A DNA stretch of 64,000 bases, taken from NCBI RefSeq assembly GCF_007747215.1, contig NZ_CP036273.1, positions 1 through 64,000 on the forward strand, in the 5' to 3' direction. Made by a program: the position numbers and the translations under genes. This document shows, piece by piece, positions 1 to 64,000 of this stretch. The notes under the pieces were generated by a model, which ran no database searches, was not told the origin of the DNA, and saw only the letters and a list, made by a program, of their open reading frames with translations. Within the stretch, counting starts at the first letter, position 1, and each line of letters starts with the position of its first letter. Origin of the DNA: Urbifossiella limnaea. Its GTDB lineage: Bacteria; Planctomycetota; Planctomycetia; Gemmatales; Gemmataceae.

Positions 1-984
1 ATGAACACCGCCGCCGGGACGGACTCCGGACGCTGGCACGGTCTTCGAGTCGTCCCCGAGAACCGCTTCGCGGTGCGGGCGGCCCGGAGCCTGGCCCGCG
101 TCGTCGTGCTCGGCAGGCGGCCGGCCGTGTCGCCGCTCGTGCTCCACGGGCCGACCGGCTGCGGCAAGTCGGCGCTGGTCGGGGCGCTGCTCGCCGAGGT
201 GTCCACCGGCACCGCCACGGCGCGGGTCGTGGCCGCCGGCGACGTGGCCCGCGCCGCCGCCGACCCCGCCGCCGACGGCTTCGCCGACGCCGACCTGCGG
301 GCCGCCGACCTGCTCGTGCTCGAGGACGTGCAGGTGCTGCCGCCGCGGGAAGCGGGGGCGGTCGCCGACCTGCTCGACCGCCGCACCAGCCGCGGGCGGC
401 CGGTGATGGTCACCACGACCGTCGCGCCGTCGCAGCTGGAGTTGCCCCAGGCGCTGACCTCGCGGCTGACCGCCGGGCTGGTGGTGCCGCTGGAGGCGCC
501 CGGGGTCGAGGCGCGGCGGCTCGTGCTGGCCGACGCCGCGGCCGGGCGGCTGACCGCCGACGCCCTCGACTGGTTGGCCGCGGCGGGCGGGATGCGTTCG
601 GCGCTGGGCCGGCTGGCGGCGCTGGGGGCGACGGTGGGTCCGCTCGACCGGGCCGCGTGCGAGGCGATTCTGGCGGCGGGCGGTCATCCGACCTCGACCG
701 GGCCAACCGTCGCGGGGATCATTGAGAAGGTGGCGGCGGCGTTCGGCGTGAGCCCGAAGGAGCTGCTGGGGGCGAGCCGGCTGCGGCGGGTGCTGGTGCC
801 GCGGCAGGTGGCGATGTTCCTGGCCCGCGAGGTGTGCGGCCTGTCGTTCCCGCGCCTGGCGGCGGCGTTCGGGCGGGACCACACGACGGTGCTGCACGCG
901 GTGCGGAAGATCCGCGCGGAGTTGGCCGGCGACGAGCGGCTGGCGGGGGTGGTGCGGCGGCTGCGGGCGGAGGTGGCGGAGTGA
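1..984 (+). CDS. dnaA: Chromosomal replication initiator DnaA (short form)
   Basis: AAA+ ATPase that binds DnaA boxes and opens the origin. Visible: Walker A GPTGCGKS at residues 50-57, Walker B LLVLEDVQ at about 104-111, and the DnaA domain IV signature GRDHTTVLHA at about 291-300 inside a C-terminal helix-turn-helix. At 327 residues it is much shorter than the usual 440-520. The AAA+ core begins almost at once, so domain I (DnaB/DiaA contact) and the domain II linker are missing. The start is the ATG at base 1, so an upstream start outside the window cannot be excluded, although numbering from dnaA is customary. It lies upstream of the candidate origin and dnaN. Confidence 0.93.
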   Translation: MNTAAGTDSGRWHGLRVVPENRFAVRAARSLARVVVLGRRPAVSPLVLHGPTGCGKSALVGALLAEVSTGTATARVVAAGDVARAAADPAADGFADADLRAADLLVLEDVQVLPPREAGAVADLLDRRTSRGRPVMVTTTVAPSQLELPQALTSRLTAGLVVPLEAPGVEARRLVLADAAAGRLTADALDWLAAAGGMRSALGRLAALGATVGPLDRAACEAILAAGGHPTSTGPTVAGIIEKVAAAFGVSPKELLGASRLRRVLVPRQVAMFLAREVCGLSFPRLAAAFGRDHTTVLHAVRKIRAELAGDERLAGVVRRLRAEVAE

Positions 985-1037
985 GGCGATGAGGCCAGCC
1001 ACTGCTCAGAGTGGGTCATTAGTCAGAGGATGTTCCG

Positions 1038-1397
1038 ATGATCGGCCGTGACCGATGGTCAGGCCTTTTCGTTGTCGTCGGCCTCATTGCCATGTGTGTC
1101 GGGGCCGTCGACCCGCTGGAGGGTTCACTCCTCATCCTCCCGGGAACCGGCATGGTAGCGCTCGGCGCGTGGCTCGGCGGCAGTCGGTACCGTCGGTTTC
1201 TCGGCTGGTCCTTCGGCCTTGTGGCGGCGGGCGTTGGCATCCTGTGGGGGCTGAGTGCGCTGGGAGGTATCGGGGGCGAGAGCGGGCGGTCGATCTGGTG
1301 GGGGCTGGTCCTTCTGCCCTACCCGGTCGGTTGGGTCATGGGCCTCGTCGGTGCCGTCGGCAGATTGCGCGAGGTCCGGCAGGCGAGGCATCGGTAG
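1038..1397 (+). CDS. Small integral membrane protein of unknown function
   Basis: A 119-residue protein with about four hydrophobic segments (roughly residues 8-25, 29-46, 53-75 and 84-104) and a short basic C-terminus (LREVRQARHR). It is not recognised as a named family. It follows dnaA by 53 bases on the same strand. G/C-rich third codon positions support coding. The membrane location is inferred from composition. Confidence 0.6.
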   Translation: MIGRDRWSGLFVVVGLIAMCVGAVDPLEGSLLILPGTGMVALGAWLGGSRYRRFLGWSFGLVAAGVGILWGLSALGGIGGESGRSIWWGLVLLPYPVGWVMGLVGAVGRLREVRQARHR

Positions 1398-1409
1398 CCA
1401 ACGGCCCTG

Positions 1410-2222
1410 ATGATTGCGGCACGGGTCAACAACGTCGAGTCGCTCCGCGTGCTGGTCGAGAGCGGGGCGGACCTGGCGAGCGGACCGGCGATCCGGGGGG
1501 TCGGTCGGCGGCAAACCACACAAGGTGCGACGCGCGTGTTCCTGGACAACTTCACTCCCGACCCGGAGTTGATCGGGTTCCGGCAGTTCTGGCGGACCGC
1601 CAAGCCGCTCCTTTCGGGCGCGGTCGTGGCGGTCGCCCCGCCGTACCCCGAATACCCGAAGCTGAAAGTCAGCAAGCGCCACGGCCCGAGCCCGGACCCG
1701 GGTTGCCCGTCGGCCCGCGACGCGGGATCCGAGGTGGAGGTCATCCTGTACAACGCCGGCGGCAACGGGTTCGGCGCGGCACACGAGCGGGCGTGGGAGT
1801 ACGTTCTCGCCCACGCCGCCGCGATCGAAGTCGCCCTGCGCCGCAAGCTGTTCGCGTGGCACCGCAAGCAGATGGCCCAACACCGGGACGAAGACTTGCC
1901 GCACGTCAAGTCGTTGCAGAAGTACTGGACGCAGATCGAAAAGCGGGTGCCGCTTGAGGAGCCCGCCGCGGTGGACCACCTGTTCAAACTCGTCGGCGTC
2001 GGCCTGGCCGACAGCGGGCTGGACGAGTGCGGGTTCAGCTCGTTCGAGTTCCAGACCGGCTGGGACCGCGACCACGGCCTCGGCGTGGTGATGCACAAGG
2101 ACCGCGTGCTGGCGGTGGGGGGTACGACCGAGTTGATCGGGAGCCGCGACATCGTTACCGCGGTTAGGGGCGTGCAGGCCTACGACTTCGACGAAGGCGA
2201 TTTCCCGCTCCCGAGTTCGTAA
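1410..2222 (+). CDS. DUF6985-like protein with an ankyrin-like N-terminal stub
   Basis: A 270-residue protein. The C-terminal part (about residues 120-265), ending in a block like FQTGWDRDHGLGVVMH followed by VLAVGGT, resembles the DUF6985 family found in many uncharacterised bacterial genes. That assignment is from memory and not certain. The first 25 residues (VNNVESLRVLVESGADL) read like the end of one ankyrin repeat, suggesting loss or fusion of an upstream ankyrin segment. No good Shine-Dalgarno precedes the ATG, so the true start is uncertain. It lies between the small membrane gene and the candidate origin. Confidence 0.6.
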   Translation: MIAARVNNVESLRVLVESGADLASGPAIRGVGRRQTTQGATRVFLDNFTPDPELIGFRQFWRTAKPLLSGAVVAVAPPYPEYPKLKVSKRHGPSPDPGCPSARDAGSEVEVILYNAGGNGFGAAHERAWEYVLAHAAAIEVALRRKLFAWHRKQMAQHRDEDLPHVKSLQKYWTQIEKRVPLEEPAAVDHLFKLVGVGLADSGLDECGFSSFEFQTGWDRDHGLGVVMHKDRVLAVGGTTELIGSRDIVTAVRGVQAYDFDEGDFPLPSS

Positions 2223-2600
2223 TGGTGGGTGACGCCCGAGTGTCGGCCGGTCGGTGTCACCGACTGGCGCGCCCCCTGTGGAAAACCTGGCGCGCCAGTG
2301 GCGCGCCGCCGTCCGCGAGCGGCGCGCACCACCCCCCGGAAGCGACCGCGAACACGACCCCAGGAGTGCGCGGCTCAGGAAATCAGCGGCGCGCCAGCGG
2401 CGCGCCAGGTTTTCCACAGGCGATCGGTTCGCCGATCCGCTTGCTGCCACGGGGCTTGCGGCAACGTACACCGTCGGCGCGCCAGGACGTGCGGCCGCCT
2501 TACTGTGTCTACTGGATGGATATACTCAAGGATTGAGGGTAAATACCCCACCCCTCGCCGAGCGAGGCGAACCCGAGCCCACGGACGGCAGGAGACCGCG
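2223..2600. other. oriC: Candidate replication origin (oriC) between the dnaA cluster and dnaN
   Basis: A 378-base gap without a convincing gene. It holds six GGCGCGCC octamers (starting 2266, 2289, 2300, 2388, 2399 and 2476) and two DnaA-box-like 9-mers in opposite orientation, TGTGGAAAA at 2277-2285 and TTTTCCACA at 2410-2418, each one base from the TTATCCACA consensus. A locally less GC-rich stretch at about 2498-2550, just before dnaN, could serve as the unwinding element. The dnaA-dnaN gap is a classical oriC position. An open frame continuous with dnaN crosses this gap but lacks family similarity and is not taken as coding. Confidence 0.6.
2275..2420. repeat. 33-bp inverted repeat carrying DnaA-box-like sites
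   Basis: Arms at 2275-2307 and 2388-2420 match at 31 of 33 positions when one is reverse-complemented, with an 80-base spacer. Each arm contains one DnaA-box-like 9-mer, then AGG (CCT in the other arm), then two GGCGCGCC octamers spaced 11 bp apart. The symmetry suggests a protein-binding array rather than chance. Confidence 0.8.
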
Positions 2601-3725
2601 ATGAAAGTCACGTGCCAGCGGGACAGCTTGCAGACCGCGTGCGCCCTCGTCGGGGCTGCGGTCGCCGCCCGCACCACCAAGCCGATCCTGTCCAACGTCA
2701 AGGCTACCGCCCAGGGCGACGGTCTCACGCTCGTCGCCACCGACACCGAGGTGGGCATCCGCTACGAGCTCCGCGGCATCCTCGTCGGCCGGCCCGGCTC
2801 GGCCATCCTCCCCATCGCCCAGCTCACGCAAATCCTCCGCGAGAGTAGCGACGACGACATCAGCCTCGACGCCGACGACAACCGGACGAAGGTGAAGACG
2901 GGCACCAGCCGCTTCGAGATGCACGGCTACCCCGTCGAGGAGTTCCCCGACCTGCCCACGTTCGACGACGGCGGCCGCTACCACGAGGTGACCGCCGGCG
3001 TGCTGCGGACGATGATCCGCCGCACCGCCTTCGCCGCGGACAAGAAGGACAGCACCCGCTTCGCCCTGAGCGGCGTTCTGTGGGAGGCCGAAGGCAAGAC
3101 CGCCCGGCTGGTCGCCACCGACAGCAAGCGGCTGGCAGTGTGCGAGGGGCCGGCGACGCTGTACGGCCCGGCCGAGGCCACGAAGGCGTCGCACCTCGTT
3201 CCCGCGAAGACGATGCAGCTGCTGGAGCGGAACCTGACCGACGACGGCGAGCTGGTGCGGGTGGGGCTGCGGGCGAACGAGGCGCTGTTCCAGACGGAGC
3301 GGGCCATGATCTACACCCGGCTCGTGGAGGGGCGCTACCCGCCGTACCGCGACATCATCGGGCAGACGAAGAAGGGGGCGCACGTGCGGGTGGTGCTGCC
3401 GGTGCCGGCGTTCATGTCGCGGGTGCGGCAGGCGGCGATCATGACCGACGACGAGAGCAAGCGGGTGGACATGACGTTCGAGCCGGGGAAGGTGTCGATG
3501 CAGGCCCGCGGCGCGGACACGGGGAGCAGCGAAGTCGAGCTGCCGCTGCCGGAGTACGACGGCCCGGAGGTGCGGATCGCGTTCGACCCGCAGTACCTGG
3601 TGGAGTTCCTGAAGGCGCTGGAGGGCGAGCCGGTCGTGAACCTGGAGATGAGCGACGGGAGTAAGCCGGCGCTGTTCCGCTGCGGCGACGGGTACCAGTA
3701 CCTCGTCATGCCGCTGGCGGGGTAA
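2601..3725 (+). CDS. dnaN: DNA polymerase III beta sliding clamp
   Basis: Ring-shaped processivity factor of the replicative polymerase. The 374-residue product starts MKVTCQRDSLQTA and has the three-domain clamp layout. Recognisable pieces are KPILSNVKA near residue 35, DSKRLAV near 175, VEGRYPPYRDII near 245 and the C-terminal end YQYLVMPL typical of DnaN. The ATG at 2601 is preceded by GGAG at a good distance and matches the family N-terminus. The longer open frame from 2229 has no homologous N-terminal extension and runs through the origin-like DNA, so it is rejected. Confidence 0.95.
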   Translation: MKVTCQRDSLQTACALVGAAVAARTTKPILSNVKATAQGDGLTLVATDTEVGIRYELRGILVGRPGSAILPIAQLTQILRESSDDDISLDADDNRTKVKTGTSRFEMHGYPVEEFPDLPTFDDGGRYHEVTAGVLRTMIRRTAFAADKKDSTRFALSGVLWEAEGKTARLVATDSKRLAVCEGPATLYGPAEATKASHLVPAKTMQLLERNLTDDGELVRVGLRANEALFQTERAMIYTRLVEGRYPPYRDIIGQTKKGAHVRVVLPVPAFMSRVRQAAIMTDDESKRVDMTFEPGKVSMQARGADTGSSEVELPLPEYDGPEVRIAFDPQYLVEFLKALEGEPVVNLEMSDGSKPALFRCGDGYQYLVMPLAG

Positions 3726-3732
3726 TTTGTTC

Positions 3733-3833
3733 GTCGTCCGTTGGAATTTGGGGAGCTGATCCGCGCGGTTTCGTGACCCGAGTTTCGTTCCCGTGGAACC
3801 GACCAATGACCCCCCCAAATTACAACGGACAAC
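3733..3833. repeat. Imperfect inverted repeat around the dciA start
   Basis: Arms at 3733-3753 and 3813-3833 match at 19 of 21 positions as reverse complements (core TCCGTTG.AATTTGGGG). The right arm overlaps the first codons of the following gene. It could fold in the mRNA leader, but no function is known. Confidence 0.6.
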
Positions 3834-4138
3834 GGACACCGGACAAGGGTCCGGAGAACATCGCCGACATCCTCGGCCGGCTGTTCACGTCGCGCGGGTG
3901 GGGCCGGAAGAACGACCGGCTGAACCTCGAAGCCGCGTGGGCCGCCGCCGCCGGCGCGGACGTGGCGGCGCAGACGAAGGTGCTCGGGATCCGCCGCGGT
4001 GTGCTGGAGATCGAGGTGCGGGCCGGCCCGCTGTTGCAGGAGCTGGCGCAGTACCACAAGCGGGCGCTGCTCGGCAAGCTCCGCCCGGCGCTCCCCGCCG
4101 TGACGCTGACGGACCTGAAGTTCCGCGCGGGGGCGTGA
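3806..4138 (+). CDS. DUF721 / DciA-like helicase-loading protein
   Basis: A 110-residue protein of the DUF721 family. Its characterised member DciA helps load the replicative helicase DnaB in bacteria lacking DnaC or DnaI. The family core is visible from PENIADILGRLF through WAAAAGADVAAQTKVLGIRRGVLEIEV to LLQELAQYHKRALL. The ATG at 3806 is chosen over the in-frame GTG at 3773, but the first 15 residues overlap an inverted repeat and are not family-like. Its position directly after dnaN, with a DnaA that lacks domain I, fits a role in helicase recruitment (inference). Confidence 0.75.
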   Translation: MTPPNYNGQRTPDKGPENIADILGRLFTSRGWGRKNDRLNLEAAWAAAAGADVAAQTKVLGIRRGVLEIEVRAGPLLQELAQYHKRALLGKLRPALPAVTLTDLKFRAGA

Positions 4139-4160
4139 CGTTCACACCATGAGGGACACC

Positions 4161-4823
4161 ATGCTGACCGTGAGTACCGAACACATCTCGAAGACGCCGG
4201 GCGTGTGCGGCGGGAAAGCGTGCATCGCCGGCCACCGGATTCGCGTCATGGACGTGATGATCTGGCACGAGATGTCCGGGATGACGCCGGCCCAGATCGT
4301 CGAACAATACCCGACCATTAGCGTTGCCGACGTCCACGCCGCGATCGCATACTACCTCGACCACCGCGAGGAGATCGAGGCGGATATTCGTCGGGGACAC
4401 GAGGTGGAGGAGAAGTACCGCCAGTTCTGGCCGTCGAAGGTTCAGGCCAAATTGGCCAAGAATTCTTCCTACCCGAAACCGAGCGAGTCGCAGCAAGCTG
4501 TTCAGGTGATAGAGATCGACATTCTGGAAATAGTCGCTCGTGCGGTGCAAGAGGGACTTACACCTGCTCAGATCGCTGAGAAGTATCCGTTCCTCGTGGG
4601 GGAGCAAGAGGGACTTACTCCCGCTCAGATCGCTGAGAAGTATCCGATTCTCGTAGCGGAGAGTATGCAGGCGGTACTGGCCTTTTACCGTCAACACCGC
4701 GTAGAGCTCGATGCCGAGCGGGATGAGCTTAATCGTCAAGACCGGATCAAATCGCGGTGGACCTCAAGTCTTTACGCCACATTGCAGACTGGGGTAGAGA
4801 CTCCGGAGAAGCGCGGTGGCTAG
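4161..4823 (+). CDS. DUF433 domain protein, probable antitoxin
   Basis: A 220-residue protein. Residues about 5-75 form a DUF433 domain (GVCGGKACIAGHRIRVMD, MTPAQIVEQYPTISVADVHAAIAYYLDH), a winged-helix-like family usually paired with PIN-fold toxins. The C-terminal half holds a second, degenerate DUF433-like part whose helix EGLTPAQIAEKYP is present twice because of a 57-bp tandem duplication. The start at 4161 is preferred over 4149 because GAGGG lies just upstream. The stop overlaps the next gene by 8 bases, as expected for a toxin-antitoxin operon. It is less GC-rich than its neighbours, suggesting recent acquisition. Confidence 0.75.
   Translation: MLTVSTEHISKTPGVCGGKACIAGHRIRVMDVMIWHEMSGMTPAQIVEQYPTISVADVHAAIAYYLDHREEIEADIRRGHEVEEKYRQFWPSKVQAKLAKNSSYPKPSESQQAVQVIEIDILEIVARAVQEGLTPAQIAEKYPFLVGEQEGLTPAQIAEKYPILVAESMQAVLAFYRQHRVELDAERDELNRQDRIKSRWTSSLYATLQTGVETPEKRGG
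4551..4664 (+). repeat. 57-bp tandem duplication inside the DUF433 gene
   Basis: Copies at 4551-4607 and 4608-4664 encode nearly identical 19-residue units, differing only at a few third positions and near the unit end (PFLVGEQ versus PILVAES). The reading frame is preserved. Confidence 0.9.
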
Positions 4824-5169
4824 TGATCTTCGCTACTTCTTCGATGAGCATATCGCCAACGATGCTGCTGACGCTCTCCGCGCAGATGGGGCAGACGTGC
4901 TCACTATTGCCGAAGCCGGGCGGGCAAGCATGCCTGACCCTGATCAACTTCGGTTTGCCACCGAGGACGGCCGTGTTGTCGTAACTCACGATGATGACTT
5001 TCTCTCGCACGCAGCAGACTTTCTCGCAGCTGGCGAGGAGTTTGCCGGTGTCGCCTACTGCCACCAGTTGAAATACCAGAATAATGTCCGTGGTCTCATC
5101 AACGCCCTACTCTTGGTCAATGGGGTGTTGACCGCCGACGACATGCGGAACCACGTCGAATTCCTCTAG
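4816..5169 (+). CDS. DUF5615 PIN-like protein, probable toxin
   Basis: A 117-residue protein of the DUF5615 family, a PIN-related nuclease fold. It opens with LRYFFDEHIANDAADALRADG and contains VVVTHDDDFLSHA around residues 53-66. The acidic residues in FFDEH and THDDDF are the expected metal-binding positions. It starts with GTG inside the end of the DUF433 gene, indicating translational coupling. By family precedent the upstream DUF433 protein is its antitoxin. Toxic activity is inferred, not shown. Confidence 0.75.
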   Translation: MASDLRYFFDEHIANDAADALRADGADVLTIAEAGRASMPDPDQLRFATEDGRVVVTHDDDFLSHAADFLAAGEEFAGVAYCHQLKYQNNVRGLINALLLVNGVLTADDMRNHVEFL

Positions 5170-5187
5170 CCGAAGGATTCCCCCGCG

Positions 5188-7716
5188 ATGAGCACCGACG
5201 CCGCCGCCCCGACCTACGACGACAAGAACATCAAGACCCTGAAGGACGCCGCCCACATCCGCCAGAACCCGGGGATGTACGTCGGCAACACCCAGTCCGC
5301 GGGGCTCCACCACCTCGTCTACGAGGTCGTCGCCAACTCCGTCGACGAGGCGCTCGTCGGCTACTGCAAGAGCATCAAGGTCGTCCTCCACAAGGACGGC
5401 TCCATCTCCGTCGCCGACGACGGCCGCGGCATCCCGATCGGCACCAAGGCCGACACCGGCCGCTCGGCGCTCGAGGAAGCCCTCACCGTCGCCGGCACCA
5501 GCGGCAAGTTCGACAACGACGCCTACCGCGTGTCCGTGGGCCTGCACGGCATGGGGGCGAAGGCCGTCAACGCGCTGTCGGAGTGGACCGAGGTCGAGGT
5601 CCGCCGCGAGGGGCGCGTCTGGAAGATGGAGTTCGAGAAGGGGTACGCCACCAGCAAGCTGCAAGACCTGGGGCCGATCCCCGACGGGAAGACCGGCACC
5701 ACCATCACCTTCAAGCCCGACCCCGACCCCGAGTTCTTCGGCACGCTCACCTTCGAGTACGACACGCTCGCGGAGCGGCTGCGCGAGATGGCGTACCTCA
5801 ACAAGGGGCTCGCCATCGCGCTCGGCGACGAGCGCACGGGCAAGAGCGAGCACTTCCAGTTCGAGGGCGGCATCGCCGAGTACGTCACCGCCCTGAACGT
5901 CGGCGAGGTGCCGGTGCACGCGCCGGTGTACATCCAGCGCGACGTGACCTACCAGAGCAACGACGGCAAGACGCTGTCGGTCGGCGTCGAGGTGGCGTTC
6001 CAGTACACGCAGGGCGAAGAGAAGATCGAGCGGTGCTTCACCAACGGGGCGTACAACCCGATGGGCGGCACGCACCTGTCGGGCTTCCGCGCCGGCGTCA
6101 CCCGCGCGGTGAACGCCTACGGCAAGAAGACCAACCAGTTCAAGGACGGCATCGAGATCAAGGGCGAAGACTTTCGCGAGGGGCTCACCTCGGTCGTCAG
6201 CCTCGCCCACCCCGACCCGCTGTTCGAGTCGCAGACGAAGGTGAAGCTGAACAACCCGGAGGCCGAGGGGATCGTGTCCGGGGTGATCTACGAGGCGCTC
6301 ACCGACTACCTGGAGACGCACCCGAAGGAGGCGACGCTGATCTGCAAGAAGATCGTGCTCGCCGCCGAGGCCCGCATCGCCGCCCGCAAGGCCCGCGAGG
6401 CGATCAAGGACCGCAAGAACCTCCTCTCGGGCGGCGGCCTCCCCGGCAAGCTGTTCGACTGCACCACCCGCGACCGCGAGAAGAGCGAGCTGTTCCTCGT
6501 CGAGGGCGACTCGGCCGGCGGCAGCGCCGAGGGCGGCCGCGACCGCATGTTCCAGGCCGTGCTGCCGCTGCGGGGCAAGGTGCTGAACGTCGAGAAGGCG
6601 CGGCTGGAGAAGCTGCTGAAGAACAACGAGATCGCGGCGCTGATCTCGGCCGTGGGCGTGGACATCCTCAACGTCGAGGACATCAGCAAGGTGCGGTACG
6701 GGAAGATCATCATCCTCACCGACGCCGACGTGGACGGCCAGCACATCCGCACCCTGCTGCTGACGTTCTTCTTCCGCCAGATGCGGAAGCTGGTCGAGGA
6801 CGGGCACGTGTACGTGTCGCGGCCGCCGCTGTACAAGGTGGTGCAGAAGAAGGAGACGCGGTTCGTCCAGACCCGCGAGGAGATGGCGAAGGAGCTGCTG
6901 TACCGCGGCACGAAGGACACCGGGCTCGTGGTCACCGGCGACGGCCGGCCCGGCGCCACGACGCCGCGGACGGTGGCGAGCGACGACCTGGCGAAGCTGC
7001 TGCCGGTACTGACCGAGGCCGAGGCGGCAGTGCAGAGCCTGGAGCGCCGCGGGCACACGTTCGAGTCGTTCGTCGGCCGCTTCAAGGACGGCCGGTTCCC
7101 CGGCTACCACGTCCGCCACGGCCGCGAGGAGCACCTGTTCTACACGGCCGAGGAGGTCGCGGCGTACCGCACGGCACAGGCGGCGAAGCTCGGGCGGGAA
7201 CTGGTGCTGGCCGACGACCTGATCGCCCCCGCCGACGGCGCGGAGGCCGCGCCGGTGGACGAGGCCGCGCGCTACACGCTGGACGAGTGGCACGAGGTGC
7301 GGGCGCTGAACCGGGCGGCGGCCCGGCTGGAGAAGGACTACGGGTTCGTGCCGGCGGACCTGGTGCCGCTGCCGCGGCTGGCCGGCCGCGACCCGGCGGT
7401 GCGGTACGTGCTGGAGCGCGACGGCGGCCGCAAGGAGCTGAGCCACCTGCGCGAGCTCGTAGCGGAGGTGCGGCGGCTCGGCGAGAAGGGGATGGTGGTG
7501 ACGCGGTTCAAGGGGCTGGGCGAGATGGACCCCGAGGAGCTGTGGGAGACGACGCTCGACCCGAAGCACCGCACGCTGCTGCAGGTGACGGTGAACGACG
7601 CCCAGCGAGCGGAGGAGCTGTTCCGGACGCTGATGGGCGAGGAGGTGGAGGGCCGCAAGGCGTTCATCATGGACCACAAGATCAACAACCCCGAGGACAT
7701 CGACTACGGGGCGTGA
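5188..7716 (+). CDS. gyrB: DNA gyrase subunit B
   Basis: ATPase/TOPRIM subunit of the type II topoisomerase that introduces negative supercoils. The 842-residue protein has the N-terminal GHKL ATPase (PGMYVG near residue 29, ADDGRGIPIG near 75, GLHGMGAKAVNAL near 118). The TOPRIM motifs are EGDSAGG at 439-445 and DADVDG at 512-517, and RFKGLGEM lies near 773. The roughly 260 residues between DADVDG and RFKGLGEM indicate a large TOPRIM insertion like that of proteobacterial GyrB. It starts 18 bases after the DUF5615 gene with an AAGGA ribosome site. gyrA is not in the window. Confidence 0.95.
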   Translation: MSTDAAAPTYDDKNIKTLKDAAHIRQNPGMYVGNTQSAGLHHLVYEVVANSVDEALVGYCKSIKVVLHKDGSISVADDGRGIPIGTKADTGRSALEEALTVAGTSGKFDNDAYRVSVGLHGMGAKAVNALSEWTEVEVRREGRVWKMEFEKGYATSKLQDLGPIPDGKTGTTITFKPDPDPEFFGTLTFEYDTLAERLREMAYLNKGLAIALGDERTGKSEHFQFEGGIAEYVTALNVGEVPVHAPVYIQRDVTYQSNDGKTLSVGVEVAFQYTQGEEKIERCFTNGAYNPMGGTHLSGFRAGVTRAVNAYGKKTNQFKDGIEIKGEDFREGLTSVVSLAHPDPLFESQTKVKLNNPEAEGIVSGVIYEALTDYLETHPKEATLICKKIVLAAEARIAARKAREAIKDRKNLLSGGGLPGKLFDCTTRDREKSELFLVEGDSAGGSAEGGRDRMFQAVLPLRGKVLNVEKARLEKLLKNNEIAALISAVGVDILNVEDISKVRYGKIIILTDADVDGQHIRTLLLTFFFRQMRKLVEDGHVYVSRPPLYKVVQKKETRFVQTREEMAKELLYRGTKDTGLVVTGDGRPGATTPRTVASDDLAKLLPVLTEAEAAVQSLERRGHTFESFVGRFKDGRFPGYHVRHGREEHLFYTAEEVAAYRTAQAAKLGRELVLADDLIAPADGAEAAPVDEAARYTLDEWHEVRALNRAAARLEKDYGFVPADLVPLPRLAGRDPAVRYVLERDGGRKELSHLRELVAEVRRLGEKGMVVTRFKGLGEMDPEELWETTLDPKHRTLLQVTVNDAQRAEELFRTLMGEEVEGRKAFIMDHKINNPEDIDYGA

Positions 7717-7726
7717 CACGTCCGCC

Positions 7727-7770
7727 GCCGCTCGCGGCTTCGCACCCCGGGGCGCGAAGCCGCGAGCGGC
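7727..7770. terminator. Hairpin between convergent gyrB and the downstream gene
   Basis: Perfect 17-bp stem (7727-7743 with 7754-7770) and a 10-base loop, in a 57-base gap between two convergent stop codons. There is no clear U-tract. It probably acts as a bidirectional terminator. Confidence 0.6.
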
Positions 7771-7773
7771 TCG

Positions 7774-8439
7774 TCACTTCACCAGCTCCAGCACCGCCCA
7801 CAGCGAGGGGTCGTCGGCGACGGGGAAGTCGGCGTTCACGGCGAGGAACTGGTCGCCCTTCTCGTGGTCGCGCACGACGTAGTACACGCCGAGCCGCGGG
7901 TGCTGCTCGGGGTCGTAGCCGCTCAGCACGGTCGCCGGTAGGAACGCCTCCAGGCGGTAACCGCCCTTCACCTTCGCACTGCGGAACGGCACGTCGGCCG
8001 GGTTGCACAGCGGCGCATCCTGCAGCGCGCGGTTGATCTTCGACTGCGCGACGGCGGGCTCCTCCTGGTCGGGGCCGCCGCCGGCCGGCAGGAGGTGGAA
8101 CTGGTGGCAGGTGCGGCTCGCCCGGTGGCTGGTGCGGTCGCCGCGGGTGTCGAGCCACAGGGTGAGCCCGTCCGACGCCCACGGCTTGCTCACGTCGCCG
8201 CTCGGCGCCTGCTGCTTGCCGGTGACCGTGGCCTGCACGGCGACGCCGAGTTCGTTCCACGCGAGGCGCACGTCGGCGAAGTCGGCTCGGCCGTCGAGCG
8301 CGGCGAAGGTGTCGAGGCGGGCGGCGTCCGGCAGGTCGACGAGGTGGTCGGCGTCGTCCCCGGTGGTGGGCACGTCCTTGACGTACGGGCACGGGTGGGC
8401 GACGCGGACGAGGAACCGGGCGGGGACAATCGGCGGCAC
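7774..8439 (-). CDS. Carbohydrate-binding family 9-like (DOMON-fold) protein
   Basis: A 221-residue protein resembling CBM9/DOMON-like beta-sandwich domains, seen in many planctomycete proteins. Features are FADVRLAWNELGVAVQATV, SDGLTLWLDTRGDRTSHRA (the aspartate/tryptophan strand typical of these domains), KGGYRLEAFLPATVL and LGVYYVVRDHEKGDQFL. No signal peptide is seen, which is odd for a carbohydrate-binding protein. The ligand is unknown. It is convergent with gyrB and lies 21 bases downstream of the vapC-like gene on the same strand. Confidence 0.6.
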   Translation of the reverse strand: MPPIVPARFLVRVAHPCPYVKDVPTTGDDADHLVDLPDAARLDTFAALDGRADFADVRLAWNELGVAVQATVTGKQQAPSGDVSKPWASDGLTLWLDTRGDRTSHRASRTCHQFHLLPAGGGPDQEEPAVAQSKINRALQDAPLCNPADVPFRSAKVKGGYRLEAFLPATVLSGYDPEQHPRLGVYYVVRDHEKGDQFLAVNADFPVADDPSLWAVLELVK

Positions 8440-8460
8440 GGGGGGAGTCCTTCGCGGGGG

Positions 8461-8883
8461 TCAGTCGGCCCAGTTCTCGACGGCGAGGCCGGGGACGAGC
8501 GTGAAGTCCTTGAGGTTGCGCGTGACGAGCGTCGCCTTGTGGGCGAGGGTGATACTGGCGATGAGCAGATCCGCGCGACCGACCTTCCGGAGCGCTTTGT
8601 TGGCCAGCATGCGGTCGAACTCGGTCCCCGCGTTCGAGTCGAACGGAAGAACCTGGAATTTGGCCATGTAGTCTTCCGACGCTCGAAGCCGCTCGGCCAT
8701 GCGGAGCGCGCCTGGGCCGTCGGCGGCTTTCAGGATCGCCTCGATACGGCCTTTAAGAACTTCGAACCGCGTGATTACGGGAACGGCAATGCGGTCCGGT
8801 GGCGCTACGCGCGCCATCCGTACCCGGATGTCGTGGCCGATGTAGGCAAGGCTCAAAGAGTCTGTGTCGAGGAGGTATGTCAT
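8461..8883 (-). CDS. vapC: PIN-domain VapC-family toxin
   Basis: A 140-residue PIN-domain protein, probably an RNA endonuclease. PIN acidic residues are visible in YLLDTDSLSLAY (start), ITRFEVLKG (about residue 38), VGRADLLIASI (about 100) and TRNLKDF (about 122). The start at 8883 overlaps the stop of the upstream HTH gene as ATGA, a coupled arrangement. A longer open frame to 9048 has no PIN homology at its N-terminus. Confidence 0.85.
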   Translation of the reverse strand: MTYLLDTDSLSLAYIGHDIRVRMARVAPPDRIAVPVITRFEVLKGRIEAILKAADGPGALRMAERLRASEDYMAKFQVLPFDSNAGTEFDRMLANKALRKVGRADLLIASITLAHKATLVTRNLKDFTLVPGLAVENWAD

Positions 8884-9215
8884 TCCGGTGCGTACTTCCC
8901 GCAGCCGTGGTAGCGGTCGATCTCGTCCCGGTGTCGGGCGAGCGTCGCCAGAAATTCCTGATACTCCTCCTCGGTTTCGTCCGGGATGGCGGGTGGCACC
9001 GGGTCGGTCCGCACCCACCGGACAAGGTCTTCGCGGACGAAACGCCACTCGTCACCCAGGCGCCGTCCGCGAAGCTGCCTGTTGGTCGCTTCCGCCTGGA
9101 GCATGTCAGGTGGAAGCTGAAGGTAAGCCGCCGCTTGAGGCAGGGTCAACACGTCTAGCGGCGACAGCGGGGGCGCCGCAACGCCGTTCGTGGTCGGTTC
9201 GGTTGTCGTACTCAT
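8880..9215 (-). CDS. Helix-turn-helix (excisionase-type) protein, probable antitoxin of the PIN toxin
   Basis: A 111-residue protein. Residues about 20-70 form a MerR/excisionase-type winged helix (VLTLPQAAAYLQLPPDML, then RGRRLGDEWRFVREDLVRWV). The C-terminal tail is acidic and Tyr-rich (ETEEEYQEFLATLARH) and could wrap the toxin. Its ATG starts 2 bases after the nadA stop, and its stop overlaps the vapC start. The antitoxin role is inferred from context. Confidence 0.7.
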   Translation of the reverse strand: MSTTTEPTTNGVAAPPLSPLDVLTLPQAAAYLQLPPDMLQAEATNRQLRGRRLGDEWRFVREDLVRWVRTDPVPPAIPDETEEEYQEFLATLARHRDEIDRYHGCGKYAPE

Positions 9216-9217
9216 GG

Positions 9218-10192
9218 TCAGTCCCCCACGGGGTGCGGCGCGGGCGCCGGCGGGTTCAGCAGGCTCCGCGTCAGCACCTCGCGGGCCTTGTCGAACTCCG
9301 GCTGCCACGTGATCTCCGGCGCCCGGTTCCGCATGCAGTCGCGGATCTTCTCCAGCGTGTTCCGCGCCATGTGCGGGCAGGCGTTGCACGAACACGTGAT
9401 GCCCGGCACCCCCAGGTACGTGTGCCGCGGGTAGCGCTGCTCCAGCTGCCACATCATGTTCGGCTCGGTCGCCACCAGGAACGTCGTCGGCTCCTGGAAC
9501 GTGCCGACGTGGCGGATCATCACCTCCGTGCCGCCGACGAAGTCCGCGTGGTCGAGGATGTTCTTCGGGCACTCCGGGTGCGCGATCGTCACCGCGCCGG
9601 GGTGCTCCTTCTGCTGCTTCAGCAGGTCCGTCAGGCTGAAGATCTCGTGGACCATGCACGAGCCGTCCCACAGAATCATGTCGCGGCCGGTCACCTCGCC
9701 GACGTACCGGCCGAGGTGCTTGTCGGGCACGAACAGCACCTCGTAGCCCGCCGGCACCTTGTCGCGCACCACCTCCACCGCGTTGCCGCTCGTCACCACC
9801 CAGTCGGACAGCGCTTTCACCTTCGCCGAGCTGTTGATGTAGCAGACGGTCTGGAACTTCCGGTCGTTCGCGCGGAGGAAGTCCTGGTAGTGGGCGAGCT
9901 TGTCCGCGGGGCAGGCGTCCACGAGGCTGCACCCGGCTTGCAGGTCCGGGAGGAGCACCGTCTTCGTGGGGTTGAGCATCTTGGCCGTCTCGGCCATGAA
10001 CAGGACGCCGCAGAACACGATGACGGGCGAATCGACCTTGGTGGCCTCGCGGGCCAGCTTCAGGCTGTCGCCGGTGATGTCGGCGAGTGCCTGAATGTCG
10101 CCGTCCTGGTAGTAGTGGGCCAGGATGGTGGCGCCGAGTTGCTTCTTGAGGTCGAGGATTTCGGCGGACACGTCGTCGAGAACGGCCGGCAT
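9218..10192 (-). CDS. nadA: Quinolinate synthase A
   Basis: [4Fe-4S] enzyme condensing iminoaspartate with dihydroxyacetone phosphate to quinolinate in NAD synthesis. The 324-residue protein shows [22 protein letters not shown] at its start, the cluster cysteines in [14 protein letters not shown] and CSCNACPHM, and MVHEIFS. The ATG at 10192 has AAGGAG upstream and matches the family start. An HTH/PIN toxin-antitoxin pair follows within 2 bases on the same strand, so it may be co-transcribed with this biosynthetic gene. nadB and nadC are not nearby. Confidence 0.93.
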
Positions 10193-10273
10193 CGCGGCTC
10201 CTTGTTTTTGTACGTGGCGGAGGGCCAACCCACGGGTGTCGGCGGTGTCTGCGGTATTGTACGCCGGGCGGGC

Positions 10274-10708
10274 TCACTCGGGTTCGGGCGGGGGCGGCGG
10301 GAGCGCGACCGCCCCACGGTCGGACGGCGTCGGCGGGCGGACCCGCGCCGGAACGCCCGACCCGCCCTCGTCGTCGTCGCTGCCGAAGAGTCGGTCGAGG
10401 CGGGTGATCCGGAAGACCTCCGCGACCTCCGGGCGGAGGTTGATGACCTTCAACCACCCCCCGCCGGCTTGCACCTTCCGGTGGAGGGTTAAGAGCTTGC
10501 CGAGGCAGGCGCTGGAGACGAGCGTCACGTTCCGGAAGTCGAATACGATCTGGGGCGGGGCGCCCGTGTCGGCGACCCGGAACGCGTTCTCTCCGAACCA
10601 GTTGACCGATTGCTCGTCGAAGACGGACCGGCGGCGGAAGCGGAAGACGGTCGCGTCGCCGACGTGCTCGATCTCGAAGTCGTCCGGCTCGTCGGGCGGG
10701 TTACGCCG
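10274..10708 (-). pseudogene. STAS-domain (anti-anti-sigma-like) gene without a usable start codon
   Basis: The frame from 10708 down encodes a clear STAS domain: DDFEIEHVGDATVFRF, then IVFDFRNVTLVSSACLGKLL, then GWLKVINLRPEVAEVFRITRLDRLF and an acidic, Pro-rich tail. STAS proteins bind anti-sigma factors or transporters. The frame opens just after an in-frame TAA at 10711-10709, and no ATG, GTG, TTG or CTG occurs before the GTG at 10528, which would delete the first half of the domain. So the 5' end is damaged or an unusual initiator is used. It lies 56 bases downstream of the antiporter on the same strand. Confidence 0.6.
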
Positions 10709-10764
10709 TTACGGTCGCAGACGCGGGCGACGGACGCAAGGGGCCGTGATCGGCGAGGCAAGAC

Positions 10765-12213
10765 CTACGGGAGGTTCGAGCCGGCTTCACGGTCCGAAGG
10801 CAACAGCCGCGCCAGGGCCGGCGCGGTGGCCAGCGTCGTCGCCAGGGCCATCAGCACCATCATGGCGAACAGCGTCGGGGAGATCACCCCCAGGCTCAGA
10901 CCGATGTCCAGCACGATCAGCCCCATCAGGCCGCGGGTGTTCATCATCGCGCCGAGCGCCGCCGCGGTCCGACGGTCGTAGCCGGTGAACGTCGCTGCCA
11001 GGTATGTGCCGCCGAACTTCCCCAGCGTCGCCACGAGGATGATGCCGGCGCACATCCCCCAGCTCGCCCAGCTGTCGAGGAGGCCCAGCTCGGTGCGGAG
11101 GCCGGCCAGGGCGAAGAAGGCCGGCAGCAGCAGCACGGTCACCACGTCCTTCAACGCCCGCGTGATCTCGCGCGCCACCCGGCTGTCGTGCGGGATCACC
11201 GCCCCGAGCAGGAACGCGCCGAACACCGCGTGGATGCCGATCAGTTCCGTCGCCAGCGCACTCAGCAGCACCAGCACGAACAAGATCGGGATGACGGCTG
11301 GAGGCAGTTTCACCATCCCGTCGAGCTCGCGGCACGCCCAGCGGGCCAACGGGCCGACCACGACGAACATCACCGCAATCAACGCCGCCGCGCCGGCGAT
11401 GACGCCGAGGGCCGACCCCACTTCGGCGCGCGCCACGCCGACCACCAGCGCCAGGAGGCACCACGCGGTCACGTCGTCGGCGGCGGCGCAGCCGAGGGCT
11501 ATCACGCCGGCGGGGGTGCGGTCGAGGCCGCGGTCGGCGAGGATGCGCGCCAGCACCGGGAACGCCGTGACGGACAGCGCCACCCCCATGAACAGCGCGA
11601 AGCTGACGAACGGCACCCCGGCGTGCGACACCCGCGGGTACAGCGGCAGCGCCAGCAGCAGGCCGAGGGCGAACGGCGCGACGATGCTGGCGTGCGAGAT
11701 GGCCACAGCGGCGTGCGCGTGCCCCTTCAGCTTTGCCCCGTTCAGCTCCAGGCCGACGAGGAACATGTACAGCACCACGCCGAGCTGCGCGACGGCCCGC
11801 AGCGCGGCCGTGACCTGCCCTTTGGGGTCGTCGGCGGGCGCGGGGATCAGCAGGTGCATGGCGTCGGGTGAGATCGCGCCGAGGAGCGACGGCCCGAGCA
11901 GGATGCCGGCGATGACCTCGCCGATGACGGGGGGCTGGCCGAGGTAGCGGAACAGCCGGCCGAGCGCGAACCCGAGGCCGACGATCGCCGCGAGCGTGGC
12001 GAGGACGTGCGCCACCACGTCCACCTGGCCCGCCTTCGGCGCCGAAACGGAGATCGCATTTGCGGGCGCGGCGGGGGCGGCGAGTGAAGCGCCGACCTGC
12101 CGCACGAGCAGAAACACGCCGACGCCGGCCGCGAGCATCAGCACGTAGACGAGCGGCCCGACCCAGGCGGGTCGGGCGGCGCGGACGACGGGCATTTCCA
12201 GGGTCGAGTTCAT
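10765..12213 (-). CDS. CPA2-type cation:proton antiporter
   Basis: A 482-residue membrane protein of the Na+/H+ exchanger superfamily (PF00999). After one N-terminal hydrophobic segment (about residues 18-40) come roughly twelve more. Family landmarks are QPPVIGEVIAGILLGPSLLG near residue 90 and AADDVTAWCLLALV near 245, the latter with the paired aspartates of electrogenic CPA2 exchangers. FGAFLLGAVIPHD near 340 and MMNTRGLMGLI near 425 are also seen. No TrkA-N/RCK domain follows. It starts with ATGA overlap after the FAD enzyme gene, forming an operon with it and the MarR gene. The transported ion is unknown. Confidence 0.88.
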   Translation of the reverse strand: MNSTLEMPVVRAARPAWVGPLVYVLMLAAGVGVFLLVRQVGASLAAPAAPANAISVSAPKAGQVDVVAHVLATLAAIVGLGFALGRLFRYLGQPPVIGEVIAGILLGPSLLGAISPDAMHLLIPAPADDPKGQVTAALRAVAQLGVVLYMFLVGLELNGAKLKGHAHAAVAISHASIVAPFALGLLLALPLYPRVSHAGVPFVSFALFMGVALSVTAFPVLARILADRGLDRTPAGVIALGCAAADDVTAWCLLALVVGVARAEVGSALGVIAGAAALIAVMFVVVGPLARWACRELDGMVKLPPAVIPILFVLVLLSALATELIGIHAVFGAFLLGAVIPHDSRVAREITRALKDVVTVLLLPAFFALAGLRTELGLLDSWASWGMCAGIILVATLGKFGGTYLAATFTGYDRRTAAALGAMMNTRGLMGLIVLDIGLSLGVISPTLFAMMVLMALATTLATAPALARLLPSDREAGSNLP

Positions 12214-13460
12214 ACGGCGGCGTACGCCGGGAGGTTCTGCTCGGCACGCAGCTCGTCCATCGGCGGCCACAGCTGGTCCACGTCGTCCTTGAACACGTCG
12301 CCGATCAGCACGTCGGTCACGAGCCCCTTCAGGTGCGGGTGCTTCTTCACGAACCGCCCGAAGCTCAGGCCGTCGTAGAACTCGCACACCAGCCGCCGGA
12401 TGCGGTTCATCCCTTGAAGGTAAGCCGGCTCCCACTTCCGCAGCTGCGCCGCGCTCGTATCGCCCGTACGGAGCGCCTCGGTGATGCAGTCGGCCGCCAT
12501 CGTGCCGCTGGTGAGTGCCAGGAGCAGGCCCGACGAGTACAGCGGGTCGAGGAAGCCGAAGGCGTCGCCGACGAGGCACCAGCCGTCGCCGGCGGCCTGC
12601 GTGGCGCGGTAGCTGTACTCCTTCTGCACGCGGAAGATGTCGCAGCGCTGGGCGTTGGCGATGCGCGGCTGCACGCCCGGCGCCTTCGCAACCTCCTCGA
12701 AGTACAGCGCCTCCAGGTCCTTCGTGTCGCGGTTCTTGAACAGGTAGTCGTGGTCGGCCACCACCCCGACGCTCACGATGTCGTCGTGGAGCGGGATGTA
12801 CCAGAACCAGCCCTTCTTGCCTTCCGTCTGGATGACGATGGTGGCGCCCTCGTCCTTGCCCGGGTCGCGGAAGGCGCCCTTCCAGTACGTCCACAGCGCC
12901 GCCTTCTTCAGCGCCGGGTCCCACTCGCGGAGGCCGAAGCGGTCGATGATGAGCGTGCTCTGCCCGCTCGCGTCCACGACCACCTTCGAACGCACCTCGC
13001 GCTCCGGGCCGTCCTCCGGCTTCACGCGGACGCCGACGGCGCGGGTGCCCTCGAACAGCACCTCCAGGATGCGGGCGCCCTCGTGGACCTTCACACCGTT
13101 GTCGCGGGCGTTGTCGAGGTTGAGCTTGTCGAACTCGCTCCGCCGCACCTGCCACGTCTGGCTCGACTCGTGCGGCTTGTGCTCGTTGAAGTAGAAGGGC
13201 TCCGACAGCTTGCCGCGCTGGTTGACGAACTGCACCGAGTACTTCTTGACGAAGTGGCTCCCCTTCATCTTGTCCAGCAGCCCGGTGCGCTTCAGCCCGT
13301 GGTACGTGTCGGGGATCATGGACTCGCCGATGTGGAAGCGCGGGAAGTGCTCGCGCTCGAACAGCTCGACGCGGAAGCCCTGCTTCGCCAGGAGCGTCGA
13401 GCAGGTGGCGCCGGACGGGCCGCCGCCGATCACGACGACATCGACTTCGGAAGGAGTCAT
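12210..13460 (-). CDS. FAD-dependent oxidoreductase (geranylgeranyl reductase / tryptophan-halogenase-like)
   Basis: A 416-residue flavoprotein. It starts MTPSEVDVVVIGGGPSGATCSTLLAKQG with the Rossmann GxGxxG motif and has an ESMIP segment at about residue 48, typical of the halogenase/monooxygenase branch. VVVDASGQST lies near 170 and GDAFGFLDPLYSSG near 295 for FAD binding. The halogenase WxWxIP pattern appears as GWFWYIPL near 225, common to this superfamily. A catalytic lysine cannot be assigned by eye, so halogenation is only one option. Both ends overlap neighbours as ATGA (MarR upstream, antiporter downstream). Confidence 0.8.
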   Translation of the reverse strand: MTPSEVDVVVIGGGPSGATCSTLLAKQGFRVELFEREHFPRFHIGESMIPDTYHGLKRTGLLDKMKGSHFVKKYSVQFVNQRGKLSEPFYFNEHKPHESSQTWQVRRSEFDKLNLDNARDNGVKVHEGARILEVLFEGTRAVGVRVKPEDGPEREVRSKVVVDASGQSTLIIDRFGLREWDPALKKAALWTYWKGAFRDPGKDEGATIVIQTEGKKGWFWYIPLHDDIVSVGVVADHDYLFKNRDTKDLEALYFEEVAKAPGVQPRIANAQRCDIFRVQKEYSYRATQAAGDGWCLVGDAFGFLDPLYSSGLLLALTSGTMAADCITEALRTGDTSAAQLRKWEPAYLQGMNRIRRLVCEFYDGLSFGRFVKKHPHLKGLVTDVLIGDVFKDDVDQLWPPMDELRAEQNLPAYAAV

Positions 13461-13930
13461 TGCCAGGTCTCCGAGGTTTCGTGCGGGGCGCGGGCGGCCT
13501 TCAGCAGCTCCGTTAGCCGCTCCAGGTCGTCCGGCGAAAGGTGGCCGAGCTGGCGGGCGTGGCAGGCCCGCAGCGGCGCCGCGATCCGGGCCAGCAGCGC
13601 CAGCCCGGCGTCCGTGACTTCGACCAGCACCGAGCGGCGGTCCTCGACGCTGCGGACGCGCGACACGAGGCCGCGCGCCTCCAGCTTGTCGAGCATCCGC
13701 GTCACGTCCGGTGCCCGGCTGACGAGGCGGTCGGCGAGGGCGAGCGTCGGCACCGCGGCCGGGCGGGCGGCCTTGAGCAGCCGCAGCAGGTTGTACAGCT
13801 GCGGCGTCAGCTCGAAGCCGGCGAACAGCTCGTCCTCGAGCGCCCGCAGCCGGTCGTAGGTCCGCCACAGATTCAGGAACGCCTCCTGCTCCGGGCTGTC
13901 GAACCGGTGCACGCCCCTGCCGCTACTCAT
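13457..13930 (-). CDS. MarR-family transcriptional regulator
   Basis: A 157-residue winged-helix regulator. The DNA-binding part LADRLVSRAPDVTRMLDKLEARGLVSRVRSVEDRRSVLVEVT (about residues 68-110, quoted in pieces: LADRLVSRAPDVTRML, DKLEARGLV, DRRSVLVEVT) is the MarR signature. It heads the operon MarR - FAD enzyme - antiporter with overlapping start and stop codons. A palindrome 25 bases upstream of its start probably serves as its operator, giving autoregulation and control of the flavoenzyme and exporter, perhaps in response to a small toxic compound (inference). Confidence 0.88.
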   Translation of the reverse strand: MSSGRGVHRFDSPEQEAFLNLWRTYDRLRALEDELFAGFELTPQLYNLLRLLKAARPAAVPTLALADRLVSRAPDVTRMLDKLEARGLVSRVRSVEDRRSVLVEVTDAGLALLARIAAPLRACHARQLGHLSPDDLERLTELLKAARAPHETSETWQ

Positions 13931-13954
13931 AGTCGCATTTTACCCGGCGGGACA

Positions 13955-13974
13955 ATAGTCGTCTAGACAATTAT
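13955..13974. promoter_or_regulatory. Candidate MarR operator palindrome
   Basis: A 20-bp imperfect palindrome with 16 of 20 positions symmetric, centred on GTCTAGAC, located 25-44 bases upstream of the marR-like start in an AT-richer patch. Its size and symmetry fit MarR dimers. Confidence 0.6.
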
Positions 13975-14027
13975 TTCGGGCCAAGGATGGCGAGCCGTCC
14001 GCGGTCAGGCGGTGGGCTCGCCGCGCG

Positions 14028-14570
14028 TTACTTCTTCGCCTTCACCTTGCCGGGGGTGAGCTCGATCGAGTCCAGGAACGCCGAGGCCGCCTCGCCCGAC
14101 GCGAACTCCTTCGGGCCGCCCACCACGATCGTGTACAGCACCGGGTCGGCGGCGACGAACCGCGTCCGCGTCTGGTGGCCGTCGCGCTCGGTCAGGATTT
14201 CGCGCGCGGGGTACTTCGCCTTCCCGTACAGGAAGTCCTTCGCGCCGAGGCGGGTCGTCTTCGGCTGGGCGATCGTCGCCTTCTCGCCCAGCTCCAGCGT
14301 CGCCTTCGCCGGCGCCTTGAGCACGCCCTTCTGGTGCGGCGTGTAGGTCACGATGTAGGTCTGCTGGGCGGCCTTGAGCGTCGCCGTGGTGATCACGGCC
14401 TTCAGGCCGCCGGGGATGTCCACGGTCTTCGTCTTGATGTCGGCGCCTTCGGGGAAGAACGCCACGTAGCCGCCCTCGGCGGAGACGTACCGCTCAGTCG
14501 GCACGTCGGCCGCCGTCAGGACCGCGCCGCACGACATTATGACGGTCATCAACGCGCTGCGGTACTTCAT
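14028..14570 (-). CDS. Exported protein, copy 1 of a five-gene paralogous array
   Basis: A 180-residue protein with a probable signal peptide (MKYRSALMTVIMSCGAVLTA, then AD). The mature part shares a layout with the next four genes: RYVSAEGGYVAFFPEG near the N-terminus, a T..IPGG turn, a charged central part, then LYTIVVGGPKEFASG and AFLDSIEL near the C-terminus. The family is unnamed to me. The predicted location is periplasmic. It starts 4 bases inside the end of the upstream copy. It is the last gene of the run, reading leftward. Confidence 0.75.
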   Translation of the reverse strand: MKYRSALMTVIMSCGAVLTAADVPTERYVSAEGGYVAFFPEGADIKTKTVDIPGGLKAVITTATLKAAQQTYIVTYTPHQKGVLKAPAKATLELGEKATIAQPKTTRLGAKDFLYGKAKYPAREILTERDGHQTRTRFVAADPVLYTIVVGGPKEFASGEAASAFLDSIELTPGKVKAKK

Positions 14571-15133
14571 CCCTCGCCCCCCGGTGGTGCGTCATTCCCG
14601 GCCTTCGGCTTCGCCGGCGGAGTGATCTCGAACGACTTGAAAAACCCCTGACCGTCCTTGCCGAGCACAGCCGTCTTGTCACCCCCGGCGAATAGGATGT
14701 AGAGCTTGGAACCGGATAGGAACATTTGGGTACGGGTGAATTTCCCGTCCTTCTCGATCACCACCTCGCGGCCGGTGTTCTCGTTCTTGCCCGGGATCAC
14801 CTTCTGCTGGTTCAACTCAAAACCGGCCCCCGACAGCAGATCGAGGTAAATCAGGTCTGGCGTCCTGCCGTTGAACACCTGGGGCGAAAGCTCCGCGTAC
14901 GTAACCTTGTAGGCCTTACCGTGCGACTCGGTACCGACTGTGCTCGACCGCGGACCGCCGGGGGTGTCGGTGGTCTTCGACTTTACCGGCCCGCCGCCAG
15001 GGAACACGACGGCGAACCCGCCCTCCTTCGACACGTATCGCTTGGCAGGTCCGACCTGAGCGGGTCCGACCTGAGCGGGCCCGACCAGCACGCACGACAG
15101 GGCGGCCGCAGCCGCCGCGAACCGGTACCGCAT
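14567..15133 (-). CDS. Exported protein, copy 2 of the paralogous array
   Basis: A 188-residue paralogue of its neighbours with an Ala-rich signal peptide. Just after it comes a short repeat, VGPAQVGPAQVGPA, encoded by near-identical 15-base units. The mature part has RYVSKEGGFAVVFPGG, TDTPGG, REVVIEKDGKFTRTQ, LYILFAGGD and FFKSFEI, matching the array consensus. It is more diverged and less GC-rich than the other copies. It overlaps copy 1 by 4 bases, indicating coupled translation. Confidence 0.75.
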   Translation of the reverse strand: MRYRFAAAAAALSCVLVGPAQVGPAQVGPAKRYVSKEGGFAVVFPGGGPVKSKTTDTPGGPRSSTVGTESHGKAYKVTYAELSPQVFNGRTPDLIYLDLLSGAGFELNQQKVIPGKNENTGREVVIEKDGKFTRTQMFLSGSKLYILFAGGDKTAVLGKDGQGFFKSFEITPPAKPKAGNDAPPGGEG

Positions 15134-15150
15134 GCGCGTGCCTCCCCGGG

Positions 15151-15684
15151 TCAGTCCGCCTTCGCCTTCGCCGGCGGGAGAATCTCGAACGAGTTGAGGA
15201 ACTCCGTCGCCGCCTTGCTGGTGCCGTACTTGTCGGGGCCGCCGACCACCAGCACGAACACCTTCGGGTCGGCGACGATGATGTGCGTCTTCACGACCAT
15301 CCCGTCCTTGTCCACCACCAGCTCGCGGGCGGGGAGCTTGCCCTTGCCGAAGGCGAAGTCCGTCTGGCTGACCGCCTTGCCGCCGCTCTTCTGCAGCGCC
15401 CCGCCGGACGCGCCGTCCAGGATCGACTTGGCCGGGATGGCCTTCAGCGTCCCCGCCGGCAGCTCCATGAACATCGCCACGTGCGACTTCTTGTCCTGCT
15501 CGGTGATGGTCATCACCATCGTGAGGCCGCCGGGGGCGTCCTGCGTCTTGGTCTTGGGCGTGGCCCCCTTCGGGAACTTGATCGAGTAGCCGCCGTCCTT
15601 CGAAACGTAGCGGCCGCCCGCGTCGTCCTGCGCGCCGGCGACCACGCCGACTGCCGCGACCGCCGCCGCGAGTACGAACCGCAT
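15151..15684 (-). CDS. Exported protein, copy 3 of the paralogous array
   Basis: A 177-residue protein with a signal peptide (MRFVLAAAVAAVGVVAGAQ). The mature part contains RYVSKDGGYSIKFPKG, KTQDAPGG, ARELVVDKDGMVVKT, KVFVLVVGGPDKYG and FLNSFEI. It is most similar in order and spacing to copies 1 and 2. It lies 17 bases upstream of copy 2. Function unknown; the conserved alternation suggests one small compact domain. Confidence 0.75.
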   Translation of the reverse strand: MRFVLAAAVAAVGVVAGAQDDAGGRYVSKDGGYSIKFPKGATPKTKTQDAPGGLTMVMTITEQDKKSHVAMFMELPAGTLKAIPAKSILDGASGGALQKSGGKAVSQTDFAFGKGKLPARELVVDKDGMVVKTHIIVADPKVFVLVVGGPDKYGTSKAATEFLNSFEILPPAKAKAD

Positions 15685-15698
15685 CGGAGCCTCCGGGG

Positions 15699-16226
15699 TT
15701 ACTTGACCAGTTCGAACGAGTCCAGGAAGTCGGAGGCCGCCTTGCCGGTGACGAACCCGCCGGCGCCGACGGCGCCGACCTGGTACAGCCGCGTGTCGCG
15801 CATGAAGAGGCGGTAGCGGAGCTGGACTTTCCCCTTGTCCACGACCACCTCGCGGCCGCCGACCTTGTCCGGGCCGTGCGCGACCGGCGCCTCCGACACC
15901 AGCTTGCCGTCCTTCCCCTTCAGGCCGTCGCGGGCGCCGTCGAGCAGCCGCGGGTGCTCGGCCGGGCCGGCGGCGGCCGCCGGGTAGTCGACGTGGCTCA
16001 CGACGTAGATGCTGCCGTCGGGCGTGGCGAACGTGGCGGAGTAGACGGTGAGCTCGCCGAGTTGCGTCTTGGCCTTCAGCGACCGCTCCTCGGGCTTGCC
16101 GGGGAAGCGCACCTTGAACCGCCCGCCGGACGGGCTCACGTCCACGCCGGCGTCCGGCTGCGCGACCCCGGCGCCGGCCGAGAGCAGCAGCGCGAGCGCG
16201 GCCCCGCGAACGGCTCGGGTACTCAC
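15699..16226 (-). CDS. Exported protein, copy 4 of the paralogous array
   Basis: A 175-residue protein with a signal peptide (LALLLSAGAGVAQ). The mature part has GRFKVRFPGKPEE, TQLGELTVYSATF, GREVVVDKGKVQLRYR, RLYQVGAVGAGGFV and FLDSFEL. The pattern in which the N-terminal strand ends in FPG and is followed by a positively charged turn is shared with copy 5. It overlaps the stop of copy 5 by 4 bases (ATGA). Confidence 0.75.
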   Translation of the reverse strand: MSTRAVRGAALALLLSAGAGVAQPDAGVDVSPSGGRFKVRFPGKPEERSLKAKTQLGELTVYSATFATPDGSIYVVSHVDYPAAAAGPAEHPRLLDGARDGLKGKDGKLVSEAPVAHGPDKVGGREVVVDKGKVQLRYRLFMRDTRLYQVGAVGAGGFVTGKAASDFLDSFELVK

Positions 16227-16738
16227 TTCGTCACCTCGAAGGCGTCGAGGAAGCGGTCGGCGTCGCGGCCGGTGACGAACGCCTTCGGCCCCTGCACGAG
16301 CACCTGGTACAGCCGCGGGCCGGCGATCACCACGCGGTTCCGCACCGCGTACAGCGGCTTCTCGATGAGCACGTCGCGGCCGGGGTGCTTCTCGCCGCCG
16401 ACCACGATTTCCTTGTCGAGCACGACCTTGCCGTCGGTCCCCTTCGCGGCGTCGCGGACCTTGTCGAGCCGCGGCCCGGCGGGGAGCTTGGCCACGTCGT
16501 CGGGCGGGTCGATGTACGTCACCATGAACCGCACGTCGTTGTCGAGGGTGACGGAGTCGAAGGTGAGGGTGCGCGGGCCGCTCGGCGTCTTCACCTCGGT
16601 CGTCTCCGTCTTCACGGCGCCGGGGAAGATGACCTTGTAGCGCCCGGCGGCGGACGCGAACGCCTGGAACTCGAGCGCCGGCTGTTGGGCGGCGACGGCG
16701 AGCAGCGCCGCGGAGAGGACGAACATCCGTGTCGGCAT
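16223..16738 (-). CDS. Exported protein, copy 5 (first gene) of the paralogous array
   Basis: A 171-residue protein with a signal peptide (LSAALLAVAAQQ). The mature part has GRYKVIFPGAVKTE, RTLTFDSVTLD, GRDVLIEKPLYAV, RLYQVLVQGPKAFV and FLDAFEV. It is the promoter-proximal gene of the five-gene array. Upstream lie about 200 bases of hairpins and short repeats separating it from parB. Confidence 0.75.
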   Translation of the reverse strand: MPTRMFVLSAALLAVAAQQPALEFQAFASAAGRYKVIFPGAVKTETTEVKTPSGPRTLTFDSVTLDNDVRFMVTYIDPPDDVAKLPAGPRLDKVRDAAKGTDGKVVLDKEIVVGGEKHPGRDVLIEKPLYAVRNRVVIAGPRLYQVLVQGPKAFVTGRDADRFLDAFEVTK

Positions 16739-16802
16739 GGGGTGGTCTCCTGGCCCGGGAGCGACGCGGGCAGGGTAGCGGATCGCGGGGGGTGGGGCAA
16801 GC

Positions 16803-16836
16803 GAAAGGCGAAGTGAGAAGGCGAAGTGAGAAGGCG
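16803..16836. repeat. Short direct repeats upstream of the paralogue array
   Basis: The unit AAGGCGAAGTGAG is repeated twice in tandem and runs into a third partial copy that merges with the start of the large hairpin at 16833. Confidence 0.6.
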
Positions 16837-16915
16837 AGCGGCCCGCGTCAGCGGGCTGTTCCTGATCGCAGAAGTGCTGCGATCGGGAACAGCCCGCTGA
16901 CGCGGGCCGCTCGCC
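16833..16915. repeat. Large palindromic repeat (same family as 40298-40376); possible parB terminator
   Basis: A perfect 30-bp stem (16833-16862 with 16886-16915). The loop contains a further 8-bp inverted repeat (GATCGCAG/CTGCGATC). The stem core GCGGCCCGCGTCAGCGGGCT recurs with the same stem and loop size at 40298-40376. It lies downstream of parB and upstream of the paralogue array. Confidence 0.85.
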
Positions 16916-16938
16916 TGCGACGCGGGCCGCTCGCCTGC
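16899..16938. repeat. 20-bp tandem direct repeat at the hairpin edge
   Basis: GACGCGGGCCGCTCGCCTGC at 16899-16918 is repeated exactly at 16919-16938, duplicating the outer part of the hairpin's right arm. Confidence 0.85.
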
Positions 16939-16946
16939 GACGCGGC

Positions 16947-17828
16947 TTACTTGGTCAGCGCCGCCACGATCCGCTCGAAGTCGTCGTTGCTGTCGAACCC
17001 GATGACGATTTGCCCCTTGTCCTTCGCCTTCACCTTGATGTCGATCTTCACCGCCAGCCGCTGCCGCAGGTCGTCCTCGATCCCCTTCACGTGGGCCGTC
17101 TTCTCCACCGGCCGCCGCTCCTCGGCCTCCTCCTCCGCGGCCGGCGCCGCGGCCCCGGCCTCCACCAGCTGCTGCTTGACGAGCACCTCCAGCGCGCGGA
17201 CGGAGTAGTTCTTGAGGATCGTCTCGCGGCACAGGGCGAGCTGCCGGTCGGCGTCGGGCACGCCCTTCAGCACCTTGGCGTGGCCGAGGCTGATCTGCCC
17301 CAGCCGCACCGCGTCCTGCACCTCCGGCGGCAGGTTGAGGAGGCCGAGGAGGTTGCTCACGGTGGTGCGGTCGAGGCCGAGCTTGGCCCCGAGCACTTCC
17401 TGCGACACGCCGAACTTGTCGAGGTAGTCGCGGAAGCCCTGCGCCTTCTCGATCGGGTTCAGGTCGCTCCGCTGGATGTTCTCGACGAGCGCCGCCTCGA
17501 ACACCTGCTGGTCGTCGAACGCGACGACGTGGACGGGCACGTCGGCGAGGCCGGCGGCCTGCGCGGCACGCAGCCGCCGCTCGCCGGCGATGAGCTGGAA
17601 GCCGTCGCCGGTCTGGCGGACGACGATGGGTTGCAGCACGCCGTGCGACTTGACGCTGTCGGTGAGCGACGCGAGTTCGTCGTCGTCGAACCGCTTGCGG
17701 GGCTGGTAGGGGTTCTGCTTCACGTCGCCGACGGGGAGCCGGTTGGCGGGCGCGTCGGCGGTTCCGGCGTCGCCGAGGAGGGCGGAGAGCCCGCGGCCGA
17801 GGCGGGGTTTGGTGGCGGTGGCGTCCAT
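16947..17828 (-). CDS. parB: ParB/Spo0J-family chromosome partitioning protein
   Basis: A CTP-dependent DNA clamp that loads at parS near the origin. The 293-residue protein starts with the typical KPRLGRGLSALLGD. It has the ParB N-domain (QNPYQPRKRFDDDELASL, GVLQPIVVR), the CTP-binding GERRLRAAQ and ENIQRSDLNPIEKAQ boxes, and the HTH VLGAKLGLDRTTVSNLLGLL. The C-terminal dimerisation domain is preceded by an acidic Glu-rich linker (about 225-240). No parA gene is adjacent or elsewhere in the window, an unusual arrangement. A parS-like site lies 3.5 kb away at 21328. Confidence 0.93.
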   Translation of the reverse strand: MDATATKPRLGRGLSALLGDAGTADAPANRLPVGDVKQNPYQPRKRFDDDELASLTDSVKSHGVLQPIVVRQTGDGFQLIAGERRLRAAQAAGLADVPVHVVAFDDQQVFEAALVENIQRSDLNPIEKAQGFRDYLDKFGVSQEVLGAKLGLDRTTVSNLLGLLNLPPEVQDAVRLGQISLGHAKVLKGVPDADRQLALCRETILKNYSVRALEVLVKQQLVEAGAAAPAAEEEAEERRPVEKTAHVKGIEDDLRQRLAVKIDIKVKAKDKGQIVIGFDSNDDFERIVAALTK

Positions 17829-18383
17829 GCGATTCCTCCGGGTGCCCCGCCTCCCGCGGGGACAATGGCGAGCTCATAGCGTGGGCGCCGGCGCGGCGGA
17901 AGGGGGAATCTACGCTGCCGCGCCGGCCGCGCTTCCCGAGCCGGCCCCGTCAGGGGTCGGAGCGTCCTGCGCACGGAATGCTCCGACCCCTGACGGGGCC
18001 GGCTCGGAGAGCCGGATACGGTCGCGCTGTGAAAGTGACCTTGTCCGCGGCGCGAATTCTCCCTTAGCATCCGCCCCGTCAGGCGACGGACCGGAACCCG
18101 TCGCCCGACCCGCCTGCCAACGGACCGGAACCCGAAGGCAACGCGGTGGGGCCAGCCCGGCCCCGTGAGAAGAGGTGTCGAGGCCCGCCGCCGCGCTTCC
18201 CGCGGTGCCCCTCATCGGGGCGCACTTCGGCGGTCCTGTCGCACCACCCCCGACCCGCGCGACCTTGCCCGACGCACCGCGTCCGCGTCCCGCCGCGTGC
18301 CCCCGCACGCCCGGCCGCGCCCCCGGTGCGCCCCGGCCCGGCCGCGCTCCGTCCCCACCCCCGTGGTGCAGGAGCCCCCGCGC
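17829..18383. other. Intergenic region between divergent parB and the SpsG-like gene
   Basis: A 555-base gap presumably containing both promoters. It holds the long hairpin at 17936-18007 and two copies of GGACCGGAACCCG near 18085 and 18120. The last 200 bases are C-rich with no supported ORF. No confident -10 or -35 boxes were seen. Confidence 0.5.
17936..18007. repeat. 28-bp perfect inverted repeat in the parB upstream region
   Basis: Arms 17936-17963 and 17980-18007 are exact reverse complements with a 16-base loop. The core GCCGGCCCCGTCAGGGG resembles the shorter hairpin after the lipoprotein gene at 46837. It lies upstream of both divergent genes, so it is not an obvious terminator. Confidence 0.85.
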
Positions 18384-19478
18384 ATGGATGCGACCCGAGG
18401 CCCGATCCTGTTTCGTTGCGACGGCACGCCCGACGGCGGCTGGGAGCCGTTCTACCAGTGCCTGTCGCTGGCCGCCGCGTTCCAGCGGCGCCGCCGCGGC
18501 ACGCACTTCCTCAGCTACCTCGACCCGGCGTCCCTCGCCATCGCCGTGAACCGCGGCAACAACGACTGGATTCCCGCGAACCAGACGCTCGGCAGCGCCG
18601 GCGACCTCGGCGCCACCATCGCGCAGGTCCGCCGGCTGAACGCCGCCGCCGTCATCCTCGCCGGCGACGGCTACGACGAGGACTACCTCGCCGACCTGCG
18701 CGCCACCGGCACGCTGGTGGTCGTGTTCGACAGCACCGCCGGGATGCGGTTCGACGCCGACGTCGTGGTGAACCCGTTCTCGGCGCCCGGCCGCAAGGCG
18801 TACCGCCCCGGGCCGGGGACGCAGCTGCTGCTCGGCCACAAGTACGCGCTCTGCCGCGGCGTGTTCCGCCGGCAGCGCACGATCCGCGCCACCGAGCCGG
18901 TCGGCCCGTTCCGCGCGCTGGTGGCGATGGGCGACGACGACCCGGCCGGCGAGGCGTTCACCCGCACGCAGCAGCTGCTGGAGATGGGCAAGGTGGCCAA
19001 GGTGTCGGTGGCGTGCCGCAGCCACCACCCGCGCTACGCCGACCTGAAGGACCTGGCGGAGGCCGACGACCGGGTCGAGGTGGTGACGGAGGCGAAGGAG
19101 CTTATGACGCGGCTGGTGCGGAGCCACTTCGCGCTGACCTGCGGCGACGGGTGGAGCGGCGAGCTGTGCGTGGTGGGGCTGCCGCAGCTGGTGATGAGCC
19201 AGACGAAGCGGCACGGGATGAACGCCAAGCGGATGGACGAGGACGGCGTGGCGACGTTCCTCGGCGACGCCGCGGACGTGTCGTTCGAGCAGCTGAAGGA
19301 GGCGGTGGACCTGCTGCTGGACGACGCGATGGAGCGGAAGACGATGACCCGCTGCGCCCGCAACCAGTACGACGGCCGCGGCCCCGACCGGGTGGTGAAC
19401 GGGATGGAGATTCTGCTGCACGCCCCGGCCCGCAAGCGCGCCGCGCAGCCGCTGCCGGCGCTGCGGATCGCGGCCTGA
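18384..19478 (+). CDS. SpsG/PseG-like glycosyltransferase-fold protein
   Basis: A 364-residue protein. Its start (ILFRCDGTPDGGWEPFYQCLSLAAAFQ, seen in pieces as ILFRCDGTPDGGWE and YQCLSLAAAF) matches the PseG/SpsG group of nucleotide-sugar hydrolases and polysaccharide synthesis proteins, which have a GT-B-like fold. Later pieces are AAVILAGDGYDEDYL, VVFDSTAGMRFDADVVVNPF and HFALTCGDGWSGELCVVGLPQLVM, the latter equivalent to the family's nucleotide-binding segment. The canonical catalytic GTGHxMR motif of PseG is not intact, so the reaction is uncertain. The ATG at 18384 has GGAG upstream. Confidence 0.7.
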   Translation: MDATRGPILFRCDGTPDGGWEPFYQCLSLAAAFQRRRRGTHFLSYLDPASLAIAVNRGNNDWIPANQTLGSAGDLGATIAQVRRLNAAAVILAGDGYDEDYLADLRATGTLVVVFDSTAGMRFDADVVVNPFSAPGRKAYRPGPGTQLLLGHKYALCRGVFRRQRTIRATEPVGPFRALVAMGDDDPAGEAFTRTQQLLEMGKVAKVSVACRSHHPRYADLKDLAEADDRVEVVTEAKELMTRLVRSHFALTCGDGWSGELCVVGLPQLVMSQTKRHGMNAKRMDEDGVATFLGDAADVSFEQLKEAVDLLLDDAMERKTMTRCARNQYDGRGPDRVVNGMEILLHAPARKRAAQPLPALRIAA

Positions 19479-19485
19479 TGATCCG

Positions 19486-19529
19486 CCGCCTGCGGCGTAG
19501 CGGTGTGGCCGCCGCCACGCCGCAGGCGG
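19486..19529. terminator. Hairpin after the SpsG-like gene
   Basis: A 13-bp perfect stem (19486-19498 with 19517-19529) beginning 8 bases after the stop codon. No U-tract. Probable terminator. Confidence 0.5.
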
Positions 19530-19582
19530 ACGCCCGGGCGCGCTGGTAGACTACCCCTACCACGCGCCCGGAGCCCCCTCCC

Positions 19583-21325
19583 ATGTCCAAAGACGACGTC
19601 GCAGATGCCCTGGACGAGATCGGCGTTCTGCTCGAGCTCCAGGGCGAGAACGCCTTCCGCTGCAACGCCTACTTCAACGGCGCCCGCACCGTCCGCTCCC
19701 TCTCGGCCGACCTGAAGCAGCTTGTCGCCGACAAGACGCTGGGCCAGGTCCGCGGCCTCGGCGCCGCGCTCGCGGAGAAGATCACCACCCTCGTCACCAC
19801 CGGCGACCTGCCGTACCTCGCCGAGCTGCGCGGCCAGGTGCCCGCCGGCCTGATCGAGATGCGGCAGCTGCAAGGGATCGGCTCCAAGAAGGTGAAGGCG
19901 CTGCACGACGCGCTCGGCGTCGACACCCTCGACAAGTTGAAGGCCGCGTGCGAGGCCGGCGAGGTGGCGAAGCTCAAGGGCTTCGGCGCCAAGACGCAGG
20001 CCAACATCCTCGAAGCCCTCCGCTTCCGCGAGGAGGCCGGGAAGCGCGTCCGCATCGACCAGGCGACGGGGCTCGTCGCGGCGCTGGTCGAGCGGGTGCG
20101 GGCGCTGCCGGGCGTGGTCCGCGCCGAGGCGTGCGGCAGCGTCCGCCGCCGCCGCGAGACGTGCGGCGACCTCGACATCCTCGCCTCGTCCGCCGACGCG
20201 CAGCCGGTGATCGACGCCTTCGCCGCGTTCCCCGAGGTGGTGCGGGTGCTCGGCCAGGGGCCGACGAAGGCGAGCGTGCTGGCCACGTCCCGCGTGGACG
20301 GCGAGAAGGTGACGCTTCAAGCCGACCTGCGGGTGGTGACGGACGACCTGTTCCCGTTCGGCCTCCACTACTTCACCGGCAGCAAGGCGCACAACATCCG
20401 GATGCGGCAGCGCGCCCTCGACCGCGGCTGGCAGCTGAGCGAGTACGGGCTCGGCACCGCCGACGCGCCCATCGCCTGCAAGACCGAGGCGGACATCTTC
20501 GCGGCGCTCGACCTGGAGTACGTCGCGCCGGAGCTGCGCGAGGACACCGGCGAGATTGAGGCGGCCGAGGCGAAGGCACTGCCGCGGCTGCTGGAGCCGG
20601 GCGACATCCGCGGCGTGTTCCACAACCACACGACGTACAGCGACGGCAGCGCGTCGCTGGAGGAGATGGCGCTGGCGGCGAAGGCGCTGGGCTGGGAGTA
20701 CTTCGGCGTCGGCGACCACTCGCAGTCGCTGGCGGTGGCGCGCGGGATGCCGCCGAGCGTGGTGCGGAAGCAGTGGGCCGAGATCGACGCCGTGAACGCG
20801 AAGTTGTCGGGCGTGCGCATCCTCAAGGGAATCGAGAGCGACATCCTGCAAGACGGCTCCCTCGACTACGACGACGAGATGCTCGCCGGGTTCGACTACG
20901 TCGTCGGCAGCGTCCACACGCACTTCACGCTGACGGAGGCGGAGCAGACGGAGCGGGTGTGCCGCGCGCTGGCTCACCCGGCGCTGACGATGCTGGGCCA
21001 CGCCACCGGCCGGCTGCTGCTGCGGCGCGAGGGGTACAAGATCGACCTGGAGGAGGTCCTGAAGACGGCCGCCCGCTTCGGGAAGATGGTGGAGATCAAC
21101 GCGAACCCGTACCGGCTCGACCTCGACTGGGTTCACGTGAAGCGGGCCAAGGCGCTGGGCGTGCTGCTGGTCATCAACCCCGACGCGCACAGCCCCGATC
21201 AGCTGGCGCTGACGCGGTTCGGCGTGGACGTGGCCCGGCGCGGCTGGCTGGAGGCCAAGGACGTGTTCAACACGCGGTCGCTGGCCGAGGTGCAGGCGGA
21301 GCTCGCGCGGCGGAAGCGGGCGTGA
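19583..21325 (+). CDS. polX: DNA polymerase/3'-5' exonuclease PolX
   Basis: A family X DNA polymerase with a C-terminal PHP exonuclease, thought to act in gap-filling repair. The 580-residue protein has an N-terminal helical 8-kDa-like domain with helix-hairpin-helix pieces (GLGAALAEKI, LQGIGSKKVKAL, LKGFGAKTQANI). The nucleotidyltransferase site is ACGSVRRRRETCGDLDIL near residue 185. The PHP domain starts at FHNHTTYSDGSAS near 348, with GVGDHSQSL, GIESDIL and MVEINANPYRLDLDW metal-site segments. This is the usual bacterial PolX layout and length. It is followed immediately by a parS-like palindrome. Confidence 0.92.
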   Translation: MSKDDVADALDEIGVLLELQGENAFRCNAYFNGARTVRSLSADLKQLVADKTLGQVRGLGAALAEKITTLVTTGDLPYLAELRGQVPAGLIEMRQLQGIGSKKVKALHDALGVDTLDKLKAACEAGEVAKLKGFGAKTQANILEALRFREEAGKRVRIDQATGLVAALVERVRALPGVVRAEACGSVRRRRETCGDLDILASSADAQPVIDAFAAFPEVVRVLGQGPTKASVLATSRVDGEKVTLQADLRVVTDDLFPFGLHYFTGSKAHNIRMRQRALDRGWQLSEYGLGTADAPIACKTEADIFAALDLEYVAPELREDTGEIEAAEAKALPRLLEPGDIRGVFHNHTTYSDGSASLEEMALAAKALGWEYFGVGDHSQSLAVARGMPPSVVRKQWAEIDAVNAKLSGVRILKGIESDILQDGSLDYDDEMLAGFDYVVGSVHTHFTLTEAEQTERVCRALAHPALTMLGHATGRLLLRREGYKIDLEEVLKTAARFGKMVEINANPYRLDLDWVHVKRAKALGVLLVINPDAHSPDQLALTRFGVDVARRGWLEAKDVFNTRSLAEVQAELARRKRA

Positions 21326-21327
21326 GC

Positions 21328-21343
21328 TGTTCCACGTGGAACG
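21328..21343. promoter_or_regulatory. parS: Candidate parS site
   Basis: TGTTCCACGTGGAACG contains a perfect 14-bp palindrome (21329-21342) and differs from the widespread parS consensus TGTTTCACGTGAAACA at three positions, two of which keep the symmetry. It lies in the 39-base gap between the convergent polX and aminotransferase genes, 3.5 kb from parB and 21 kb from dnaA, within the usual parS zone. Confidence 0.7.
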
Positions 21344-21364
21344 GCTGGGCCGGGGCGCCACGGC

Positions 21365-22621
21365 CTAACGGCCACCCGCCCGGTACTGCGGGTTCGATGC
21401 CAGGAACGCCGCCACGCGCTCGGTTCGCGTCACGGCGTCGGCCAGGAACGCCACCGCTTCGCGCAGCCGGTCGTCGGGCTCGGCCGTGCTGAAGCGCAAG
21501 AACCCCTGCCCCGCCGGGCCGAAGCACTCGCCGCCGAGGCACGCCACGCCGCGCTTTTCGTCCGCGCCTTCCAGCAGGTACATGGCCAGCCCGTGCGACG
21601 TGATCCCCAGCCGGCGGCACAGCGGCCGCACGTCCGGGAACACGTAGAACGTGCCCGCCGGCTCCGCCACACTCACGTCCGGCACCCGCCGCAACTCCGC
21701 GACGAGCAGCGCTACCTTGGCGCGGAACGCCGCCATCGTGCGGTCGCGCTCGGCGGCGTCCTTCTCGATCGCGGCCAGGCCGGCGAGCTGCACGAACGGG
21801 GGGGCGCACGACAGCGTCGAGTTCACCATCTTGCCGATCAGCTCGGCCAGCGGCGCGGCCGTCACCGCGAACCCGCACCGCCAGCCGCTCATGCTGTAGC
21901 TCTTCGAGAACGTGTACGCCGCCACCGTCCGCTCCATCATGCCGGGCTCGGCGAGCGGCGAGTGGTGCCGGCCGCGCCACACCATGTGGCAGTACGGCTC
22001 GTCGCTGAACAGCGCCACGCCGGTGCCGCGGAGGATCGCCGCCAGCCCCTCCAGGTCGGCCTTCGTGGCGACGCCGCCGGTCGGGTTGTGCGGCGAGTTC
22101 AGGAACACCGCCTTCGCCCGCGGCTCGTCCCGCACGAAGCGCTCGACGGCGGCGAGGTCGGGGCGGAACTCGTTCTCGGGGGTGAGCGGCGCGGTCACCA
22201 TGCGGGCGCCGCGGCGGAGGACGTTCGGCAGGTACGTCGGGAACGCCGGCTCGAACACGAGGACGGCGTCGCCGGGTTCGAGGAACAGCTCGCAGAAGAA
22301 CTGCTCGAACGGCTTCGCCCCGGGCGCGACGACCACGTTCTCCGGCCCGGCGGCGATGCCGAACTCGTCGCGGACGAGCTTCGCCAGCCCGGCGCGGAAG
22401 TCGGGCAGGCCCATCGACGGGGCGTAGCGCGTGTGCCCGGCGTCGAGCGCGGCCTTCCCCGCGGCGAGCGCCGACGACGACGTGGGGTACGGGCTGTCGC
22501 CGATCTGGAGCTCGATCACGTCCTTGCCGGCGGCCTTCAGCCGCTTGGCGAGGGCGAGCACGTCGAACGCGATTTCGGTGGTGAGGCCGCGGGCGAACGC
22601 GGAGAGGAGAGGGGTGATCAT
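21365..22621 (-). CDS. PLP-dependent class I/II aminotransferase (aspartate aminotransferase-like)
   Basis: A 418-residue fold-type I PLP enzyme. It begins with ITPLLSAFARGLTTEIAFDVLALAKRL and DVIELQIGDSPYPTSS. GHTRYAPSMGLPDFR lies near residue 85, VFLNSPHNPTGG near 190, and the PLP lysine sits in TFSKSYSMSGWRCGF near 245. The substrate-carboxylate arginine is probably in GFLRFSTAEP near 380. The substrate cannot be read from the sequence; aspartate, alanine or aromatic amino acids are possible. It is convergent with polX. Confidence 0.82.
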   Translation of the reverse strand: MITPLLSAFARGLTTEIAFDVLALAKRLKAAGKDVIELQIGDSPYPTSSSALAAGKAALDAGHTRYAPSMGLPDFRAGLAKLVRDEFGIAAGPENVVVAPGAKPFEQFFCELFLEPGDAVLVFEPAFPTYLPNVLRRGARMVTAPLTPENEFRPDLAAVERFVRDEPRAKAVFLNSPHNPTGGVATKADLEGLAAILRGTGVALFSDEPYCHMVWRGRHHSPLAEPGMMERTVAAYTFSKSYSMSGWRCGFAVTAAPLAELIGKMVNSTLSCAPPFVQLAGLAAIEKDAAERDRTMAAFRAKVALLVAELRRVPDVSVAEPAGTFYVFPDVRPLCRRLGITSHGLAMYLLEGADEKRGVACLGGECFGPAGQGFLRFSTAEPDDRLREAVAFLADAVTRTERVAAFLASNPQYRAGGR

Positions 22622-22635
22622 CCTGTCGGGAAACG

Positions 22636-22663
22636 AAAAACGCCCCCGGTCGGACAGGGGCGT
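22636..22663 (-). terminator. Rho-independent terminator of the exported-protein gene at 22689
   Basis: On the minus strand a 7-bp stem ACGCCCC/GGGGCGT (22663-22657 with 22646-22640) with a 10-base loop is followed by a run of T. It lies between the stop of the 22689 gene and the aminotransferase start. Confidence 0.75.
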
Positions 22664-22688
22664 GCGGCGAAACGCGGCGCGGGGGGCA

Positions 22689-23216
22689 TCACTGCCCGAG
22701 GTAGACCATGTCGGCGTACACGGTCATCTCGATGCTGCTCCCACGCAGGATGTACCAGGCTCCGCGGGCCGTCACCTCGACCAGTAGCACGTGGTGACTC
22801 GACCGGTTCGTGTGCCGGTCCAGGGCGGCGGCGTCGCGCGCCCCCGCCGCCTGGCCGCCCGCCTGCAGGACGCTCGGGACGACGACGCCGAGGGAGCCGG
22901 AGGCCCGCCCCATCGCCGCCGCCTGCTCGTCGCTCATCCACTGCCAGCCGGTCGGGACGGTACTGACCGTGTACGTCACATACCCGGATCGTTTCGACAC
23001 ACACACGTAGTGACTCCGGACGTACCACCCCGGCGGCGGGGCGTAGACGGCCCACTTGCTGTCCCGCCCGGTGCTGCTGACGGCCATCGAGACGGTCAGG
23101 ACCGGCAGAACCTGGGCCGTACCGACCGGCGGGTCGGCGGCACGGGCCTGGCCGGCCAGGGCGGCGAGGGTGAGGCAGACGAGGGGGCCGAGGAAGCGGA
23201 CTTTCTTGGGGGTCAT
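22689..23216 (-). CDS. Exported protein of unknown function
   Basis: A 175-residue protein with a clear signal peptide (MTPKKVRFLGPLVCLTLAAL, cleavage near GQARA-AD). AAGGAGG lies upstream of the ATG at 23216, which is preferred over the longer frame. The mature part is rich in Val, Ser and Tyr and ends HHVLLVEVTARGAWYILRG..IEMTVYADMVYLGQ. A decayed second copy of its C-terminal third lies next to it at 23439. It is not recognised as a named family. Confidence 0.75.
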   Translation of the reverse strand: MTPKKVRFLGPLVCLTLAALAGQARAADPPVGTAQVLPVLTVSMAVSSTGRDSKWAVYAPPPGWYVRSHYVCVSKRSGYVTYTVSTVPTGWQWMSDEQAAAMGRASGSLGVVVPSVLQAGGQAAGARDAAALDRHTNRSSHHVLLVEVTARGAWYILRGSSIEMTVYADMVYLGQ

Positions 23217-23370
23217 CGGTAGTCCTCCTTGAGCCGAGACCGAGGATGACGAGAATCCGAGCACGCCCGGTGCCGCACCGGCACACGTCCCGAATTCAAG
23301 AATGAGACCCCACACGGATTCGAGCGATGTCGCGCGAGCCTTCCGCGCGGCGGGGCAAGTCGAGTGAAGA

Positions 23371-23396
23371 CCGCCCCCGGTCGAAGTCGGGGGCGG
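23371..23396 (-). terminator. Hairpin downstream of the decayed paralogue
   Basis: Stem CCGCCCCCG/CGGGGGCGG (23371-23379 with 23388-23396), loop of 8 bases. The minus-strand trailer TCTTCACT is only partly T-rich. It is about 40 bases after the stop of the 23439 reading frame. Confidence 0.5.
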
Positions 23397-23438
23397 CTGG
23401 TGGGCGGCCGCACCCCGCGGCCGTTGCCGGACGTGTCG

Positions 23439-23717
23439 TCAGTTGCTCAGGTACACCATCTCAGCGATCACGGTGAGGTCCACGGCGGCTCCGCCCTGCA
23501 AGCGTCCGGCGCCGCGGGCGGTCACGTCCACGACCAGCACGTGATGGCTCGACGAGTTCGCCTGCCGCCCCACGACCGCCGAATCGTGCGCGCCGCCGGC
23601 GTGGCCGCCGACCGGCATCCCGCCCGGCATCGCCACGCCGACCGACCCCGCGGCCCGGCCGTTGGTGGTGCCAACGGGGTGTCTATCCCGGCCGGTGCGG
23701 ACGAGAGTTCCCCGCAC
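23439..23717 (-). pseudogene. N-terminally truncated duplicate of the 22689 exported protein
   Basis: From about 23663 down, the frame encodes NGRAAGSVGVAMPGG and SSHHVLVVDVTARGAG...DLTVIAEMVYLSN, aligning with the C-terminal third of the neighbouring gene (GSLGVVVPS, SSHHVLLVEVTARGAW, MTVYADMVYLGQ). The signal peptide and first two thirds are absent; upstream bases up to 23757 show no matching sequence. It probably remains from a tandem duplication followed by deletion. Confidence 0.65.
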
Positions 23718-23757
23718 GGCGGGACTTCGCCAGCCACTCGAGCTGCGGCCTCCTCCG

Positions 23758-24504
23758 TTACTGCTTCGCCGCGATGGCCCGCTGCAGCGGCGTGATGACG
23801 CCCGGGAGGACGTGGCTCGCGACCAACTCGTCCAGCAGCCGGCGCTGGTTCCGGTACGACTCGTGGAACGTCTTGAACGCCTGCTTCCCCCAGAACTGCC
23901 GGATCGTGAAGTACACCGTGATCGGCGACTCGGGGAAGTTGCCGGTCCGCACCTGGTACGCGCTCGTCCGCGTCTCGATGCTGAGCCGCGCCTGCAGCTG
24001 GCAGTGCTCGTCGAGCGCCATCATGAGCGACGGCTGGTGGTGCAGCACCCGGGCGCCGGGTAGGCCGACGAGGTTCTCCAGCGGCGTGCCGGCGGTCAGC
24101 GCCTCGGCCACCACCTCGTCGTGGTTCCCCTGGTAAAGGAGGTCGAAGTAGTAGAGCACGTCCATGCTCTCGGTCTGCAGCGCGTGCAGGTCGAGGTGGT
24201 ACGGCGCCATCTCCAGCACGCGCTCGTTGTGCGCGTCGGCGTCCTCAAGGGCCGGCGGGTTCACGAACCCCGTGCTCAGGCGGCGGGCGTCCAGCGAGCA
24301 CCAGCGGTAGCTGCCGGCGTCGCGCTCCTCCTCGAGCATGTACTCGCCGTCGGCCCGCTTCTCGAACTCCGTCATCTTCGGCACCGCGCGCTGGACCGCC
24401 TCGAAGAAGTGGAGCACCGGCTCCCGGGCGGTCGGCATGTCGAGCTTGCCGTGCACGTACGACGACACGCCGAAGTCGTCGCAGAGCGAAGCGTAGGAGT
24501 TCAT
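23758..24504 (-). CDS. Conserved hypothetical protein
   Basis: A 248-residue soluble protein, Glu-, Leu- and His-rich, with no signal peptide. Segments such as MTEFEKRADGEYMLEEERD, YRWCSLDARRL, TESMDVLYYFDLLYQGNHDEVVAEAL and SPITVYFTIRQFWGK look like a compact alpha/beta domain. I cannot assign a family. The ATG at 24504 is chosen because upstream residues of the longer frame are Pro/Ser-rich and non-coding in character. A strong terminator lies upstream of it. Confidence 0.65.
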   Translation of the reverse strand: MNSYASLCDDFGVSSYVHGKLDMPTAREPVLHFFEAVQRAVPKMTEFEKRADGEYMLEEERDAGSYRWCSLDARRLSTGFVNPPALEDADAHNERVLEMAPYHLDLHALQTESMDVLYYFDLLYQGNHDEVVAEALTAGTPLENLVGLPGARVLHHQPSLMMALDEHCQLQARLSIETRTSAYQVRTGNFPESPITVYFTIRQFWGKQAFKTFHESYRNQRRLLDELVASHVLPGVITPLQRAIAAKQ

Positions 24505-24625
24505 CGCGTCGGACCCTCGCGCGGGGAATGAGTTATTGTTCGCGCCGGGGGGCCGAGTTGCAAGGCCGGTGGCAGGACTGGGGGACGGTGGGACGAAGTG
24601 ACTGTGGGGCCGAGCCGCGAAAAGA

Positions 24626-24654
24626 GAACGCCCGGGGGTCGGCCCCGGGCGTTC
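24626..24654 (-). terminator. Terminator of the small gene at 24705
   Basis: A perfect 12-bp stem (24643-24654 with 24626-24637), 5-base loop, followed on the minus strand by TCTTTTC. Confidence 0.75.
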
Positions 24655-24704
24655 CACACTTCTCGTCACTACGTCACTTGGTCAGCGGATCCCAACCTCT
24701 CCCA

Positions 24705-24983
24705 TCAAGCCGCGAGGCGGAGCTTCACCGGCGACGTGGAGGGGACCTTGAGGGTCGACTTGGAGACCCAGCGGCCGGCGTCCGGGGCGCCGCTCCACTG
24801 CTCCATGCGGATGCTGGTCGCCTCTTCCCACTCCTCCTCGGTCACCGCCGACAGGTACGCCTCGACGTACTCCTGGCGGATCTGCGTGCTGGAGCGGCCG
24901 ACGAACAGCAGCGCCTCGGAGCCGTCTTCGAACACGGCCACCGCGCGCCAGCCCTGCGCCTTCGACTCGGTCTGAATAAGCAC
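24705..24983 (-). CDS. Small hypothetical protein
   Basis: A 92-residue protein read from a GTG at 24983 preceded by GGGAGGG. The frame upstream of that GTG looks non-coding. It has a beta-rich N-terminal half (GWRAVAVFEDGSEALLFVGRS), a Glu/Tyr-rich helix (QIRQEYVEAYLSAVTEEEWEE) and a basic C-terminal part. No family recognised. It has its own terminator. Confidence 0.6.
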   Translation of the reverse strand: MLIQTESKAQGWRAVAVFEDGSEALLFVGRSSTQIRQEYVEAYLSAVTEEEWEEATSIRMEQWSGAPDAGRWVSKSTLKVPSTSPVKLRLAA

Positions 24984-25151
24984 TGGTGCGACCCTCCCTG
25001 GTCGTGAAGATGGGAACCCGCCCGCGTCCCTGGGCGACACGCCTAGCTTCTCCTCCCGCGGCCGGTTCGTCAAGAAAAAACCGGCCGCGGCGGCGCACTT
25101 TGACTCAAGTTCCCACCAGGAAAGGACGATGCGCGGCGAGAAAAACGAAGA

Positions 25152-25179
25152 AAGCCCACCCGGTGCACCGGGTGGGCTT
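25152..25179 (-). terminator. Terminator of the RNA-binding protein gene
   Basis: A 28-base perfect palindrome (AAGCCCACCCGG/CCGGGTGGGCTT around a TGCA centre). It is followed on the minus strand by TCTTCGTTTTTC and starts 13 bases after the stop codon. Confidence 0.8.
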
Positions 25180-25192
25180 CAGGGTGGTCGTT

Positions 25193-25624
25193 TCAGTACC
25201 GGTCGCCGCCGTAGCCGCCGGAGTAGCCGCCGCCACCGCCGGCTCCGCCGCCGCCCCCACCGCCGTAGCCCCCACCACCGCCGCCGTAGCCGCCGCGGCC
25301 CCCACCACCGCCGCGCGGGGGGCGGCCACCGCCACCGCCGCCGCCGCCGCCGTACCCACCGCCGCCGCCGCCGCCCTCACGGGGCTTGGCGATGTTGACC
25401 GTCAGGGGCCGGCCGTTCATCTGCTGGTTATTGAGCGCCTCGATGGCGGCGTTGGCCTCCGCCTCGCTGGGCATCTCGACGAAACCGAAGCCGCGGCTGC
25501 GACCCGTCTCCCGGTCGGTCACGACCTGGGCCCGGTTGACCGCGCCGTACTGCTGGAACATTGCGAACAGTTCGTCAGTCGTCGTCGACCAGGGCAGGTT
25601 GCCCACGTAAATGTTCGTCGCCAT
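25193..25624 (-). CDS. RRM-domain glycine-rich RNA-binding protein
   Basis: A 143-residue protein with one RNA recognition motif (residues 1-80) and a Gly-rich tail with Tyr and Arg (about 85-143). RNP2 is NIYVGNLPW and RNP1 is SRGFGFVEM. The architecture matches the cold-inducible Rbp proteins of cyanobacteria and planctomycetes, which are thought to act as RNA chaperones. The ATG at 25624 is set by the RRM start; the longer frame to 25882 is leader. A leader of about 130 bases follows a candidate promoter at 25758-25785. It sits next to groES, suggesting a stress-gene cluster. Confidence 0.9.
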   Translation of the reverse strand: MATNIYVGNLPWSTTTDELFAMFQQYGAVNRAQVVTDRETGRSRGFGFVEMPSEAEANAAIEALNNQQMNGRPLTVNIAKPREGGGGGGGYGGGGGGGGGRPPRGGGGGRGGYGGGGGGYGGGGGGGAGGGGGYSGGYGGDRY

Positions 25625-25757
25625 GCGAGGGGCCAACCACATGACCAGTGCCGTGTGCCGAGATGACCCCAGGCCCCGTTCGACGACCGAAACAGGAACC
25701 GCCTGCAAGTACCGGGCACGCCGCCCCGCCCCACGCTGACGTGGGTACGGTGCTTGC

Positions 25758-25785
25758 ACTATAAGTGGTGTCAACCCCACTGCAA
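25758..25785 (-). promoter_or_regulatory. Candidate promoter of the RNA-binding protein gene
   Basis: On the minus strand TTGCAG (25785-25780), a 16-base spacer and TATAGT (25763-25758) resemble -35 and -10 boxes. The same stretch forms an imperfect palindrome with CTTGCA at 25753-25758 and TGCAAG at 25781-25786 and an inner AGTGG/CCACT pair, so a regulator may bind here. Confidence 0.45.
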
Positions 25786-25913
25786 GAGTTTTCCCGGATT
25801 CCAGGGAAAAAGTTTGCCGCCCCGCGGGGGGCAGGAATTGAAGGGGATTTGGGGTATTTGAGGCGCCGCTCGCGCGGACCACGATTGTGGTCCGCCGCGA
25901 GCAGGGGGCCGGC

Positions 25914-26201
25914 TCAGTCCACGACCGCCAGCACGTCGTCCTCGGTCATGACGAGGTACTCCTTGCCGTCGACGGTGACCTCGTTGCCGGCGTAGCTGGA
26001 GAACAGCACGCGGTCGCCGGTCTTCACCTGGAACGCGCCGCGCTTGCCGTCGTCGAGCAGCTTGCCGTCGCCGAGGGAGATCACCTTCCCCTGCTTCGGC
26101 TTCTCCTTGGCCGTGTCCGGCAGGATGATGCCGCCGGCCGTCTTGTCCTCGGCCTCGAGGCGCTCGACCACAATCTTGTCGTTCAGCGGGACGATCTTCA
26201 T
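25914..26201 (-). CDS. groS: Co-chaperonin GroES
   Basis: The lid of the GroEL folding chamber. The 95-residue product starts MKIVPLNDKIVVERLEAEDKTAGGIILPDTAKEKP (seen in pieces VPLNDKIVVERL and TAGGIILPDTA, the mobile loop). It continues with GKVISLG and GDRVLFSSYAGNEV and ends YLVMTEDDVLAVVD. The ATG at 26201 has AGGAGA upstream. No groEL follows: downstream is the RRM gene, and none is in the window, so this is an orphan groES or one of several copies. Confidence 0.93.
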   Translation of the reverse strand: MKIVPLNDKIVVERLEAEDKTAGGIILPDTAKEKPKQGKVISLGDGKLLDDGKRGAFQVKTGDRVLFSSYAGNEVTVDGKEYLVMTEDDVLAVVD

Positions 26202-26218
26202 CGGCGACTTCTCCTGGA

Positions 26219-26695
26219 TCAACCGGCCTTCGGGGGAGCGGTGGGGGCCGTCGGCCCGCCCGCGGTTGGGGTCGTTGTCGGGTGCGGCCCGTACACCTGG
26301 GCGATGGCCCGCGCCAGCGTGTGGACCACCACGTTCGCCTTCACCGGCTTCGGGATCACGCTGTACACCTGCGCCGAGAACGCCTGCCGCATCAACTCGG
26401 TCGTGGCGTCGGCGGTCATCAGCACGGCCGGCAGCACGCGGTCGAGCGTCTGCCGCAACAGGGTCAGCGCCTCCAGCCCGGTCAGGCGGGGCATGTGCAT
26501 GTCGAACAGCACCAGGTGAACCAGCTGCACCTGGACGATCTCGACCGCCTCGCCGCCGTCGGCCGCCAGCACGGGGTTGAAGCCCTGCGCCCGGAGCACG
26601 TCGGCGAGCGCCTCGCGCGTGCCGCGGTCGTCGTCGGCGACGACCACGGTGAACGGGGCGGCGGGAGTCGGGTTCGCTCGGGTTTCGGTGACCAT
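26219..26695 (-). CDS. Single-domain response regulator
   Basis: A 158-residue CheY-like receiver. The acidic pocket is VVVADDDRG near residue 20, the phospho-acceptor aspartate is in LVLFDMHMPRLTGLEAL near 65, and switch residues lie in VLMTADAT near 92 and IPKPVKAN near 114 (the K of the KP motif). An extra Pro/Thr-rich tail of about 25 residues follows and there is no output domain. It lies 17 bases upstream of groES on the same strand, so the two may be co-transcribed. The partner kinase is not in the window. Confidence 0.85.
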   Translation of the reverse strand: MVTETRANPTPAAPFTVVVADDDRGTREALADVLRAQGFNPVLAADGGEAVEIVQVQLVHLVLFDMHMPRLTGLEALTLLRQTLDRVLPAVLMTADATTELMRQAFSAQVYSVIPKPVKANVVVHTLARAIAQVYGPHPTTTPTAGGPTAPTAPPKAG

Positions 26696-26940
26696 AACTG
26701 TTCACCTACCGGGGCGGTCGCACCGCCTCGGGTTCCGCCGGCCGGTGTCCGAACCCCCTCGCGGAAGGTCTGCTCGGCCGGCTCGACAAGCAACCGCGGT
26801 GCCGAACCCCTGCGCCGGGCAGCGGTTCGGTTGTAAGACGCCGATTGTGCGACGGATGCGCTCCGCCGATCAACCCCATTTTACCCCGCCACCGCCGCCA
26901 AGGGGTAGCCAAAGCCTGCCAGCGGCGCCGGGAGCAGGAG

Positions 26941-27180
26941 GTGGGGCTGTCAGCGTGGCAGGGGGTCGGGCGGAAAGCCGGTCACCGATTGACCCGGTGG
27001 TTGGAGCGGGCTGGGGTCGTGAACCGCGGCGGGCGGGGGAGTCACCGGAACTTCGAGCACCCGGTCGGTCCGCGGGTGACGCTGTCTGGTCAGGAAGGCG
27101 ACGACGCCAAACCGTACCAAGAGCGTGAGGTAGACGCGGCGATCACCGAGAGTGAGGGCGGCGAAGGGGAGGAGTCATGA
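26941..27180 (+). CDS. hicA: HicA-like mRNA interferase toxin
   Basis: A short protein (79 residues from the GTG at 26941; the start is uncertain). Residues LTRWLERAGVVNRGGRGSHRNFEHP carry the HicA double-stranded-RNA-binding-like signature (GSH with the catalytic His, then NF.HP). They are followed by RVTLSGQEGDDAKPYQEREVDAAI, which corresponds to the family's VTVPxH..D.....L..I end. The stop overlaps the next ATG (ATGA). Together with the HicB-like partner this forms a hicAB-type pair. Confidence 0.65.
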   Translation: MGLSAWQGVGRKAGHRLTRWLERAGVVNRGGRGSHRNFEHPVGPRVTLSGQEGDDAKPYQEREVDAAITESEGGEGEES

Positions 27181-27407
27181 CAGATGTGGCGCGGTACGTG
27201 AAGATCGTCGAGTGGTCGGACGCCGACGGGGTGTTCGTCGGCCAGTGCCCTGGCGTGATCGGACCGTGCTGTCACGGCCCGGACGAGGCTGAGGTGTACC
27301 GAGAGCTTTGCCAGATCGTCGAGGACTGGCTCGCCCTGATCCGCCGCGATGGCCGGCCACTCCCGCCGCCGACCGCGGGGCGGAACGTGGCCGCCCTGCT
27401 AGCCTGA
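27177..27407 (+). CDS. hicB: HicB-like antitoxin
   Basis: A 76-residue protein with the HicB partial RNase-H-like fold: YVKIVEWSDADGVFVGQCPGVIG, followed by the helix DEAEVYRELCQIVEDWLALIRRDGRPLPPPT that ends in the family's Pro-rich segment. No separate DNA-binding domain is present, as in short HicB forms. It overlaps the hicA-like gene by 4 bases. Confidence 0.75.
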   Translation: MTDVARYVKIVEWSDADGVFVGQCPGVIGPCCHGPDEAEVYRELCQIVEDWLALIRRDGRPLPPPTAGRNVAALLA

Positions 27408-27439
27408 TCGTCCGCGGGCTGCTCCAGTCCTCGGGATAA

Positions 27440-28528
27440 TCAGCGCCGCGGGCGGTTGAGGCGTTCGACGTTGAAGTCGGCGTCCGTGAGGCCGGCGGGC
27501 GCCTTCACCTGCGTGTAGCAGTAGAACTCCAGCTCCTTCGGCGGGATCGAGCCCGACTCCACCAGCGTCATCAGCACCGGCAGCCCGAACGACGGGGAAT
27601 CGGGCTTCGCGTCGAAGTACCAGCTGCGGACGCCGCCGCGCTCCGCGTCCGGCTCGGCACGCGGCCGCACCGTCTGCTCGACCAGTTCCAGCGGCAGGTC
27701 GCCGAACTCGGGCCGGCGGACGGGGCCGACGTACTTCAGGTCGGCGGGGCTCGCCTGCACCAGCCGCGCGAACAGGGCCACGGCGGTGCCGGGGCCGGCG
27801 TCGCGGATGCTGCGGCGGCTCTTGTTCTTCACCAGCGGGCTGTCCGGCGACAGCGACGGCGCCTTGAGCCCCGCCTTGTACAGCCGCGAGTCGCCCTCGC
27901 CGACGATGGCGTGAACCTTGTCCTCGTGGCGGCTCGGGTTGTACAGCACCTCGCGGCCGCGGCCGACCTCGCCGGTGTTCCGCATGTACACCGCGTACGG
28001 CTGGCTCCGCAGCTGGAGCAGCACTTCCTCCGTCTGTGCCGCCTCGCCGCGGACCACCTCGCGGCGCGTCAGCTTCGCCTCGAACGAGTCGATGCCCGCC
28101 CAGCGCTTCGTGGCGGTGTCGGCGAGCTTCGTCAACGCTCCCGGGTTCGCCTGTGGCGACGCGGGCTGCGGCGCCGGCTCGACGGCCGGCGGCTGCTGTG
28201 CGACGCTGACCGGTGACGGGCTGGCGGATCGTGGCGCCGGTTCGACGGCCGGCGGCCGGGGCGTGGCCGGGGGCGCGATTGTGGTCGTCATCGGTTCCGG
28301 GGGCCGCGGCGGCACCGGCGCCGCTTCGGCGCGGTCGGCCGGGGGCGGCGGGGGCGTCGGGTTGGCGACCGGCGCCGCGGGTTGCGGCGGGTTGACCGGC
28401 GGCAGCGCGGCGGGCGGCGTGGTGCCCTTCCGCGGCCGGTCGGCGAACGGGCCTTGTCCGCGGGAGCGGTAGCTGGCGCAGCCGACGGCGAGGGCAGCGA
28501 GCAGAACGAGGATCGACCCGCGGACCAT
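27440..28528 (-). CDS. DUF1571 lipoprotein
   Basis: A 362-residue protein with a lipoprotein signal ([14 protein letters not shown], lipobox cysteine near residue 17). A Pro/Ala-rich linker of about 110 residues contains a repeated PPAVEPAP element. The C-terminal DUF1571 domain (about 140-360) has [48 protein letters not shown] and [22 protein letters not shown]1571 is typical of planctomycetes and probably folds like outer-membrane lipoprotein carrier domains. The ATG at 28528 is chosen for the signal peptide. It is convergent with hicB. Confidence 0.8.
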
Positions 28529-28754
28529 GCCGTGCCTCCGTGCGGACGGCGGCACGATAGCCGACGGCGGCAAGCCGGGCAAGGTGGTTCGGCCCCTACG
28601 CCCCTACGTGCGGTTTGTATCGACCACCCAGCCGGCGTGGGTTGACCCGTTCCGCGGCATTCGCGGCCGGGCTGGCATTCGGCCCGGGAGTTGCGTTGGT
28701 TGGAATCCGCCCACCGCTCTGTGTGGTGCGGCTCACACTCACCGGGGACGTGCC

Positions 28755-28928
28755 ATGCTTCGTTACGCCATCATTTTCTTTGTCATTGCGCTCGTGGCCG
28801 CAGTGTTCGGGTTCGGCGGCATCGCCGGCGAGGCGGCGTGGATCGGCAAGATTCTGCTGGTCGTGTTCCTGATCCTGGCCGTGGTGTCGATGATCTTCGG
28901 CCGCCGCGGCCCGTCCGCCGGGGTGTAG
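28755..28928 (+). CDS. DUF1328 small membrane protein
   Basis: A 57-residue protein, two transmembrane helices (about 4-21 and 29-48): [22 protein letters not shown], seen in pieces [15 protein letters not shown] and [20 protein letters not shown]. This is the DUF1328/YtjA family, a tiny inner-membrane protein of unknown role often linked to stress. It is too short to show in a long-ORF scan of its own frame. Confidence 0.88.
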
Positions 28929-28930
28929 TG

Positions 28931-29081
28931 GTGGCCGTGCTGAAGGCGAACGGCGACAAGCACGCGCTGGGTCGGCTGCTGGCGGGGGTGCCGGCGAAGG
29001 TGGAGGAGCTGGCCCGTGGGCTGGAGGGGAACCCGCAGGAGCTGGCGGCTGGGCGAGGAGGTGGTGGCGTTCCACCGCTGA
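28931..29081 (+). pseudogene. Short frameshifted ORF downstream of DUF1328
   Basis: From the GTG at 28931 a 38-codon stretch (AVLKANGDKHALGRLLAGVP, then AKVEELARGLEGNPQEL) has almost exclusively G/C third positions. At about 29050 this signal jumps by one base into another frame reading LGEEVVAFHR and ending at TGA 29079-29081. This looks like a roughly 50-residue protein broken by one indel, or a sequencing error. Confidence 0.35.
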
Positions 29082-29107
29082 GCCGACGTTCGCCCCGCGG
29101 GCATTGT

Positions 29108-29140
29108 GTGCCTCGACCCCCCCCCGGGGGGTCGAGGCAC
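29108..29140. terminator. Hairpin with a C/G-run stem upstream of the integron
   Basis: A perfect 15-bp stem (29108-29122 with 29126-29140), GTGCCTCGACCCCCC against its complement with a CCC loop. No U-tract. The rest of the gap to 29276 shows nothing recognisable. Confidence 0.6.
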
Positions 29141-29276
29141 GAATTGAGTCCATGCCACAAAAGATCGTTGGACCGACGTGCGGGCCACAACCCGCGTTCG
29201 TCCGCCGACTTGACTCGGAGCTCGTGGCCGGCGATGCTGACGGACTGAACGCCCGTTCCCGCCCTGGGAGCCGCCC

Positions 29277-30257
29277 GTGTCGCACCCCCCTGCCCCGCCG
29301 CCGCCGCGCCTCCTCGACCAGGTCCGCCACGCCTGCCGGCTGCGGCACTACTCGATCCGCACGGAGGACGCGTACCACGACTGGGCGAAGCGGTTCGTCC
29401 TCTTCCACGGCAAGCGGCACCCGCGCGAGATGGGGGCGGCCGAGGTGACGGCGTTCCTCACGCACCTGGCCGTGGACGGCGGCGTGAGCGCGAGCACGCA
29501 GAACCAGGCCTTCAGCGCGCTGCTGTTCCTCTACCAGGCGGTGCTGGGGGCGGACCCGGGCGTGATTTCCGGCGTGGTGCGGGCGAACCGGCCGAAGCGG
29601 CTGCCCGTGGTGCTGACGCGGCCCGAGGTGGCTCGGGTGCTGGGCGTGATGGCCGACCCGTACCGCCTCATGGCCGAACTGATGTACGGGAGCGGGCTCC
29701 GGCTGCTGGAGGTGCTGCGGCTGCGGGTGAAGGACGTGGACCTGGACCGGTCGGAGGTTGTGGTACGAGAGGGTAAGGGGAACAAGGACCGGGTGACGAT
29801 GCTCCCGGCCGCCGTGCGGCCGCGGGTGGTGGCCCAGCTGGCGGAGGCGCGGCGGGTTCACGAGGCCGATCTGGCCGCGGGCTGCGGCCGGGTGTACCTG
29901 CCCGACGCGCTGGCCCGTAAACTTCCCGACGCCGACCGGGAATTCAAGTGGCAGTACGTTTTTCCCTCGGCTAAGCTGTCGATTGACCCCCGGTCTGGTG
30001 CCGAACGCCGGCACCACGCGCACGAGTCGGCGATTTCGCGGGCGGTGACGGAGGCGGTGCGAGCAGCGGGGCTCGCGAAGCGGGCGACCAGCCACAGCTT
30101 CCGGCACAGTTTCGCGACGCACCTTTTGGAAGCGGGTTACGACATCCGGACGGTGCAGGAATTACTCGGCCACGCGGACGTGGCGACGACAATGATCTAC
30201 ACGCACGTGCTGAACAAGGGCGGCCACGGGGTGACGAGCCCGCTCGATGCGGAGTGA
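29277..30257 (+). CDS. intI: Integron integrase (IntI-type tyrosine recombinase)
   Basis: A site-specific recombinase that inserts and excises gene cassettes at attI and attC. The 326-residue protein has the N-terminal core-binding part ([25 protein letters not shown]) and catalytic residues in [12 protein letters not shown] (Arg), [16 protein letters not shown] (His-x-x-Arg), [15 protein letters not shown] (His and the Tyr nucleophile). Decisively, it has the extra patch found only in IntI between the two boxes: [19 protein letters not shown] then [14 protein letters not shown] (about residues 225-260). It is read toward the cassettes, the reverse of class 1 integrons, an orientation known in some spirochaete and planctomycete integrons. 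The GTG start at 29277 lies in a C-rich leader. Confidence 0.93.
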
Positions 30258-30329
30258 GGACCGTCGGTGTGCGTTAGTGGGATAGGTTGCGGTGGCGTCG
30301 ATCTGACCGTCGCCCATAACCATTGAAGC

Positions 30330-30411
30330 GGAATTGGGATAAGTCCCGCGGGCCTTTCCCGGGGGCGGCATGTGATAGATTGAATTTTAGCAATCTAATC
30401 AGTGGTTCGGC
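30330..30411 (+). other. attI: Candidate attI site
   Basis: Ends in GTTCGGC (30405-30411), the same crossover-type heptamer that opens the second cassette at 32540. An AT-rich inverted repeat (GATAGATTG/CAATCTAATC, about 30375-30400) precedes it, standing out in this GC-rich DNA. The position directly between intI and cassette 1 fits attI. The exact left limit is arbitrary. Confidence 0.5.
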
Positions 30412-30425
30412 CTCGGAGGGCGGGG

Positions 30426-30965
30426 ATGGATGACGCCCTGGAAACCCGACGGGCCGCGGCGCTGGCAGCCAGTGAAGCCGGGAGGCTCGCCGAGGAGTAC
30501 CGGCTCTGGCTGCCGCTGGCCGAGGCCGGTGACCCGCAAGCCCAAGGGGCCGTCGGCTCGCTACTCGCATACGGTCTGCACCGGGTCGAACGCCTCGACC
30601 AACTCAGTGCCACCGACGGCCCGGCAGCCGATGAGGCAACGGCGCTCGCGGACCAAGCCGCCGGGGCGCGATACCTGGAGGCCGCATCGGCGGCCGGCTT
30701 CGGACCGGCCTCATTCAACCTCGCCGGGCTGTACGTTGACGGGTACGGCGGGGGGCCGTGGGAAGACCGCAAGGCCCATGCGGCCGAGCTGTACGCTCTC
30801 GCCTACGCGCAGGGGTTCACCGCGTTCGGGTGGTTGATGCAGGGCGAGGGGCCGGGGCAGCCATACCTGGATGTCATGGAGCGGCACATGGCGGGCGAGC
30901 AGCCCGACCCCCCGGAGTGGTGGAGGGCCGAACCCGGCGCTGCAGCAGACGGCCCCCGACTATAG
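30426..30965 (+). CDS. Cassette 1: Sel1-like repeat protein
   Basis: A 179-residue helical protein. GDPQAQGAVGSLLAYGLH and ARYLEAASAAGFGPASFNLAGLYVDGYGGG resemble Sel1-type TPR units with their A.G...A..LG..Y pattern, followed by HAAELYALAYAQGFTAFGWL. It starts 21 bases after the attI-like GTT with GGAGGG as ribosome site, the compact layout of a cassette gene. The last 12 residues (AEPGAAADGPRL) are encoded inside attC and are identical to the end of the cassette 2 protein. Function unknown. Confidence 0.75.
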   Translation: MDDALETRRAAALAASEAGRLAEEYRLWLPLAEAGDPQAQGAVGSLLAYGLHRVERLDQLSATDGPAADEATALADQAAGARYLEAASAAGFGPASFNLAGLYVDGYGGGPWEDRKAHAAELYALAYAQGFTAFGWLMQGEGPGQPYLDVMERHMAGEQPDPPEWWRAEPGAAADGPRL

Positions 30966-31015
30966 GTTTTTCGTGACCACAGCTGGCACGGGCGGGGGCC
31001 GCTGCTGAGCTTTAT
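30927..31015 (+). other. attC: attC1, left and central part (interrupted by the insertion sequence)
   Basis: Starts with GCCGAAC (30927-30933). GCT-CAGCAG-C-GGCCCCCG (30939-30958) pairs with CGGGGGCC-G-CTGCTG-AGC (30993-31010), leaving G30942 and A30949 unpaired, exactly as in attC2. After AGC at 31010 the expected GTT core is missing because the insertion sequence follows. Confidence 0.75.
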
Positions 31016-31032
31016 GACTATGAAGCCGCGGT

Positions 31033-31407
31033 CCTGTCAACTCAAGCGGGCCGGTTTTTCCAGGGTGTTTTTGCCTTTCCGGTCGCTGACCCGCGGTTGA
31101 GGGTCGAGCGAGGCAAACACTACCCCGTCCCCGCCGGCCGCGGGGGCTCTCCACGTCAGTCGGTCGGGGGTCGCCGTCGGGTCGCACTCGACTATTCGGG
31201 CTGCGGTCCGGGTCGCGCCGGGGCGCCGAGGGACCGGCCCACCAACTGGTATCCGCCGCGCCGCCCATTCGTTCGGCCACCACTCCGGCGGGTCACCCCG
31301 CCTCGGGTACACAAAGCTGCGGGCTGGCACGACTGGGTCCCGTTGGCTCTCCCCCCACCATCACGGGCGAGGTCTCACGTCACGTCCGAGGGCTCACGCC
31401 GCCGCCG
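31033..31407 (-). ncRNA. Possible bridge RNA region of the IS element
   Basis: 375 non-coding bases downstream of the transposase on its own strand, with several GC-rich inverted segments and no supported ORF. IS110-family recombinases are known to use a structured bridge RNA made from a non-coding end, downstream of the gene in IS1111-type elements. The other end here is only about 60 bases, too short. No fold or guide loops were determined. Confidence 0.35.
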
Positions 31408-32472
31408 TCAGGCGGCCGTCGCGGCCGGTGCCGGGTCGGGGTCGGCCCGCCACGGCTGGTTGTCCCGGAGCATGGCCCAGCACCGCACCAGCACCCGCCG
31501 CGCGAGGGCGACGACCGCCTGCTTCCGCCGCGCCTTGCCGCGACTCAGCCGGTCGAACACCGCCCGCGCCCACCGGTTGTACCGGAGCATGCACCACGCG
31601 CACTGCACCAGCAGCTTCCGCAGCACCGCCGGCCCTCGCTTGGTGATCCGGCCGCGGCGGTCGTCCTCGCCCGACTGGAACTGCCGCGGGACGAGCCCGC
31701 CGTACGCCCCGACCTGCCGGCCGTTCCGGAACCGCGTCGGGTCGTCGAGGTGGGCGACCACCGCCTCGGCCGTCCGCGGGCCGAGACCGGGGACGGTGTC
31801 GAGCAGCCGGACCCGGGCGTCCGCCTGCCCGATCGCGTCGAGCTTGGCCTCGGCGACCGCGACCAGTTCGTCGGCCTGGCGGTAGGCCGTCAGGGCCAGG
31901 TCGAGCATCCCCCGCCACAGGTCGTCCGCCCCGCACTCGGCGAGCGGCCGGGCGTGCTCGGCGATCCCCGCGAGCCCGGCCGCGGTCCACGCGCGGGCGC
32001 CGCGCGGGGCCGGCAGCCCCTGGCCGACGAGGACCGCCCGGATGCGGTTCTGGGCGGCGACGCGCTGGGTCACGAGCGCCTGGCGGTGGGCGATCAAGGC
32101 CCGCCACTCCCGCACCCGCTTCTGCGGGACGACCACCGTCGGGAGCTGGCCGAGCGCCTCCAGCTGGGCCAGCCGCAGCGCGTCGTCCCGGTCCGTCTTG
32201 CGCTTCGTGTGCTTGTACTTCCACGCCTCGGCCGCGGTGTTGGCGACCTTGACCGGGACGCCGAGCTCGCCGCACAGGTCGGCCACCCACCCGGCGAGGG
32301 TACACGCCTCGATCACGACGACCGACGGGCTCGTGCCCCGGATGAGCCGCTCGACCTCGGCCCGGGAGGTGGTGGTCGTGCGGAACTCGGCGGCGGCGGT
32401 CACCTTGTCGTAGGTGCACGACACGCACTTGTACTTCCCCAGGTCGATGGCGAGAATCGTGGTGCCGGTCAT
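31408..32472 (-). CDS. IS110-family transposase (DEDD recombinase)
   Basis: A 354-residue protein. The N-terminal RuvC-like DEDD domain has LAIDLGKYKC near residue 10, VVVIEACTLAGW near 55 and KRKTDRDDALRLAQL near 95. The C-terminal Tnp20 domain has LLDTVPGLGPRTAEAVVAHL near 215 and VGAYGGLVPRQFQSG then GRITKRGPAVLRKLLVQCAW near 255-295, with the catalytic serine in the QSG segment. The ATG at 32472 has GAGGAG upstream; longer frames extend into flanking DNA. It appears intact. Confidence 0.93.
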   Translation of the reverse strand: MTGTTILAIDLGKYKCVSCTYDKVTAAAEFRTTTTSRAEVERLIRGTSPSVVVIEACTLAGWVADLCGELGVPVKVANTAAEAWKYKHTKRKTDRDDALRLAQLEALGQLPTVVVPQKRVREWRALIAHRQALVTQRVAAQNRIRAVLVGQGLPAPRGARAWTAAGLAGIAEHARPLAECGADDLWRGMLDLALTAYRQADELVAVAEAKLDAIGQADARVRLLDTVPGLGPRTAEAVVAHLDDPTRFRNGRQVGAYGGLVPRQFQSGEDDRRGRITKRGPAVLRKLLVQCAWCMLRYNRWARAVFDRLSRGKARRKQAVVALARRVLVRCWAMLRDNQPWRADPDPAPAATAA

Positions 32473-32532
32473 GATGCGCTCCTCGGGGTGAAGGGGGCGA
32501 CTACCCCCACGGTACACCGCGGCTTGCATCAG

Positions 32533-32546
32533 TTCTTTCGTTCGGC
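32533..32546 (+). other. attC: attC1, right end after the insertion sequence
   Basis: Holds GTTCGGC (32540-32546), the exact reverse complement of the GCCGAAC that opens attC1 at 30927. This supports the view that the two pieces were one site before insertion. Confidence 0.65.
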
Positions 32547-32565
32547 GGCGGAGGGCGCTCGACGG

Positions 32566-33036
32566 ATGCTCGCTGTTGAACTGGAGGTGATCGTCTACCC
32601 CGGCGCGGGCACCGGCTGGCACCGCGAGGTTACCGCAGCGCCGACGTGGCCGCAGATCGAGGCGGCCGTCAGGAGGCTCGACCGTGCCGAGTACCCGTTC
32701 CTAAACATCGTCCTACCCCGGGCCGAGCGGGAAGCCGACCTGTGGGTGCTGAACGTGATTGGCGGCCAAGGCGAGTACGGGCTGTCGGGCAACGACGGCC
32801 GGTGGCGAGAGCGGTGGCGGTTTCGTGATCCCACTCGGCCGTGCGGTCAGGACTTGATCGACATCTGGATCACCGACCAAGGGGCGTCGTTCGAGGAGGC
32901 GTACCTCTGCAACGACTTGGCCGTCGTCCTCCGCGTGTGCCGGCACTTCGCGGAGACGGGCCAGCTTGACGAGGGCGTGGCCTGGGAGCGATGGCCCGCC
33001 GAACCTGGCGCTGCAGCAGACGGCCCCCGCCTGTAG
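32566..33036 (+). CDS. Cassette 2: Imm1-like protein
   Basis: A 156-residue protein. The pattern AAPTWPQIEAAVRRLDRAEYPFLNIVL, then WVLNVIGGQGEYGLS and a later acidic helix resembles the Imm1 (polymorphic-toxin immunity) or DUF6911 group; this is a judgement by eye. It starts at the ATG after GGAGGG, 20 bases after the GTTCGGC heptamer, the same layout as cassette 1. It ends AEPGAAADGPRL, encoded within attC2. The IS element lies just upstream and has separated it from cassette 1, possibly affecting its expression. Confidence 0.7.
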   Translation: MLAVELEVIVYPGAGTGWHREVTAAPTWPQIEAAVRRLDRAEYPFLNIVLPRAEREADLWVLNVIGGQGEYGLSGNDGRWRERWRFRDPTRPCGQDLIDIWITDQGASFEEAYLCNDLAVVLRVCRHFAETGQLDEGVAWERWPAEPGAAADGPRL

Positions 33037-33093
33037 GTTTCTCGTGGCCACAGCTCGCACAGGCGGGGGCCGCTGCTGAGCTAATTGTTCCGC
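32998..33093 (+). other. attC: attC2, complete cassette recombination site
   Basis: A 96-base site, GCCGAAC at 32998-33004 and GTTCCGC at 33087-33093 as outer boxes. The stem GCT-CAGCAG-C-GGCCCCCGCCTGT (33010-33034) pairs with 33059-33081, leaving G33013 and A33020 as extrahelical bases on one strand. A 24-base loop separates the arms. Unpaired spacers flank the outer boxes. These are the structural hallmarks IntI reads in single-stranded attC. Confidence 0.85.
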
Positions 33094-33107
33094 GAGGGAA
33101 GGAAGGC

Positions 33108-33611
33108 ATGGCCGACGCAACGGCGCCGCTGTGGCCGAACACCACCGACGCGTTCTTCCGCAAGCGCGACCTCCGACACGTCCGCCAGGTCGGGCTCACA
33201 TGCGTCGCGACCGGCCTGGCGATCGCGGCCGGGACCGACGCGTGCGACATCGCCGGGTCGGTGAACACCCAGGACCCGGTGTCGTGGTCCGCCACCCTCG
33301 GCCGGTTCGGGATGAAGCTGGCGTACCTCCCCACCGACGTCCGCAAGCTCCGCTACTACATCCGCGAACTCGTCAAGCTCGACGACCTGTTCGTCGTCGG
33401 CATCTACACCCCGTTCGACCCGGCCGCGATCCTCGCCGACCCGCAGCCGGACGGGTGGGTGTGCGGGTCGCACCTGGTGGTGCTGCACCGCGACCGGATT
33501 TACGACCCCCTCCGCGAGGCGGCGACGGACGCCCTGGAGTACGACCGCCTGGACTGCCACACGAAGCGCGTCTTCCGGGTCGTCCCGGTCCGTCACCCCC
33601 GGGGGCTGTGA
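33108..33611 (+). CDS. Cassette 3: possible C39/papain-like cysteine peptidase
   Basis: A 167-residue protein starting 19 bases after attC2 with GGAAGG as ribosome site. HVRQVGLTCVATGLAIAAG near residue 24 has the Q...C pattern of papain-fold C39 peptidases, and GSHLVVLHRDRIYDPL near 125 supplies the matching His and Asp. This suggests a single-domain cysteine peptidase or related hydrolase; no signal peptide is present. No attC could be recognised after its stop, so it may be the fixed end of the array. Confidence 0.6.
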   Translation: MADATAPLWPNTTDAFFRKRDLRHVRQVGLTCVATGLAIAAGTDACDIAGSVNTQDPVSWSATLGRFGMKLAYLPTDVRKLRYYIRELVKLDDLFVVGIYTPFDPAAILADPQPDGWVCGSHLVVLHRDRIYDPLREAATDALEYDRLDCHTKRVFRVVPVRHPRGL

Positions 33612-33841
33612 CGCGACCCGGCCGGCGGGTATTGCGTCCACGGCACCCACCCCCACCTCCGCTGAATGGATAAATCCCGGCCCGGGTCGAGAAATCGCCC
33701 GAATCCCCGCGCACGCCCCCGGTTCGTGTCCTACACTCGTTACAAGCCCGTCATTCGTTCCCGTCGCCCGATCCCCCCGCCGCGCAGGTTTCCCCTTCCG
33801 CGCCGCGGGCACCACGTCCATTCTCCGACGCAGGAGCGCGC

Positions 33842-36151
33842 ATGTCCGTGTTCACCCGGCCCCGCCTCGCCCTCGAAGGCCTCGAATCCCGCGAGGTGCC
33901 CGACGCCGCCCAGGTGTGGGCCGTCGCCGGCGGCACCTACGACCTCGCCCAGACGTTCAACCTCCACAGCAACCCCACCGCCAACCACACCGTCTTCCTC
34001 GACTTCGACGGCCACACCACCGGCGACGTGACGGGCACCAACTGGGACAACCTCACCAGCCCCGCGTACGACCCCGCCAACAACGGCGCCGCCTTCAGCG
34101 ACGCCGAGAAGCAGACCATGCAGAAGATCTGGGCGCGCGTGTCGGAAGACTTCGCCCCCTTCAACATCAACGTGACCACCGAGCAGCCGGCCAACCTCGA
34201 AGACCTGCGGAAGTTCGGCACCGGCGACACCCGCTGGGGCATCCGCGTCGTGGTGACGCCGAACGACGCGCCGGCCCCGGGGTCGGGCGGCGTCGCCTAC
34301 GTGGGGTCGTTCAACTACTCGAACTACACCCCGGTCTACGTCTTCAACACCGGCGAGAAGTCGGTCGCGGAGGCGGCGTCGCACGAGGCCGGGCACGCCC
34401 TCGGGCTCGGCCACGACGGCACCGCGACGGCCGGCTACTACAGCGGCCACGGCACCGGCGTCACGTCGTGGGGCCCGATCATGGGGGCGTCGTACAGCCC
34501 GAACCTCACGCAGTGGAGCAAGGGCGAGTACACCGGCGCCAACAACACCCAGGACGACCTGGCCGTCATCACCGGCAACAACGGCTTCACGTACCGCGTG
34601 GACGACTTCGGCAACACGCTGGCCACGGCCACGCCGCTGCTGGCGCCCGGGTCCGCGGCGGTGTCCACGACGTTCGGCGTGGTGGAGCGGAACACCGACG
34701 CCGACGTGTTCTCCTTCTACGCCGGCGCCGGCTTGGCCGCAATCACCGTGGACCCGCTGGCGCTGGGGCCGAACCTCGCCGTGCAGGCCGAGTTGATGGA
34801 CGCGACCGGCACGGTGCTGATGACGGTGAACCCGTCCGCGGCCATCAACGCCGCGGTGAGCTACACGCTGCCGGAGGCGGGGCTGTACTTCCTGCGGGTG
34901 AGCGGGACCGGGAAGGGCTCGGTGGGCGGCACCGGCTTCTCGAACTACGGCAGCCTCGGCAACTACCGCGTCACCGGGACCGTGCCGCCGTACAGCGCGG
35001 CGCCGAACCAGGCGCCGGTCGCCGCGAACGACAGCGCCACGACCGCGGCCGGCACGCCGGTGACGGTGGACGTACTCGCCAACGACTCCGACCCCGACGG
35101 CGACGCGCTCACGATCACCGGCCTGACGAACTTGGTCGGCGGAACCGCGGTCGTCTCGAACGGCCGCGTCGTGTTCACCCCCACCGCCGGGTTCAGCGGC
35201 GCTGCGTCGTTCGTGTACACGATCAGCGACGGCCGCGGCGGGGTGGCCTCGGCAACGGCGGCGGTCACGGTGACGGCGCCCGTAAACCGCGCCCCCGTGG
35301 CGGTGAACGACAGCGCGAGCACCACCGCCGGCACGCCGGTGACGGTGGACGTGCTCGCCAACGACTCCGACCCCGACGGCGACGCGCTCACCGTCACGGG
35401 CGTGACGAACGTCGTGGGCGGCACCGCGGTCATCTCGAACGGGCGGGTGGTGTTTACGCCGACGGCGGGCTTCAGCGGCACGGGCTCGTTCGTGTACTCG
35501 ATCAGCGACGGCCGCGGCGGCGTGGCCTCGGCGACGGCGGCGATCTCGGTCGCAGCGCCCCCGGCGACGCAGTCGTTCACGAACGGCACCGACGTGGCCA
35601 TCACCGCTTCACGGAGGGTGACGGTGAGTTCGACCGTGGTGGTGTCCGGGCTGACGGGGCCGATCCAGGACGTGAACGTGTCGCTGAACCTGTTCCACAC
35701 GTACACGCGAGACCTGCGGATCACGCTGATCGCCCCGGACGGCACGGCGGTCCGGCTGTTCAACCGGTACGGAGGCAGCGGCAACAACCTCCTCGGCACG
35801 ACGTTCGACGACCAGGCGGCGACGGCGGTGAGCGGGGCGGCGGCGCCGTTTACGGGGACGTTCCGGCCGGGGGCGGCGCTGGCGGCGTTGAACGGCAGGT
35901 CGCCGAACGGGACGTGGCGGCTGCAGGTCGAAGACCTGTCGGCGGGGGACGGCGGCTACCTGGACACGTGGACGCTGACGCTGACGACGGGGGCGGCGGC
36001 GGCGGCCCCGGCGGCGTTCGCGCCGGCGGCGACGGGCGAGTGGGCGGCGCGCCTGGCGCAGTTCCTGGAGGCGCAGGAGGAGCAGCGCCGCCGCCGCGGC
36101 ACGCCGCTGGACGCGTACCTGGCGCCGGAGGCCGACCTGCCCCGCGGCTGA
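33842..36151 (+). CDS. Secreted metalloprotease with cadherin-like repeats and a P-domain
   Basis: A 769-residue multidomain protein. It opens with the planctomycete N-terminal motif LALEGLESREVP (residues 10-21) instead of a classic signal peptide. A zinc metalloprotease domain follows (FLDFDGHTTGDV near 52, catalytic HEAGHALGLGHDG near 180). A PPC-like beta domain lies at about 255-380. Two near-identical cadherin-like (Ig-like) repeats each start NxAPVAxNDSA and contain DVLANDSDPDGDALT. The last part, about 565-715, is a proprotein-convertase P-domain (LRITLIAPDGTAVRLF, LNGRSPNGTWRLQVED). It is probably exported and surface-acting. The two repeats are also near-identical at DNA level, so recent duplication is likely. 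Confidence 0.85.
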   Translation: MSVFTRPRLALEGLESREVPDAAQVWAVAGGTYDLAQTFNLHSNPTANHTVFLDFDGHTTGDVTGTNWDNLTSPAYDPANNGAAFSDAEKQTMQKIWARVSEDFAPFNINVTTEQPANLEDLRKFGTGDTRWGIRVVVTPNDAPAPGSGGVAYVGSFNYSNYTPVYVFNTGEKSVAEAASHEAGHALGLGHDGTATAGYYSGHGTGVTSWGPIMGASYSPNLTQWSKGEYTGANNTQDDLAVITGNNGFTYRVDDFGNTLATATPLLAPGSAAVSTTFGVVERNTDADVFSFYAGAGLAAITVDPLALGPNLAVQAELMDATGTVLMTVNPSAAINAAVSYTLPEAGLYFLRVSGTGKGSVGGTGFSNYGSLGNYRVTGTVPPYSAAPNQAPVAANDSATTAAGTPVTVDVLANDSDPDGDALTITGLTNLVGGTAVVSNGRVVFTPTAGFSGAASFVYTISDGRGGVASATAAVTVTAPVNRAPVAVNDSASTTAGTPVTVDVLANDSDPDGDALTVTGVTNVVGGTAVISNGRVVFTPTAGFSGTGSFVYSISDGRGGVASATAAISVAAPPATQSFTNGTDVAITASRRVTVSSTVVVSGLTGPIQDVNVSLNLFHTYTRDLRITLIAPDGTAVRLFNRYGGSGNNLLGTTFDDQAATAVSGAAAPFTGTFRPGAALAALNGRSPNGTWRLQVEDLSAGDGGYLDTWTLTLTTGAAAAAPAAFAPAATGEWAARLAQFLEAQEEQRRRRGTPLDAYLAPEADLPRG
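35011..35560 (+). repeat. Tandem cadherin-like domain repeats in the metalloprotease
   Basis: Two units starting near 35011 and 35290 share long identical DNA runs, for example both encode TPVTVDVLANDSDPDGDAL with the same codons. The period is about 279 bases. Confidence 0.8.
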
Positions 36152-36231
36152 CGGTGGTCGGCGGTTGCGCCCCCACGAGCCGGCCGGTAGGATGGCTCCG
36201 ACCATTCACCGGCCGGGGTTCGGGGGGCGAC

Positions 36232-36933
36232 ATGACCGCGACCGACGTCCTGACCGAAATCGAGACGCTCGGCACCGAGCAGTATCGCAAGGTGCTGCGC
36301 ACCCACGGCGTGACCGACGCCTGTTTCGGCGTCAAGATCGAGGACCTCAAGAAGGTCCAGAAGCGGGTCAAGACGGACTACCGGCTGGCGCTCGACCTGT
36401 ACGCGACGGGCATCTACGACGCCCAGTACCTCGCCGGCCTCGTCGCCGACGACGCGCGGATGACGAAGGCGGACCTGCGCCGCTGGGTCGCCGGCGCCGG
36501 CTGCGACGCCCTGTGTCAGTACACCGTCGCCTGGGTGGCGACCGGCAGCAAGCACGGCCGCGAGCTGGCGCTGGAGTGGATCGACGCGAAGAAGGAACGC
36601 ACCGCCGTCGCCGGCTGGGCGACGCTCGGCTGCCTGGTGGCGGTCGTCGCGGACGCGGCCCTCGACCTGGCGGAGCTGACGCGGCTGTTGGCGCGCGTCG
36701 AGAAGACGATCCACGAGCAGCCCGACCGGGTGCGCTACGCGATGAACGGCTTCGTGATCGCCGTCGGCAGCTACGTGGCGCCGCTGCACGACGCGGCCGT
36801 GGCGACGGCGAAGCGGATCGGCCGCGTGGAGGTGGACATGGGCGACACGGCGTGCAAGGTGCCCTACGCCCCCGAGTCCATCGCGAAGGCCGTGGCCCGC
36901 GGCGTCAAGAAGCGCAAGACCGTGAAGTGCTAG
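36232..36933 (+). CDS. DNA alkylation repair protein (AlkD-like HEAT fold)
   Basis: A 233-residue helical protein of the PF08713 family, whose characterised members AlkC and AlkD excise alkylated purines. It shows MTATDVLTEIETLGTEQYRKVLRTHG, VKIEDLKKVQKRVKTDY, DLRRWVAGAGCDALCQYTVAWV and the C-terminal YAMNGFVIAVGSYV with VEVDMGDTACKVPYAPESI. That end with conserved Cys and Pro is typical of the DUF6/AlkD-like subfamily found in environmental bacteria. Its exact substrate is unknown. It is preceded by a GGGGGGCGAC leader. Confidence 0.8.
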   Translation: MTATDVLTEIETLGTEQYRKVLRTHGVTDACFGVKIEDLKKVQKRVKTDYRLALDLYATGIYDAQYLAGLVADDARMTKADLRRWVAGAGCDALCQYTVAWVATGSKHGRELALEWIDAKKERTAVAGWATLGCLVAVVADAALDLAELTRLLARVEKTIHEQPDRVRYAMNGFVIAVGSYVAPLHDAAVATAKRIGRVEVDMGDTACKVPYAPESIAKAVARGVKKRKTVKC

Positions 36934-36965
36934 GCAGCCGGGCCCGCCAATCCGACCGCGGCCAG

Positions 36966-37388
36966 TCAGGCTGCGGTCGAGCCGCCGGGGCCGGCCAGGG
37001 GTGCCCGCTCCGGGCGCCGGGCCAGGGCCAGCGTGCCCGCGGCGCAGGCCGCGCCCGCCAGGGCGAGCACGGGGCCGAACACCAGAACCTCCGACACGTC
37101 TCCTCGAAGCGCCGCGACGACGACGGCCGACAACAGGCCACTCACGGCGCCCCACCCCGCGGCGAGCGAGAGCGACACACGGTCCAACCTACGGCGGCGC
37201 TCGATCGCCACGAGAGCCTCGGAAAAAATGACGCCGGAGAGAATGCCGAACGGGGCGAACTGGTAGACGAACGGGAGGTCGGAATCGACCCCGGGCACGC
37301 GCGCCACCAGGACGCCCGCGCCGAGCCACGTCCCCCACGCGAGGCCCGTCCCGATCGCCCCGCGGATGCGTCGGCCCGGGTTCCGCAT
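36966..37388 (-). CDS. Small multi-pass membrane protein
   Basis: A 140-residue protein with four predicted membrane segments (about 10-30, 43-60, 75-95 and 103-122), a basic N-terminus (MRNPGRRIRG) and a basic loop AIERRRRLDRV. No family recognised. AGGAGAGG precedes the ATG at 37388. A strong palindrome lies 31 bases upstream and may control it. Confidence 0.6.
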   Translation of the reverse strand: MRNPGRRIRGAIGTGLAWGTWLGAGVLVARVPGVDSDLPFVYQFAPFGILSGVIFSEALVAIERRRRLDRVSLSLAAGWGAVSGLLSAVVVAALRGDVSEVLVFGPVLALAGAACAAGTLALARRPERAPLAGPGGSTAA

Positions 37389-37405
37389 GACCCTCTCCTG
37401 CCGCT

Positions 37406-37433
37406 TTTGTGTCAAGTTCTTTGTGACACAAAG
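37406..37433. promoter_or_regulatory. Operator-like palindromes upstream of the membrane protein gene
   Basis: CTTTGTGACACAAAG (37419-37433) is a perfect 7-1-7 palindrome. A further half-site TTTGTGTCA lies at 37406-37414, so three TGTGTC/GACACA half-sites are packed in 28 AT-rich bases. This suggests a dimeric repressor site; the regulator is not identified. Confidence 0.6.
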
Positions 37434-37454
37434 TACACTCCGGGTGGGCGGGCG

Positions 37455-38498
37455 TCAAGGGGGGACTGCCGCGCCTCGGCTCACTTCGTCGCCCAGCGCC
37501 GCCAGGAACGCCGCGGCGCAGGCGCCCACCGTCGCCAGGTCGTAGCCGCCCTCCTGCGTCACCACCGCCGGCACGCCCAGCGCCCGCACCGCCGCCCCCA
37601 ACTCCGCGAAGTACGCCGTCGGCAGGCGCATCCCGCCGATCGGGTCGGCCTCGTGCGCGTCCGCCCCGAACGCCACCACTACCGCCGCTGGCCGGTGCCG
37701 CCCCACCCGCTCCAGCGCCGCCGCCACCGCCGGCCGATACCCGTCCACCCCCGTCCCCGGCGGCAGCGGCAGGTTCAGGTTGAAGCCCAGCCCGCGGCCG
37801 GTGCCGGTCTCGTCGGCGAAGCCACTGAAGTACGGGAACAGCCCCGCCGGGTCGCCGTGGACGGACACCGTCAGCACGTCCGGCGAGTCGTAGAAGAGGT
37901 GCTGCGTGCCGTTGCCGTGGTGGACGTCGATGTCCAGTACCGCGACGGGGCCGAGGTCGAGGAGCAGGTCGGCGGCGAGGGCGGCGTTGTTGAGGAAGCT
38001 GTACCCGCCGCAGCGGCCGCGCTCGGCGTGGTGGCCCGGCGGCCGCGTCAAGGCGTAGGCCACCCGCGTTTCACCCGCGGCGACCAGCTCGGCAGCGCGG
38101 TAGGTGGCCGCCGCCCCGCCGAGCGCCGCGGCCCAGGTGCCGGCCGTGATCGCGGTAAAGGTGTCGAAGCAGTACGCACCCCGGCGCGCCGCCTCGCCGC
38201 GCGGCTCGCCCGGCGCGAACGGGAAGACCGACGGCATCACCCACCCGCCGCCGCCCGCGAGCGCCGCCGACGTGTCGCGCAGGTGGGCGACGTAGCCCGC
38301 GTCGTGCAGGCCGGTCAGCACGTCAACTGACAGCGCCGGCGCGTCCTCGAAGGCGAAGCCGCCGTGCGCCGCGAGCGCGGCGCGGACGGCGTCGAAGCGG
38401 CCGGGCACCTCCCACGGCGGCACGACGGCGCCGTTGTCCACCTCGTGCGGTGGCACGTGGGCGGCGTAGTTCGGGTTGCAGATCACGCGCACGCCCAC
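37455..38498 (-). CDS. Histone deacetylase-family amidohydrolase
   Basis: A 347-residue zinc-dependent deacetylase-fold enzyme (acetylpolyamine amidohydrolase / HDAC-like group). The active-site pieces are present: RPPGHHAERGRCGGYSFLNNAA near residue 150 (tandem His), VLDIDVHHGNGTQHLFY near 190 (metal Asp and His), VVAFGADAHEADPIGG near 275 (metal Asp) and TQEGGYD near 320 (transition-state Tyr). Bacterial members usually deacetylate polyamines or small molecules; protein substrates are not implied. It is divergent from the response regulator gene at 38559. Confidence 0.9.
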   Translation of the reverse strand: MGVRVICNPNYAAHVPPHEVDNGAVVPPWEVPGRFDAVRAALAAHGGFAFEDAPALSVDVLTGLHDAGYVAHLRDTSAALAGGGGWVMPSVFPFAPGEPRGEAARRGAYCFDTFTAITAGTWAAALGGAAATYRAAELVAAGETRVAYALTRPPGHHAERGRCGGYSFLNNAALAADLLLDLGPVAVLDIDVHHGNGTQHLFYDSPDVLTVSVHGDPAGLFPYFSGFADETGTGRGLGFNLNLPLPPGTGVDGYRPAVAAALERVGRHRPAAVVVAFGADAHEADPIGGMRLPTAYFAELGAAVRALGVPAVVTQEGGYDLATVGACAAAFLAALGDEVSRGAAVPP

Positions 38499-38526
38499 GC
38501 CGCACCCCCGTTCCCCGCCGCGGGCC

Positions 38527-38532
38527 TATAAT
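38527..38532 (+). promoter_or_regulatory. Candidate -10 box of the response regulator gene
   Basis: A perfect TATAAT in a GC-rich context, 26 bases before the ATG. No good -35 box at the usual distance, so activator dependence is possible. Confidence 0.5.
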
Positions 38533-38558
38533 ACCGATTCGTCCCGCCCGAGGTGGTC

Positions 38559-38987
38559 ATGCCGCGCGTCCTGATTGTTGACGACAGCCAGCCGAACGCC
38601 GAGCTGCTGGAGGCGCACCTCGACGGCTCCGGCCTGGACACCCGCATCGCCCCCGACGGCGAGTCGGCCCTCGCGGCGGCGCGCGACTGGCAGCCGGACG
38701 TGATCCTGCTCGACGTGATGATGCCGCGGCTGAGCGGGTTCGAGGTGTGCGAGCGGCTCCGCGCCGACGCCGCCACGCGGTCCGTCGGCGTGCTGATGGT
38801 AACGGCCCTGGACCAGCCGGCCGACATCGAGCGCGCCGTGGCCGTCGGCACCGACGACTTCATCACGAAGCCGATCAACAAGACCGAGCTGCTGATCCGC
38901 GTCCGCGCCCTGCTCGACGCCCGCAAGCAGAGCACCGACACCGACCGCGCCCTGGCGTACATGGGGCGGGTGCAGCTGGGCGTTTAA
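38559..38987 (+). CDS. Single-domain response regulator (CheY-like)
   Basis: A 142-residue receiver domain: VLIVDDSQPN at the start, phospho-acceptor Asp in VILLDVMMPRLSGFEVCERL near residue 51, switch Thr in VLMVTALDQP near 82 and the Lys of FITKPINKTELLIRV near 104. No output domain; the last 20 residues form a short helical tail. The ATG at 38559 is preferred over the GTG two codons earlier. The partner kinase is unknown. Confidence 0.9.
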   Translation: MPRVLIVDDSQPNAELLEAHLDGSGLDTRIAPDGESALAAARDWQPDVILLDVMMPRLSGFEVCERLRADAATRSVGVLMVTALDQPADIERAVAVGTDDFITKPINKTELLIRVRALLDARKQSTDTDRALAYMGRVQLGV

Positions 38988-39003
38988 ACCCCGTTCGGAA
39001 ACA

Positions 39004-39091
39004 TGAAGGGGTGAAGGGGTGAGGGGGTGAAGGGGTGACGGAGCGGGTGGTTCTTCTCACCCCTTCACCCCCTCACCCCCTCACCCCTTCA
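39004..39091. terminator. G/C-run inverted repeat after the response regulator
   Basis: 35-base arms (39004-39038 and 39057-39091) made of GGGGTGA/TCACCCC units match at all but one position. An 18-base loop separates them. It probably terminates transcription before the rRNA methyltransferase gene; its repeat-unit composition suggests growth by slippage. Confidence 0.65.
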
Positions 39092-39101
39092 TTGCGACAC
39101 T

Positions 39102-40292
39102 ATGAACGTCGGACGAGTCACACTGAAGGCACGCAGGGCGGAACCCTTCTTCGGCCGCCACCCCTGGGTCTACGCCGGCGCCATCGACAAGGTCGAGGGC
39201 GACCCCGCCGACGGCGCCGAGGTGGAAGTCTTCTCGGCGGCGAACAACTTCGTCGCCCGCGGGCTGTTCAACAGCCAGAGCAAAATCCACGTCCGCCTCT
39301 ACAGCTGGGAGCCCGGCGTCGAGCTCAACGCCGACTTCTTCCGCGGCCGCATCGAGCGCGCCGTCAGCCTGCGCCACGACGTGCTGAAGCTCGGCGTACC
39401 CAACGCCGGCTACCGCGTCGTGTTCAGCGAGGCGGACTACCTCTCGGGCATGGTCGTGGACCGCTACGCCGACTGGCTCGCCGTGCAGTTCACGTCGCTG
39501 GGGTTGGGCCAGCGCCGCCACATGATCGCCGACGTGCTGCGCGACGTGCTCCAGCCGCGCGGCATTTACCTCCGCACCGAGAAGGGCATCGGCCGGCTCG
39601 AAGGCGTGGAGCTGCACGACGAGCTCCTGTGGGGCGAGGCGCCGCCGGCGGACCTGACCATCGAGGAGAACGGCCTGAAATTCCTGGTGAATCTCGCGGA
39701 GGGGCAGAAGACCGGCTACTACCTCGACCAGCGCGACAACCGCGCCGCGGTGGCCCGGCTGTGCGTCGGCAGGCGGGTGCTGGACGCCTTCTGCTACAGC
39801 GGCGGGTTCGGCCTGTACGCGGCGAAGGCCGGCGCCTCGGAAGTGCTCGGCCTCGACTCGTCGGCGCCGGCGCTGGAGCTGGCCCGCCGCAACGCGATCA
39901 CGAACGGCCTGCCGCAGGCGACTTTCCAGAAGGGCGACGTGTTCGGCACCCTCGACGACCTGGCGCAGGCCGGCCGCAAGTTCGACGTGGTGGTGCTCGA
40001 CCCGCCGAAGTTCGCCCGCAACCGCGCCGCGCTGCCGGACGCGATCAAGGGCTACCGCCGGCTGCACAGCCTGGCGATGAAGCTGCTGGACCGCGACGGC
40101 ATCCTCGTGTCGTGCTGCTGCACCGGCCTCATCACGATGACGGACCTGGAGGAGCTGGTGGCGCAGGTGGCGGTGTCGGCGGGCCGCGACGCGCAAATCC
40201 TGGAGCGCCGCGGCCCGAGCCCGGACCACCCGGTGGCGGTGACGTGCCGCGAGTCGGGCTACCTGAAGTGCATCGTCTCGCGGGTGTGGTGA
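39102..40292 (+). CDS. rlmI: Class I SAM-dependent 23S rRNA methyltransferase (RlmI-like)
   Basis: A 396-residue enzyme like RlmI, which makes m5C in 23S rRNA. The N-terminal PUA-like part starts VTLKARRAEPFFGRHPWVYAGAID. The middle domain has YRVVFSEADYLSGMVVDRYADWL. The Rossmann methyltransferase domain has GQKTGYYLDQRDNR, VLDAFCYSGGFGLYAAKAGA and the catalytic-region VVVLDPPKFARN, then LVSCCCTGLI with a candidate catalytic cysteine. Length and order match the family. Which position it modifies in this organism is inferred. Confidence 0.88.
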   Translation: MNVGRVTLKARRAEPFFGRHPWVYAGAIDKVEGDPADGAEVEVFSAANNFVARGLFNSQSKIHVRLYSWEPGVELNADFFRGRIERAVSLRHDVLKLGVPNAGYRVVFSEADYLSGMVVDRYADWLAVQFTSLGLGQRRHMIADVLRDVLQPRGIYLRTEKGIGRLEGVELHDELLWGEAPPADLTIEENGLKFLVNLAEGQKTGYYLDQRDNRAAVARLCVGRRVLDAFCYSGGFGLYAAKAGASEVLGLDSSAPALELARRNAITNGLPQATFQKGDVFGTLDDLAQAGRKFDVVVLDPPKFARNRAALPDAIKGYRRLHSLAMKLLDRDGILVSCCCTGLITMTDLEELVAQVAVSAGRDAQILERRGPSPDHPVAVTCRESGYLKCIVSRVW

Positions 40293-40297
40293 GGTGT

Positions 40298-40376
40298 GGC
40301 GAGCGGCCCGCGTCAGCGGGCTGTTGCTAGCGCGTCGAAGTGCGAAGGAACAGCCCGCTGACGCGGGCCGCTCGCC
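40298..40376. repeat. Second copy of the dispersed palindromic repeat
   Basis: A perfect 28-bp stem (40298-40325 with 40349-40376), 23-base loop, sharing its whole arm sequence with 16833-16915. It sits between convergent rlmI and the WD40-like gene, where it may terminate both. Confidence 0.85.
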
Positions 40377-40380
40377 GTCC

Positions 40381-42042
40381 TCATCGCCCCTCTAGCCACC
40401 ACAGCTCCACGCCCTTCCCGTCGGACACCATCAGCACGTCGGCCCGCGGCCCGTAGGCGATCACCCGCTCGCCGAGGCGGAACGACTCGAACACCTTCGC
40501 CCGCGTCGGCAGGTTCCACACCGCGACCGCCCCCGCCGCGTCGGCCACGGCCAGCTCGCCGCCGCACGGGCTGAACGCCAGCTGCCTCACCGCCGCTGAC
40601 CCCACCTTCAGCGGGAACGGCGCCGCCCCCCCGGCCGGCCACACGCCCACCACGCCGGCGTCGTCGCCCGTGGCGAAGTCGGGCCACGTCGGCCCCACGG
40701 CCCACGCCCGCACCGGCGCCCGGTGCAGCCGCGGCGTCGGAGCACCCCCCTTCGGCGGCGGCGGGCGGGTGACGACCGTGCCGTCCGGCGTGCCGTACAG
40801 CAGCTTCCCGGCCGGGTGCCAGGCCAGGAATGTGACCCCCGGCGCGGGCACGTCCTGCCACGGGCCGGCGGGGATCGTCTCGTCCTTCGGCGTGCTGGTG
40901 ACGACGCCCTGCTTGACCCGCGCCGCCGGCGGGTCCGTCAGCAGCGCCAGCGGCGCGTAGCGGACCGTCAGCTTGTCGCCGCGCACCGCGGCGAACCGCT
41001 CCCGGTTCGGCTCCGGCAGCGCCGCCGCCGGCGCGCCGGGGACGAGCAGCGTCAGCCGCGGCGCGCGGGCGGCGGCCACTGACAGCCCGCTGTCACCGGC
41101 GAGGAACACGTGGTCGCCGCCGAACGTGATGCGGCGGACCGGGCCGAGGCCACGCGGGCCGACGCGCGGCGGCTCGAACGTCGGCTGGTCGAGCCGCCAC
41201 GCCCACGTGGTGCCGTCGGCGTAGCCGACCATTGTTTCGCTGCCGTCCGGCGTCACGGCCAGCGCGGTGACCGCGGCGGGGCCGTCGGGCAGCCGCGTGG
41301 TGCCGTCGCGCGTCATCAGGTCGAAGTAGCTCGGCGGCTCGGTCGGCGTCGGCGGCGCGGGCGGCGGCTCGACCGGCGGCAGCTCCACGGGTGGCGGCGC
41401 CAGCGGGGGTTCGACCGGCGGCGGCGGTCGCTGGGTCAGGTAAAGCGCCACGCCGCCGACGAACGCCGCACCGACGAGTACGAGCACGAGCAGCGCCGCG
41501 GCCGGGCGGAGCCAGACGGGCCGGCGGCGGACAGGGACATCGGGGACGGGGCGGGTGCCGGCCAGGAACGCGGCCGTGTCGGCGGTCAGCTGTGGCGTCG
41601 GGAGGAGGAGGGCGAGCGGCCCGCCGGGGAGGCTGAGGCGGAGCGCGCGGCCGGCGGCGACGGCGACGGTGCCGACGGGGGCGAACACCAGCGGCCGGTT
41701 CGCCTCGCGCTCGACGAACAGGCCGAACGGCGTGAACACGGCGGTGACGCGGCCGCGGAGCGGGTGCGCGCCGCCGACCGCGGCCGGCACCTTGACCGGC
41801 GGCGGCAACTCGACCGTGGCCGGGCCGGCCGTCGAGATCGGCTCGCACTCGTCAAGAGAGATGGGCTCGTCGGCCGGCGGGTCGTCGGCGACGGTGGCGG
41901 CGAAGACGCGGTAGGCGTCGTCGGCGGCGGCCGCGCGGAGGCGGGTGCGGCACTTCGAGCAGCGCGACCGGCCGGGGTCGGTGCCGGCCGGCACCCGGAC
42001 GCGCCGGCGGCAGCCGGGGCAGCGGAGCGTGTCGGCGGTCAT
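40381..42042 (-). CDS. WD40-like beta-propeller membrane protein with an N-terminal zinc ribbon
   Basis: A 553-residue protein. The N-terminus carries a CxxC zinc ribbon (LRCPGCRRR and RCSKCRTRL, residues 7-35). A single transmembrane segment lies at about 181-202 (AALLVLVLVGAAFVGGVAL) and is followed by a Pro-rich stretch of about 40 residues. The C-terminal 300 residues contain WD40-type blades (AVTALAVTPDGSETMVGYADGTTWAW, FLAWHPAGKLLYGTPDG, VRQLAFSPCGGELAVADAAGAVAVWNL). It is probably anchored in the inner membrane with the propeller outside. Proteins of this plan are common in planctomycetes; role unknown. Confidence 0.75.
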   Translation of the reverse strand: MTADTLRCPGCRRRVRVPAGTDPGRSRCSKCRTRLRAAAADDAYRVFAATVADDPPADEPISLDECEPISTAGPATVELPPPVKVPAAVGGAHPLRGRVTAVFTPFGLFVEREANRPLVFAPVGTVAVAAGRALRLSLPGGPLALLLPTPQLTADTAAFLAGTRPVPDVPVRRRPVWLRPAAALLVLVLVGAAFVGGVALYLTQRPPPPVEPPLAPPPVELPPVEPPPAPPTPTEPPSYFDLMTRDGTTRLPDGPAAVTALAVTPDGSETMVGYADGTTWAWRLDQPTFEPPRVGPRGLGPVRRITFGGDHVFLAGDSGLSVAAARAPRLTLLVPGAPAAALPEPNRERFAAVRGDKLTVRYAPLALLTDPPAARVKQGVVTSTPKDETIPAGPWQDVPAPGVTFLAWHPAGKLLYGTPDGTVVTRPPPPKGGAPTPRLHRAPVRAWAVGPTWPDFATGDDAGVVGVWPAGGAAPFPLKVGSAAVRQLAFSPCGGELAVADAAGAVAVWNLPTRAKVFESFRLGERVIAYGPRADVLMVSDGKGVELWWLEGR

Positions 42043-42253
42043 GCGCCGATTGTACCAGGGCGGCGCGGCCCGCGCCGCACGCTGCGGGACGACTTCTGAA
42101 TGCGGAGTGCTTTCGGGGCGGCGGGCGGTAGGTCGCCGCCGGCGGTGTACGCGGCGCGCCGGGCGACCGCGGCGAGGAGCAACCGGCGCACGCCGGGCGG
42201 CCCCCGGGGTGGGAGTGTGTTGACGACACCCCCCCGCCCCTGTGGCCGCATCC

Positions 42254-42297
42254 GGGTGGCCGCGGCGCCGGGTTCGAACCCGGCGCCGCGGCCACCC
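42254..42297. terminator. 44-bp perfect palindrome after the cytochrome gene
   Basis: Fully symmetric from 42254 to 42297 around GGTTCGAACC, starting 6 bases after the stop codon of the minus-strand cytochrome gene. Probable terminator; no U-tract. Confidence 0.65.
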
Positions 42298-42302
42298 GCC
42301 GG

Positions 42303-42704
42303 TCACTTCTTGTGGGCGTCGTGGCAGGTCTTGCACGACCCGGTGAACGTCTTCAGCGCGGCCCCGAACGCCTCGCCGTCCTTGGCCTGGGCCGCCTTGT
42401 TCACCGCCGCGGTCTGCTCGCAGAAGCGCTTGGTCAGCGTCTCCCACGACTTGGCGTCCCCCTTCGGGCACGGCGCCTTCGTCAGGGCCACCCCGCAGTC
42501 GGCCATCTTCTTGGCGTAGTCCTGGGCCTCGGCCCAGTTCGCGGCCTTGACCGCCCCCGCGCACTTGGCGCAGAACCCGGTCTTACCGGCCACCGCCTTC
42601 ATCACGTCCTTGGCGGCCGGCCCCTTCTCGTCGGCCATCGAGCCGGACAGGGTCATCACCAGCGCCGCCAGCGCGGCCGCAGCCGCACCGAACCACCGAG
42701 CCAT
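42303..42704 (-). CDS. Exported c-type cytochrome (cytochrome c'-like)
   Basis: A 133-residue protein with a signal peptide (AAAAALAALVMTLSGSMA, cleavage before DEKG). The single haem-binding motif CKTCH is close to the C-terminus (GSCKTCHDAHKK), as in cytochrome c' / four-helix-bundle cytochromes. Four further cysteines (FCAKCAG, DCGVALTKAPC) could bind metal or form disulfides, which is unusual for the family. Periplasmic. Possible electron carrier or gas-binding protein. Confidence 0.75.
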   Translation of the reverse strand: MARWFGAAAAALAALVMTLSGSMADEKGPAAKDVMKAVAGKTGFCAKCAGAVKAANWAEAQDYAKKMADCGVALTKAPCPKGDAKSWETLTKRFCEQTAAVNKAAQAKDGEAFGAALKTFTGSCKTCHDAHKK

Positions 42705-42839
42705 CGACGGGCCTCCGGGCACGAGGTCTGGAATCGCGGCGCGGGTGCGCCGCGGCCGCCGAGAGTAACCCGGGCCGCGGCGCGAGGAAATGGGGAATTT
42801 CGATAATCGGATCGGAAAGTCCGGAAAAGTCCACCCGGC

Positions 42840-43514
42840 TCACCCGGCGGGCGTCTGCCCCAGCACGATGACGAAGTTGGCGTTCAGCTCGCCGGTCCGC
42901 GAGTTGGGCACGGGCACGAAGTCCACCTCGACCGCCGCCTTGGTCGCCGGCGTGCGGCTCACCGAGCGGAAGATGCCGTCGCGGTCGTTGCCGGCGTGGT
43001 TCTTGATGTACAGCTGCGTCACCAGCAGCTCGCGGCGGCCCTGCTTCACCTTCACGTGGATGTGCGGCGTCCGCCCCGGGTACGGCACCGGCTTGATGGT
43101 GCGGAAGTAGTAGTCGCCGGTGCTGCCCGTCAGGAACCGGCCGAAGCCCTGAAAGTTCTTGTCCTGCTGGTCCTGCTTGCTGCCGCTGTCGCCGGTGTGG
43201 AGGTACACGCCGCGGGCGTCGCACTGCCAGATTTCCACCAGCGCGTTGCGGACCGGGTTCCCCTTCGGGTCCAGGACGCGGCCGGTCAGGTGGGTGATCT
43301 CGCCGACCGCGGGCGTCATGTTGTCGTTGAGGACGAGCAGGTCGTTGTCGGTGTCGAGCGGCAGGCGGTTGGGGTAGAACGGGCCTTCGGTCTGCGGCGG
43401 GGTGGGGGTGCGGGCCACTTCCTGGGCGAACGCCCCGGGGACGGTCCAGAACGGCAGCGTGGCCGCGGACGCGAGGAACCGGCGGCGGTCGGCGGTGGTG
43501 AGGCGCGGAAGCAT
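42840..43514 (-). CDS. Exported intradiol ring-cleavage dioxygenase-like protein
   Basis: A 224-residue protein of the protocatechuate 3,4-dioxygenase / intradiol family (PF00775). A twin-arginine-type signal (DRRRFLASAATLPFWTVPGAFA) precedes the domain, as in other exported members. Fe-ligand segments: TEGPFYPN, IWQCDARGVYLH (Tyr), GDYYFRTIKPVPYPGRTPHIHVKV (Tyr and two His). The canonical Tyr/Tyr/His/His set seems present. The substrate is unknown; lignin-like aromatic compounds are possible. Confidence 0.82.
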   Translation of the reverse strand: MLPRLTTADRRRFLASAATLPFWTVPGAFAQEVARTPTPPQTEGPFYPNRLPLDTDNDLLVLNDNMTPAVGEITHLTGRVLDPKGNPVRNALVEIWQCDARGVYLHTGDSGSKQDQQDKNFQGFGRFLTGSTGDYYFRTIKPVPYPGRTPHIHVKVKQGRRELLVTQLYIKNHAGNDRDGIFRSVSRTPATKAAVEVDFVPVPNSRTGELNANFVIVLGQTPAG

Positions 43515-43649
43515 CGGCGGCTCCTGGCGGGCGGACGGGCGACGGGAAAGGAAACGGCCCGGCGCCGCGCCCGGCGACACCGGCGGGGGCAGTGTAGGAG
43601 TCGGGCGACAGGAGTCAGGGGACGGGGAGCATGGCGACCGGGAACGCAA

Positions 43650-43677
43650 CAGGCCCGAGGGTGTGCCCTCGGGCCTG
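43650..43677 (-). terminator. Terminator of the coiled-coil protein gene
   Basis: A perfect 12-bp stem (CAGGCCCGAGGG with its complement, 43650-43661 and 43666-43677), TGTG loop, followed on the minus strand by TTGCGTTCCC. It lies 37 bases after the stop codon. Confidence 0.65.
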
Positions 43678-43714
43678 ACCACGCGTCCTGTCGTCCGCCT
43701 CCTGTCCCGTTCCG

Positions 43715-44713
43715 CTACCGCCGCGGCTGCGGGCCGCTCTGGCGGACCATCACGTCCTGCGCCCGCCGCTGGAACTTCGACATCTGCTCCCGCAGGCTGG
43801 CGTCGCCGCGCTGCAGCAGGTCGAGCTCGTGCTGGATCTCGGCGCTCAGCCGCTTCAGCTCCGTCTCCTGCCGCGCCAGGATGGCCCGCTCGCGGGCCAT
43901 GCCGATCTCCATCTCGCGCATCTGCGTCTCGAGCGCCTCCTCGTCCTCGCGCAGCTGCCGCCGCTCGTCGTCGATCCGGCGGCGGTCCTGCGTCAGCTTG
44001 GCGTTCTCCTTCTCCAGCTCGTCGCCCCACTCCTCCAGCTCGGACCGCGTCTTGGGCACCGGCGGCGGCGGGGCCAGCTCGCCGCGGGAGATTTTGTCCT
44101 CCACGTCGGCCAGCTGGATCGCCAGCTCCTCGACCTGGGCGTCCTTCTCGGCCAGCGCCGCCTCGTACTCTTTTTGCTTCGTGGTGAAGTCCTGCTCGGC
44201 CCCGCTGGCCTCCTGGAGGAGCTGCTTCATTTCCTCCAGCAGCGACCGCAGTTCCTTGTTCTCGGAGCGGAGGCGGTGGATCTCGGCGAGCGGCGAGTCG
44301 TCGACCGGGACGCCGCCGCCGCGCGCGGCGGCCATGCCGCTGCCGGACGGCGGCTCGGCGAGGCCGGCGAGGTGGCTGAGGGCGCCGGCGATGGCGCTGG
44401 CCGGGTCGACGGCGGCGCGGCCGGGGACCGGCGTGCGGCGGTTGACCGGCGTGGGCATCGGCGCGGCCGGCGCCGGCCGCGCCGCGGGGACGGGGATGGA
44501 GCCCGACTTGCCGCCGGGCATCCGGAGCCGGGCGAGCAGGTCGGCGCCGCTGCTGGTGGACCACGACCCGGACGCGGTGGCGGCGGGTATGTCGGCGATG
44601 TTGAAGTCGGGGGACGCGGCCCCGGCGACCGGCGGCGGGGTGGACGCGAGCAGCCGGCGGCGCAGCTCGGCCGCGGACAGCGACGGTTCCGCGGGGGTGT
44701 TCGGGTCGGCCAT
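43715..44713 (-). CDS. Coiled-coil protein with a Pro/Ala-rich N-terminal half
   Basis: A 332-residue soluble protein. Residues 1-140 are Pro-, Ala- and Ser-rich and probably disordered. From about 145 to 325 there is a long coiled coil (IHRLRSENKELRSLLEEMKQLLQEA; VEELAIQLADVEDKI; LEEWGDELEKENAKL; RRRIDDERRQLREDEE; LARQETELKRLSAEI). No enzymatic domain. It may be a cytoskeletal or scaffold element; the planctomycete cell plan makes this interesting but unproven. The start at 44713 is set by the end of an unlikely hydrophobic/basic extension. Confidence 0.7.
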   Translation of the reverse strand: MADPNTPAEPSLSAAELRRRLLASTPPPVAGAASPDFNIADIPAATASGSWSTSSGADLLARLRMPGGKSGSIPVPAARPAPAAPMPTPVNRRTPVPGRAAVDPASAIAGALSHLAGLAEPPSGSGMAAARGGGVPVDDSPLAEIHRLRSENKELRSLLEEMKQLLQEASGAEQDFTTKQKEYEAALAEKDAQVEELAIQLADVEDKISRGELAPPPPVPKTRSELEEWGDELEKENAKLTQDRRRIDDERRQLREDEEALETQMREMEIGMARERAILARQETELKRLSAEIQHELDLLQRGDASLREQMSKFQRRAQDVMVRQSGPQPRR

Positions 44714-44897
44714 GAGCACGGGACTCCGGAAGCCGGCCGGGGCGCGGGCCGGGGCGGAACGGTCCTTCAGTTGTAACCTCAACAACCGTAGGTTGCGGGG
44801 GGGGTAAGTCAAATCAAAACCCGCGCTCGCGGCCCGGCCAACCCGCCCACCCCGTGCGACCGGTAAAACCGGTCCGGCCCCGGCCCGCCGCGGAGCC

Positions 44898-45407
44898 CTA
44901 CAGCAGTCGCAGCGACTCGGCGATGGACGGGAACGCCACCTCGTCGGCGGTCACGTCGGCCGGGCGGCGCCACTCGATGCCGGCGACGCCGTCGAGCGCC
45001 TGCGCCGCCTCCGGGGCGACGGCACGGGCGGTGAACACCAGGTCGAGCACCGGGTACGTCACGTCGCGGTAGTGGTAGCGGTTCGGGAACGACGTGAGGT
45101 ACGCGACGCCCTCGACCTCCAGCCCCACCTCCTCCCGAATCTCGCGGCGGAGGGCGGCGTCGGCGGTCTCGCCGGGGTCGACGAACCCGCCGGGGATGGC
45201 GAGCTTCCCCTTCGCCGGTTCGCGGTCGCGGCGGATGAGGAGGGTGCGGCCGGCGGCGTCGAACACCCACGCGGCGGCGGCGACGGTGGGGTTGAAGAAC
45301 AGGACGAGGCCGCAAGCGTCGCAGCGGAGCGGAACGGCGCCGGCGTTGTCGGCGGGGCGCGGGGCGCCGCAGCGCGGGCAGAAGCGGAACAGGTCGGCGG
45401 GGAGCAT
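44898..45407 (-). CDS. NUDIX hydrolase with N-terminal zinc ribbon
   Basis: A 169-residue protein. An N-terminal four-cysteine ribbon (FCPRCGAP, LRCDACGLV) is followed by a NUDIX domain with the complete box GGFVDPGETADAALRREIREEVGL (residues about 72-95, in pieces GGFVDPGETADAAL and RREIREEVGL). The ribbon plus NUDIX plan resembles NudC-type NADH/NAD-RNA hydrolases, but the length is that of the smaller YfcD/ADP-ribose-like group. Substrate unknown. The ATG at 45407 is preferred over 45437. Confidence 0.85.
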   Translation of the reverse strand: MLPADLFRFCPRCGAPRPADNAGAVPLRCDACGLVLFFNPTVAAAAWVFDAAGRTLLIRRDREPAKGKLAIPGGFVDPGETADAALRREIREEVGLEVEGVAYLTSFPNRYHYRDVTYPVLDLVFTARAVAPEAAQALDGVAGIEWRRPADVTADEVAFPSIAESLRLL

Positions 45408-45690
45408 CACAGCCTCGGGCCGGGCGCGGGCGTCCACCCCCCTGTCTTACAACCGCTCCCGTGACGCCATCAACTGCACAGCCTGGCTACGAATTGGGCA
45501 GGCCCCACGGCCGACCGCGAGAATTCCGTTTCAACTACGAACAATTTCAAGTTTAAGCGACCGGCCTGATTGATGTTGCGAAAAGTGACGCGGCGATGAG
45601 TGCCGGCCTCGTCCGGCACCCGTGTTGCGTTACCGGCCGCCGCCCTCCCCCGCCCAGTTTCACATCCCGCTTGCGTTCGAGGCTGAATTG

Positions 45691-46638
<948 letters not shown>

Positions 46639-46654
46639 CCCGGAGCACCGAGCA

Positions 46655-46819
46655 ATGAAGCGGTTGATCGTGGCGTTCGTGCTGGCCGCGGTGTGCGGGT
46701 GCGGCGGGGGCGACAAGGAGCTCCCGACGACGACCGACCCGGACGCGATCAAGCGGGAACAGGAGCGGCTCCGGGGCGGCCCCGGCGTGCCGGCCGCCAA
46801 GCAGAAGGCGGCGAAGTAG
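46655..46819 (+). CDS. Small lipoprotein paired with DUF1559
   Basis: A 54-residue protein MKRLIVAFVLAAVCGCGGGD with a lipobox (AAVCGC) near residue 14-16, then an acidic and basic tail (DPDAIKREQERLRGG). It lies 16 bases after the DUF1559 gene; such tiny lipoproteins following DUF1559 genes are common in planctomycetes. It is read directly from the sequence because it is too short for usual ORF lists. Confidence 0.75.
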   Translation: MKRLIVAFVLAAVCGCGGGDKELPTTTDPDAIKREQERLRGGPGVPAAKQKAAK

Positions 46820-46836
46820 TCTTGCGGTAAGTGATC

Positions 46837-46864
46837 GGAGCCGGCCCCGTGAGGGGCCGGCTCC
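46837..46864. terminator. Hairpin between the convergent lipoprotein and TPR genes
   Basis: A 12-bp perfect stem GGAGCCGGCCCC (46837-46848) with 46853-46864, loop GTGA. Probable bidirectional terminator; its stem resembles the core of the 17936 hairpin. Confidence 0.65.
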
Positions 46865-46871
46865 GGCGTTG

Positions 46872-49800
46872 TCACCGCACCGCCGGCGCGACGCGCTGCC
46901 ACGTCGCCCACAGCCTCGCCCCTACCGTGCCGACCTCCGCCGCCAGCCGCGCCACCGTCCGCCGGTAGGCCCGACCCGCACCCGCCGGCACGTCCTTCGC
47001 CGCACACGCCGCCGCCGCCGTCTTCAGGTGGTCCTTCGCCTCCGCGAACGCCGCCGCCTTCCCGCCCGGGCCGGCGCGCAACAGCATCAGCACCGCCTCC
47101 GCCAGCGTCAGCACGAGCCGCGGGCCGTCACCGAGCGTCGGCAGATCGACCCGCGCGATCTGGCCCTCCGCGTCCTCGGCCTGGCCGCTGAGCGCCAGGT
47201 CGACGGCGAGCCAGACGCGGAACTCGGCCAGCAGTTCCTCGGGGCCGCCGAGGCGGACCGCGGCACGGCACACGTCCAGCGCCTTGTCGTCCTGGTCGAG
47301 AGCCCGGTACGCCGCCGCCAGCGGCCGCAGCATCCACGGCTCCAGGGCGTCGCGCTCGCGGTAGTCGGCGAGCCACGCCGCCGCCAGCGCCGTGTGCCCG
47401 GCCGCGGCCAGCGCCGCGCCGGCCCGCGCCCACGCGGAGTCGTCCGGCCGCAGCACGTCGCTGTAGCGCTGCACCACCGCCTGGACCGGCTTCCCCGCCT
47501 CGGCCAGCGCCCACACGTAGGCCAGCACCAGCTCGCGGCCGGCGTCCGGGTTCCGCGCCAGCAACTCGGCCACGCGGTCCGCGACTTCTTCCAGCGAGCC
47601 CGCGGCGGCGGCGCGCTCGGCCCACAGCCCGGCCAGCGCCGGGTTCGCGTCCTCGACGAACGCCAGCTCCTTCAGCTCGCTCGTGAGGCGGGCGCCCCAC
47701 CCTTCCGCGTCGAACGTCTGGATCGCCTCGCGGATCACTCCGCGGCCGGCGTCGGGGTCGGCGGCCAGCGCGTGGAACTGGCCGACCGCCGCGTCCGCGT
47801 CGCCCTGCCGGCCGGCGACCTGCACCGCCCGCAGCTTCACGACGGGGCCGTCGGCGTGCTCGCGCAGCCCGGCCAGCGTGCGGGCCGCGCCGCCGGTGTC
47901 GCCGGTGGCCAGCTGTTCGGTGATGAGGTTGAGCCCGGCCACCTCGAAGCTCGGGTCGAGCTCGAAGGCGCGGGCGAAGTCGGCGGCGGCGCCGCGGCGG
48001 TCGCCGAGGTTCCGCTTCGCCTCGCCGCGGTAGACGTGCGCCACCGGGTTGTGCGGCTCCAGCTTCACGTACTGGTCGCTCGCTTCGAGGCACTCGCGGT
48101 AGCGGCCGGCGGCGTCGAACCAGCCGGCGAGCTGCCGCCAGCCGAGCACGAACGACGGGTCTTCGGCCACGAGCGCCCGCATCTGCGAAATCGCCCGGCC
48201 GCGGTCGCCGCGCTTCCCCTCGACCCAGGCCGCGCGGGCGCGCATCTCGCGCGGCGGCGGGTCGCCGAGCTCGGGGTTCGTACACACGGCCAGCGCCTCG
48301 TCGTAGCGCTCGGCGGCGACCAGCTGCTCGGCCTTGCTGTCGTGGCCGGGTATGAACCGCGGGTACGCCTTGATGACGGCGTCGGCGGCGCGGATGCGGT
48401 CGCCGGGGTCGGCGGTCTGGCCGTCGGGCGAGTCGATCCAGAAGATCGGCGCCCACGGGTGGAACGGGCCGCCGTTCTGCCACGACTCGCGCAGCACCCG
48501 GTGCGCCCGCTCCTCCCACCCGGCCGACCGCATCTCGCTCAGCCCGGCCTGGATCGGGAACGGCGACTGCCCCGGCCCCTCGCACACCTCGGCGAACGCC
48601 CGCCCCGCCGCCTCGGGGTCGTTCGTCTTCGCCGCGAGCTGGATCTGCTTCACCGCCACTTCCGGCCCGGCGAGGTGCTCCTGCAGCACGGCCAGCACCT
48701 GCCGCGCCTCCCGGTACTCCTCGTCGGCCAGGTGGGCGTCGAACAGGATGGCGGCGGCGGGCGAGTACGCGGCGGCGGTCGCCAGCGCCTCGCGCAGGTC
48801 GTCCTTGCCGCCGTCGCGGTCGCCGGTCTGCAGCTTCGCCTCGCCGCGCAGGGTCATCGACACGGGGTGGCCCGGCTGCAGCTTCACCAGCTCGGAGGCG
48901 GCTTCGAGGTAGCTGTCGGCGCGGCCGGTCTCGTTGTACCAGTCGGCGAGCTGGTGCCAGCCCCACACGTACTTGGGGTCCACGGCCACGAGCGCCTGCA
49001 TGGGCGGGATGGCGGCGGCGTAGTTGCCGCGCTTCGCCTCCACCCACGCGGCACGCCCTTGCAGCACGAACGGCAGGTCTGCCACGAGCGCCGGCGGCTG
49101 GGCGGCGGCGAGGGCGTCGTCGTAGCGGCCCATCTCGGCGAGGCGCTCGGCGCGCAGGTCGTGGGCCTCGACGTTGCGCGGGTCGAGCGCCGTCACCTTG
49201 TCGAGCGCCGCGAGCACTTCCTCGTTGTGCCGCGGGTGGTTCAGGACGCGTACGAGCCGCAGCCAGACGCGCGGGTCGCCGGGGCGCTCCTTCGCCAGCT
49301 CGCGGCCGGTCTCGGCGGCCTCGTCGGGCACTTCGAGCCGGTCGGCCCACAGCTGAATCGCGTGCCACGCCCAGTCGTAGCCGGGCTCGTGGCGCACGGC
49401 GAGCATGGCGCGGTCGAGCGCCTCGCGGCTCTCGCCGGCCTCCCACAGCCATTCCGCGAGGAAGCCGTGGGCCAGCGGGTCGGTCGGCGACCGCAGCACG
49501 TTCCGCCGCAGCACGCGGATCGCCTCGGCGTTGTCGTCCGCGTCGTCGAGTGCTTCCGCCAGCTCGCGCGCTGCCGGCGACCAGCCGGGCACGGCGGCGA
49601 CGGCCTGGCGCAGCGCGTCGAGGCGGCCGTCGGCGTCGCCCTTGGCGTGGCACACCTGGGCGCGGTCGAACCACAGCTTGCCGAGGAGGGGGAACCGGGC
49701 CGTGGCCTCGCGGGCCAGCTCGTTCGCCTCTTCGAGCCGGTTCAGCGCCGCCATCTGCTGAATGACCACCGACCACGCCTGCCACAGGTCCGGCCGCGCG

Positions 49801-52703
49801 TCCAGCAGGTCTTCCAGCGTTTCGAGCAGCTCCGAATGCTCCTCGGGGTCGCCGAACGCCTGGTGGGCCTGCGACACGTACGCGACCAGCCCCTCGCCGG
49901 TGTGCGGCTGGCGGCGCAGCTCGGCGAGCACGAAGTCGAGCGCGTCGCGGCGGGCGTCGCGGCCGCGGGCGCCGCCGACGAGCTCGCCGATCAGCGCCTC
50001 CTGGTCGACGTTCTGGCGGAGCCCCGCGCGGAGGGCGTCGGCCGCCTCGTCGGGCCGGTCGGCGCGGCGGTGGACCTGCGCGATCACGCCGTAGAACCAC
50101 GGGTGCCCCGGCTCGAACTCGGCCGACTTCTCGGCCACGGCGAGCGCTTCGTCGTGCCGCTTGCGGTCGGAGAGGATGAGCGCCCGCTGGCGCAGCGCCC
50201 AGCCGTCGGCGGGGGCGTCGGCGAGCATGTCCGTCAGGATGGCGTCGGCGTCGGCGTCCGGGTCGCCGGACAGGAACTCGGCGCGGAGCTTGAGCAGCGG
50301 GTGGAAGTGCGGGAAGCGCTGCGTCGCCTGCGCCAGGTGCGTGCGCGCCGCGGCGCGGCCGTCGGCCTCGGCGAGAACCGCGGTGGCGGCGCGGTGGGCT
50401 TCGATCGACAGCGGCTCGTACTTCAGCACCTCCAGCGCGTGGGCGCCGGCGGCGGCGAGGTCGGGCTTGGTGCGGGCGACGCGGCCGGCGGCGCGGTGCC
50501 AGGTGGCCGGCGGCGTGAGCGGGCGGGCGGCGGCGAGGTCGGCGTCGGCCTCGGGGACGCGGTCGGCGGCGGCGTGGCACTCGGCGCGGAACAGCAGCAG
50601 CTCGGCGCGGGCGCGGGCCGCCGGCGCCGCCGCTTGCCCCTCCAGCTTCTTGATCGCCCCGTCGAGCGCCGCCTGCGCCTGCTCGGGCTCGTCGCGGTCG
50701 AGCAGCGCGTGGTACAGCGCCCGCGTCGCCGCCGGCGACGGCACCGCGGCGCGGCCGGCGCGCTGCTGGAACAGCCGCATGGCTTCGGGCACCTGCTCGG
50801 TGGCGCGGGCGGCCTTCACGTAGGCTTCGGCGAACGGCTCCTCGCGCTCCTCCAGCGTCACCGCGAACCGGTACACCTCCGCCGCCTCGTCGAACCGCCG
50901 CTGCTCCCACCACTGCGTCGCCAGCAGGAAGTACCCCGACGCCGCCGCCGGCCGCACCCGCACGCTGCGGCGCAACAGCCGGTCGGCGTCGGCCTGGCGG
51001 TGCGGCAGCGGCAGCAGCACCTGCGCCAGCGACTGCATCACCAGCGCCTCGGCGTCGCCGCGGGTGCCCTCCGCCTCCAGCAGCGCCAGCCGGTCGGCGT
51101 GGCGGTACAGCTCGCGGAGTGTGTTCGCCTTCCCGATCACGAACGTGGCGTCGTGCGGGAAGCGCGTCAGCAGCTGGTCGTAGGCGGCGAGCAGCTTCAC
51201 CGGGTTGGCGTCGTACCGGGCCAGGGCCAGCTCGGCGAGCACGGTGAGGCGGTGGCCGGGGAACGTGGCGCACATCAGCACGAACGCCTCGACCGCGGCC
51301 GGGCGGTCGTGCGTCAGCAGCGGCCGCTGCACGGCGTACAGCGCGTCGTAGGCGGCGGCGTCGGGCAGGTCCAGGCCGTCGAGGCGGGCCGCCTCCGCCT
51401 GCGGCACCAGCGCCAGGCACCGCGGACCGGCGGACGCGAAGCGCTCCAGCAGCGGGCCGACGGGCGCCTCGGTCGGCCGGCGGTCGCCGGGCTCGGCGAG
51501 GAAGACGGTGTGCTTCAGCGCGTCGGCGCCGACGACGAGCCGGGCCTGCGAGAAGCCGGCCTCGACGAGCGTGAGCACGAACGGCACGCCGCGCTGAATC
51601 AGGGCGACGGCGGCGTCGGCGCTGAGGGTGAACTCGCGGGTGGCCCAGCCGGCGGCGCGGGCGCGCTCGGCGGCGTCGGGCAGGCCGTCCGGGGTCGGCG
51701 GCGCGTCGGCGGGCGCGTTCGGGAGCGGGTGGTTCCAGTGGGCGGCGAGCAGGTCGTAGGGCGTGGGCGGGGTGGTGTCGTACTTCAGGTTCAACGGGAG
51801 CACGGTGCGCTGGACGATGGGGCGCTCGGCCGTTTCGAGCCGTTCGGCAAAGCCGGTGAACACCTTCTCGCCGACGGCCCGCGCGTGCGTCGCGGCCATC
51901 GGGATGTCTCCCAGGAGGTAGAACGCCTCCGCCCGCCGCGCCGCCAGCCACTTCGCCACGTCCGGCTCGATCAGCGGCGACAGCTCGGCGTACCGCTCCA
52001 GCGACCGCGCCGCGTCGGCGTGGCGGCCCAGGTCGGTCTGCAGCGCCGCCAGTTGCGCCACCACCAGACCGCTTTCGAGGTGCGTCACCGCTTCCGTCAG
52101 GAAGTCCAGCGCCTCGGCGTCGCGGCCCTGCTTGATGAGGACGTGCGCCACCGCCTGCACGCCGGGCCGGAACCACGGCGACAGCTCCAGCGACCGCCGG
52201 GCCGCGGCCAGCGCGTCCGCCGGGCGGTCGGCGAGGTCGTAGGCGCCGGCGCGCTCCACGGCCGGCCACGGGCGGTCGGGCGTGACGAGCTCGGCGCGGT
52301 TGAACCAGCGCTCGGCGCGGTCGAAGTCCTTGAGGCGCGCCGCGGTGAAGCCGGCGAGTGCCAGCCAGTCGGCGTGCAGCTCGGGCGGGGCGTCGGACCA
52401 GTCCATGTGCTCGCGCATGAACCGCCACGCGGCGAGCGGCCCGAACGCGTCGAGCCGGTAGCGGGCGTGATAATACACCGCCTCGGGGTAGCCCGGCGTG
52501 GCGCGGTAGGCGGCGAGGTGGAGCTTGCGGCCGAGCTCGGGGGCGCCGAGCTGGATGGCGAGGCGGCCGCCGATGAGGCGGGCGGAGGTGCCCTGCCACC
52601 CGCGCACCGGCCCGACCGCGGCCGCCACGTCGTGCGCCTGCCGGTACTTCCCGGCGGCGTACAGCTCGCGGAGGTGGGCCAGTTGGGTGGGGGTTGGGTC
52701 CAT
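46872..52703 (-). CDS. Giant tetratricopeptide-repeat protein
   Basis: A 1943-residue protein built almost wholly of TPR and TPR-like helix pairs, with recurring A...R..LELSP, A..A..L..P and WYNETGR-type turns. Residues about 330-440 form an exception: a non-TPR domain (FTLSADAAVALIQRGVPFVLTLVEAG, VVGADALKHTVFLAEPGD) that resembles a C39-peptidase-like insert without an obvious catalytic cysteine. Near the C-terminus two large modules of about 200 residues are tandemly related (RAAWVEAKRGNYAAAIPPMQALV versus RAAWVEGKRGDRGRAISQMRALV). No signal peptide or membrane segment. Likely cytoplasmic scaffold; partners unknown. Giant open frames on both strands here are shadows caused by GC bias. Confidence 0.85.
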   Translation of the reverse strand: MDPTPTQLAHLRELYAAGKYRQAHDVAAAVGPVRGWQGTSARLIGGRLAIQLGAPELGRKLHLAAYRATPGYPEAVYYHARYRLDAFGPLAAWRFMREHMDWSDAPPELHADWLALAGFTAARLKDFDRAERWFNRAELVTPDRPWPAVERAGAYDLADRPADALAAARRSLELSPWFRPGVQAVAHVLIKQGRDAEALDFLTEAVTHLESGLVVAQLAALQTDLGRHADAARSLERYAELSPLIEPDVAKWLAARRAEAFYLLGDIPMAATHARAVGEKVFTGFAERLETAERPIVQRTVLPLNLKYDTTPPTPYDLLAAHWNHPLPNAPADAPPTPDGLPDAAERARAAGWATREFTLSADAAVALIQRGVPFVLTLVEAGFSQARLVVGADALKHTVFLAEPGDRRPTEAPVGPLLERFASAGPRCLALVPQAEAARLDGLDLPDAAAYDALYAVQRPLLTHDRPAAVEAFVLMCATFPGHRLTVLAELALARYDANPVKLLAAYDQLLTRFPHDATFVIGKANTLRELYRHADRLALLEAEGTRGDAEALVMQSLAQVLLPLPHRQADADRLLRRSVRVRPAAASGYFLLATQWWEQRRFDEAAEVYRFAVTLEEREEPFAEAYVKAARATEQVPEAMRLFQQRAGRAAVPSPAATRALYHALLDRDEPEQAQAALDGAIKKLEGQAAAPAARARAELLLFRAECHAAADRVPEADADLAAARPLTPPATWHRAAGRVARTKPDLAAAGAHALEVLKYEPLSIEAHRAATAVLAEADGRAAARTHLAQATQRFPHFHPLLKLRAEFLSGDPDADADAILTDMLADAPADGWALRQRALILSDRKRHDEALAVAEKSAEFEPGHPWFYGVIAQVHRRADRPDEAADALRAGLRQNVDQEALIGELVGGARGRDARRDALDFVLAELRRQPHTGEGLVAYVSQAHQAFGDPEEHSELLETLEDLLDARPDLWQAWSVVIQQMAALNRLEEANELAREATARFPLLGKLWFDRAQVCHAKGDADGRLDALRQAVAAVPGWSPAARELAEALDDADDNAEAIRVLRRNVLRSPTDPLAHGFLAEWLWEAGESREALDRAMLAVRHEPGYDWAWHAIQLWADRLEVPDEAAETGRELAKERPGDPRVWLRLVRVLNHPRHNEEVLAALDKVTALDPRNVEAHDLRAERLAEMGRYDDALAAAQPPALVADLPFVLQGRAAWVEAKRGNYAAAIPPMQALVAVDPKYVWGWHQLADWYNETGRADSYLEAASELVKLQPGHPVSMTLRGEAKLQTGDRDGGKDDLREALATAAAYSPAAAILFDAHLADEEYREARQVLAVLQEHLAGPEVAVKQIQLAAKTNDPEAAGRAFAEVCEGPGQSPFPIQAGLSEMRSAGWEERAHRVLRESWQNGGPFHPWAPIFWIDSPDGQTADPGDRIRAADAVIKAYPRFIPGHDSKAEQLVAAERYDEALAVCTNPELGDPPPREMRARAAWVEGKRGDRGRAISQMRALVAEDPSFVLGWRQLAGWFDAAGRYRECLEASDQYVKLEPHNPVAHVYRGEAKRNLGDRRGAAADFARAFELDPSFEVAGLNLITEQLATGDTGGAARTLAGLREHADGPVVKLRAVQVAGRQGDADAAVGQFHALAADPDAGRGVIREAIQTFDAEGWGARLTSELKELAFVEDANPALAGLWAERAAAAGSLEEVADRVAELLARNPDAGRELVLAYVWALAEAGKPVQAVVQRYSDVLRPDDSAWARAGAALAAAGHTALAAAWLADYRERDALEPWMLRPLAAAYRALDQDDKALDVCRAAVRLGGPEELLAEFRVWLAVDLALSGQAEDAEGQIARVDLPTLGDGPRLVLTLAEAVLMLLRAGPGGKAAAFAEAKDHLKTAAAACAAKDVPAGAGRAYRRTVARLAAEVGTVGARLWATWQRVAPAVR

Positions 52704-52795
52704 CAGGGGAAGTCTTCGGGAGTCGTTGGGAGTCTTCGGGAGTGGCGGAGTTCGGAGTCCGGAAGGGTTTTACTCCTCCACCCCCGACGACTCCT

Positions 52796-53230
52796 CTACT
52801 GCGTTTCCGCGGGTGCCGCGTCCGCAATGGGACTGATCTGGTTGATGATCCCGCCGAGCTGGTTCACCTTCACGCCGTAGCGGTCCAGGAAGTCGGACAG
52901 CACGAAGTCGTCGGCCAGGTCGTCGCCCAGATCCTTCACCTTGTCCGTCAGGTCCGAGAGCAGCGCCAGGTAGGCCCGCTCCAGCGCCGGCAGCGACTGC
53001 TTGCACGCCGGGCCGACGTGCGGGAACTCGTCGGCCCACTTCGCCAGGAAGGCCCGGCAGCGGCTCACGTTGTCGCCGGCGGCCTGCTGCTGCTTCAGGA
53101 GCGCGACCTGCTCGCGCTGCAGGTCGATCGACTGCCGCAGCAGGTCGGCGATCTCGGCCCCCGGGAACGGCGACTCGGGGATCTGCACCGGGCCGGCGGG
53201 CGTGACGTACAGCGGCGCGTTGGCGTTCAT
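52796..53230 (-). CDS. Hypothetical protein with coiled-coil segment
   Basis: A 144-residue soluble protein. It has an acidic, helical middle (EIADLLRQSIDLQREQVALLKQQQAAGDN), a Cys/Trp-containing middle (RCRAFLAKWADEFPHVGPACKQ) and helices LALLSDLTDKVKDLGDDLADDFVLSDFLDRYG. No family recognised. It precedes the giant TPR gene on the same strand by 92 bases, so the two may be co-transcribed. The ATG at 53230 is chosen over the frame to 53263. Confidence 0.65.
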   Translation of the reverse strand: MNANAPLYVTPAGPVQIPESPFPGAEIADLLRQSIDLQREQVALLKQQQAAGDNVSRCRAFLAKWADEFPHVGPACKQSLPALERAYLALLSDLTDKVKDLGDDLADDFVLSDFLDRYGVKVNQLGGIINQISPIADAAPAETQ

Positions 53231-53753
53231 GGCGGCTCGGGCGGTGCGGGCGCTGCAGGGCACCGCGAATTATACGACCCGCACGCCGCGCGCGACCGGT
53301 GGAATCGGCCCGGAAATGCGGCGAGCCGACCGGCTGGGGGGCCGGTCGGCTCGCAGGGGGAAGGAAGTCTACCGGCCCGAAGGGGACGCCCGTGTGTTGG
53401 GGGAGGGCGTCGGGGGGTTATCGGTCCGGGTTGGTCTCGCGGCTGGGAACCCGCTCGACCCGTCAACCGTTCTGGGGGAGACCGGTTTGACGGAGGAAAA
53501 CTAAAGCAGTGCCCGTGCCGCGCGGGCGGCGCCGGTCGGCAGCGCGGGCGTAAGTGCTGACGGGAACAGAGGAAGAAAAAAGCAAACGGCGGGCGGCACG
53601 GGTCTAATCTGGGGCGGGCTTGCAAAAAGGTGTCACGCGATTGCAAAAGCTACCGGGTAAGGATTACCCCTCTCGGAAATGACGAATGACGAATGACGAA
53701 TGACGGAACTGCTGGTCGTCATTCGTCATTCGTCATTCGTCATTCGTCATTTC
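53231..53753. other. Intergenic region with a long heptamer-repeat hairpin
   Basis: About 520 bases between two minus-strand genes. It holds a GC-skewed stretch with no supported ORF and then, at 53676-53753, the AATGACG repeat hairpin. The promoter for the 53230 gene probably lies here but no boxes could be identified. Confidence 0.5.
53676..53753 (-). repeat. Inverted array of AATGACG heptamers
   Basis: Arm 53676-53705 carries four tandem ATGACGA-type units and pairs perfectly (30 bp) with 53724-53753, which is the end of a five-unit CGTCATT array starting at 53717. It abuts the stop codon of the gene at 53754 and is far less GC-rich than its surroundings. Probably a terminator for that gene grown by slippage. 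Confidence 0.75.
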
Positions 53754-54311
53754 TCACCGCGCTGCCTGGAACCGCCACGCCGGCACGTGCGGCGGCAGGT
53801 CGGTCGCCACGTAGGCCGGGTCGCCGAGCGCGTCACGGAGCCGCTTCAGCGCCTGCCGGCGGACCGTCACGTAGTAGAACTCGCAGCGCGCGTCGCGGAC
53901 CGCGTCCCACACCTTGTACAGCCGGTCCGTCTCGGCCAGCGCCACGCCGATCACGTCGGCGCGGTCGGCCTCCCACGCCTGCCGCGCCTCCAGGTGCTGG
54001 CGGTACGTGCGGTTGAACTGGATCAGCTGGTTCACCGACTCGCGCAGTGGCAGGCGGTCGGCGTCGGCCAGGGGCGGGGCGTCGCGCAGGTCGGCGTGGC
54101 GGCGGCGCAGGAGGTCCAGGTCGGTCTCGAAGTCTTCGAGCCGGGTCAGCACGTAGCGCGTCTCGCGCTCGTCGAGGATTTCCAGCCGCAGGGCGGTGGT
54201 GTGGAGTGCCTGCTGCATCGCCGGCCACTGCTCGGGCGGCGGCGGCACCTCGGGGGTGCCGGCGGGGGCGGACAACAGCGCAGCAGCGACGATCAGGTCG
54301 TAGGCGGTCAT
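53754..54311 (-). CDS. Hypothetical exported helical protein
   Basis: A 185-residue protein with a hydrophobic N-terminus (MTAYDLIVAAALLSAPAGTP) that could be a signal peptide. The rest is charged and helical (RYVLTRLEDFETDLDLLRRRHADLRD, seen in pieces VLTRLEDFETDLDLL and RRRHADL; AWEADRADVIGVALAETDRLY). Not recognised as a family. The end of the frame coincides with the heptamer hairpin. Confidence 0.6.
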   Translation of the reverse strand: MTAYDLIVAAALLSAPAGTPEVPPPPEQWPAMQQALHTTALRLEILDERETRYVLTRLEDFETDLDLLRRRHADLRDAPPLADADRLPLRESVNQLIQFNRTYRQHLEARQAWEADRADVIGVALAETDRLYKVWDAVRDARCEFYYVTVRRQALKRLRDALGDPAYVATDLPPHVPAWRFQAAR

Positions 54312-54927
54312 GTCGGCGCTCCGGGCCGGCTGTCCCCGCGGGAACGGGGGCAATGCCGGCGTGAAAAATCGGAACGACGGATCGGGGAGTCGCGGGCGGC
54401 CGACGGAGGGGAGAACTGTGGTCGGCCCGTGCCTCGGCGGTCCGGCGGCGCCCCACGGCCCGGAAGAATTCCGGGCACGGGGGGTTGCCACTCAGGGCGG
54501 GAACCCATAGCCGGGTGCCCGCCGCAAAGCCAGGGCATCTGCGATGCCGCGCCCGGGGGCCGGAGCCGCGGTCGGAGGTCCGGTCGGGCGTTACAACCGG
54601 ACATCGGTCGCGCGGGACGGAAAGTTGCGGGAAAATGGCGCGGGAAGTTCGGTTGCCGCTGCCCGCGATTTGGGCACCGGATTGGATCGTTTTCGGGCGC
54701 CGCGCTGCGTCTCACACCATTGCCCGCTTTTCGAGCACGCACCGGGGCATGTCTGCCACGAATCTCATCACCCGATTGCGCTTAAACGCCCGGTCCGTAC
54801 TCGAAATCGCTGCCGAAGTGCCTGTTTTGCTAGCAGTTGCTGAACCCGTAGCATTTTCCCCAGCCTGCCGGCATCGACGTTGCCTTGAGAGTGGGCCGTC
54901 GAATTCCTACCCGCGCAGGAGACGCCT
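54312..54927. other. Promoter/leader region upstream of amt
   Basis: A 616-base gap without a supported gene. It includes a short palindrome (CCCGGAAGAATTCCGGG region at about 54456-54475) and, from about 54690 to 54870, an AT-richer stretch likely to contain the amt promoter. A proper sigma-54 box (TGGCAC-N5-TTGC) was looked for because amt genes often use one. A near-match at about 54475-54490 has the wrong spacing and is not accepted. Confidence 0.4.
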
Positions 54928-56916
54928 GTGTTGCGCCTCGCTCTCTCCGCCCTCACGGCGGTCGTCCTCGGTTTGGCGCTCGCGCCGGCCGGTCTGGCCC
55001 AGGAGCCCGGCAAAAAGGCCGAGCCCGACCCGACCAAGACGCCGGCGATGATGGCCGACGTGAAGGCCGCCGAGAAGGCGGGCGTCGACGCCGGCGCCTC
55101 CGCCACCACCGCCGCCCACAAGTATTCCGACATCAGCTGGATGCTCGTCTCCTGTGCGTTGGTCATGCTCATGATGCCCGGCCTGGCGCTCTTCTACGGC
55201 GGCATGGCCCGCCGCAAGAACGTCCTCGGCACGATGATGCACACGATGGTGGCGCTGGCCCTCGTCGGCGTGCAGTGGGTCGTCATCGGCTACGCCCTCG
55301 CGTTCGGCGCCCCGCTCAAGAAGATGAGCATCAGCAGCGACGCCGACGGCAAGCCGATCGAGGGGAGCGTCGTCGGCTTCAGCAAGGAGCTGATGTTCCT
55401 CCCGTGGACCAGCGCGGTCCCGGTCACCGAGGAGCAGGTCGCCAAGGAAAACCCGGGCCTGACCGGTGAAGACCTGACGAAGGCGACCGCCGAGCGGAAC
55501 AAGTTCAACGCCTTCCCGAACACCAACCTGCCGCTGTACCTGCACGCCATGTTCCAGGGCATGTTCGCCATCATCACGGTGGCGCTCGTGTCGGGGGCGT
55601 TCGCCGAGCGCGTCAAGTTCGGCGCCTACCTCGTGTTCGCCCTCGTGTGGACCACGGTCGTGTACGACCCGCTCGCCCACATGGTGTGGTCGTTCGAGTG
55701 GTCGCCGGCCGCGAAGGTGGACATCGCCGGCACCGGCAAGCCGGCCGGCGAGGCGATGATCTTCCCGGCCGCGGGGCTCCTCGGCGTCAACGGCGCCATC
55801 GACTTCGCCGGCGGCACCGTGGTTCACATCGCCGCCGGGTTCTCGGGCCTCGCCGCGGTGCTCCTGCTCCGCCGCCGCGTCGGCTACGGCAAGCAGACGT
55901 TCCACCCGAACAGCATGGTGCTCACGCTCCTCGGGGCCGGCATGCTGTGGTTCGGGTGGTTCGGCTTCAACGGCGGTTCCGCCCTGTACTCGAACGGCCA
56001 GGCCATCTCGGCGTTCACCGTGACGCAGGTCGCGGCGGCCGCGGCCGGCCTGTCGTGGACGCTGACCGAGTGGCTGCTGAAGGGGAAGCCGACGGCCCTC
56101 GGGCTGGCGTCGGGCATGGTGGCCGGGCTGGTGGCGATCACGCCGGCCAGCGGGTTCGTGGCGCCGGGCGGGGCGCTGGTCATCGGCCTGGTGGCCGGGG
56201 CCGCGTGCTACGGGGCCGTGCTGCTCAAGGGCGTCCTCGGCTACGACGACTCGCTCGACGCGTTCGGCGTCCACGGCGTCGGCGGGCTCATCGGGGCGAT
56301 CCTCACCGGCATCTTCGTGAGCCTCCCGCTGTGGGCCTACGGCGCCGAGATGCCCGAGGGCGCGTTCCCCGGCAAGACGGACGTCGAGGGGACGACGGTG
56401 ACCTACAACATGTCGTCGCAGCTGGCGTGGCAGATCAAGGCGTCGCTGATCTCGGCCGTGTACGCCTTCGTGGCCACCGGCGTGATCGTGCTGGTGATCG
56501 ACAAGACGATCGGGTTCACGGTGACCGCGAAGGACGAGACGATCGGCCTGGACCTGTCGCAGCACGGCGAGGTCGGGTTCGACTACGGCGGCGGCGGCCT
56601 GGAGGAGTCCACCGGGGCCATGCTGCCCGAGCCGAAGGCCGCGCTCACCCCGCCGAACGGGCCGCTGTCGAAGCGGTTCACGGTGACCGTGGAGGGGGCC
56701 GACCCGGCGACGCTGGTGAAGGCGTGGACGGCCATGTGTCAGCCCGGCGAGACGCCGCCGAGCCCGTCGTTCAAGGCCGTGTACCCCTACTTCACGACGA
56801 TGACCGGGAACAAGTTCCGCTTCCGCGGCGGCGACCCGGTGGCCCTGCGGAACGAGCTGCAGAAGCTCCTGAGCGCCGCGCTGAAGGCGCCGGTCAAGAC
56901 CACGGTCGAGAGCTGA
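54928..56916 (+). CDS. amt: Ammonium transporter (Amt family) with extended C-terminus
   Basis: A membrane channel for ammonia/ammonium. A cleavable-looking signal (LALAPAGLAQEPGKK) precedes eleven membrane segments with Amt landmarks: ISWMLVSCALVMLMMPGLALFYGG near residue 70, AGGTVVHIAAGFSGLAA near 292 (twin-His channel His) and DAFGVHGVGGLIGAI near 445 (second His). The protein is 662 residues against a usual 400-450. Extra length sits in a long loop near 140-200 and in a roughly 100-residue soluble tail after KDETIGLDLSQHGE (KRFTVTVEGADPATLVKAW, then FRFRGGDPVALRNELQKLL). Starts at GTG with AGGAG upstream. A PII gene follows, the usual partner that blocks Amt. Confidence 0.9.
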   Translation: MLRLALSALTAVVLGLALAPAGLAQEPGKKAEPDPTKTPAMMADVKAAEKAGVDAGASATTAAHKYSDISWMLVSCALVMLMMPGLALFYGGMARRKNVLGTMMHTMVALALVGVQWVVIGYALAFGAPLKKMSISSDADGKPIEGSVVGFSKELMFLPWTSAVPVTEEQVAKENPGLTGEDLTKATAERNKFNAFPNTNLPLYLHAMFQGMFAIITVALVSGAFAERVKFGAYLVFALVWTTVVYDPLAHMVWSFEWSPAAKVDIAGTGKPAGEAMIFPAAGLLGVNGAIDFAGGTVVHIAAGFSGLAAVLLLRRRVGYGKQTFHPNSMVLTLLGAGMLWFGWFGFNGGSALYSNGQAISAFTVTQVAAAAAGLSWTLTEWLLKGKPTALGLASGMVAGLVAITPASGFVAPGGALVIGLVAGAACYGAVLLKGVLGYDDSLDAFGVHGVGGLIGAILTGIFVSLPLWAYGAEMPEGAFPGKTDVEGTTVTYNMSSQLAWQIKASLISAVYAFVATGVIVLVIDKTIGFTVTAKDETIGLDLSQHGEVGFDYGGGGLEESTGAMLPEPKAALTPPNGPLSKRFTVTVEGADPATLVKAWTAMCQPGETPPSPSFKAVYPYFTTMTGNKFRFRGGDPVALRNELQKLLSAALKAPVKTTVES

Positions 56917-56926
56917 TGTGATGACC

Positions 56927-56956
56927 GAGGCCCACCCGCCGCGGCGGGTGGGCCTC
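56927..56956. repeat. 30-bp perfect palindrome between amt and the PII gene
   Basis: GAGGCCCACCCGCCG and its exact complement meet without a loop, starting 11 bases after the amt stop. In the same operon as the PII gene, so it may act as an attenuating or processing hairpin rather than a full terminator. Confidence 0.8.
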
Positions 56957-56993
56957 TCGGCTTTCCCCCAACACTCACACACACAGCGAGCCC

Positions 56994-57347
56994 ATGAAAC
57001 TGATTGTCGCGATCATCCGCCCGGAGAAGCTGGAGGACGTCCAGCGGGCGCTGGCCGAGCGGGACGTGTACCTGATGACCGTCAGCGACGTCCGCGGGTG
57101 CGGCCGGCAGCGCGGGTACACCGAGGTGTACCGCGGGGCCGAGGTCACCGTGCGGCTGATCCCGAAGCTGAAGCTGGAGATCGCCGTGAACGAGCCGTTC
57201 GTGGAGGCGGCGATCGAGGCGATCGTCGGCGCCGCCCGGACCGGCGACACCGGCACCGTCGGCGACGGCAAGATCTTCGTGTTCCCGATGGACGACGCCG
57301 TCCGCATCCGCACCGGCGAGCGCGGCACCACCGCCATCGGGCCGTGA
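56994..57347 (+). CDS. Nitrogen regulatory protein PII (GlnB/GlnK family)
   Basis: A 117-residue signal protein that senses 2-oxoglutarate and ATP/ADP and controls Amt and glutamine synthesis. Family pieces: MKLIVAIIRPEKLEDVQRAL, VSDVRGCGRQRGYTEVYRGAE (T-loop base), LIPKLKLEIAV and GAARTGDTGTVGDGKIFV (signature), ending RIRTGERG. In the T-loop the residue after YRGAE is Val where most enteric GlnB/GlnK have Tyr51, the uridylylation target, so UMP modification at that site is not possible here. It is in the usual amt-glnK order. Confidence 0.93.
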   Translation: MKLIVAIIRPEKLEDVQRALAERDVYLMTVSDVRGCGRQRGYTEVYRGAEVTVRLIPKLKLEIAVNEPFVEAAIEAIVGAARTGDTGTVGDGKIFVFPMDDAVRIRTGERGTTAIGP

Positions 57348-57355
57348 CCGCGCGG

Positions 57356-57424
57356 GGCTCGGGGCTTCGCCGCTTGCGGCGTAGCGCCCCCGGCGCTACG
57401 CCGCAAGCGGCGAAGCCCCGAGCC
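57356..57424. terminator. Very long hairpin after the PII gene
   Basis: A 33-bp perfect stem (57356-57388 with 57392-57424), 3-base loop CCC, 8 bases after the PII stop codon and 14 before the next ATG. It has no U-tract but must form a very stable structure. Probable terminator of the amt-PII operon. Confidence 0.8.
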
Positions 57425-57438
57425 GGTACAATCCCCTC

Positions 57439-59736
57439 ATGCACCCGATCCTGATCGTGGGGGCCGCCCTCGTCGGCCTCCCCGTGCTGCTGCACCTCAT
57501 CATGAAGCAGGAGCCCAAGCGGCTCCCCTTCCCCGCGTTCCGGTTCCTCCAGCAGAAGCTCAAGACCAACCAGCGCAAGCTCCGCCTCCGCCACTTCCTG
57601 CTGCTCGCGCTGCGGATGCTCCTCATCGCCCTGTTCGCCGTCACCCTCTACCAGCCCACCGTCCTCAGCACCGGGTTCGTCAACCTGTCCGGCGACCAGC
57701 CCGTCGCCGCGGTGCTGGTCGTCGACACCAGCCCGAGCATGGGCTACGCCGACGGCGAGGGAAAGACGCGCCTCGAAGAAGCCGCCCGCCGCGCCGGCGA
57801 GCTGCTGAGTTCGCTGCCCGACAACTCGCGCGTCGCGGTCGTCGAGTCCGGCGACGCCACCGGCAACTGGCTTCAAAGCACCGCCGACGCCCGCACCCGG
57901 TTGCGCGAGCTCGCCGAGCGCGGCAAGAAGGCCGCCGCCACCGGCGCCCCCGCCGGCCCCAGCCGGCCCGTCACCGGCGGCGTCGGCACGGCGTACCAGC
58001 TGCTCGGCACCGTCGACGCGGAGAGCGAAGGGAGCGGCCCGTACCAGAAGCTCGTCGCCGTGTTCACCGACCGCGCCGCCGCGTCGTGGGACGCCGCCCG
58101 CGCCGACGACCTGAAGAAGACCCGCGACGCCTTCCCCGAGCCGAAGCCGGCGCACGCCGTCGTGGACGTGGGCGTCGAAACGCCGACGAACGTGGCGCTG
58201 CTGGCCGCGGGCATGACCGAGGGCAAGGCGCAGGTCGTGCCCGCCGGGCCGCCGGTGAGCCTGACCGTCACCGTCGGCGTCGTCGGCCCCGACGACCTGA
58301 CCGTGCCGGTGAACGCCGTCCTCGGCGACGCCAAGCCGGTGCGCAAGGAGGTGGCCGTGCCGCGCGGGCAGACGCGGACCGTGGCGTTCGAATTCCGCGA
58401 CCTGAAACCCGGCCTGCACCAAGTCAAGTTCGAGCTGCCGACGAAGGACGCGCTCGCCGCCGACAACGTGCGGTACGTCACGTTCCGCGCCGCCGAGCCG
58501 CGGCGCGTGCTGACCATCGCCACCGACCCCGAGGACGCCGCGTTCTGGAACCTCGCCGTGAACGAGGGGAAGGAGTTCGCCAACGAGACGCTCACGCCGC
58601 AACAGCTCGGCGGGAAGGAGCTGGCGGCGTTCGAGGCGGTCACGCTGTTCGGCGTCGCCAACCCCGCCGAGCCGGCCGACGACCCGCTGTGGCCGAAGCT
58701 GCTCCGCTACGTCGAGGGCGGCGGCAAGCTGCTGATCATCCCCGGCGGTCCCGAGCGGATGGGCGACCGCGCCGGCTACGACCCCACGAAGGTCGAGGCG
58801 GCGAACAAGCTGCTGCCGGGCGCGTTCAAGCGCTTCATCGACACCGCCGAGGAGTTCGAGGAGCCGAAGGACGCGAAGTCCAAGAACCGCCGCAGGGGCG
58901 TGACGTGGGACATCTTCGCCGGCGCCGACGACCGCGCCTTCTCGCACCCGCTGCTGGCGCCGCTGCGGCAGTGGCGGCAGACGGGGAACGTGGACATCTT
59001 CCGCGCCCCGCGCCGTACGAGCGGGTACTGGGAGGTCGAGCCGCTGCCGGAGGGCGTGGTGGTGGTGCGGTACGACGACGCCGACGACCCGAAGGCGCGC
59101 CGCCCGGCGGTGCTGGAGCGCGGCCGCGGCGGCAGCAAGGGCAAGGTGATCCAGCTGACCAGCCCGATGGACACGGGCACGCTGTTCAACGACTACTGGG
59201 ACTACCAGAACTCGTGGACGGTGGTGTTCCCCGCGCTGCTGCTCCGCTCCGCGGCCGGCAGCCGCGACGACGAGCGGTTCAACTTCGACACGGGCGCGTC
59301 GGTGCGGCTCCCAGTGGGGAAGCTGGTGGCCGGCCGGCCGGGGAATCTGGTGCTGGACGGCCCCGGCGTCGCGGTGAGCGAGGCGGCGGTGAAGCTGACG
59401 GAGAAGCAGGTAGACGTGACGATCGCCCCGCCGCGGACGAACCTGCCGGGGAACTTCTCGCTGACCGGCCCGAACCCCGACTGGCGCGAGGGCTTTTCGC
59501 TGAACGTGCCGGCCGACGAGAGCACGCTGGACAAGGTGCCGGTGGAGGGGATCGAGGACGTGACCGGCGCCGGGAGCGTGGTGCAGGTCGGCCGCGACGT
59601 GGACCTGAAGAAGGTGTTCGAGGGCACGGACACGCTGCGGGCGCCGGTCGAGCTGTTCCCGTGGCTGCTGATCCTGCTGCTGCTGCTGCTGGCGGCCGAG
59701 GGGCTGGTGGCGAACCGGTTCTACCGCCGCAAGTGA
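57439..59736 (+). CDS. BatA-type protein with von Willebrand factor A domain
   Basis: A 765-residue membrane protein. The N-terminal BatA domain has two membrane helices (LIVGAALVGLPVLLHLIM; HFLLLALRMLLIALFAVTL) around the PFPAFRFLQQKLKTNQRK segment. A VWA-like domain follows (VAAVLVVDTSPSMGYAD near residue 89, the MIDAS DxSxS). A large beta-rich middle part, LLIIPGGPERM near 435, and a C-terminal helix LLILLLLLLAAEGLVANRFYRRK. This plan is common in planctomycetes beside MoxR and DUF58 genes, but neither is present here. It is probably periplasm-facing; role unknown. Confidence 0.85.
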   Translation: MHPILIVGAALVGLPVLLHLIMKQEPKRLPFPAFRFLQQKLKTNQRKLRLRHFLLLALRMLLIALFAVTLYQPTVLSTGFVNLSGDQPVAAVLVVDTSPSMGYADGEGKTRLEEAARRAGELLSSLPDNSRVAVVESGDATGNWLQSTADARTRLRELAERGKKAAATGAPAGPSRPVTGGVGTAYQLLGTVDAESEGSGPYQKLVAVFTDRAAASWDAARADDLKKTRDAFPEPKPAHAVVDVGVETPTNVALLAAGMTEGKAQVVPAGPPVSLTVTVGVVGPDDLTVPVNAVLGDAKPVRKEVAVPRGQTRTVAFEFRDLKPGLHQVKFELPTKDALAADNVRYVTFRAAEPRRVLTIATDPEDAAFWNLAVNEGKEFANETLTPQQLGGKELAAFEAVTLFGVANPAEPADDPLWPKLLRYVEGGGKLLIIPGGPERMGDRAGYDPTKVEAANKLLPGAFKRFIDTAEEFEEPKDAKSKNRRRGVTWDIFAGADDRAFSHPLLAPLRQWRQTGNVDIFRAPRRTSGYWEVEPLPEGVVVVRYDDADDPKARRPAVLERGRGGSKGKVIQLTSPMDTGTLFNDYWDYQNSWTVVFPALLLRSAAGSRDDERFNFDTGASVRLPVGKLVAGRPGNLVLDGPGVAVSEAAVKLTEKQVDVTIAPPRTNLPGNFSLTGPNPDWREGFSLNVPADESTLDKVPVEGIEDVTGAGSVVQVGRDVDLKKVFEGTDTLRAPVELFPWLLILLLLLLAAEGLVANRFYRRK

Positions 59737-59809
59737 CTGCCGCGGGTGGCGTTGACGCCCGCACGGCCGTCGGGGTACGGTTGCCGCGTCCCCGACCCGG
59801 AGGTGCCCC

Positions 59810-60238
59810 GTGCGCGCCCGCCTGCTGATCGTGCCGCTCCTGTTCGCCGCCGCGGCCGGCGCGGCCCACACGCAGCCCCCCTCGTCGCCGCCGGCCGTCG
59901 TTTCGCTACCCCCCGTTCCGCCGAGCGCGCCGGCCCTGGCGCCGAGCGTGCCGCAGCCGCTGCTGGTGGGCGCGGCCGAGGAGAAGTCGCTGGAGCGGAT
60001 GCTGGACCAGCTGGAGGGGCTGCGCGCCCGCAAGGCGGACCTGGAGAAGCAGGAGCAGGAGCTGATGAAGGACATCCGCAAGCTGCTGGACCGGCAGGAC
60101 GAGCGGGTCAAGCGGTTGGGCGTGGTAGCGGCGCCGCCGGTCGTCCCGGCGCCGCCGCCGAGTGTGCCCGCCGCGCCGCCGCTGGTCGTGCCGAGCGGCG
60201 CCGGCCTGCCGCCGTTCCCGCTGCCGAAGAAGAGCTAG
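59810..60238 (+). CDS. Exported Pro-rich protein with a central coiled coil
   Basis: A 142-residue protein from a GTG start with GGAGG upstream. Signal peptide (LLIVPLLFAAAAGAAHT), then a Pro/Ser-rich linker, a 50-residue coiled coil (LERMLDQLEGLRARKADLEKQEQELMKDIRKLLDRQDERV, in pieces LERMLDQLEGL and KADLEKQEQELMKDIRKL), then a second Pro/Val-rich tail. No family recognised. Confidence 0.6.
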   Translation: MRARLLIVPLLFAAAAGAAHTQPPSSPPAVVSLPPVPPSAPALAPSVPQPLLVGAAEEKSLERMLDQLEGLRARKADLEKQEQELMKDIRKLLDRQDERVKRLGVVAAPPVVPAPPPSVPAAPPLVVPSGAGLPPFPLPKKS

Positions 60239-60289
60239 CGGCTCGCCCGGCGGGGCGTAGTGTAACCGCCCCGCGCCGCGAGACCCGCC

Positions 60290-60946
60290 ATGCCCCACCC
60301 CCGCCCCCTCGCCTGGGCCGACCGCCTCGGCCGGCTCTACACCCCCGTCGTCGCCGACGTGCTGGACAAGCTCGGCTTCCGCAACCAGAGCCTCCACCCG
60401 CGCGTCCGCCCGCTGTGGCCGGAGGCGAAGGCCGCCGGCTACGCGCTGACCGTGCAGACGTGCCCGGCCCGCGACATCGCCCCCGCCCACCCCTACGCCG
60501 GCGAACTGGCCGCGGTGGACGCGCTCGCCGCCGGCGACGTGCTGGTCGTGAGCGAGTCCGGGTGCAGCTTCTGGGGCGAGCTGCTGAGCACGGCGGCGAA
60601 GTACCGCGGCTGCCGCGGCGTGGTGCTCGACGGCCCGACGCGGGATTCGCTGGCGATCCGCGACATGGGCTTTCCGGTGTTCCACCACGGCTTCCACCCG
60701 GCGGACAGCCTGGGCCGGCTGGACGTGGTGGGCCACAACCTTCCGATCGTGTGCGGCGGCGTGCTGATCCACCCGGGCGACCTGGTGCTGGCCGACCACG
60801 ACGGCGTGGTGGCGGTGCCGCTGGGCGCGGCCGAGGAGACGCTCCGGCTCGCGGAGGAGAAGGTGAGCGGCGAGAACCTGGTGCGCAAGGCGCTCGCGGG
60901 CGGCATGACGACGACGGAGGCGTTCGCCAAGTTCGGGATTCTGTGA
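60290..60946 (+). CDS. RraA-family protein (4-hydroxy-4-methyl-2-oxoglutarate aldolase-like)
   Basis: A 218-residue protein of the RraA/HMG-aldolase family. It shows VVADVLDKLGFRNQSLHP at the start, AGDVLVVSESGCSFWGELLSTAAKYRGCRGVVLDGPTRD (the family's metal and pyruvate site region, near residues 80-120) and HPGDLVLADHDGVVAVP near 165. Members with the full R and D set are metal-dependent aldolases or oxaloacetate decarboxylases; true RraA proteins that bind RNase E lack activity. The G..RD segment here favours enzymatic function. Confidence 0.8.
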   Translation: MPHPRPLAWADRLGRLYTPVVADVLDKLGFRNQSLHPRVRPLWPEAKAAGYALTVQTCPARDIAPAHPYAGELAAVDALAAGDVLVVSESGCSFWGELLSTAAKYRGCRGVVLDGPTRDSLAIRDMGFPVFHHGFHPADSLGRLDVVGHNLPIVCGGVLIHPGDLVLADHDGVVAVPLGAAEETLRLAEEKVSGENLVRKALAGGMTTTEAFAKFGIL

Positions 60947-60969
60947 GTGGTCAGTTGTAATTTGAAATT

Positions 60970-61043
60970 GGCAATTTGGCTGACGAGCGGAGCGGCCCCA
61001 AGAAATCAGTCTTGGGGCCGCTCCGCTCGTCAGCCAAATTGCC
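60970..61043. terminator. Long hairpin between convergent genes
   Basis: A 34-bp perfect stem (60970-61003 with 61010-61043), 6-base loop. Outside it, TAATTTGAAATT and AATTTCAAATTA extend the pairing imperfectly. It lies between the convergent RraA-like and four-helix-bundle genes; likely bidirectional terminator. Confidence 0.8.
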
Positions 61044-61059
61044 ACTGACCAATTTCAAA

Positions 61060-61458
61060 TTACTGCACGGGGGGCGGTGTCGGGGTGGCGGGCTTGGCGC
61101 CGCGGCCGATCGACTTCAGGTAGGCGTTCAGCTTTGGGGCGAGTTCGTCGAGAAGCGGCTTGAGCCGCGCGGTCTGCTCGTCCGTCAGGAGCTTTCGCTT
61201 GAACGCCCGGCGGAGCCAGTGCTGGGTCTCGTACAGCGACCCCCGGGCGATTCGCACGAAGCGCCGGTTGTCGGCGAAGCTCCCCCGGCCGTACCCCTCG
61301 GCGATGTTGGCCCCGACGCTGTCGATCGCCCGGACCAGTTGCTCCCCGACCGTGTTCCGGTCGAGCCGGTCCCACGGCACGACGACTTCATGAACCGCGT
61401 CGGCGAGTTCCTCAGCCAACTGGTACACCCGCAACTCCAAAAACCTCGCCTTCGCCAT
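61060..61458 (-). CDS. Four-helix-bundle protein (23S rRNA-intervening-sequence family)
   Basis: A 132-residue protein of PF05635: ARFLELRVYQLAEELADAVHEVV, GEQLVRAIDSVGANIAEGYGR and NRRFVRIARGSLYETQHWLRRAF match the S23/avd-type bundle found in intervening sequences of 23S rRNA genes and in diversity-generating retroelements, but this copy is a free-standing gene. A basic, Pro-rich tail follows. The ATG at 61458 is fixed by the family start. No DGR components nearby. Confidence 0.85.
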   Translation of the reverse strand: MAKARFLELRVYQLAEELADAVHEVVVPWDRLDRNTVGEQLVRAIDSVGANIAEGYGRGSFADNRRFVRIARGSLYETQHWLRRAFKRKLLTDEQTARLKPLLDELAPKLNAYLKSIGRGAKPATPTPPPVQ

Positions 61459-61523
61459 CCCGTGACCCTCCGCCGGCGACCCGACGCCTCGACGCCTCGA
61501 AGCCAACTGCCAACGGACCAATT

Positions 61524-62987
61524 TCAACTGACATCCAAAGGGTACATCGGCCGGCGGATGCGCGTGTACGTGAACCGCGCCGGGTTGATCGCCGTCAGGC
61601 CCGGCGTGTCCACCTCGATCACCTCGCCGGCGATCGGCGCGTACGCCGCCTTGTACGCCACCGCCGCCTTCACCACGATGGCGCTCGCCCCGCGCGGGTC
61701 GATGCCCAAACTCGTCAGCTGACCCAGGCTGAACGGCGGCGTCCGCAGCGACGTCAGCACCACCAGGCTGCCGTCGCCGAGGTCGAGCACGGCGGCGTGG
61801 CCCTGGTCGTTCTGGCGGCGGCCGCCGTGCCGCGCCTCGGTTTCGACCCACTTCCCCTCGTGCAGCGACCGCACCACGCCGCGCACCGTCACCGGCGGGC
61901 CGTGCATGCCGTCGGTGCCGCCGAGCGGGCCGTCCAGCACCCCGCCGACGCCGACCGCCTTCGCCACCCGCACCGCCTCCGGGGCGTACAGCGCCACGAT
62001 GAAGCCCTTCGCCCGCTGCTTCATCAGCTCCGCCAGCAGCACCGTGCCGTCGCCGGCCGAGCCGCCGCCGATGTTGTCACCGAGATCGACGAGCAGCACC
62101 GGATGCTGCTGCGACGCCACGGCACGGGCAACCGCCTCGGCCGGCGTCGGGCACGGCACGTTCAGCTGCTCGCGGACGTTCCACATCGCCGCGGCCAGCT
62201 CGTCGGCGACCGCCTTCGCCTTGGCCCGGTCGCCGTCGGCGACGACGATCACGCTCGGCCCCATCTCGGGCACGTCGGCGTAGGGGAAGCCGGCCATCAC
62301 GCTCACTGACAGTACCTGCGGCGCCCGCTCTGCCTCGCGCGCCATCCGCATCAGCAGCGCCATCGGCTCGCGGGCCGTGTCCTGGCCGAGCAGGTTGAGA
62401 ATCAGCGGCGGCTTGGCGACGTGGACGACCGGCTTGACCTCCCCCTTCACGGCCCGCGCCAGCAGCTGCGCCGCCAGCCGGCCGCGGGCGCGCTGGTCGA
62501 CGTGCGGGTACGTCTGGTAGCCGACGAGGACGTTCGCCGTCTCCGCCATCTGCGGCGAGACGTTGCCGTGGAAGTCGAGCGACGCCGCGATCGGCACGTT
62601 CGGCCCGACCGCGGCGCGGAGGCGGCGCAGAATCTCGGCGTCGGCGTCGGGGTACGTCGGCGTGACCATCGCGCCGTGCAGCGCGACCAGTACGCCGTCG
62701 GGCTGCGCCATCCGCACGCCGGTGACGAGCGCGTCCGAAACGTGCTCGAACAGCGCGTCGGCGACCGGCCCGGACGGCGTAGCCCACGCCATCGCCAGCG
62801 GCACCACGTCGAAGCCGTACGTCTCGGCGCCTTCGAGGAAGCCGCCGACCTCGTGGTGCGCCTCGCGCCACACCGGCACCAGCGCGGCGCCGTAGGTCAG
62901 GCTCCCCTCGCGGAAGCGGTCGAGGTCGGCCGCCGACCGGGAGAAGGTATTCGACTCGTGCATGAACCCGCCGACCGCGATCCGCAT
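61524..62987 (-). CDS. M81-family metallopeptidase (MlrC-like)
   Basis: A 487-residue protein of the DUF1485/MlrC family; the characterised member MlrC cleaves linearised microcystin. It starts MRIAVGGFMHESNTFS with the N-terminal zinc site, SLDFHGNVSPQM near residue 145, VVDLGDNIGGGSAGDGT near 310 (seen as LVDLGDNIGGGSAGDG) and a C-terminal MlrC domain near 370-480. The motifs are complete, so it is probably an active metallopeptidase, though microcystin need not be the substrate. Confidence 0.85.
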   Translation of the reverse strand: MRIAVGGFMHESNTFSRSAADLDRFREGSLTYGAALVPVWREAHHEVGGFLEGAETYGFDVVPLAMAWATPSGPVADALFEHVSDALVTGVRMAQPDGVLVALHGAMVTPTYPDADAEILRRLRAAVGPNVPIAASLDFHGNVSPQMAETANVLVGYQTYPHVDQRARGRLAAQLLARAVKGEVKPVVHVAKPPLILNLLGQDTAREPMALLMRMAREAERAPQVLSVSVMAGFPYADVPEMGPSVIVVADGDRAKAKAVADELAAAMWNVREQLNVPCPTPAEAVARAVASQQHPVLLVDLGDNIGGGSAGDGTVLLAELMKQRAKGFIVALYAPEAVRVAKAVGVGGVLDGPLGGTDGMHGPPVTVRGVVRSLHEGKWVETEARHGGRRQNDQGHAAVLDLGDGSLVVLTSLRTPPFSLGQLTSLGIDPRGASAIVVKAAVAYKAAYAPIAGEVIEVDTPGLTAINPARFTYTRIRRPMYPLDVS

Positions 62988-63107
62988 ATCCGTCACTCCT
63001 GGGGAGAAGCCTTCCACCGAACCCGACCGGTCGGCCGGTGTCAATCAGATTCCGTATCTTTTCCCGTGCGGCCGCGCGGCCGCGTTCCTCTCACCGGTGG
63101 TGCAACA

Positions 63108-64000
63108 GTGGCCGTGAACGTGGCGGTGGTCGGGGCGACGGGGGCCGTGGGTGACCTGATCCGGACGGTGCTCGCCGAGCGCCAGTTCCCGGTCCGGACG
63201 ATCAAATTCCTCGCGTCCGAGAAGAGCGCCGGGAAAACCGTCACGTTCGCCGGCAAAACCTACCCCGTCGAGCCGATCCGCGCCGAGGCGTTCGCCGGCG
63301 TGCAGATCGTCCTCAGCAGCACGCCCAGCTCCGTGAGCAAGGAGTTCTCGCCGATCGCGGCGAAGGCCGGCGCCATCGTCGTGGACAACTCGTCGGCGTG
63401 GCGGATGGACCCGGACTGCCCGCTCGTGGTGCCGGAAGTGAACGCCGACCAGCTGCACCACATCAAGAAGGGGATCGTCGCCAACCCGAACTGCGTGGCC
63501 ATCCCGCTGTGCGTGGCGCTGAAGCCGCTGCACGACCTGGGCGGGGTGAAGCGGGTCGTCGTCTGCACCTACCAGTCGTCGTCGGGCAAGGGGGCGAAGG
63601 GGCTGGCCGACTTCGAGTCGCAGCTGGCCGCGTTCGCCGCCGGCGGCCCGGTCCCGGCCCCGACGGCGCACCGGGCGCAGCTGGCCGGGAACGTCATCAC
63701 CCTCGACTGGACCCTCGACCCGAACGGGTACACCGAGGAAGAAAACAAGGTCATCAACGAGACGAAGAAGATCCTGGGCGACGCCACGATCGGCGTGAAC
63801 CCGACGTGCGTGCGGGTGCCGGTGCGGGTGTCGCACAGCGAGGCGGTGACGGTGGAGTTCCACCGGCCGGTGAGCGTGGCCGCGGCGAAGGCGGCGCTGG
63901 CCGTCGCGCCCGGGGTGGTGCTGATGGACGAGACGAAGGGGGAGTTCCCGCAGCCGCTCCACGCCACCGGCACCGACCACACCTACGTCGGCCGGGTGCG
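63108..64000 (+). CDS. asd: Aspartate-semialdehyde dehydrogenase (3' end outside the window)
   Basis: A NADP enzyme reducing aspartyl phosphate to the semialdehyde in lysine, methionine and threonine synthesis. 297 codons are visible: NVAVVGATGAVGDLIRTVL at the start (NADP loop), STPSSVSKEF, GAIVVDNSSAWRM, GIVANPNCVAIPL with the catalytic cysteine near residue 127, and VVVCTYQSSSGKGAKGL. The frame is open to the last base. The start is a GTG at 63108 (a second GTG at 63114 is possible) after a GGTGG site. Confidence 0.92.
   Translation, partial: MAVNVAVVGATGAVGDLIRTVLAERQFPVRTIKFLASEKSAGKTVTFAGKTYPVEPIRAEAFAGVQIVLSSTPSSVSKEFSPIAAKAGAIVVDNSSAWRMDPDCPLVVPEVNADQLHHIKKGIVANPNCVAIPLCVALKPLHDLGGVKRVVVCTYQSSSGKGAKGLADFESQLAAFAAGGPVPAPTAHRAQLAGNVITLDWTLDPNGYTEEENKVINETKKILGDATIGVNPTCVRVPVRVSHSEAVTVEFHRPVSVAAAKAALAVAPGVVLMDETKGEFPQPLHATGTDHTYVGRV

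What the first reader, a model, noticed from the sequence alone, without database searches (positions are those of the whole stretch)
30927..32546. IS110/IS1111 element inserted inside an integron attC site
Left of the element is a folded attC lacking its GTT end (30927-31010). Right of it is GTTCGGC (32540-32546), the exact complement of the GCCGAAC that opens that attC. Between them are an intact IS110-family transposase and subterminal repeats AAGCCGCGGT/ACCGCGGCTT. A subgroup of IS1111 elements that targets attC sites is known from proteobacterial integrons; here one appears in a planctomycete integron, where it may be a new lineage.
Basis: partly seen in the sequence, partly recalled or inferred. 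Interest (0 to 1): 0.8.

Follow-up and report, generated by a model that had tools for sequence, protein, structure and literature searches.

The report
RNA-guided insertion sequence in integron attC
A small mobile DNA element in planctomycete bacteria appears to use a self-encoded guide RNA to insert into the recombination sites of integron gene cassettes, a target that a separate lineage of such elements in Proteobacteria reaches independently and at the other end of the site.

Summary
An IS110-superfamily element (window 31017-32540; transposase on the - strand) splits a genuine attC. The left part scores 61 bits (E 1.4e-13) with an attC model, and the rejoined flanks give a 96-nt attC that aligns without gaps, at 95% identity, to an intact attC elsewhere in the chromosome. 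Three further copies in this genome sit at the same position of three other attC sites. In relatives from other Gemmatales genomes, 16 of 18 independent elements with a readable right end abut an attC, counting the four own copies.

The transposase clade, which includes relatives at non-attC sites, is separate from the IS1111 clade that holds ISPa21; joining the attC-targeting rows with ISPa21 is rejected (AU p 1e-82). ISPa21 inserts at the 5' (R'') end of attC; this element inserts at the 3' (R') edge, G^TTCGGC, with flipped orientation.

The noncoding region downstream of the transposase encodes a conserved bridge/seekRNA-like structure whose two guides match both sides of the R' edge. The top guide covaries with each element's own target (permutation P 1e-4) and, in a relative at a non-attC site, matches that site.

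Verdict: an independently evolved, RNA-guided, attC-targeting lineage; a new variant of a known kind.

The parts
29277..30257 (+). integron integrase IntI
   Evidence: TIGR02249 453.5 bits over cut-off 265; PF00589 and PF13495
30927..31016 (+). attC of the first cassette, R''-L''-loop-L'-spacer plus G of the R' box; lacks TTCGGC
   Evidence: covariance model R1 61.3 bits, E 1.4e-13; 95% identical to intact attC L036 when rejoined
31017..32540 (-). whole insertion sequence (1524 bp), right end (RE) at 31017 and left end (LE) at 32540; includes an extra TTCG at 32537-32540
   Evidence: junctions defined by 4 own-genome copies and by relatives in other genomes
31023..31032 (+). subterminal inverted repeat AAGCCGCGGT at RE
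   Evidence: sequence
32516..32525 (+). subterminal inverted repeat ACCGCGGCTT at LE
   Evidence: sequence
31408..32472 (-). IS110-superfamily DEDD transposase, intact, GLVPRQFQSG motif
   Evidence: PF02371 92.5 bits, PF01548 51.7 bits; NF033542 222 bits; motifs
31176..31341 (-). predicted bridge/seekRNA-like RNA in the noncoding region downstream of the transposase: target-binding internal loop followed by a donor-binding loop
   Evidence: conserved across 12 diverged elements; helices with covariation; single-sequence folds
31310..31318 (-). top-strand target guide AGCUUUGUG, pairs with target CATAAAGCT (9/9 including one G.U)
31269..31277 (-). bottom-strand target guide GCCGAACGA, matches the attC R' box GCCGAAC
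   Evidence: conserved 28-nt block
31244..31250 (-). possible donor (LE) guide ACCAGUU, pairs with LE AACTGAT
   Evidence: suggestive only
31188..31195 (-). possible donor (RE) guide AUAGUCGA, identical to the RE terminus CATAGTC plus core GA
   Evidence: conserved in nearly all aligned relatives and in Acaryochloris as ATAGTCG
32541..32546 (+). TTCGGC, displaced remainder of the R' box and start of the second cassette
32998..33093 (+). intact attC of the second cassette
   Evidence: covariance model 79.7 bits

Best explanation
This is an RNA-guided transposable element of the IS110 superfamily. Its noncoding region downstream of the transposase is transcribed into a bridge/seekRNA with two internal loops. 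[quoted passage not shown] Together they direct the DEDD transposase to recombine an excised circle into the 3' edge of attC, at or within 2-3 nt of the integrase crossover point G^TTRRRY. The second loop probably recognises the joined element ends. The insertion lands between two cassettes: no cassette gene is broken, but the R' box of that attC is disabled until the element leaves. Shown by sequence: the site, position, orientation, several independent insertions, and covariation of the guide with the target. Inferred: transcription of the RNA, its binding to the transposase, the circular intermediate, and loss of attC function.
For: Site: four own-genome copies lie in four different attC sites. 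The attC model abuts the RE of 16 of 18 independent readable elements. Empty site: rejoined flanks are 95% identical to an intact attC. RNA: about 160 conserved nt downstream of the transposase, with 18 consensus pairs and 92.6% of cells paired. The covariation score of 0.229 was reached by 0 of 500 shuffles, and every slid version scored 0.096 or lower. Guide-target: own-pair complementarity exceeds permuted pairing (P 5e-5 with 13 elements; 1e-4 with 10 non-redundant; 4e-4 without G054). In 6 of 7 elements tested no other position of the 470-nt noncoding region scores higher than the guide. Natural retargeting: the G054 relative, at the non-attC site CTTTTGAGAAA^CGTTTGAATAT, has ATACTCAAAC at the homologous guide position against target complement ATATTCAAAC. 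In G028 the attC reads ACTCACC instead of GCTCACC and the guide changed from AGCT to AGTT. The guide order, top-strand then bottom-strand, is the one shown experimentally for IS1111-type seekRNAs (PMC11187229).
Against: No transcription, binding or transposition data. In G066, G062 and G015 the top guide matches the present target poorly. Within this genome the guide does not significantly prefer the attC sites that were hit (P about 0.06). The donor-loop pairing is short and only suggestive. The permutation tests ignore relatedness of the elements. The exact crossover is ambiguous by up to 2-3 nt.
Confidence: 0.86

Rival explanations
1. It is a member of the known proteobacterial IS1111-attC group that spread to planctomycetes.
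For: Same superfamily, downstream noncoding region, subterminal inverted repeats, transposase antiparallel to the cassettes, attC target.
Against: ISPa21 groups with IS4321 and other IS1111 members (100/99), away from this clade (100/100); monophyly with ISPa21 rejected, p-AU 1.4e-82. ISPa21 sits in the R''-L'' spacer at the 5' end of attC with its LE facing the attC body; this element sits at the R' edge with its RE facing the attC body. Its closest outgroups (G054, Acaryochloris) are not in attC.
Confidence: 0.06
2. The transposase itself, or another protein, recognises the folded single-stranded attC; the RNA matches are coincidental.
For: attC is defined by a hairpin and the whole attC is present at each insertion.
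Against: Guide-target covariation, including a relative whose guide matches a non-attC site; RNA guidance is established for both branches of the superfamily (PMC11187229, PMC11208160).
Confidence: 0.06
3. The copies spread by cassette shuffling or recombination of one ancestral insertion, not by repeated transposition.
For: All four own-genome copies follow attC sites; the window copy and the 4543 kb copy share an extra TTCG.
Against: The four attC sites joined to the element differ in sequence, the copies differ by several percent in sequence, and relatives in other genomes sit in further different attCs.
Confidence: 0.04

Closest known systems
IS1111-attC group (ISPa21, ISKpn4, ISPst6, ISPa25; Tetu & Holmes 2008, Post & Hall 2009, PMC11187229)
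   Same: attC target, transposase antiparallel to the cassettes, noncoding region downstream, subterminal inverted repeats, guide order top strand then bottom strand
   Different: different transposase clade (30% identity to ISPa21), opposite end of attC (R' edge rather than R''-L'' spacer), flipped orientation to the attC body, extensions about 11/6 rather than 7/3, different repeat (AAGCCGCGGT rather than ATGGACTCTCCCC)
IS621 bridge RNA system (PMC11208160)
   Same: RNA with a target-binding loop and a probable donor-binding loop, a short core shared by the guides, DEDD plus serine motif transposase
   Different: RNA lies downstream of the transposase rather than upstream; order of guides within the loop reversed; 31% identity over the part compared
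IS110 element of Acaryochloris marina plasmid pREC1 (NZ_AP026076)
   Same: 47% identical transposase, nearly identical termini (AGAATCCATG / CTTCATAGTCGA), ATAGTCG in its noncoding region
   Different: not inserted in an attC
group IIC-attC introns
   Same: another mobile element class that targets attC (PMC9229058, PMC7923331)
   Different: retrotransposing ribozyme, not an RNA-guided DEDD recombinase

Membership tests
IS110 superfamily (DEDD RNA-guided transposases) | DEDD_Tnp_IS110 and Transposase_20 domains, DEDD and SG residues | tested here: met
IS1111 family | subterminal inverted repeats, usually 11-13 bp | tested here: met
   10 bp exact repeat; slightly shorter than usual
IS1111 family | long noncoding region downstream of the transposase with top-strand guide before bottom-strand guide | tested here: met
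   definition from PMC11187229
IS1111 family | terminal extensions of 7 bp (left) and 3 bp (right) | tested here: not met
   about 11 and 6 bp from the resolved junctions
IS1111 family | transposase inside the IS1111 clade | tested here: not met
   separate 100/100 clade; ISPa21 and IS4321 elsewhere with 100/99; reference sampling small
IS1111-attC group | targets attC | tested here: met
IS1111-attC group | same insertion point and orientation within attC as ISPa21 | tested here: not met
   one search compared
IS1111-attC group | transposase monophyletic with known members | tested here: not met
   p-AU 1.4e-82 against ISPa21; ISKpn4, ISPst6 and ISPa25 not on hand
bridge/seekRNA systems | guide complementary to both strands of the target | tested here: met
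bridge/seekRNA systems | RNA expressed and bound to the transposase; circular intermediate | not testable with these tools
   needs experiment
integron | IntI plus attC array | tested here: met

The most novel reading that the evidence does not exclude
An IS110-superfamily lineage acquired attC targeting separately from the proteobacterial group by reprogramming its guide RNA, and within Gemmatales its guide keeps tracking the attC spacer sequence of each host. It inserts at the phosphodiester that the integron integrase itself uses, so it behaves as a reversible lock between cassettes.
Probability: 0.5. Interest if true: 0.72.

Novelty: new variant of a known kind. Interest (0 to 1): 0.6.

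Why it matters
It indicates that attC sites have been chosen as a target at least twice by RNA-guided transposases, from opposite ends of the site, as expected if the guide RNA is easily reprogrammed and integrons offer many neutral landing sites. The set gives natural guide-target pairs, including one retargeted relative, for testing bridge-RNA rules in a new clade, and a case for asking whether such elements freeze or release cassettes.

Tried and rejected
Rfam gave only sub-threshold chance hits. The cassette left of the element has no second copy in the genome, so no exact empty site of the same cassette exists; a paralogous attC was used instead. IS4321 as a query for proteobacterial attC elements returned only IS4321/IS5075; ISPa21 was reached through papers and read directly in NZ_CP041734. 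The Tetu & Holmes paper is not held. A junction pattern with the common attC spacer in 392 genomes drawn from across the phylum found nothing, in line with a lineage found here only in Gemmatales apart from retargeted kin, but an exact pattern is a weak test. First idea rejected: that copies lacking TTCG had lost it; relatives show that the shorter form is typical and the window copy has a 4-nt extra. Within-genome preference of the guide for the hit spacers: P about 0.06, not claimed. Donor-guide covariation: too short to claim.

Full report
What is in the sequence. The window lies at the start of a 7.80-Mb planctomycete chromosome (the name is not given; several related records are named Gemmataceae or Planctomycetota). 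An integron integrase gene lies at 29277-30257 (TIGR02249, 453.5 bits). Downstream are a first cassette, an attC that begins at 30927, an IS110-superfamily element, TTCGGC at 32541, a second cassette, and an intact attC at 32998-33093. A covariance model built from 20 intact attC sites of this chromosome finds the broken attC with 61.3 bits (E 1.4e-13) and the next one with 79.7 bits. Rejoining the flanks gives a 96-nt attC that aligns without gaps and with 94.8% identity to an intact attC in the array at 2.20 Mb.

Ends. Three more copies exist in the chromosome: a second full one at 4546 kb, one interrupted by about 1.5 kb of other DNA at 4540-4543 kb, and one with an internal deletion at 4586 kb. 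Each follows a different attC, always directly after GCTGAGC (or GCTAAGC), five spacer bases and G. The genome has 47 same-strand hits to the empty pattern GCTGAGC-N-GTTNGGC, mostly TNNNT spacers. In transposase orientation the typical junctions are GCCGAA^AGAATCCATGCAAGCCG at the left end and CGGCTTCATAGT^C plus spacer plus GCTCA at the right end. The breakpoint is thus GCCGAA^C, that is G^TTCGGC on the cassette strand, where integron integrases exchange strands (established knowledge of G^TTRRRY), with 2-3 nt of ambiguity because a GA core recurs on both sides. The window copy and the 4543 kb copy carry an extra CGAA (TTCG on the + strand), which fits a 4-nt slip between two GA cores in GAAAGA.

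Relatives. Related transposases, mostly 54-73% identical over the matched part, occur in about a dozen genomes of the same order (12 of 102 at E 1e-30 including this one). Of 18 independent elements with an intact right end (four in this genome; G028 twice; G002, G015, G001, G061, G066, G062, G089, G077, G092, G054; and L086 and L087, which match G074 and G072), 16 abut an attC found by the model at the right end (read against the end positions). G092 looks attC-like by eye but was not found by the model. G054 is in unrelated sequence. G081 has a broken right end and an attC-like left flank. The Acaryochloris plasmid relative (47%) has the same termini but is not in an attC.

Guide RNA. The noncoding region downstream of the transposase holds a conserved stretch of about 140-200 nt. 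Single-sequence folds show, in most of the sequences folded, a stem (CGCGUC-AGCUC with GGGCGGCGCG), an internal loop whose two strands are AGCUnnGUC and GCCGAACGA, an apical stem of variable sequence, and then a second stem-loop with AUGGGU or CAGUU on one side and AUAGUCGA on the other; the minimum-energy fold of G061 differs in the first part. For the 18 consensus pairs, 92.6% of cells pair, 8 cells have changes on both sides (0 of 500 shuffles), and the covariation score is 0.229, against at most 0.096 for slid versions.

Guide-target matches. The bottom-strand guide GCCGAACGA equals the R' box GCCGAAC plus the GA with which most target spacers in the relatives begin. The top-strand guide varies between elements and fits each element's own spacer: AGCUUUGUG against CATAAAGCT here (9/9 with one G.U), AGCUUGGG against CCCAAGCT in G061, AGUUUGGGC against an attC with ACT in place of GCT in G028, and ACUCAAAC against the non-attC site of G054. 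Own pairs score above permuted pairs: P 5e-5 (13 elements), 1e-4 (10 non-redundant), 4e-4 (without G054). G066, G062 and G015 fit poorly, and the preference within this genome is not significant (P 0.06). The order of guides, top then bottom, is that of IS1111-type seekRNAs (PMC11187229). The two-loop layout resembles the IS621 bridge RNA (PMC11208160).

Comparison with the known attC-targeting group. ISPa21 was read in plasmid NZ_CP041734. It has 13-bp repeats with 7- and 3-bp extensions and lies at GCTAACAATTCA^TTCAAGCCG, the spacer next to R'' at the 5' end of attC, with its left end facing the attC body. The element here lies at the 3' end, next to R', with its right end facing the attC body. 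In a tree of 28 transposases the planctomycete clade plus Acaryochloris is 100/100, and ISPa21 is with IS4321 and other IS1111 members (100/99). Holding the attC rows together with ISPa21 costs 168 log units (p-AU 1.4e-82). With non-attC outgroups on the stem (G054 and Acaryochloris), attC targeting appears derived within the planctomycete clade and independent of the proteobacterial one. The reference set is small: ISKpn4, ISPst6 and ISPa25 were not on hand.

Mechanism. Most likely the element excises as a circle, its RNA pairs with both strands at the attC R' edge, and the transposase recombines the circle there. The outcome is a clean insertion between two cassettes that removes a functional R' box. 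Circle formation, RNA expression and the effect on cassette mobility are inferred.

Literature. A search for bridge RNA with integron, and for IS110 with Gemmata or attC, found no report of planctomycete attC-targeting elements among the papers listed from the held open-access library; subscription papers are not covered.

Noticed in passing
window 29277-30257: The integrase gene runs in the same direction as the cassettes instead of divergently as in class 1 integrons.
   Followed up: no
G000:C1:2202156-2219392 (L022-L044): An array of about 30 attC sites, several nearly identical to those in the window; whether an integrase lies next to it was not checked.
   Followed up: partly
G000:C1:4540382-4541879 (L047, L050): One copy of the element is itself interrupted by about 1.5 kb bounded by the inverted sequence CAGGCCATTCACGGTG, probably another insertion sequence.
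   Followed up: no
G000:C1:4529825-4530760 (L001): A different IS110 transposase, grouping with IS621 (100/99), lies inside the cassette array between attC sites; its target was not determined.
   Followed up: partly
L058 (G054:C1:5978699-5979742): A 56% identical relative at a non-attC site whose guide matches that site: a natural retargeting case.
   Followed up: yes
window 32539-33033: The second cassette encodes a protein with a weak Imm1 immunity-protein match (E 0.0004, just under the curated cut-off).
   Followed up: no
L101, L106, L111 (G061, G092, G077): attC sites whose far (R'') end reads CACATGTTA in place of GTTCGGC, apparently a second attC type in these genomes.
   Followed up: no
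window 32537-32540: Extra TTCG at the left end of the window copy recreates a GTTCGGC core next to the second cassette; whether the integrase can use it is unknown.
   Followed up: partly
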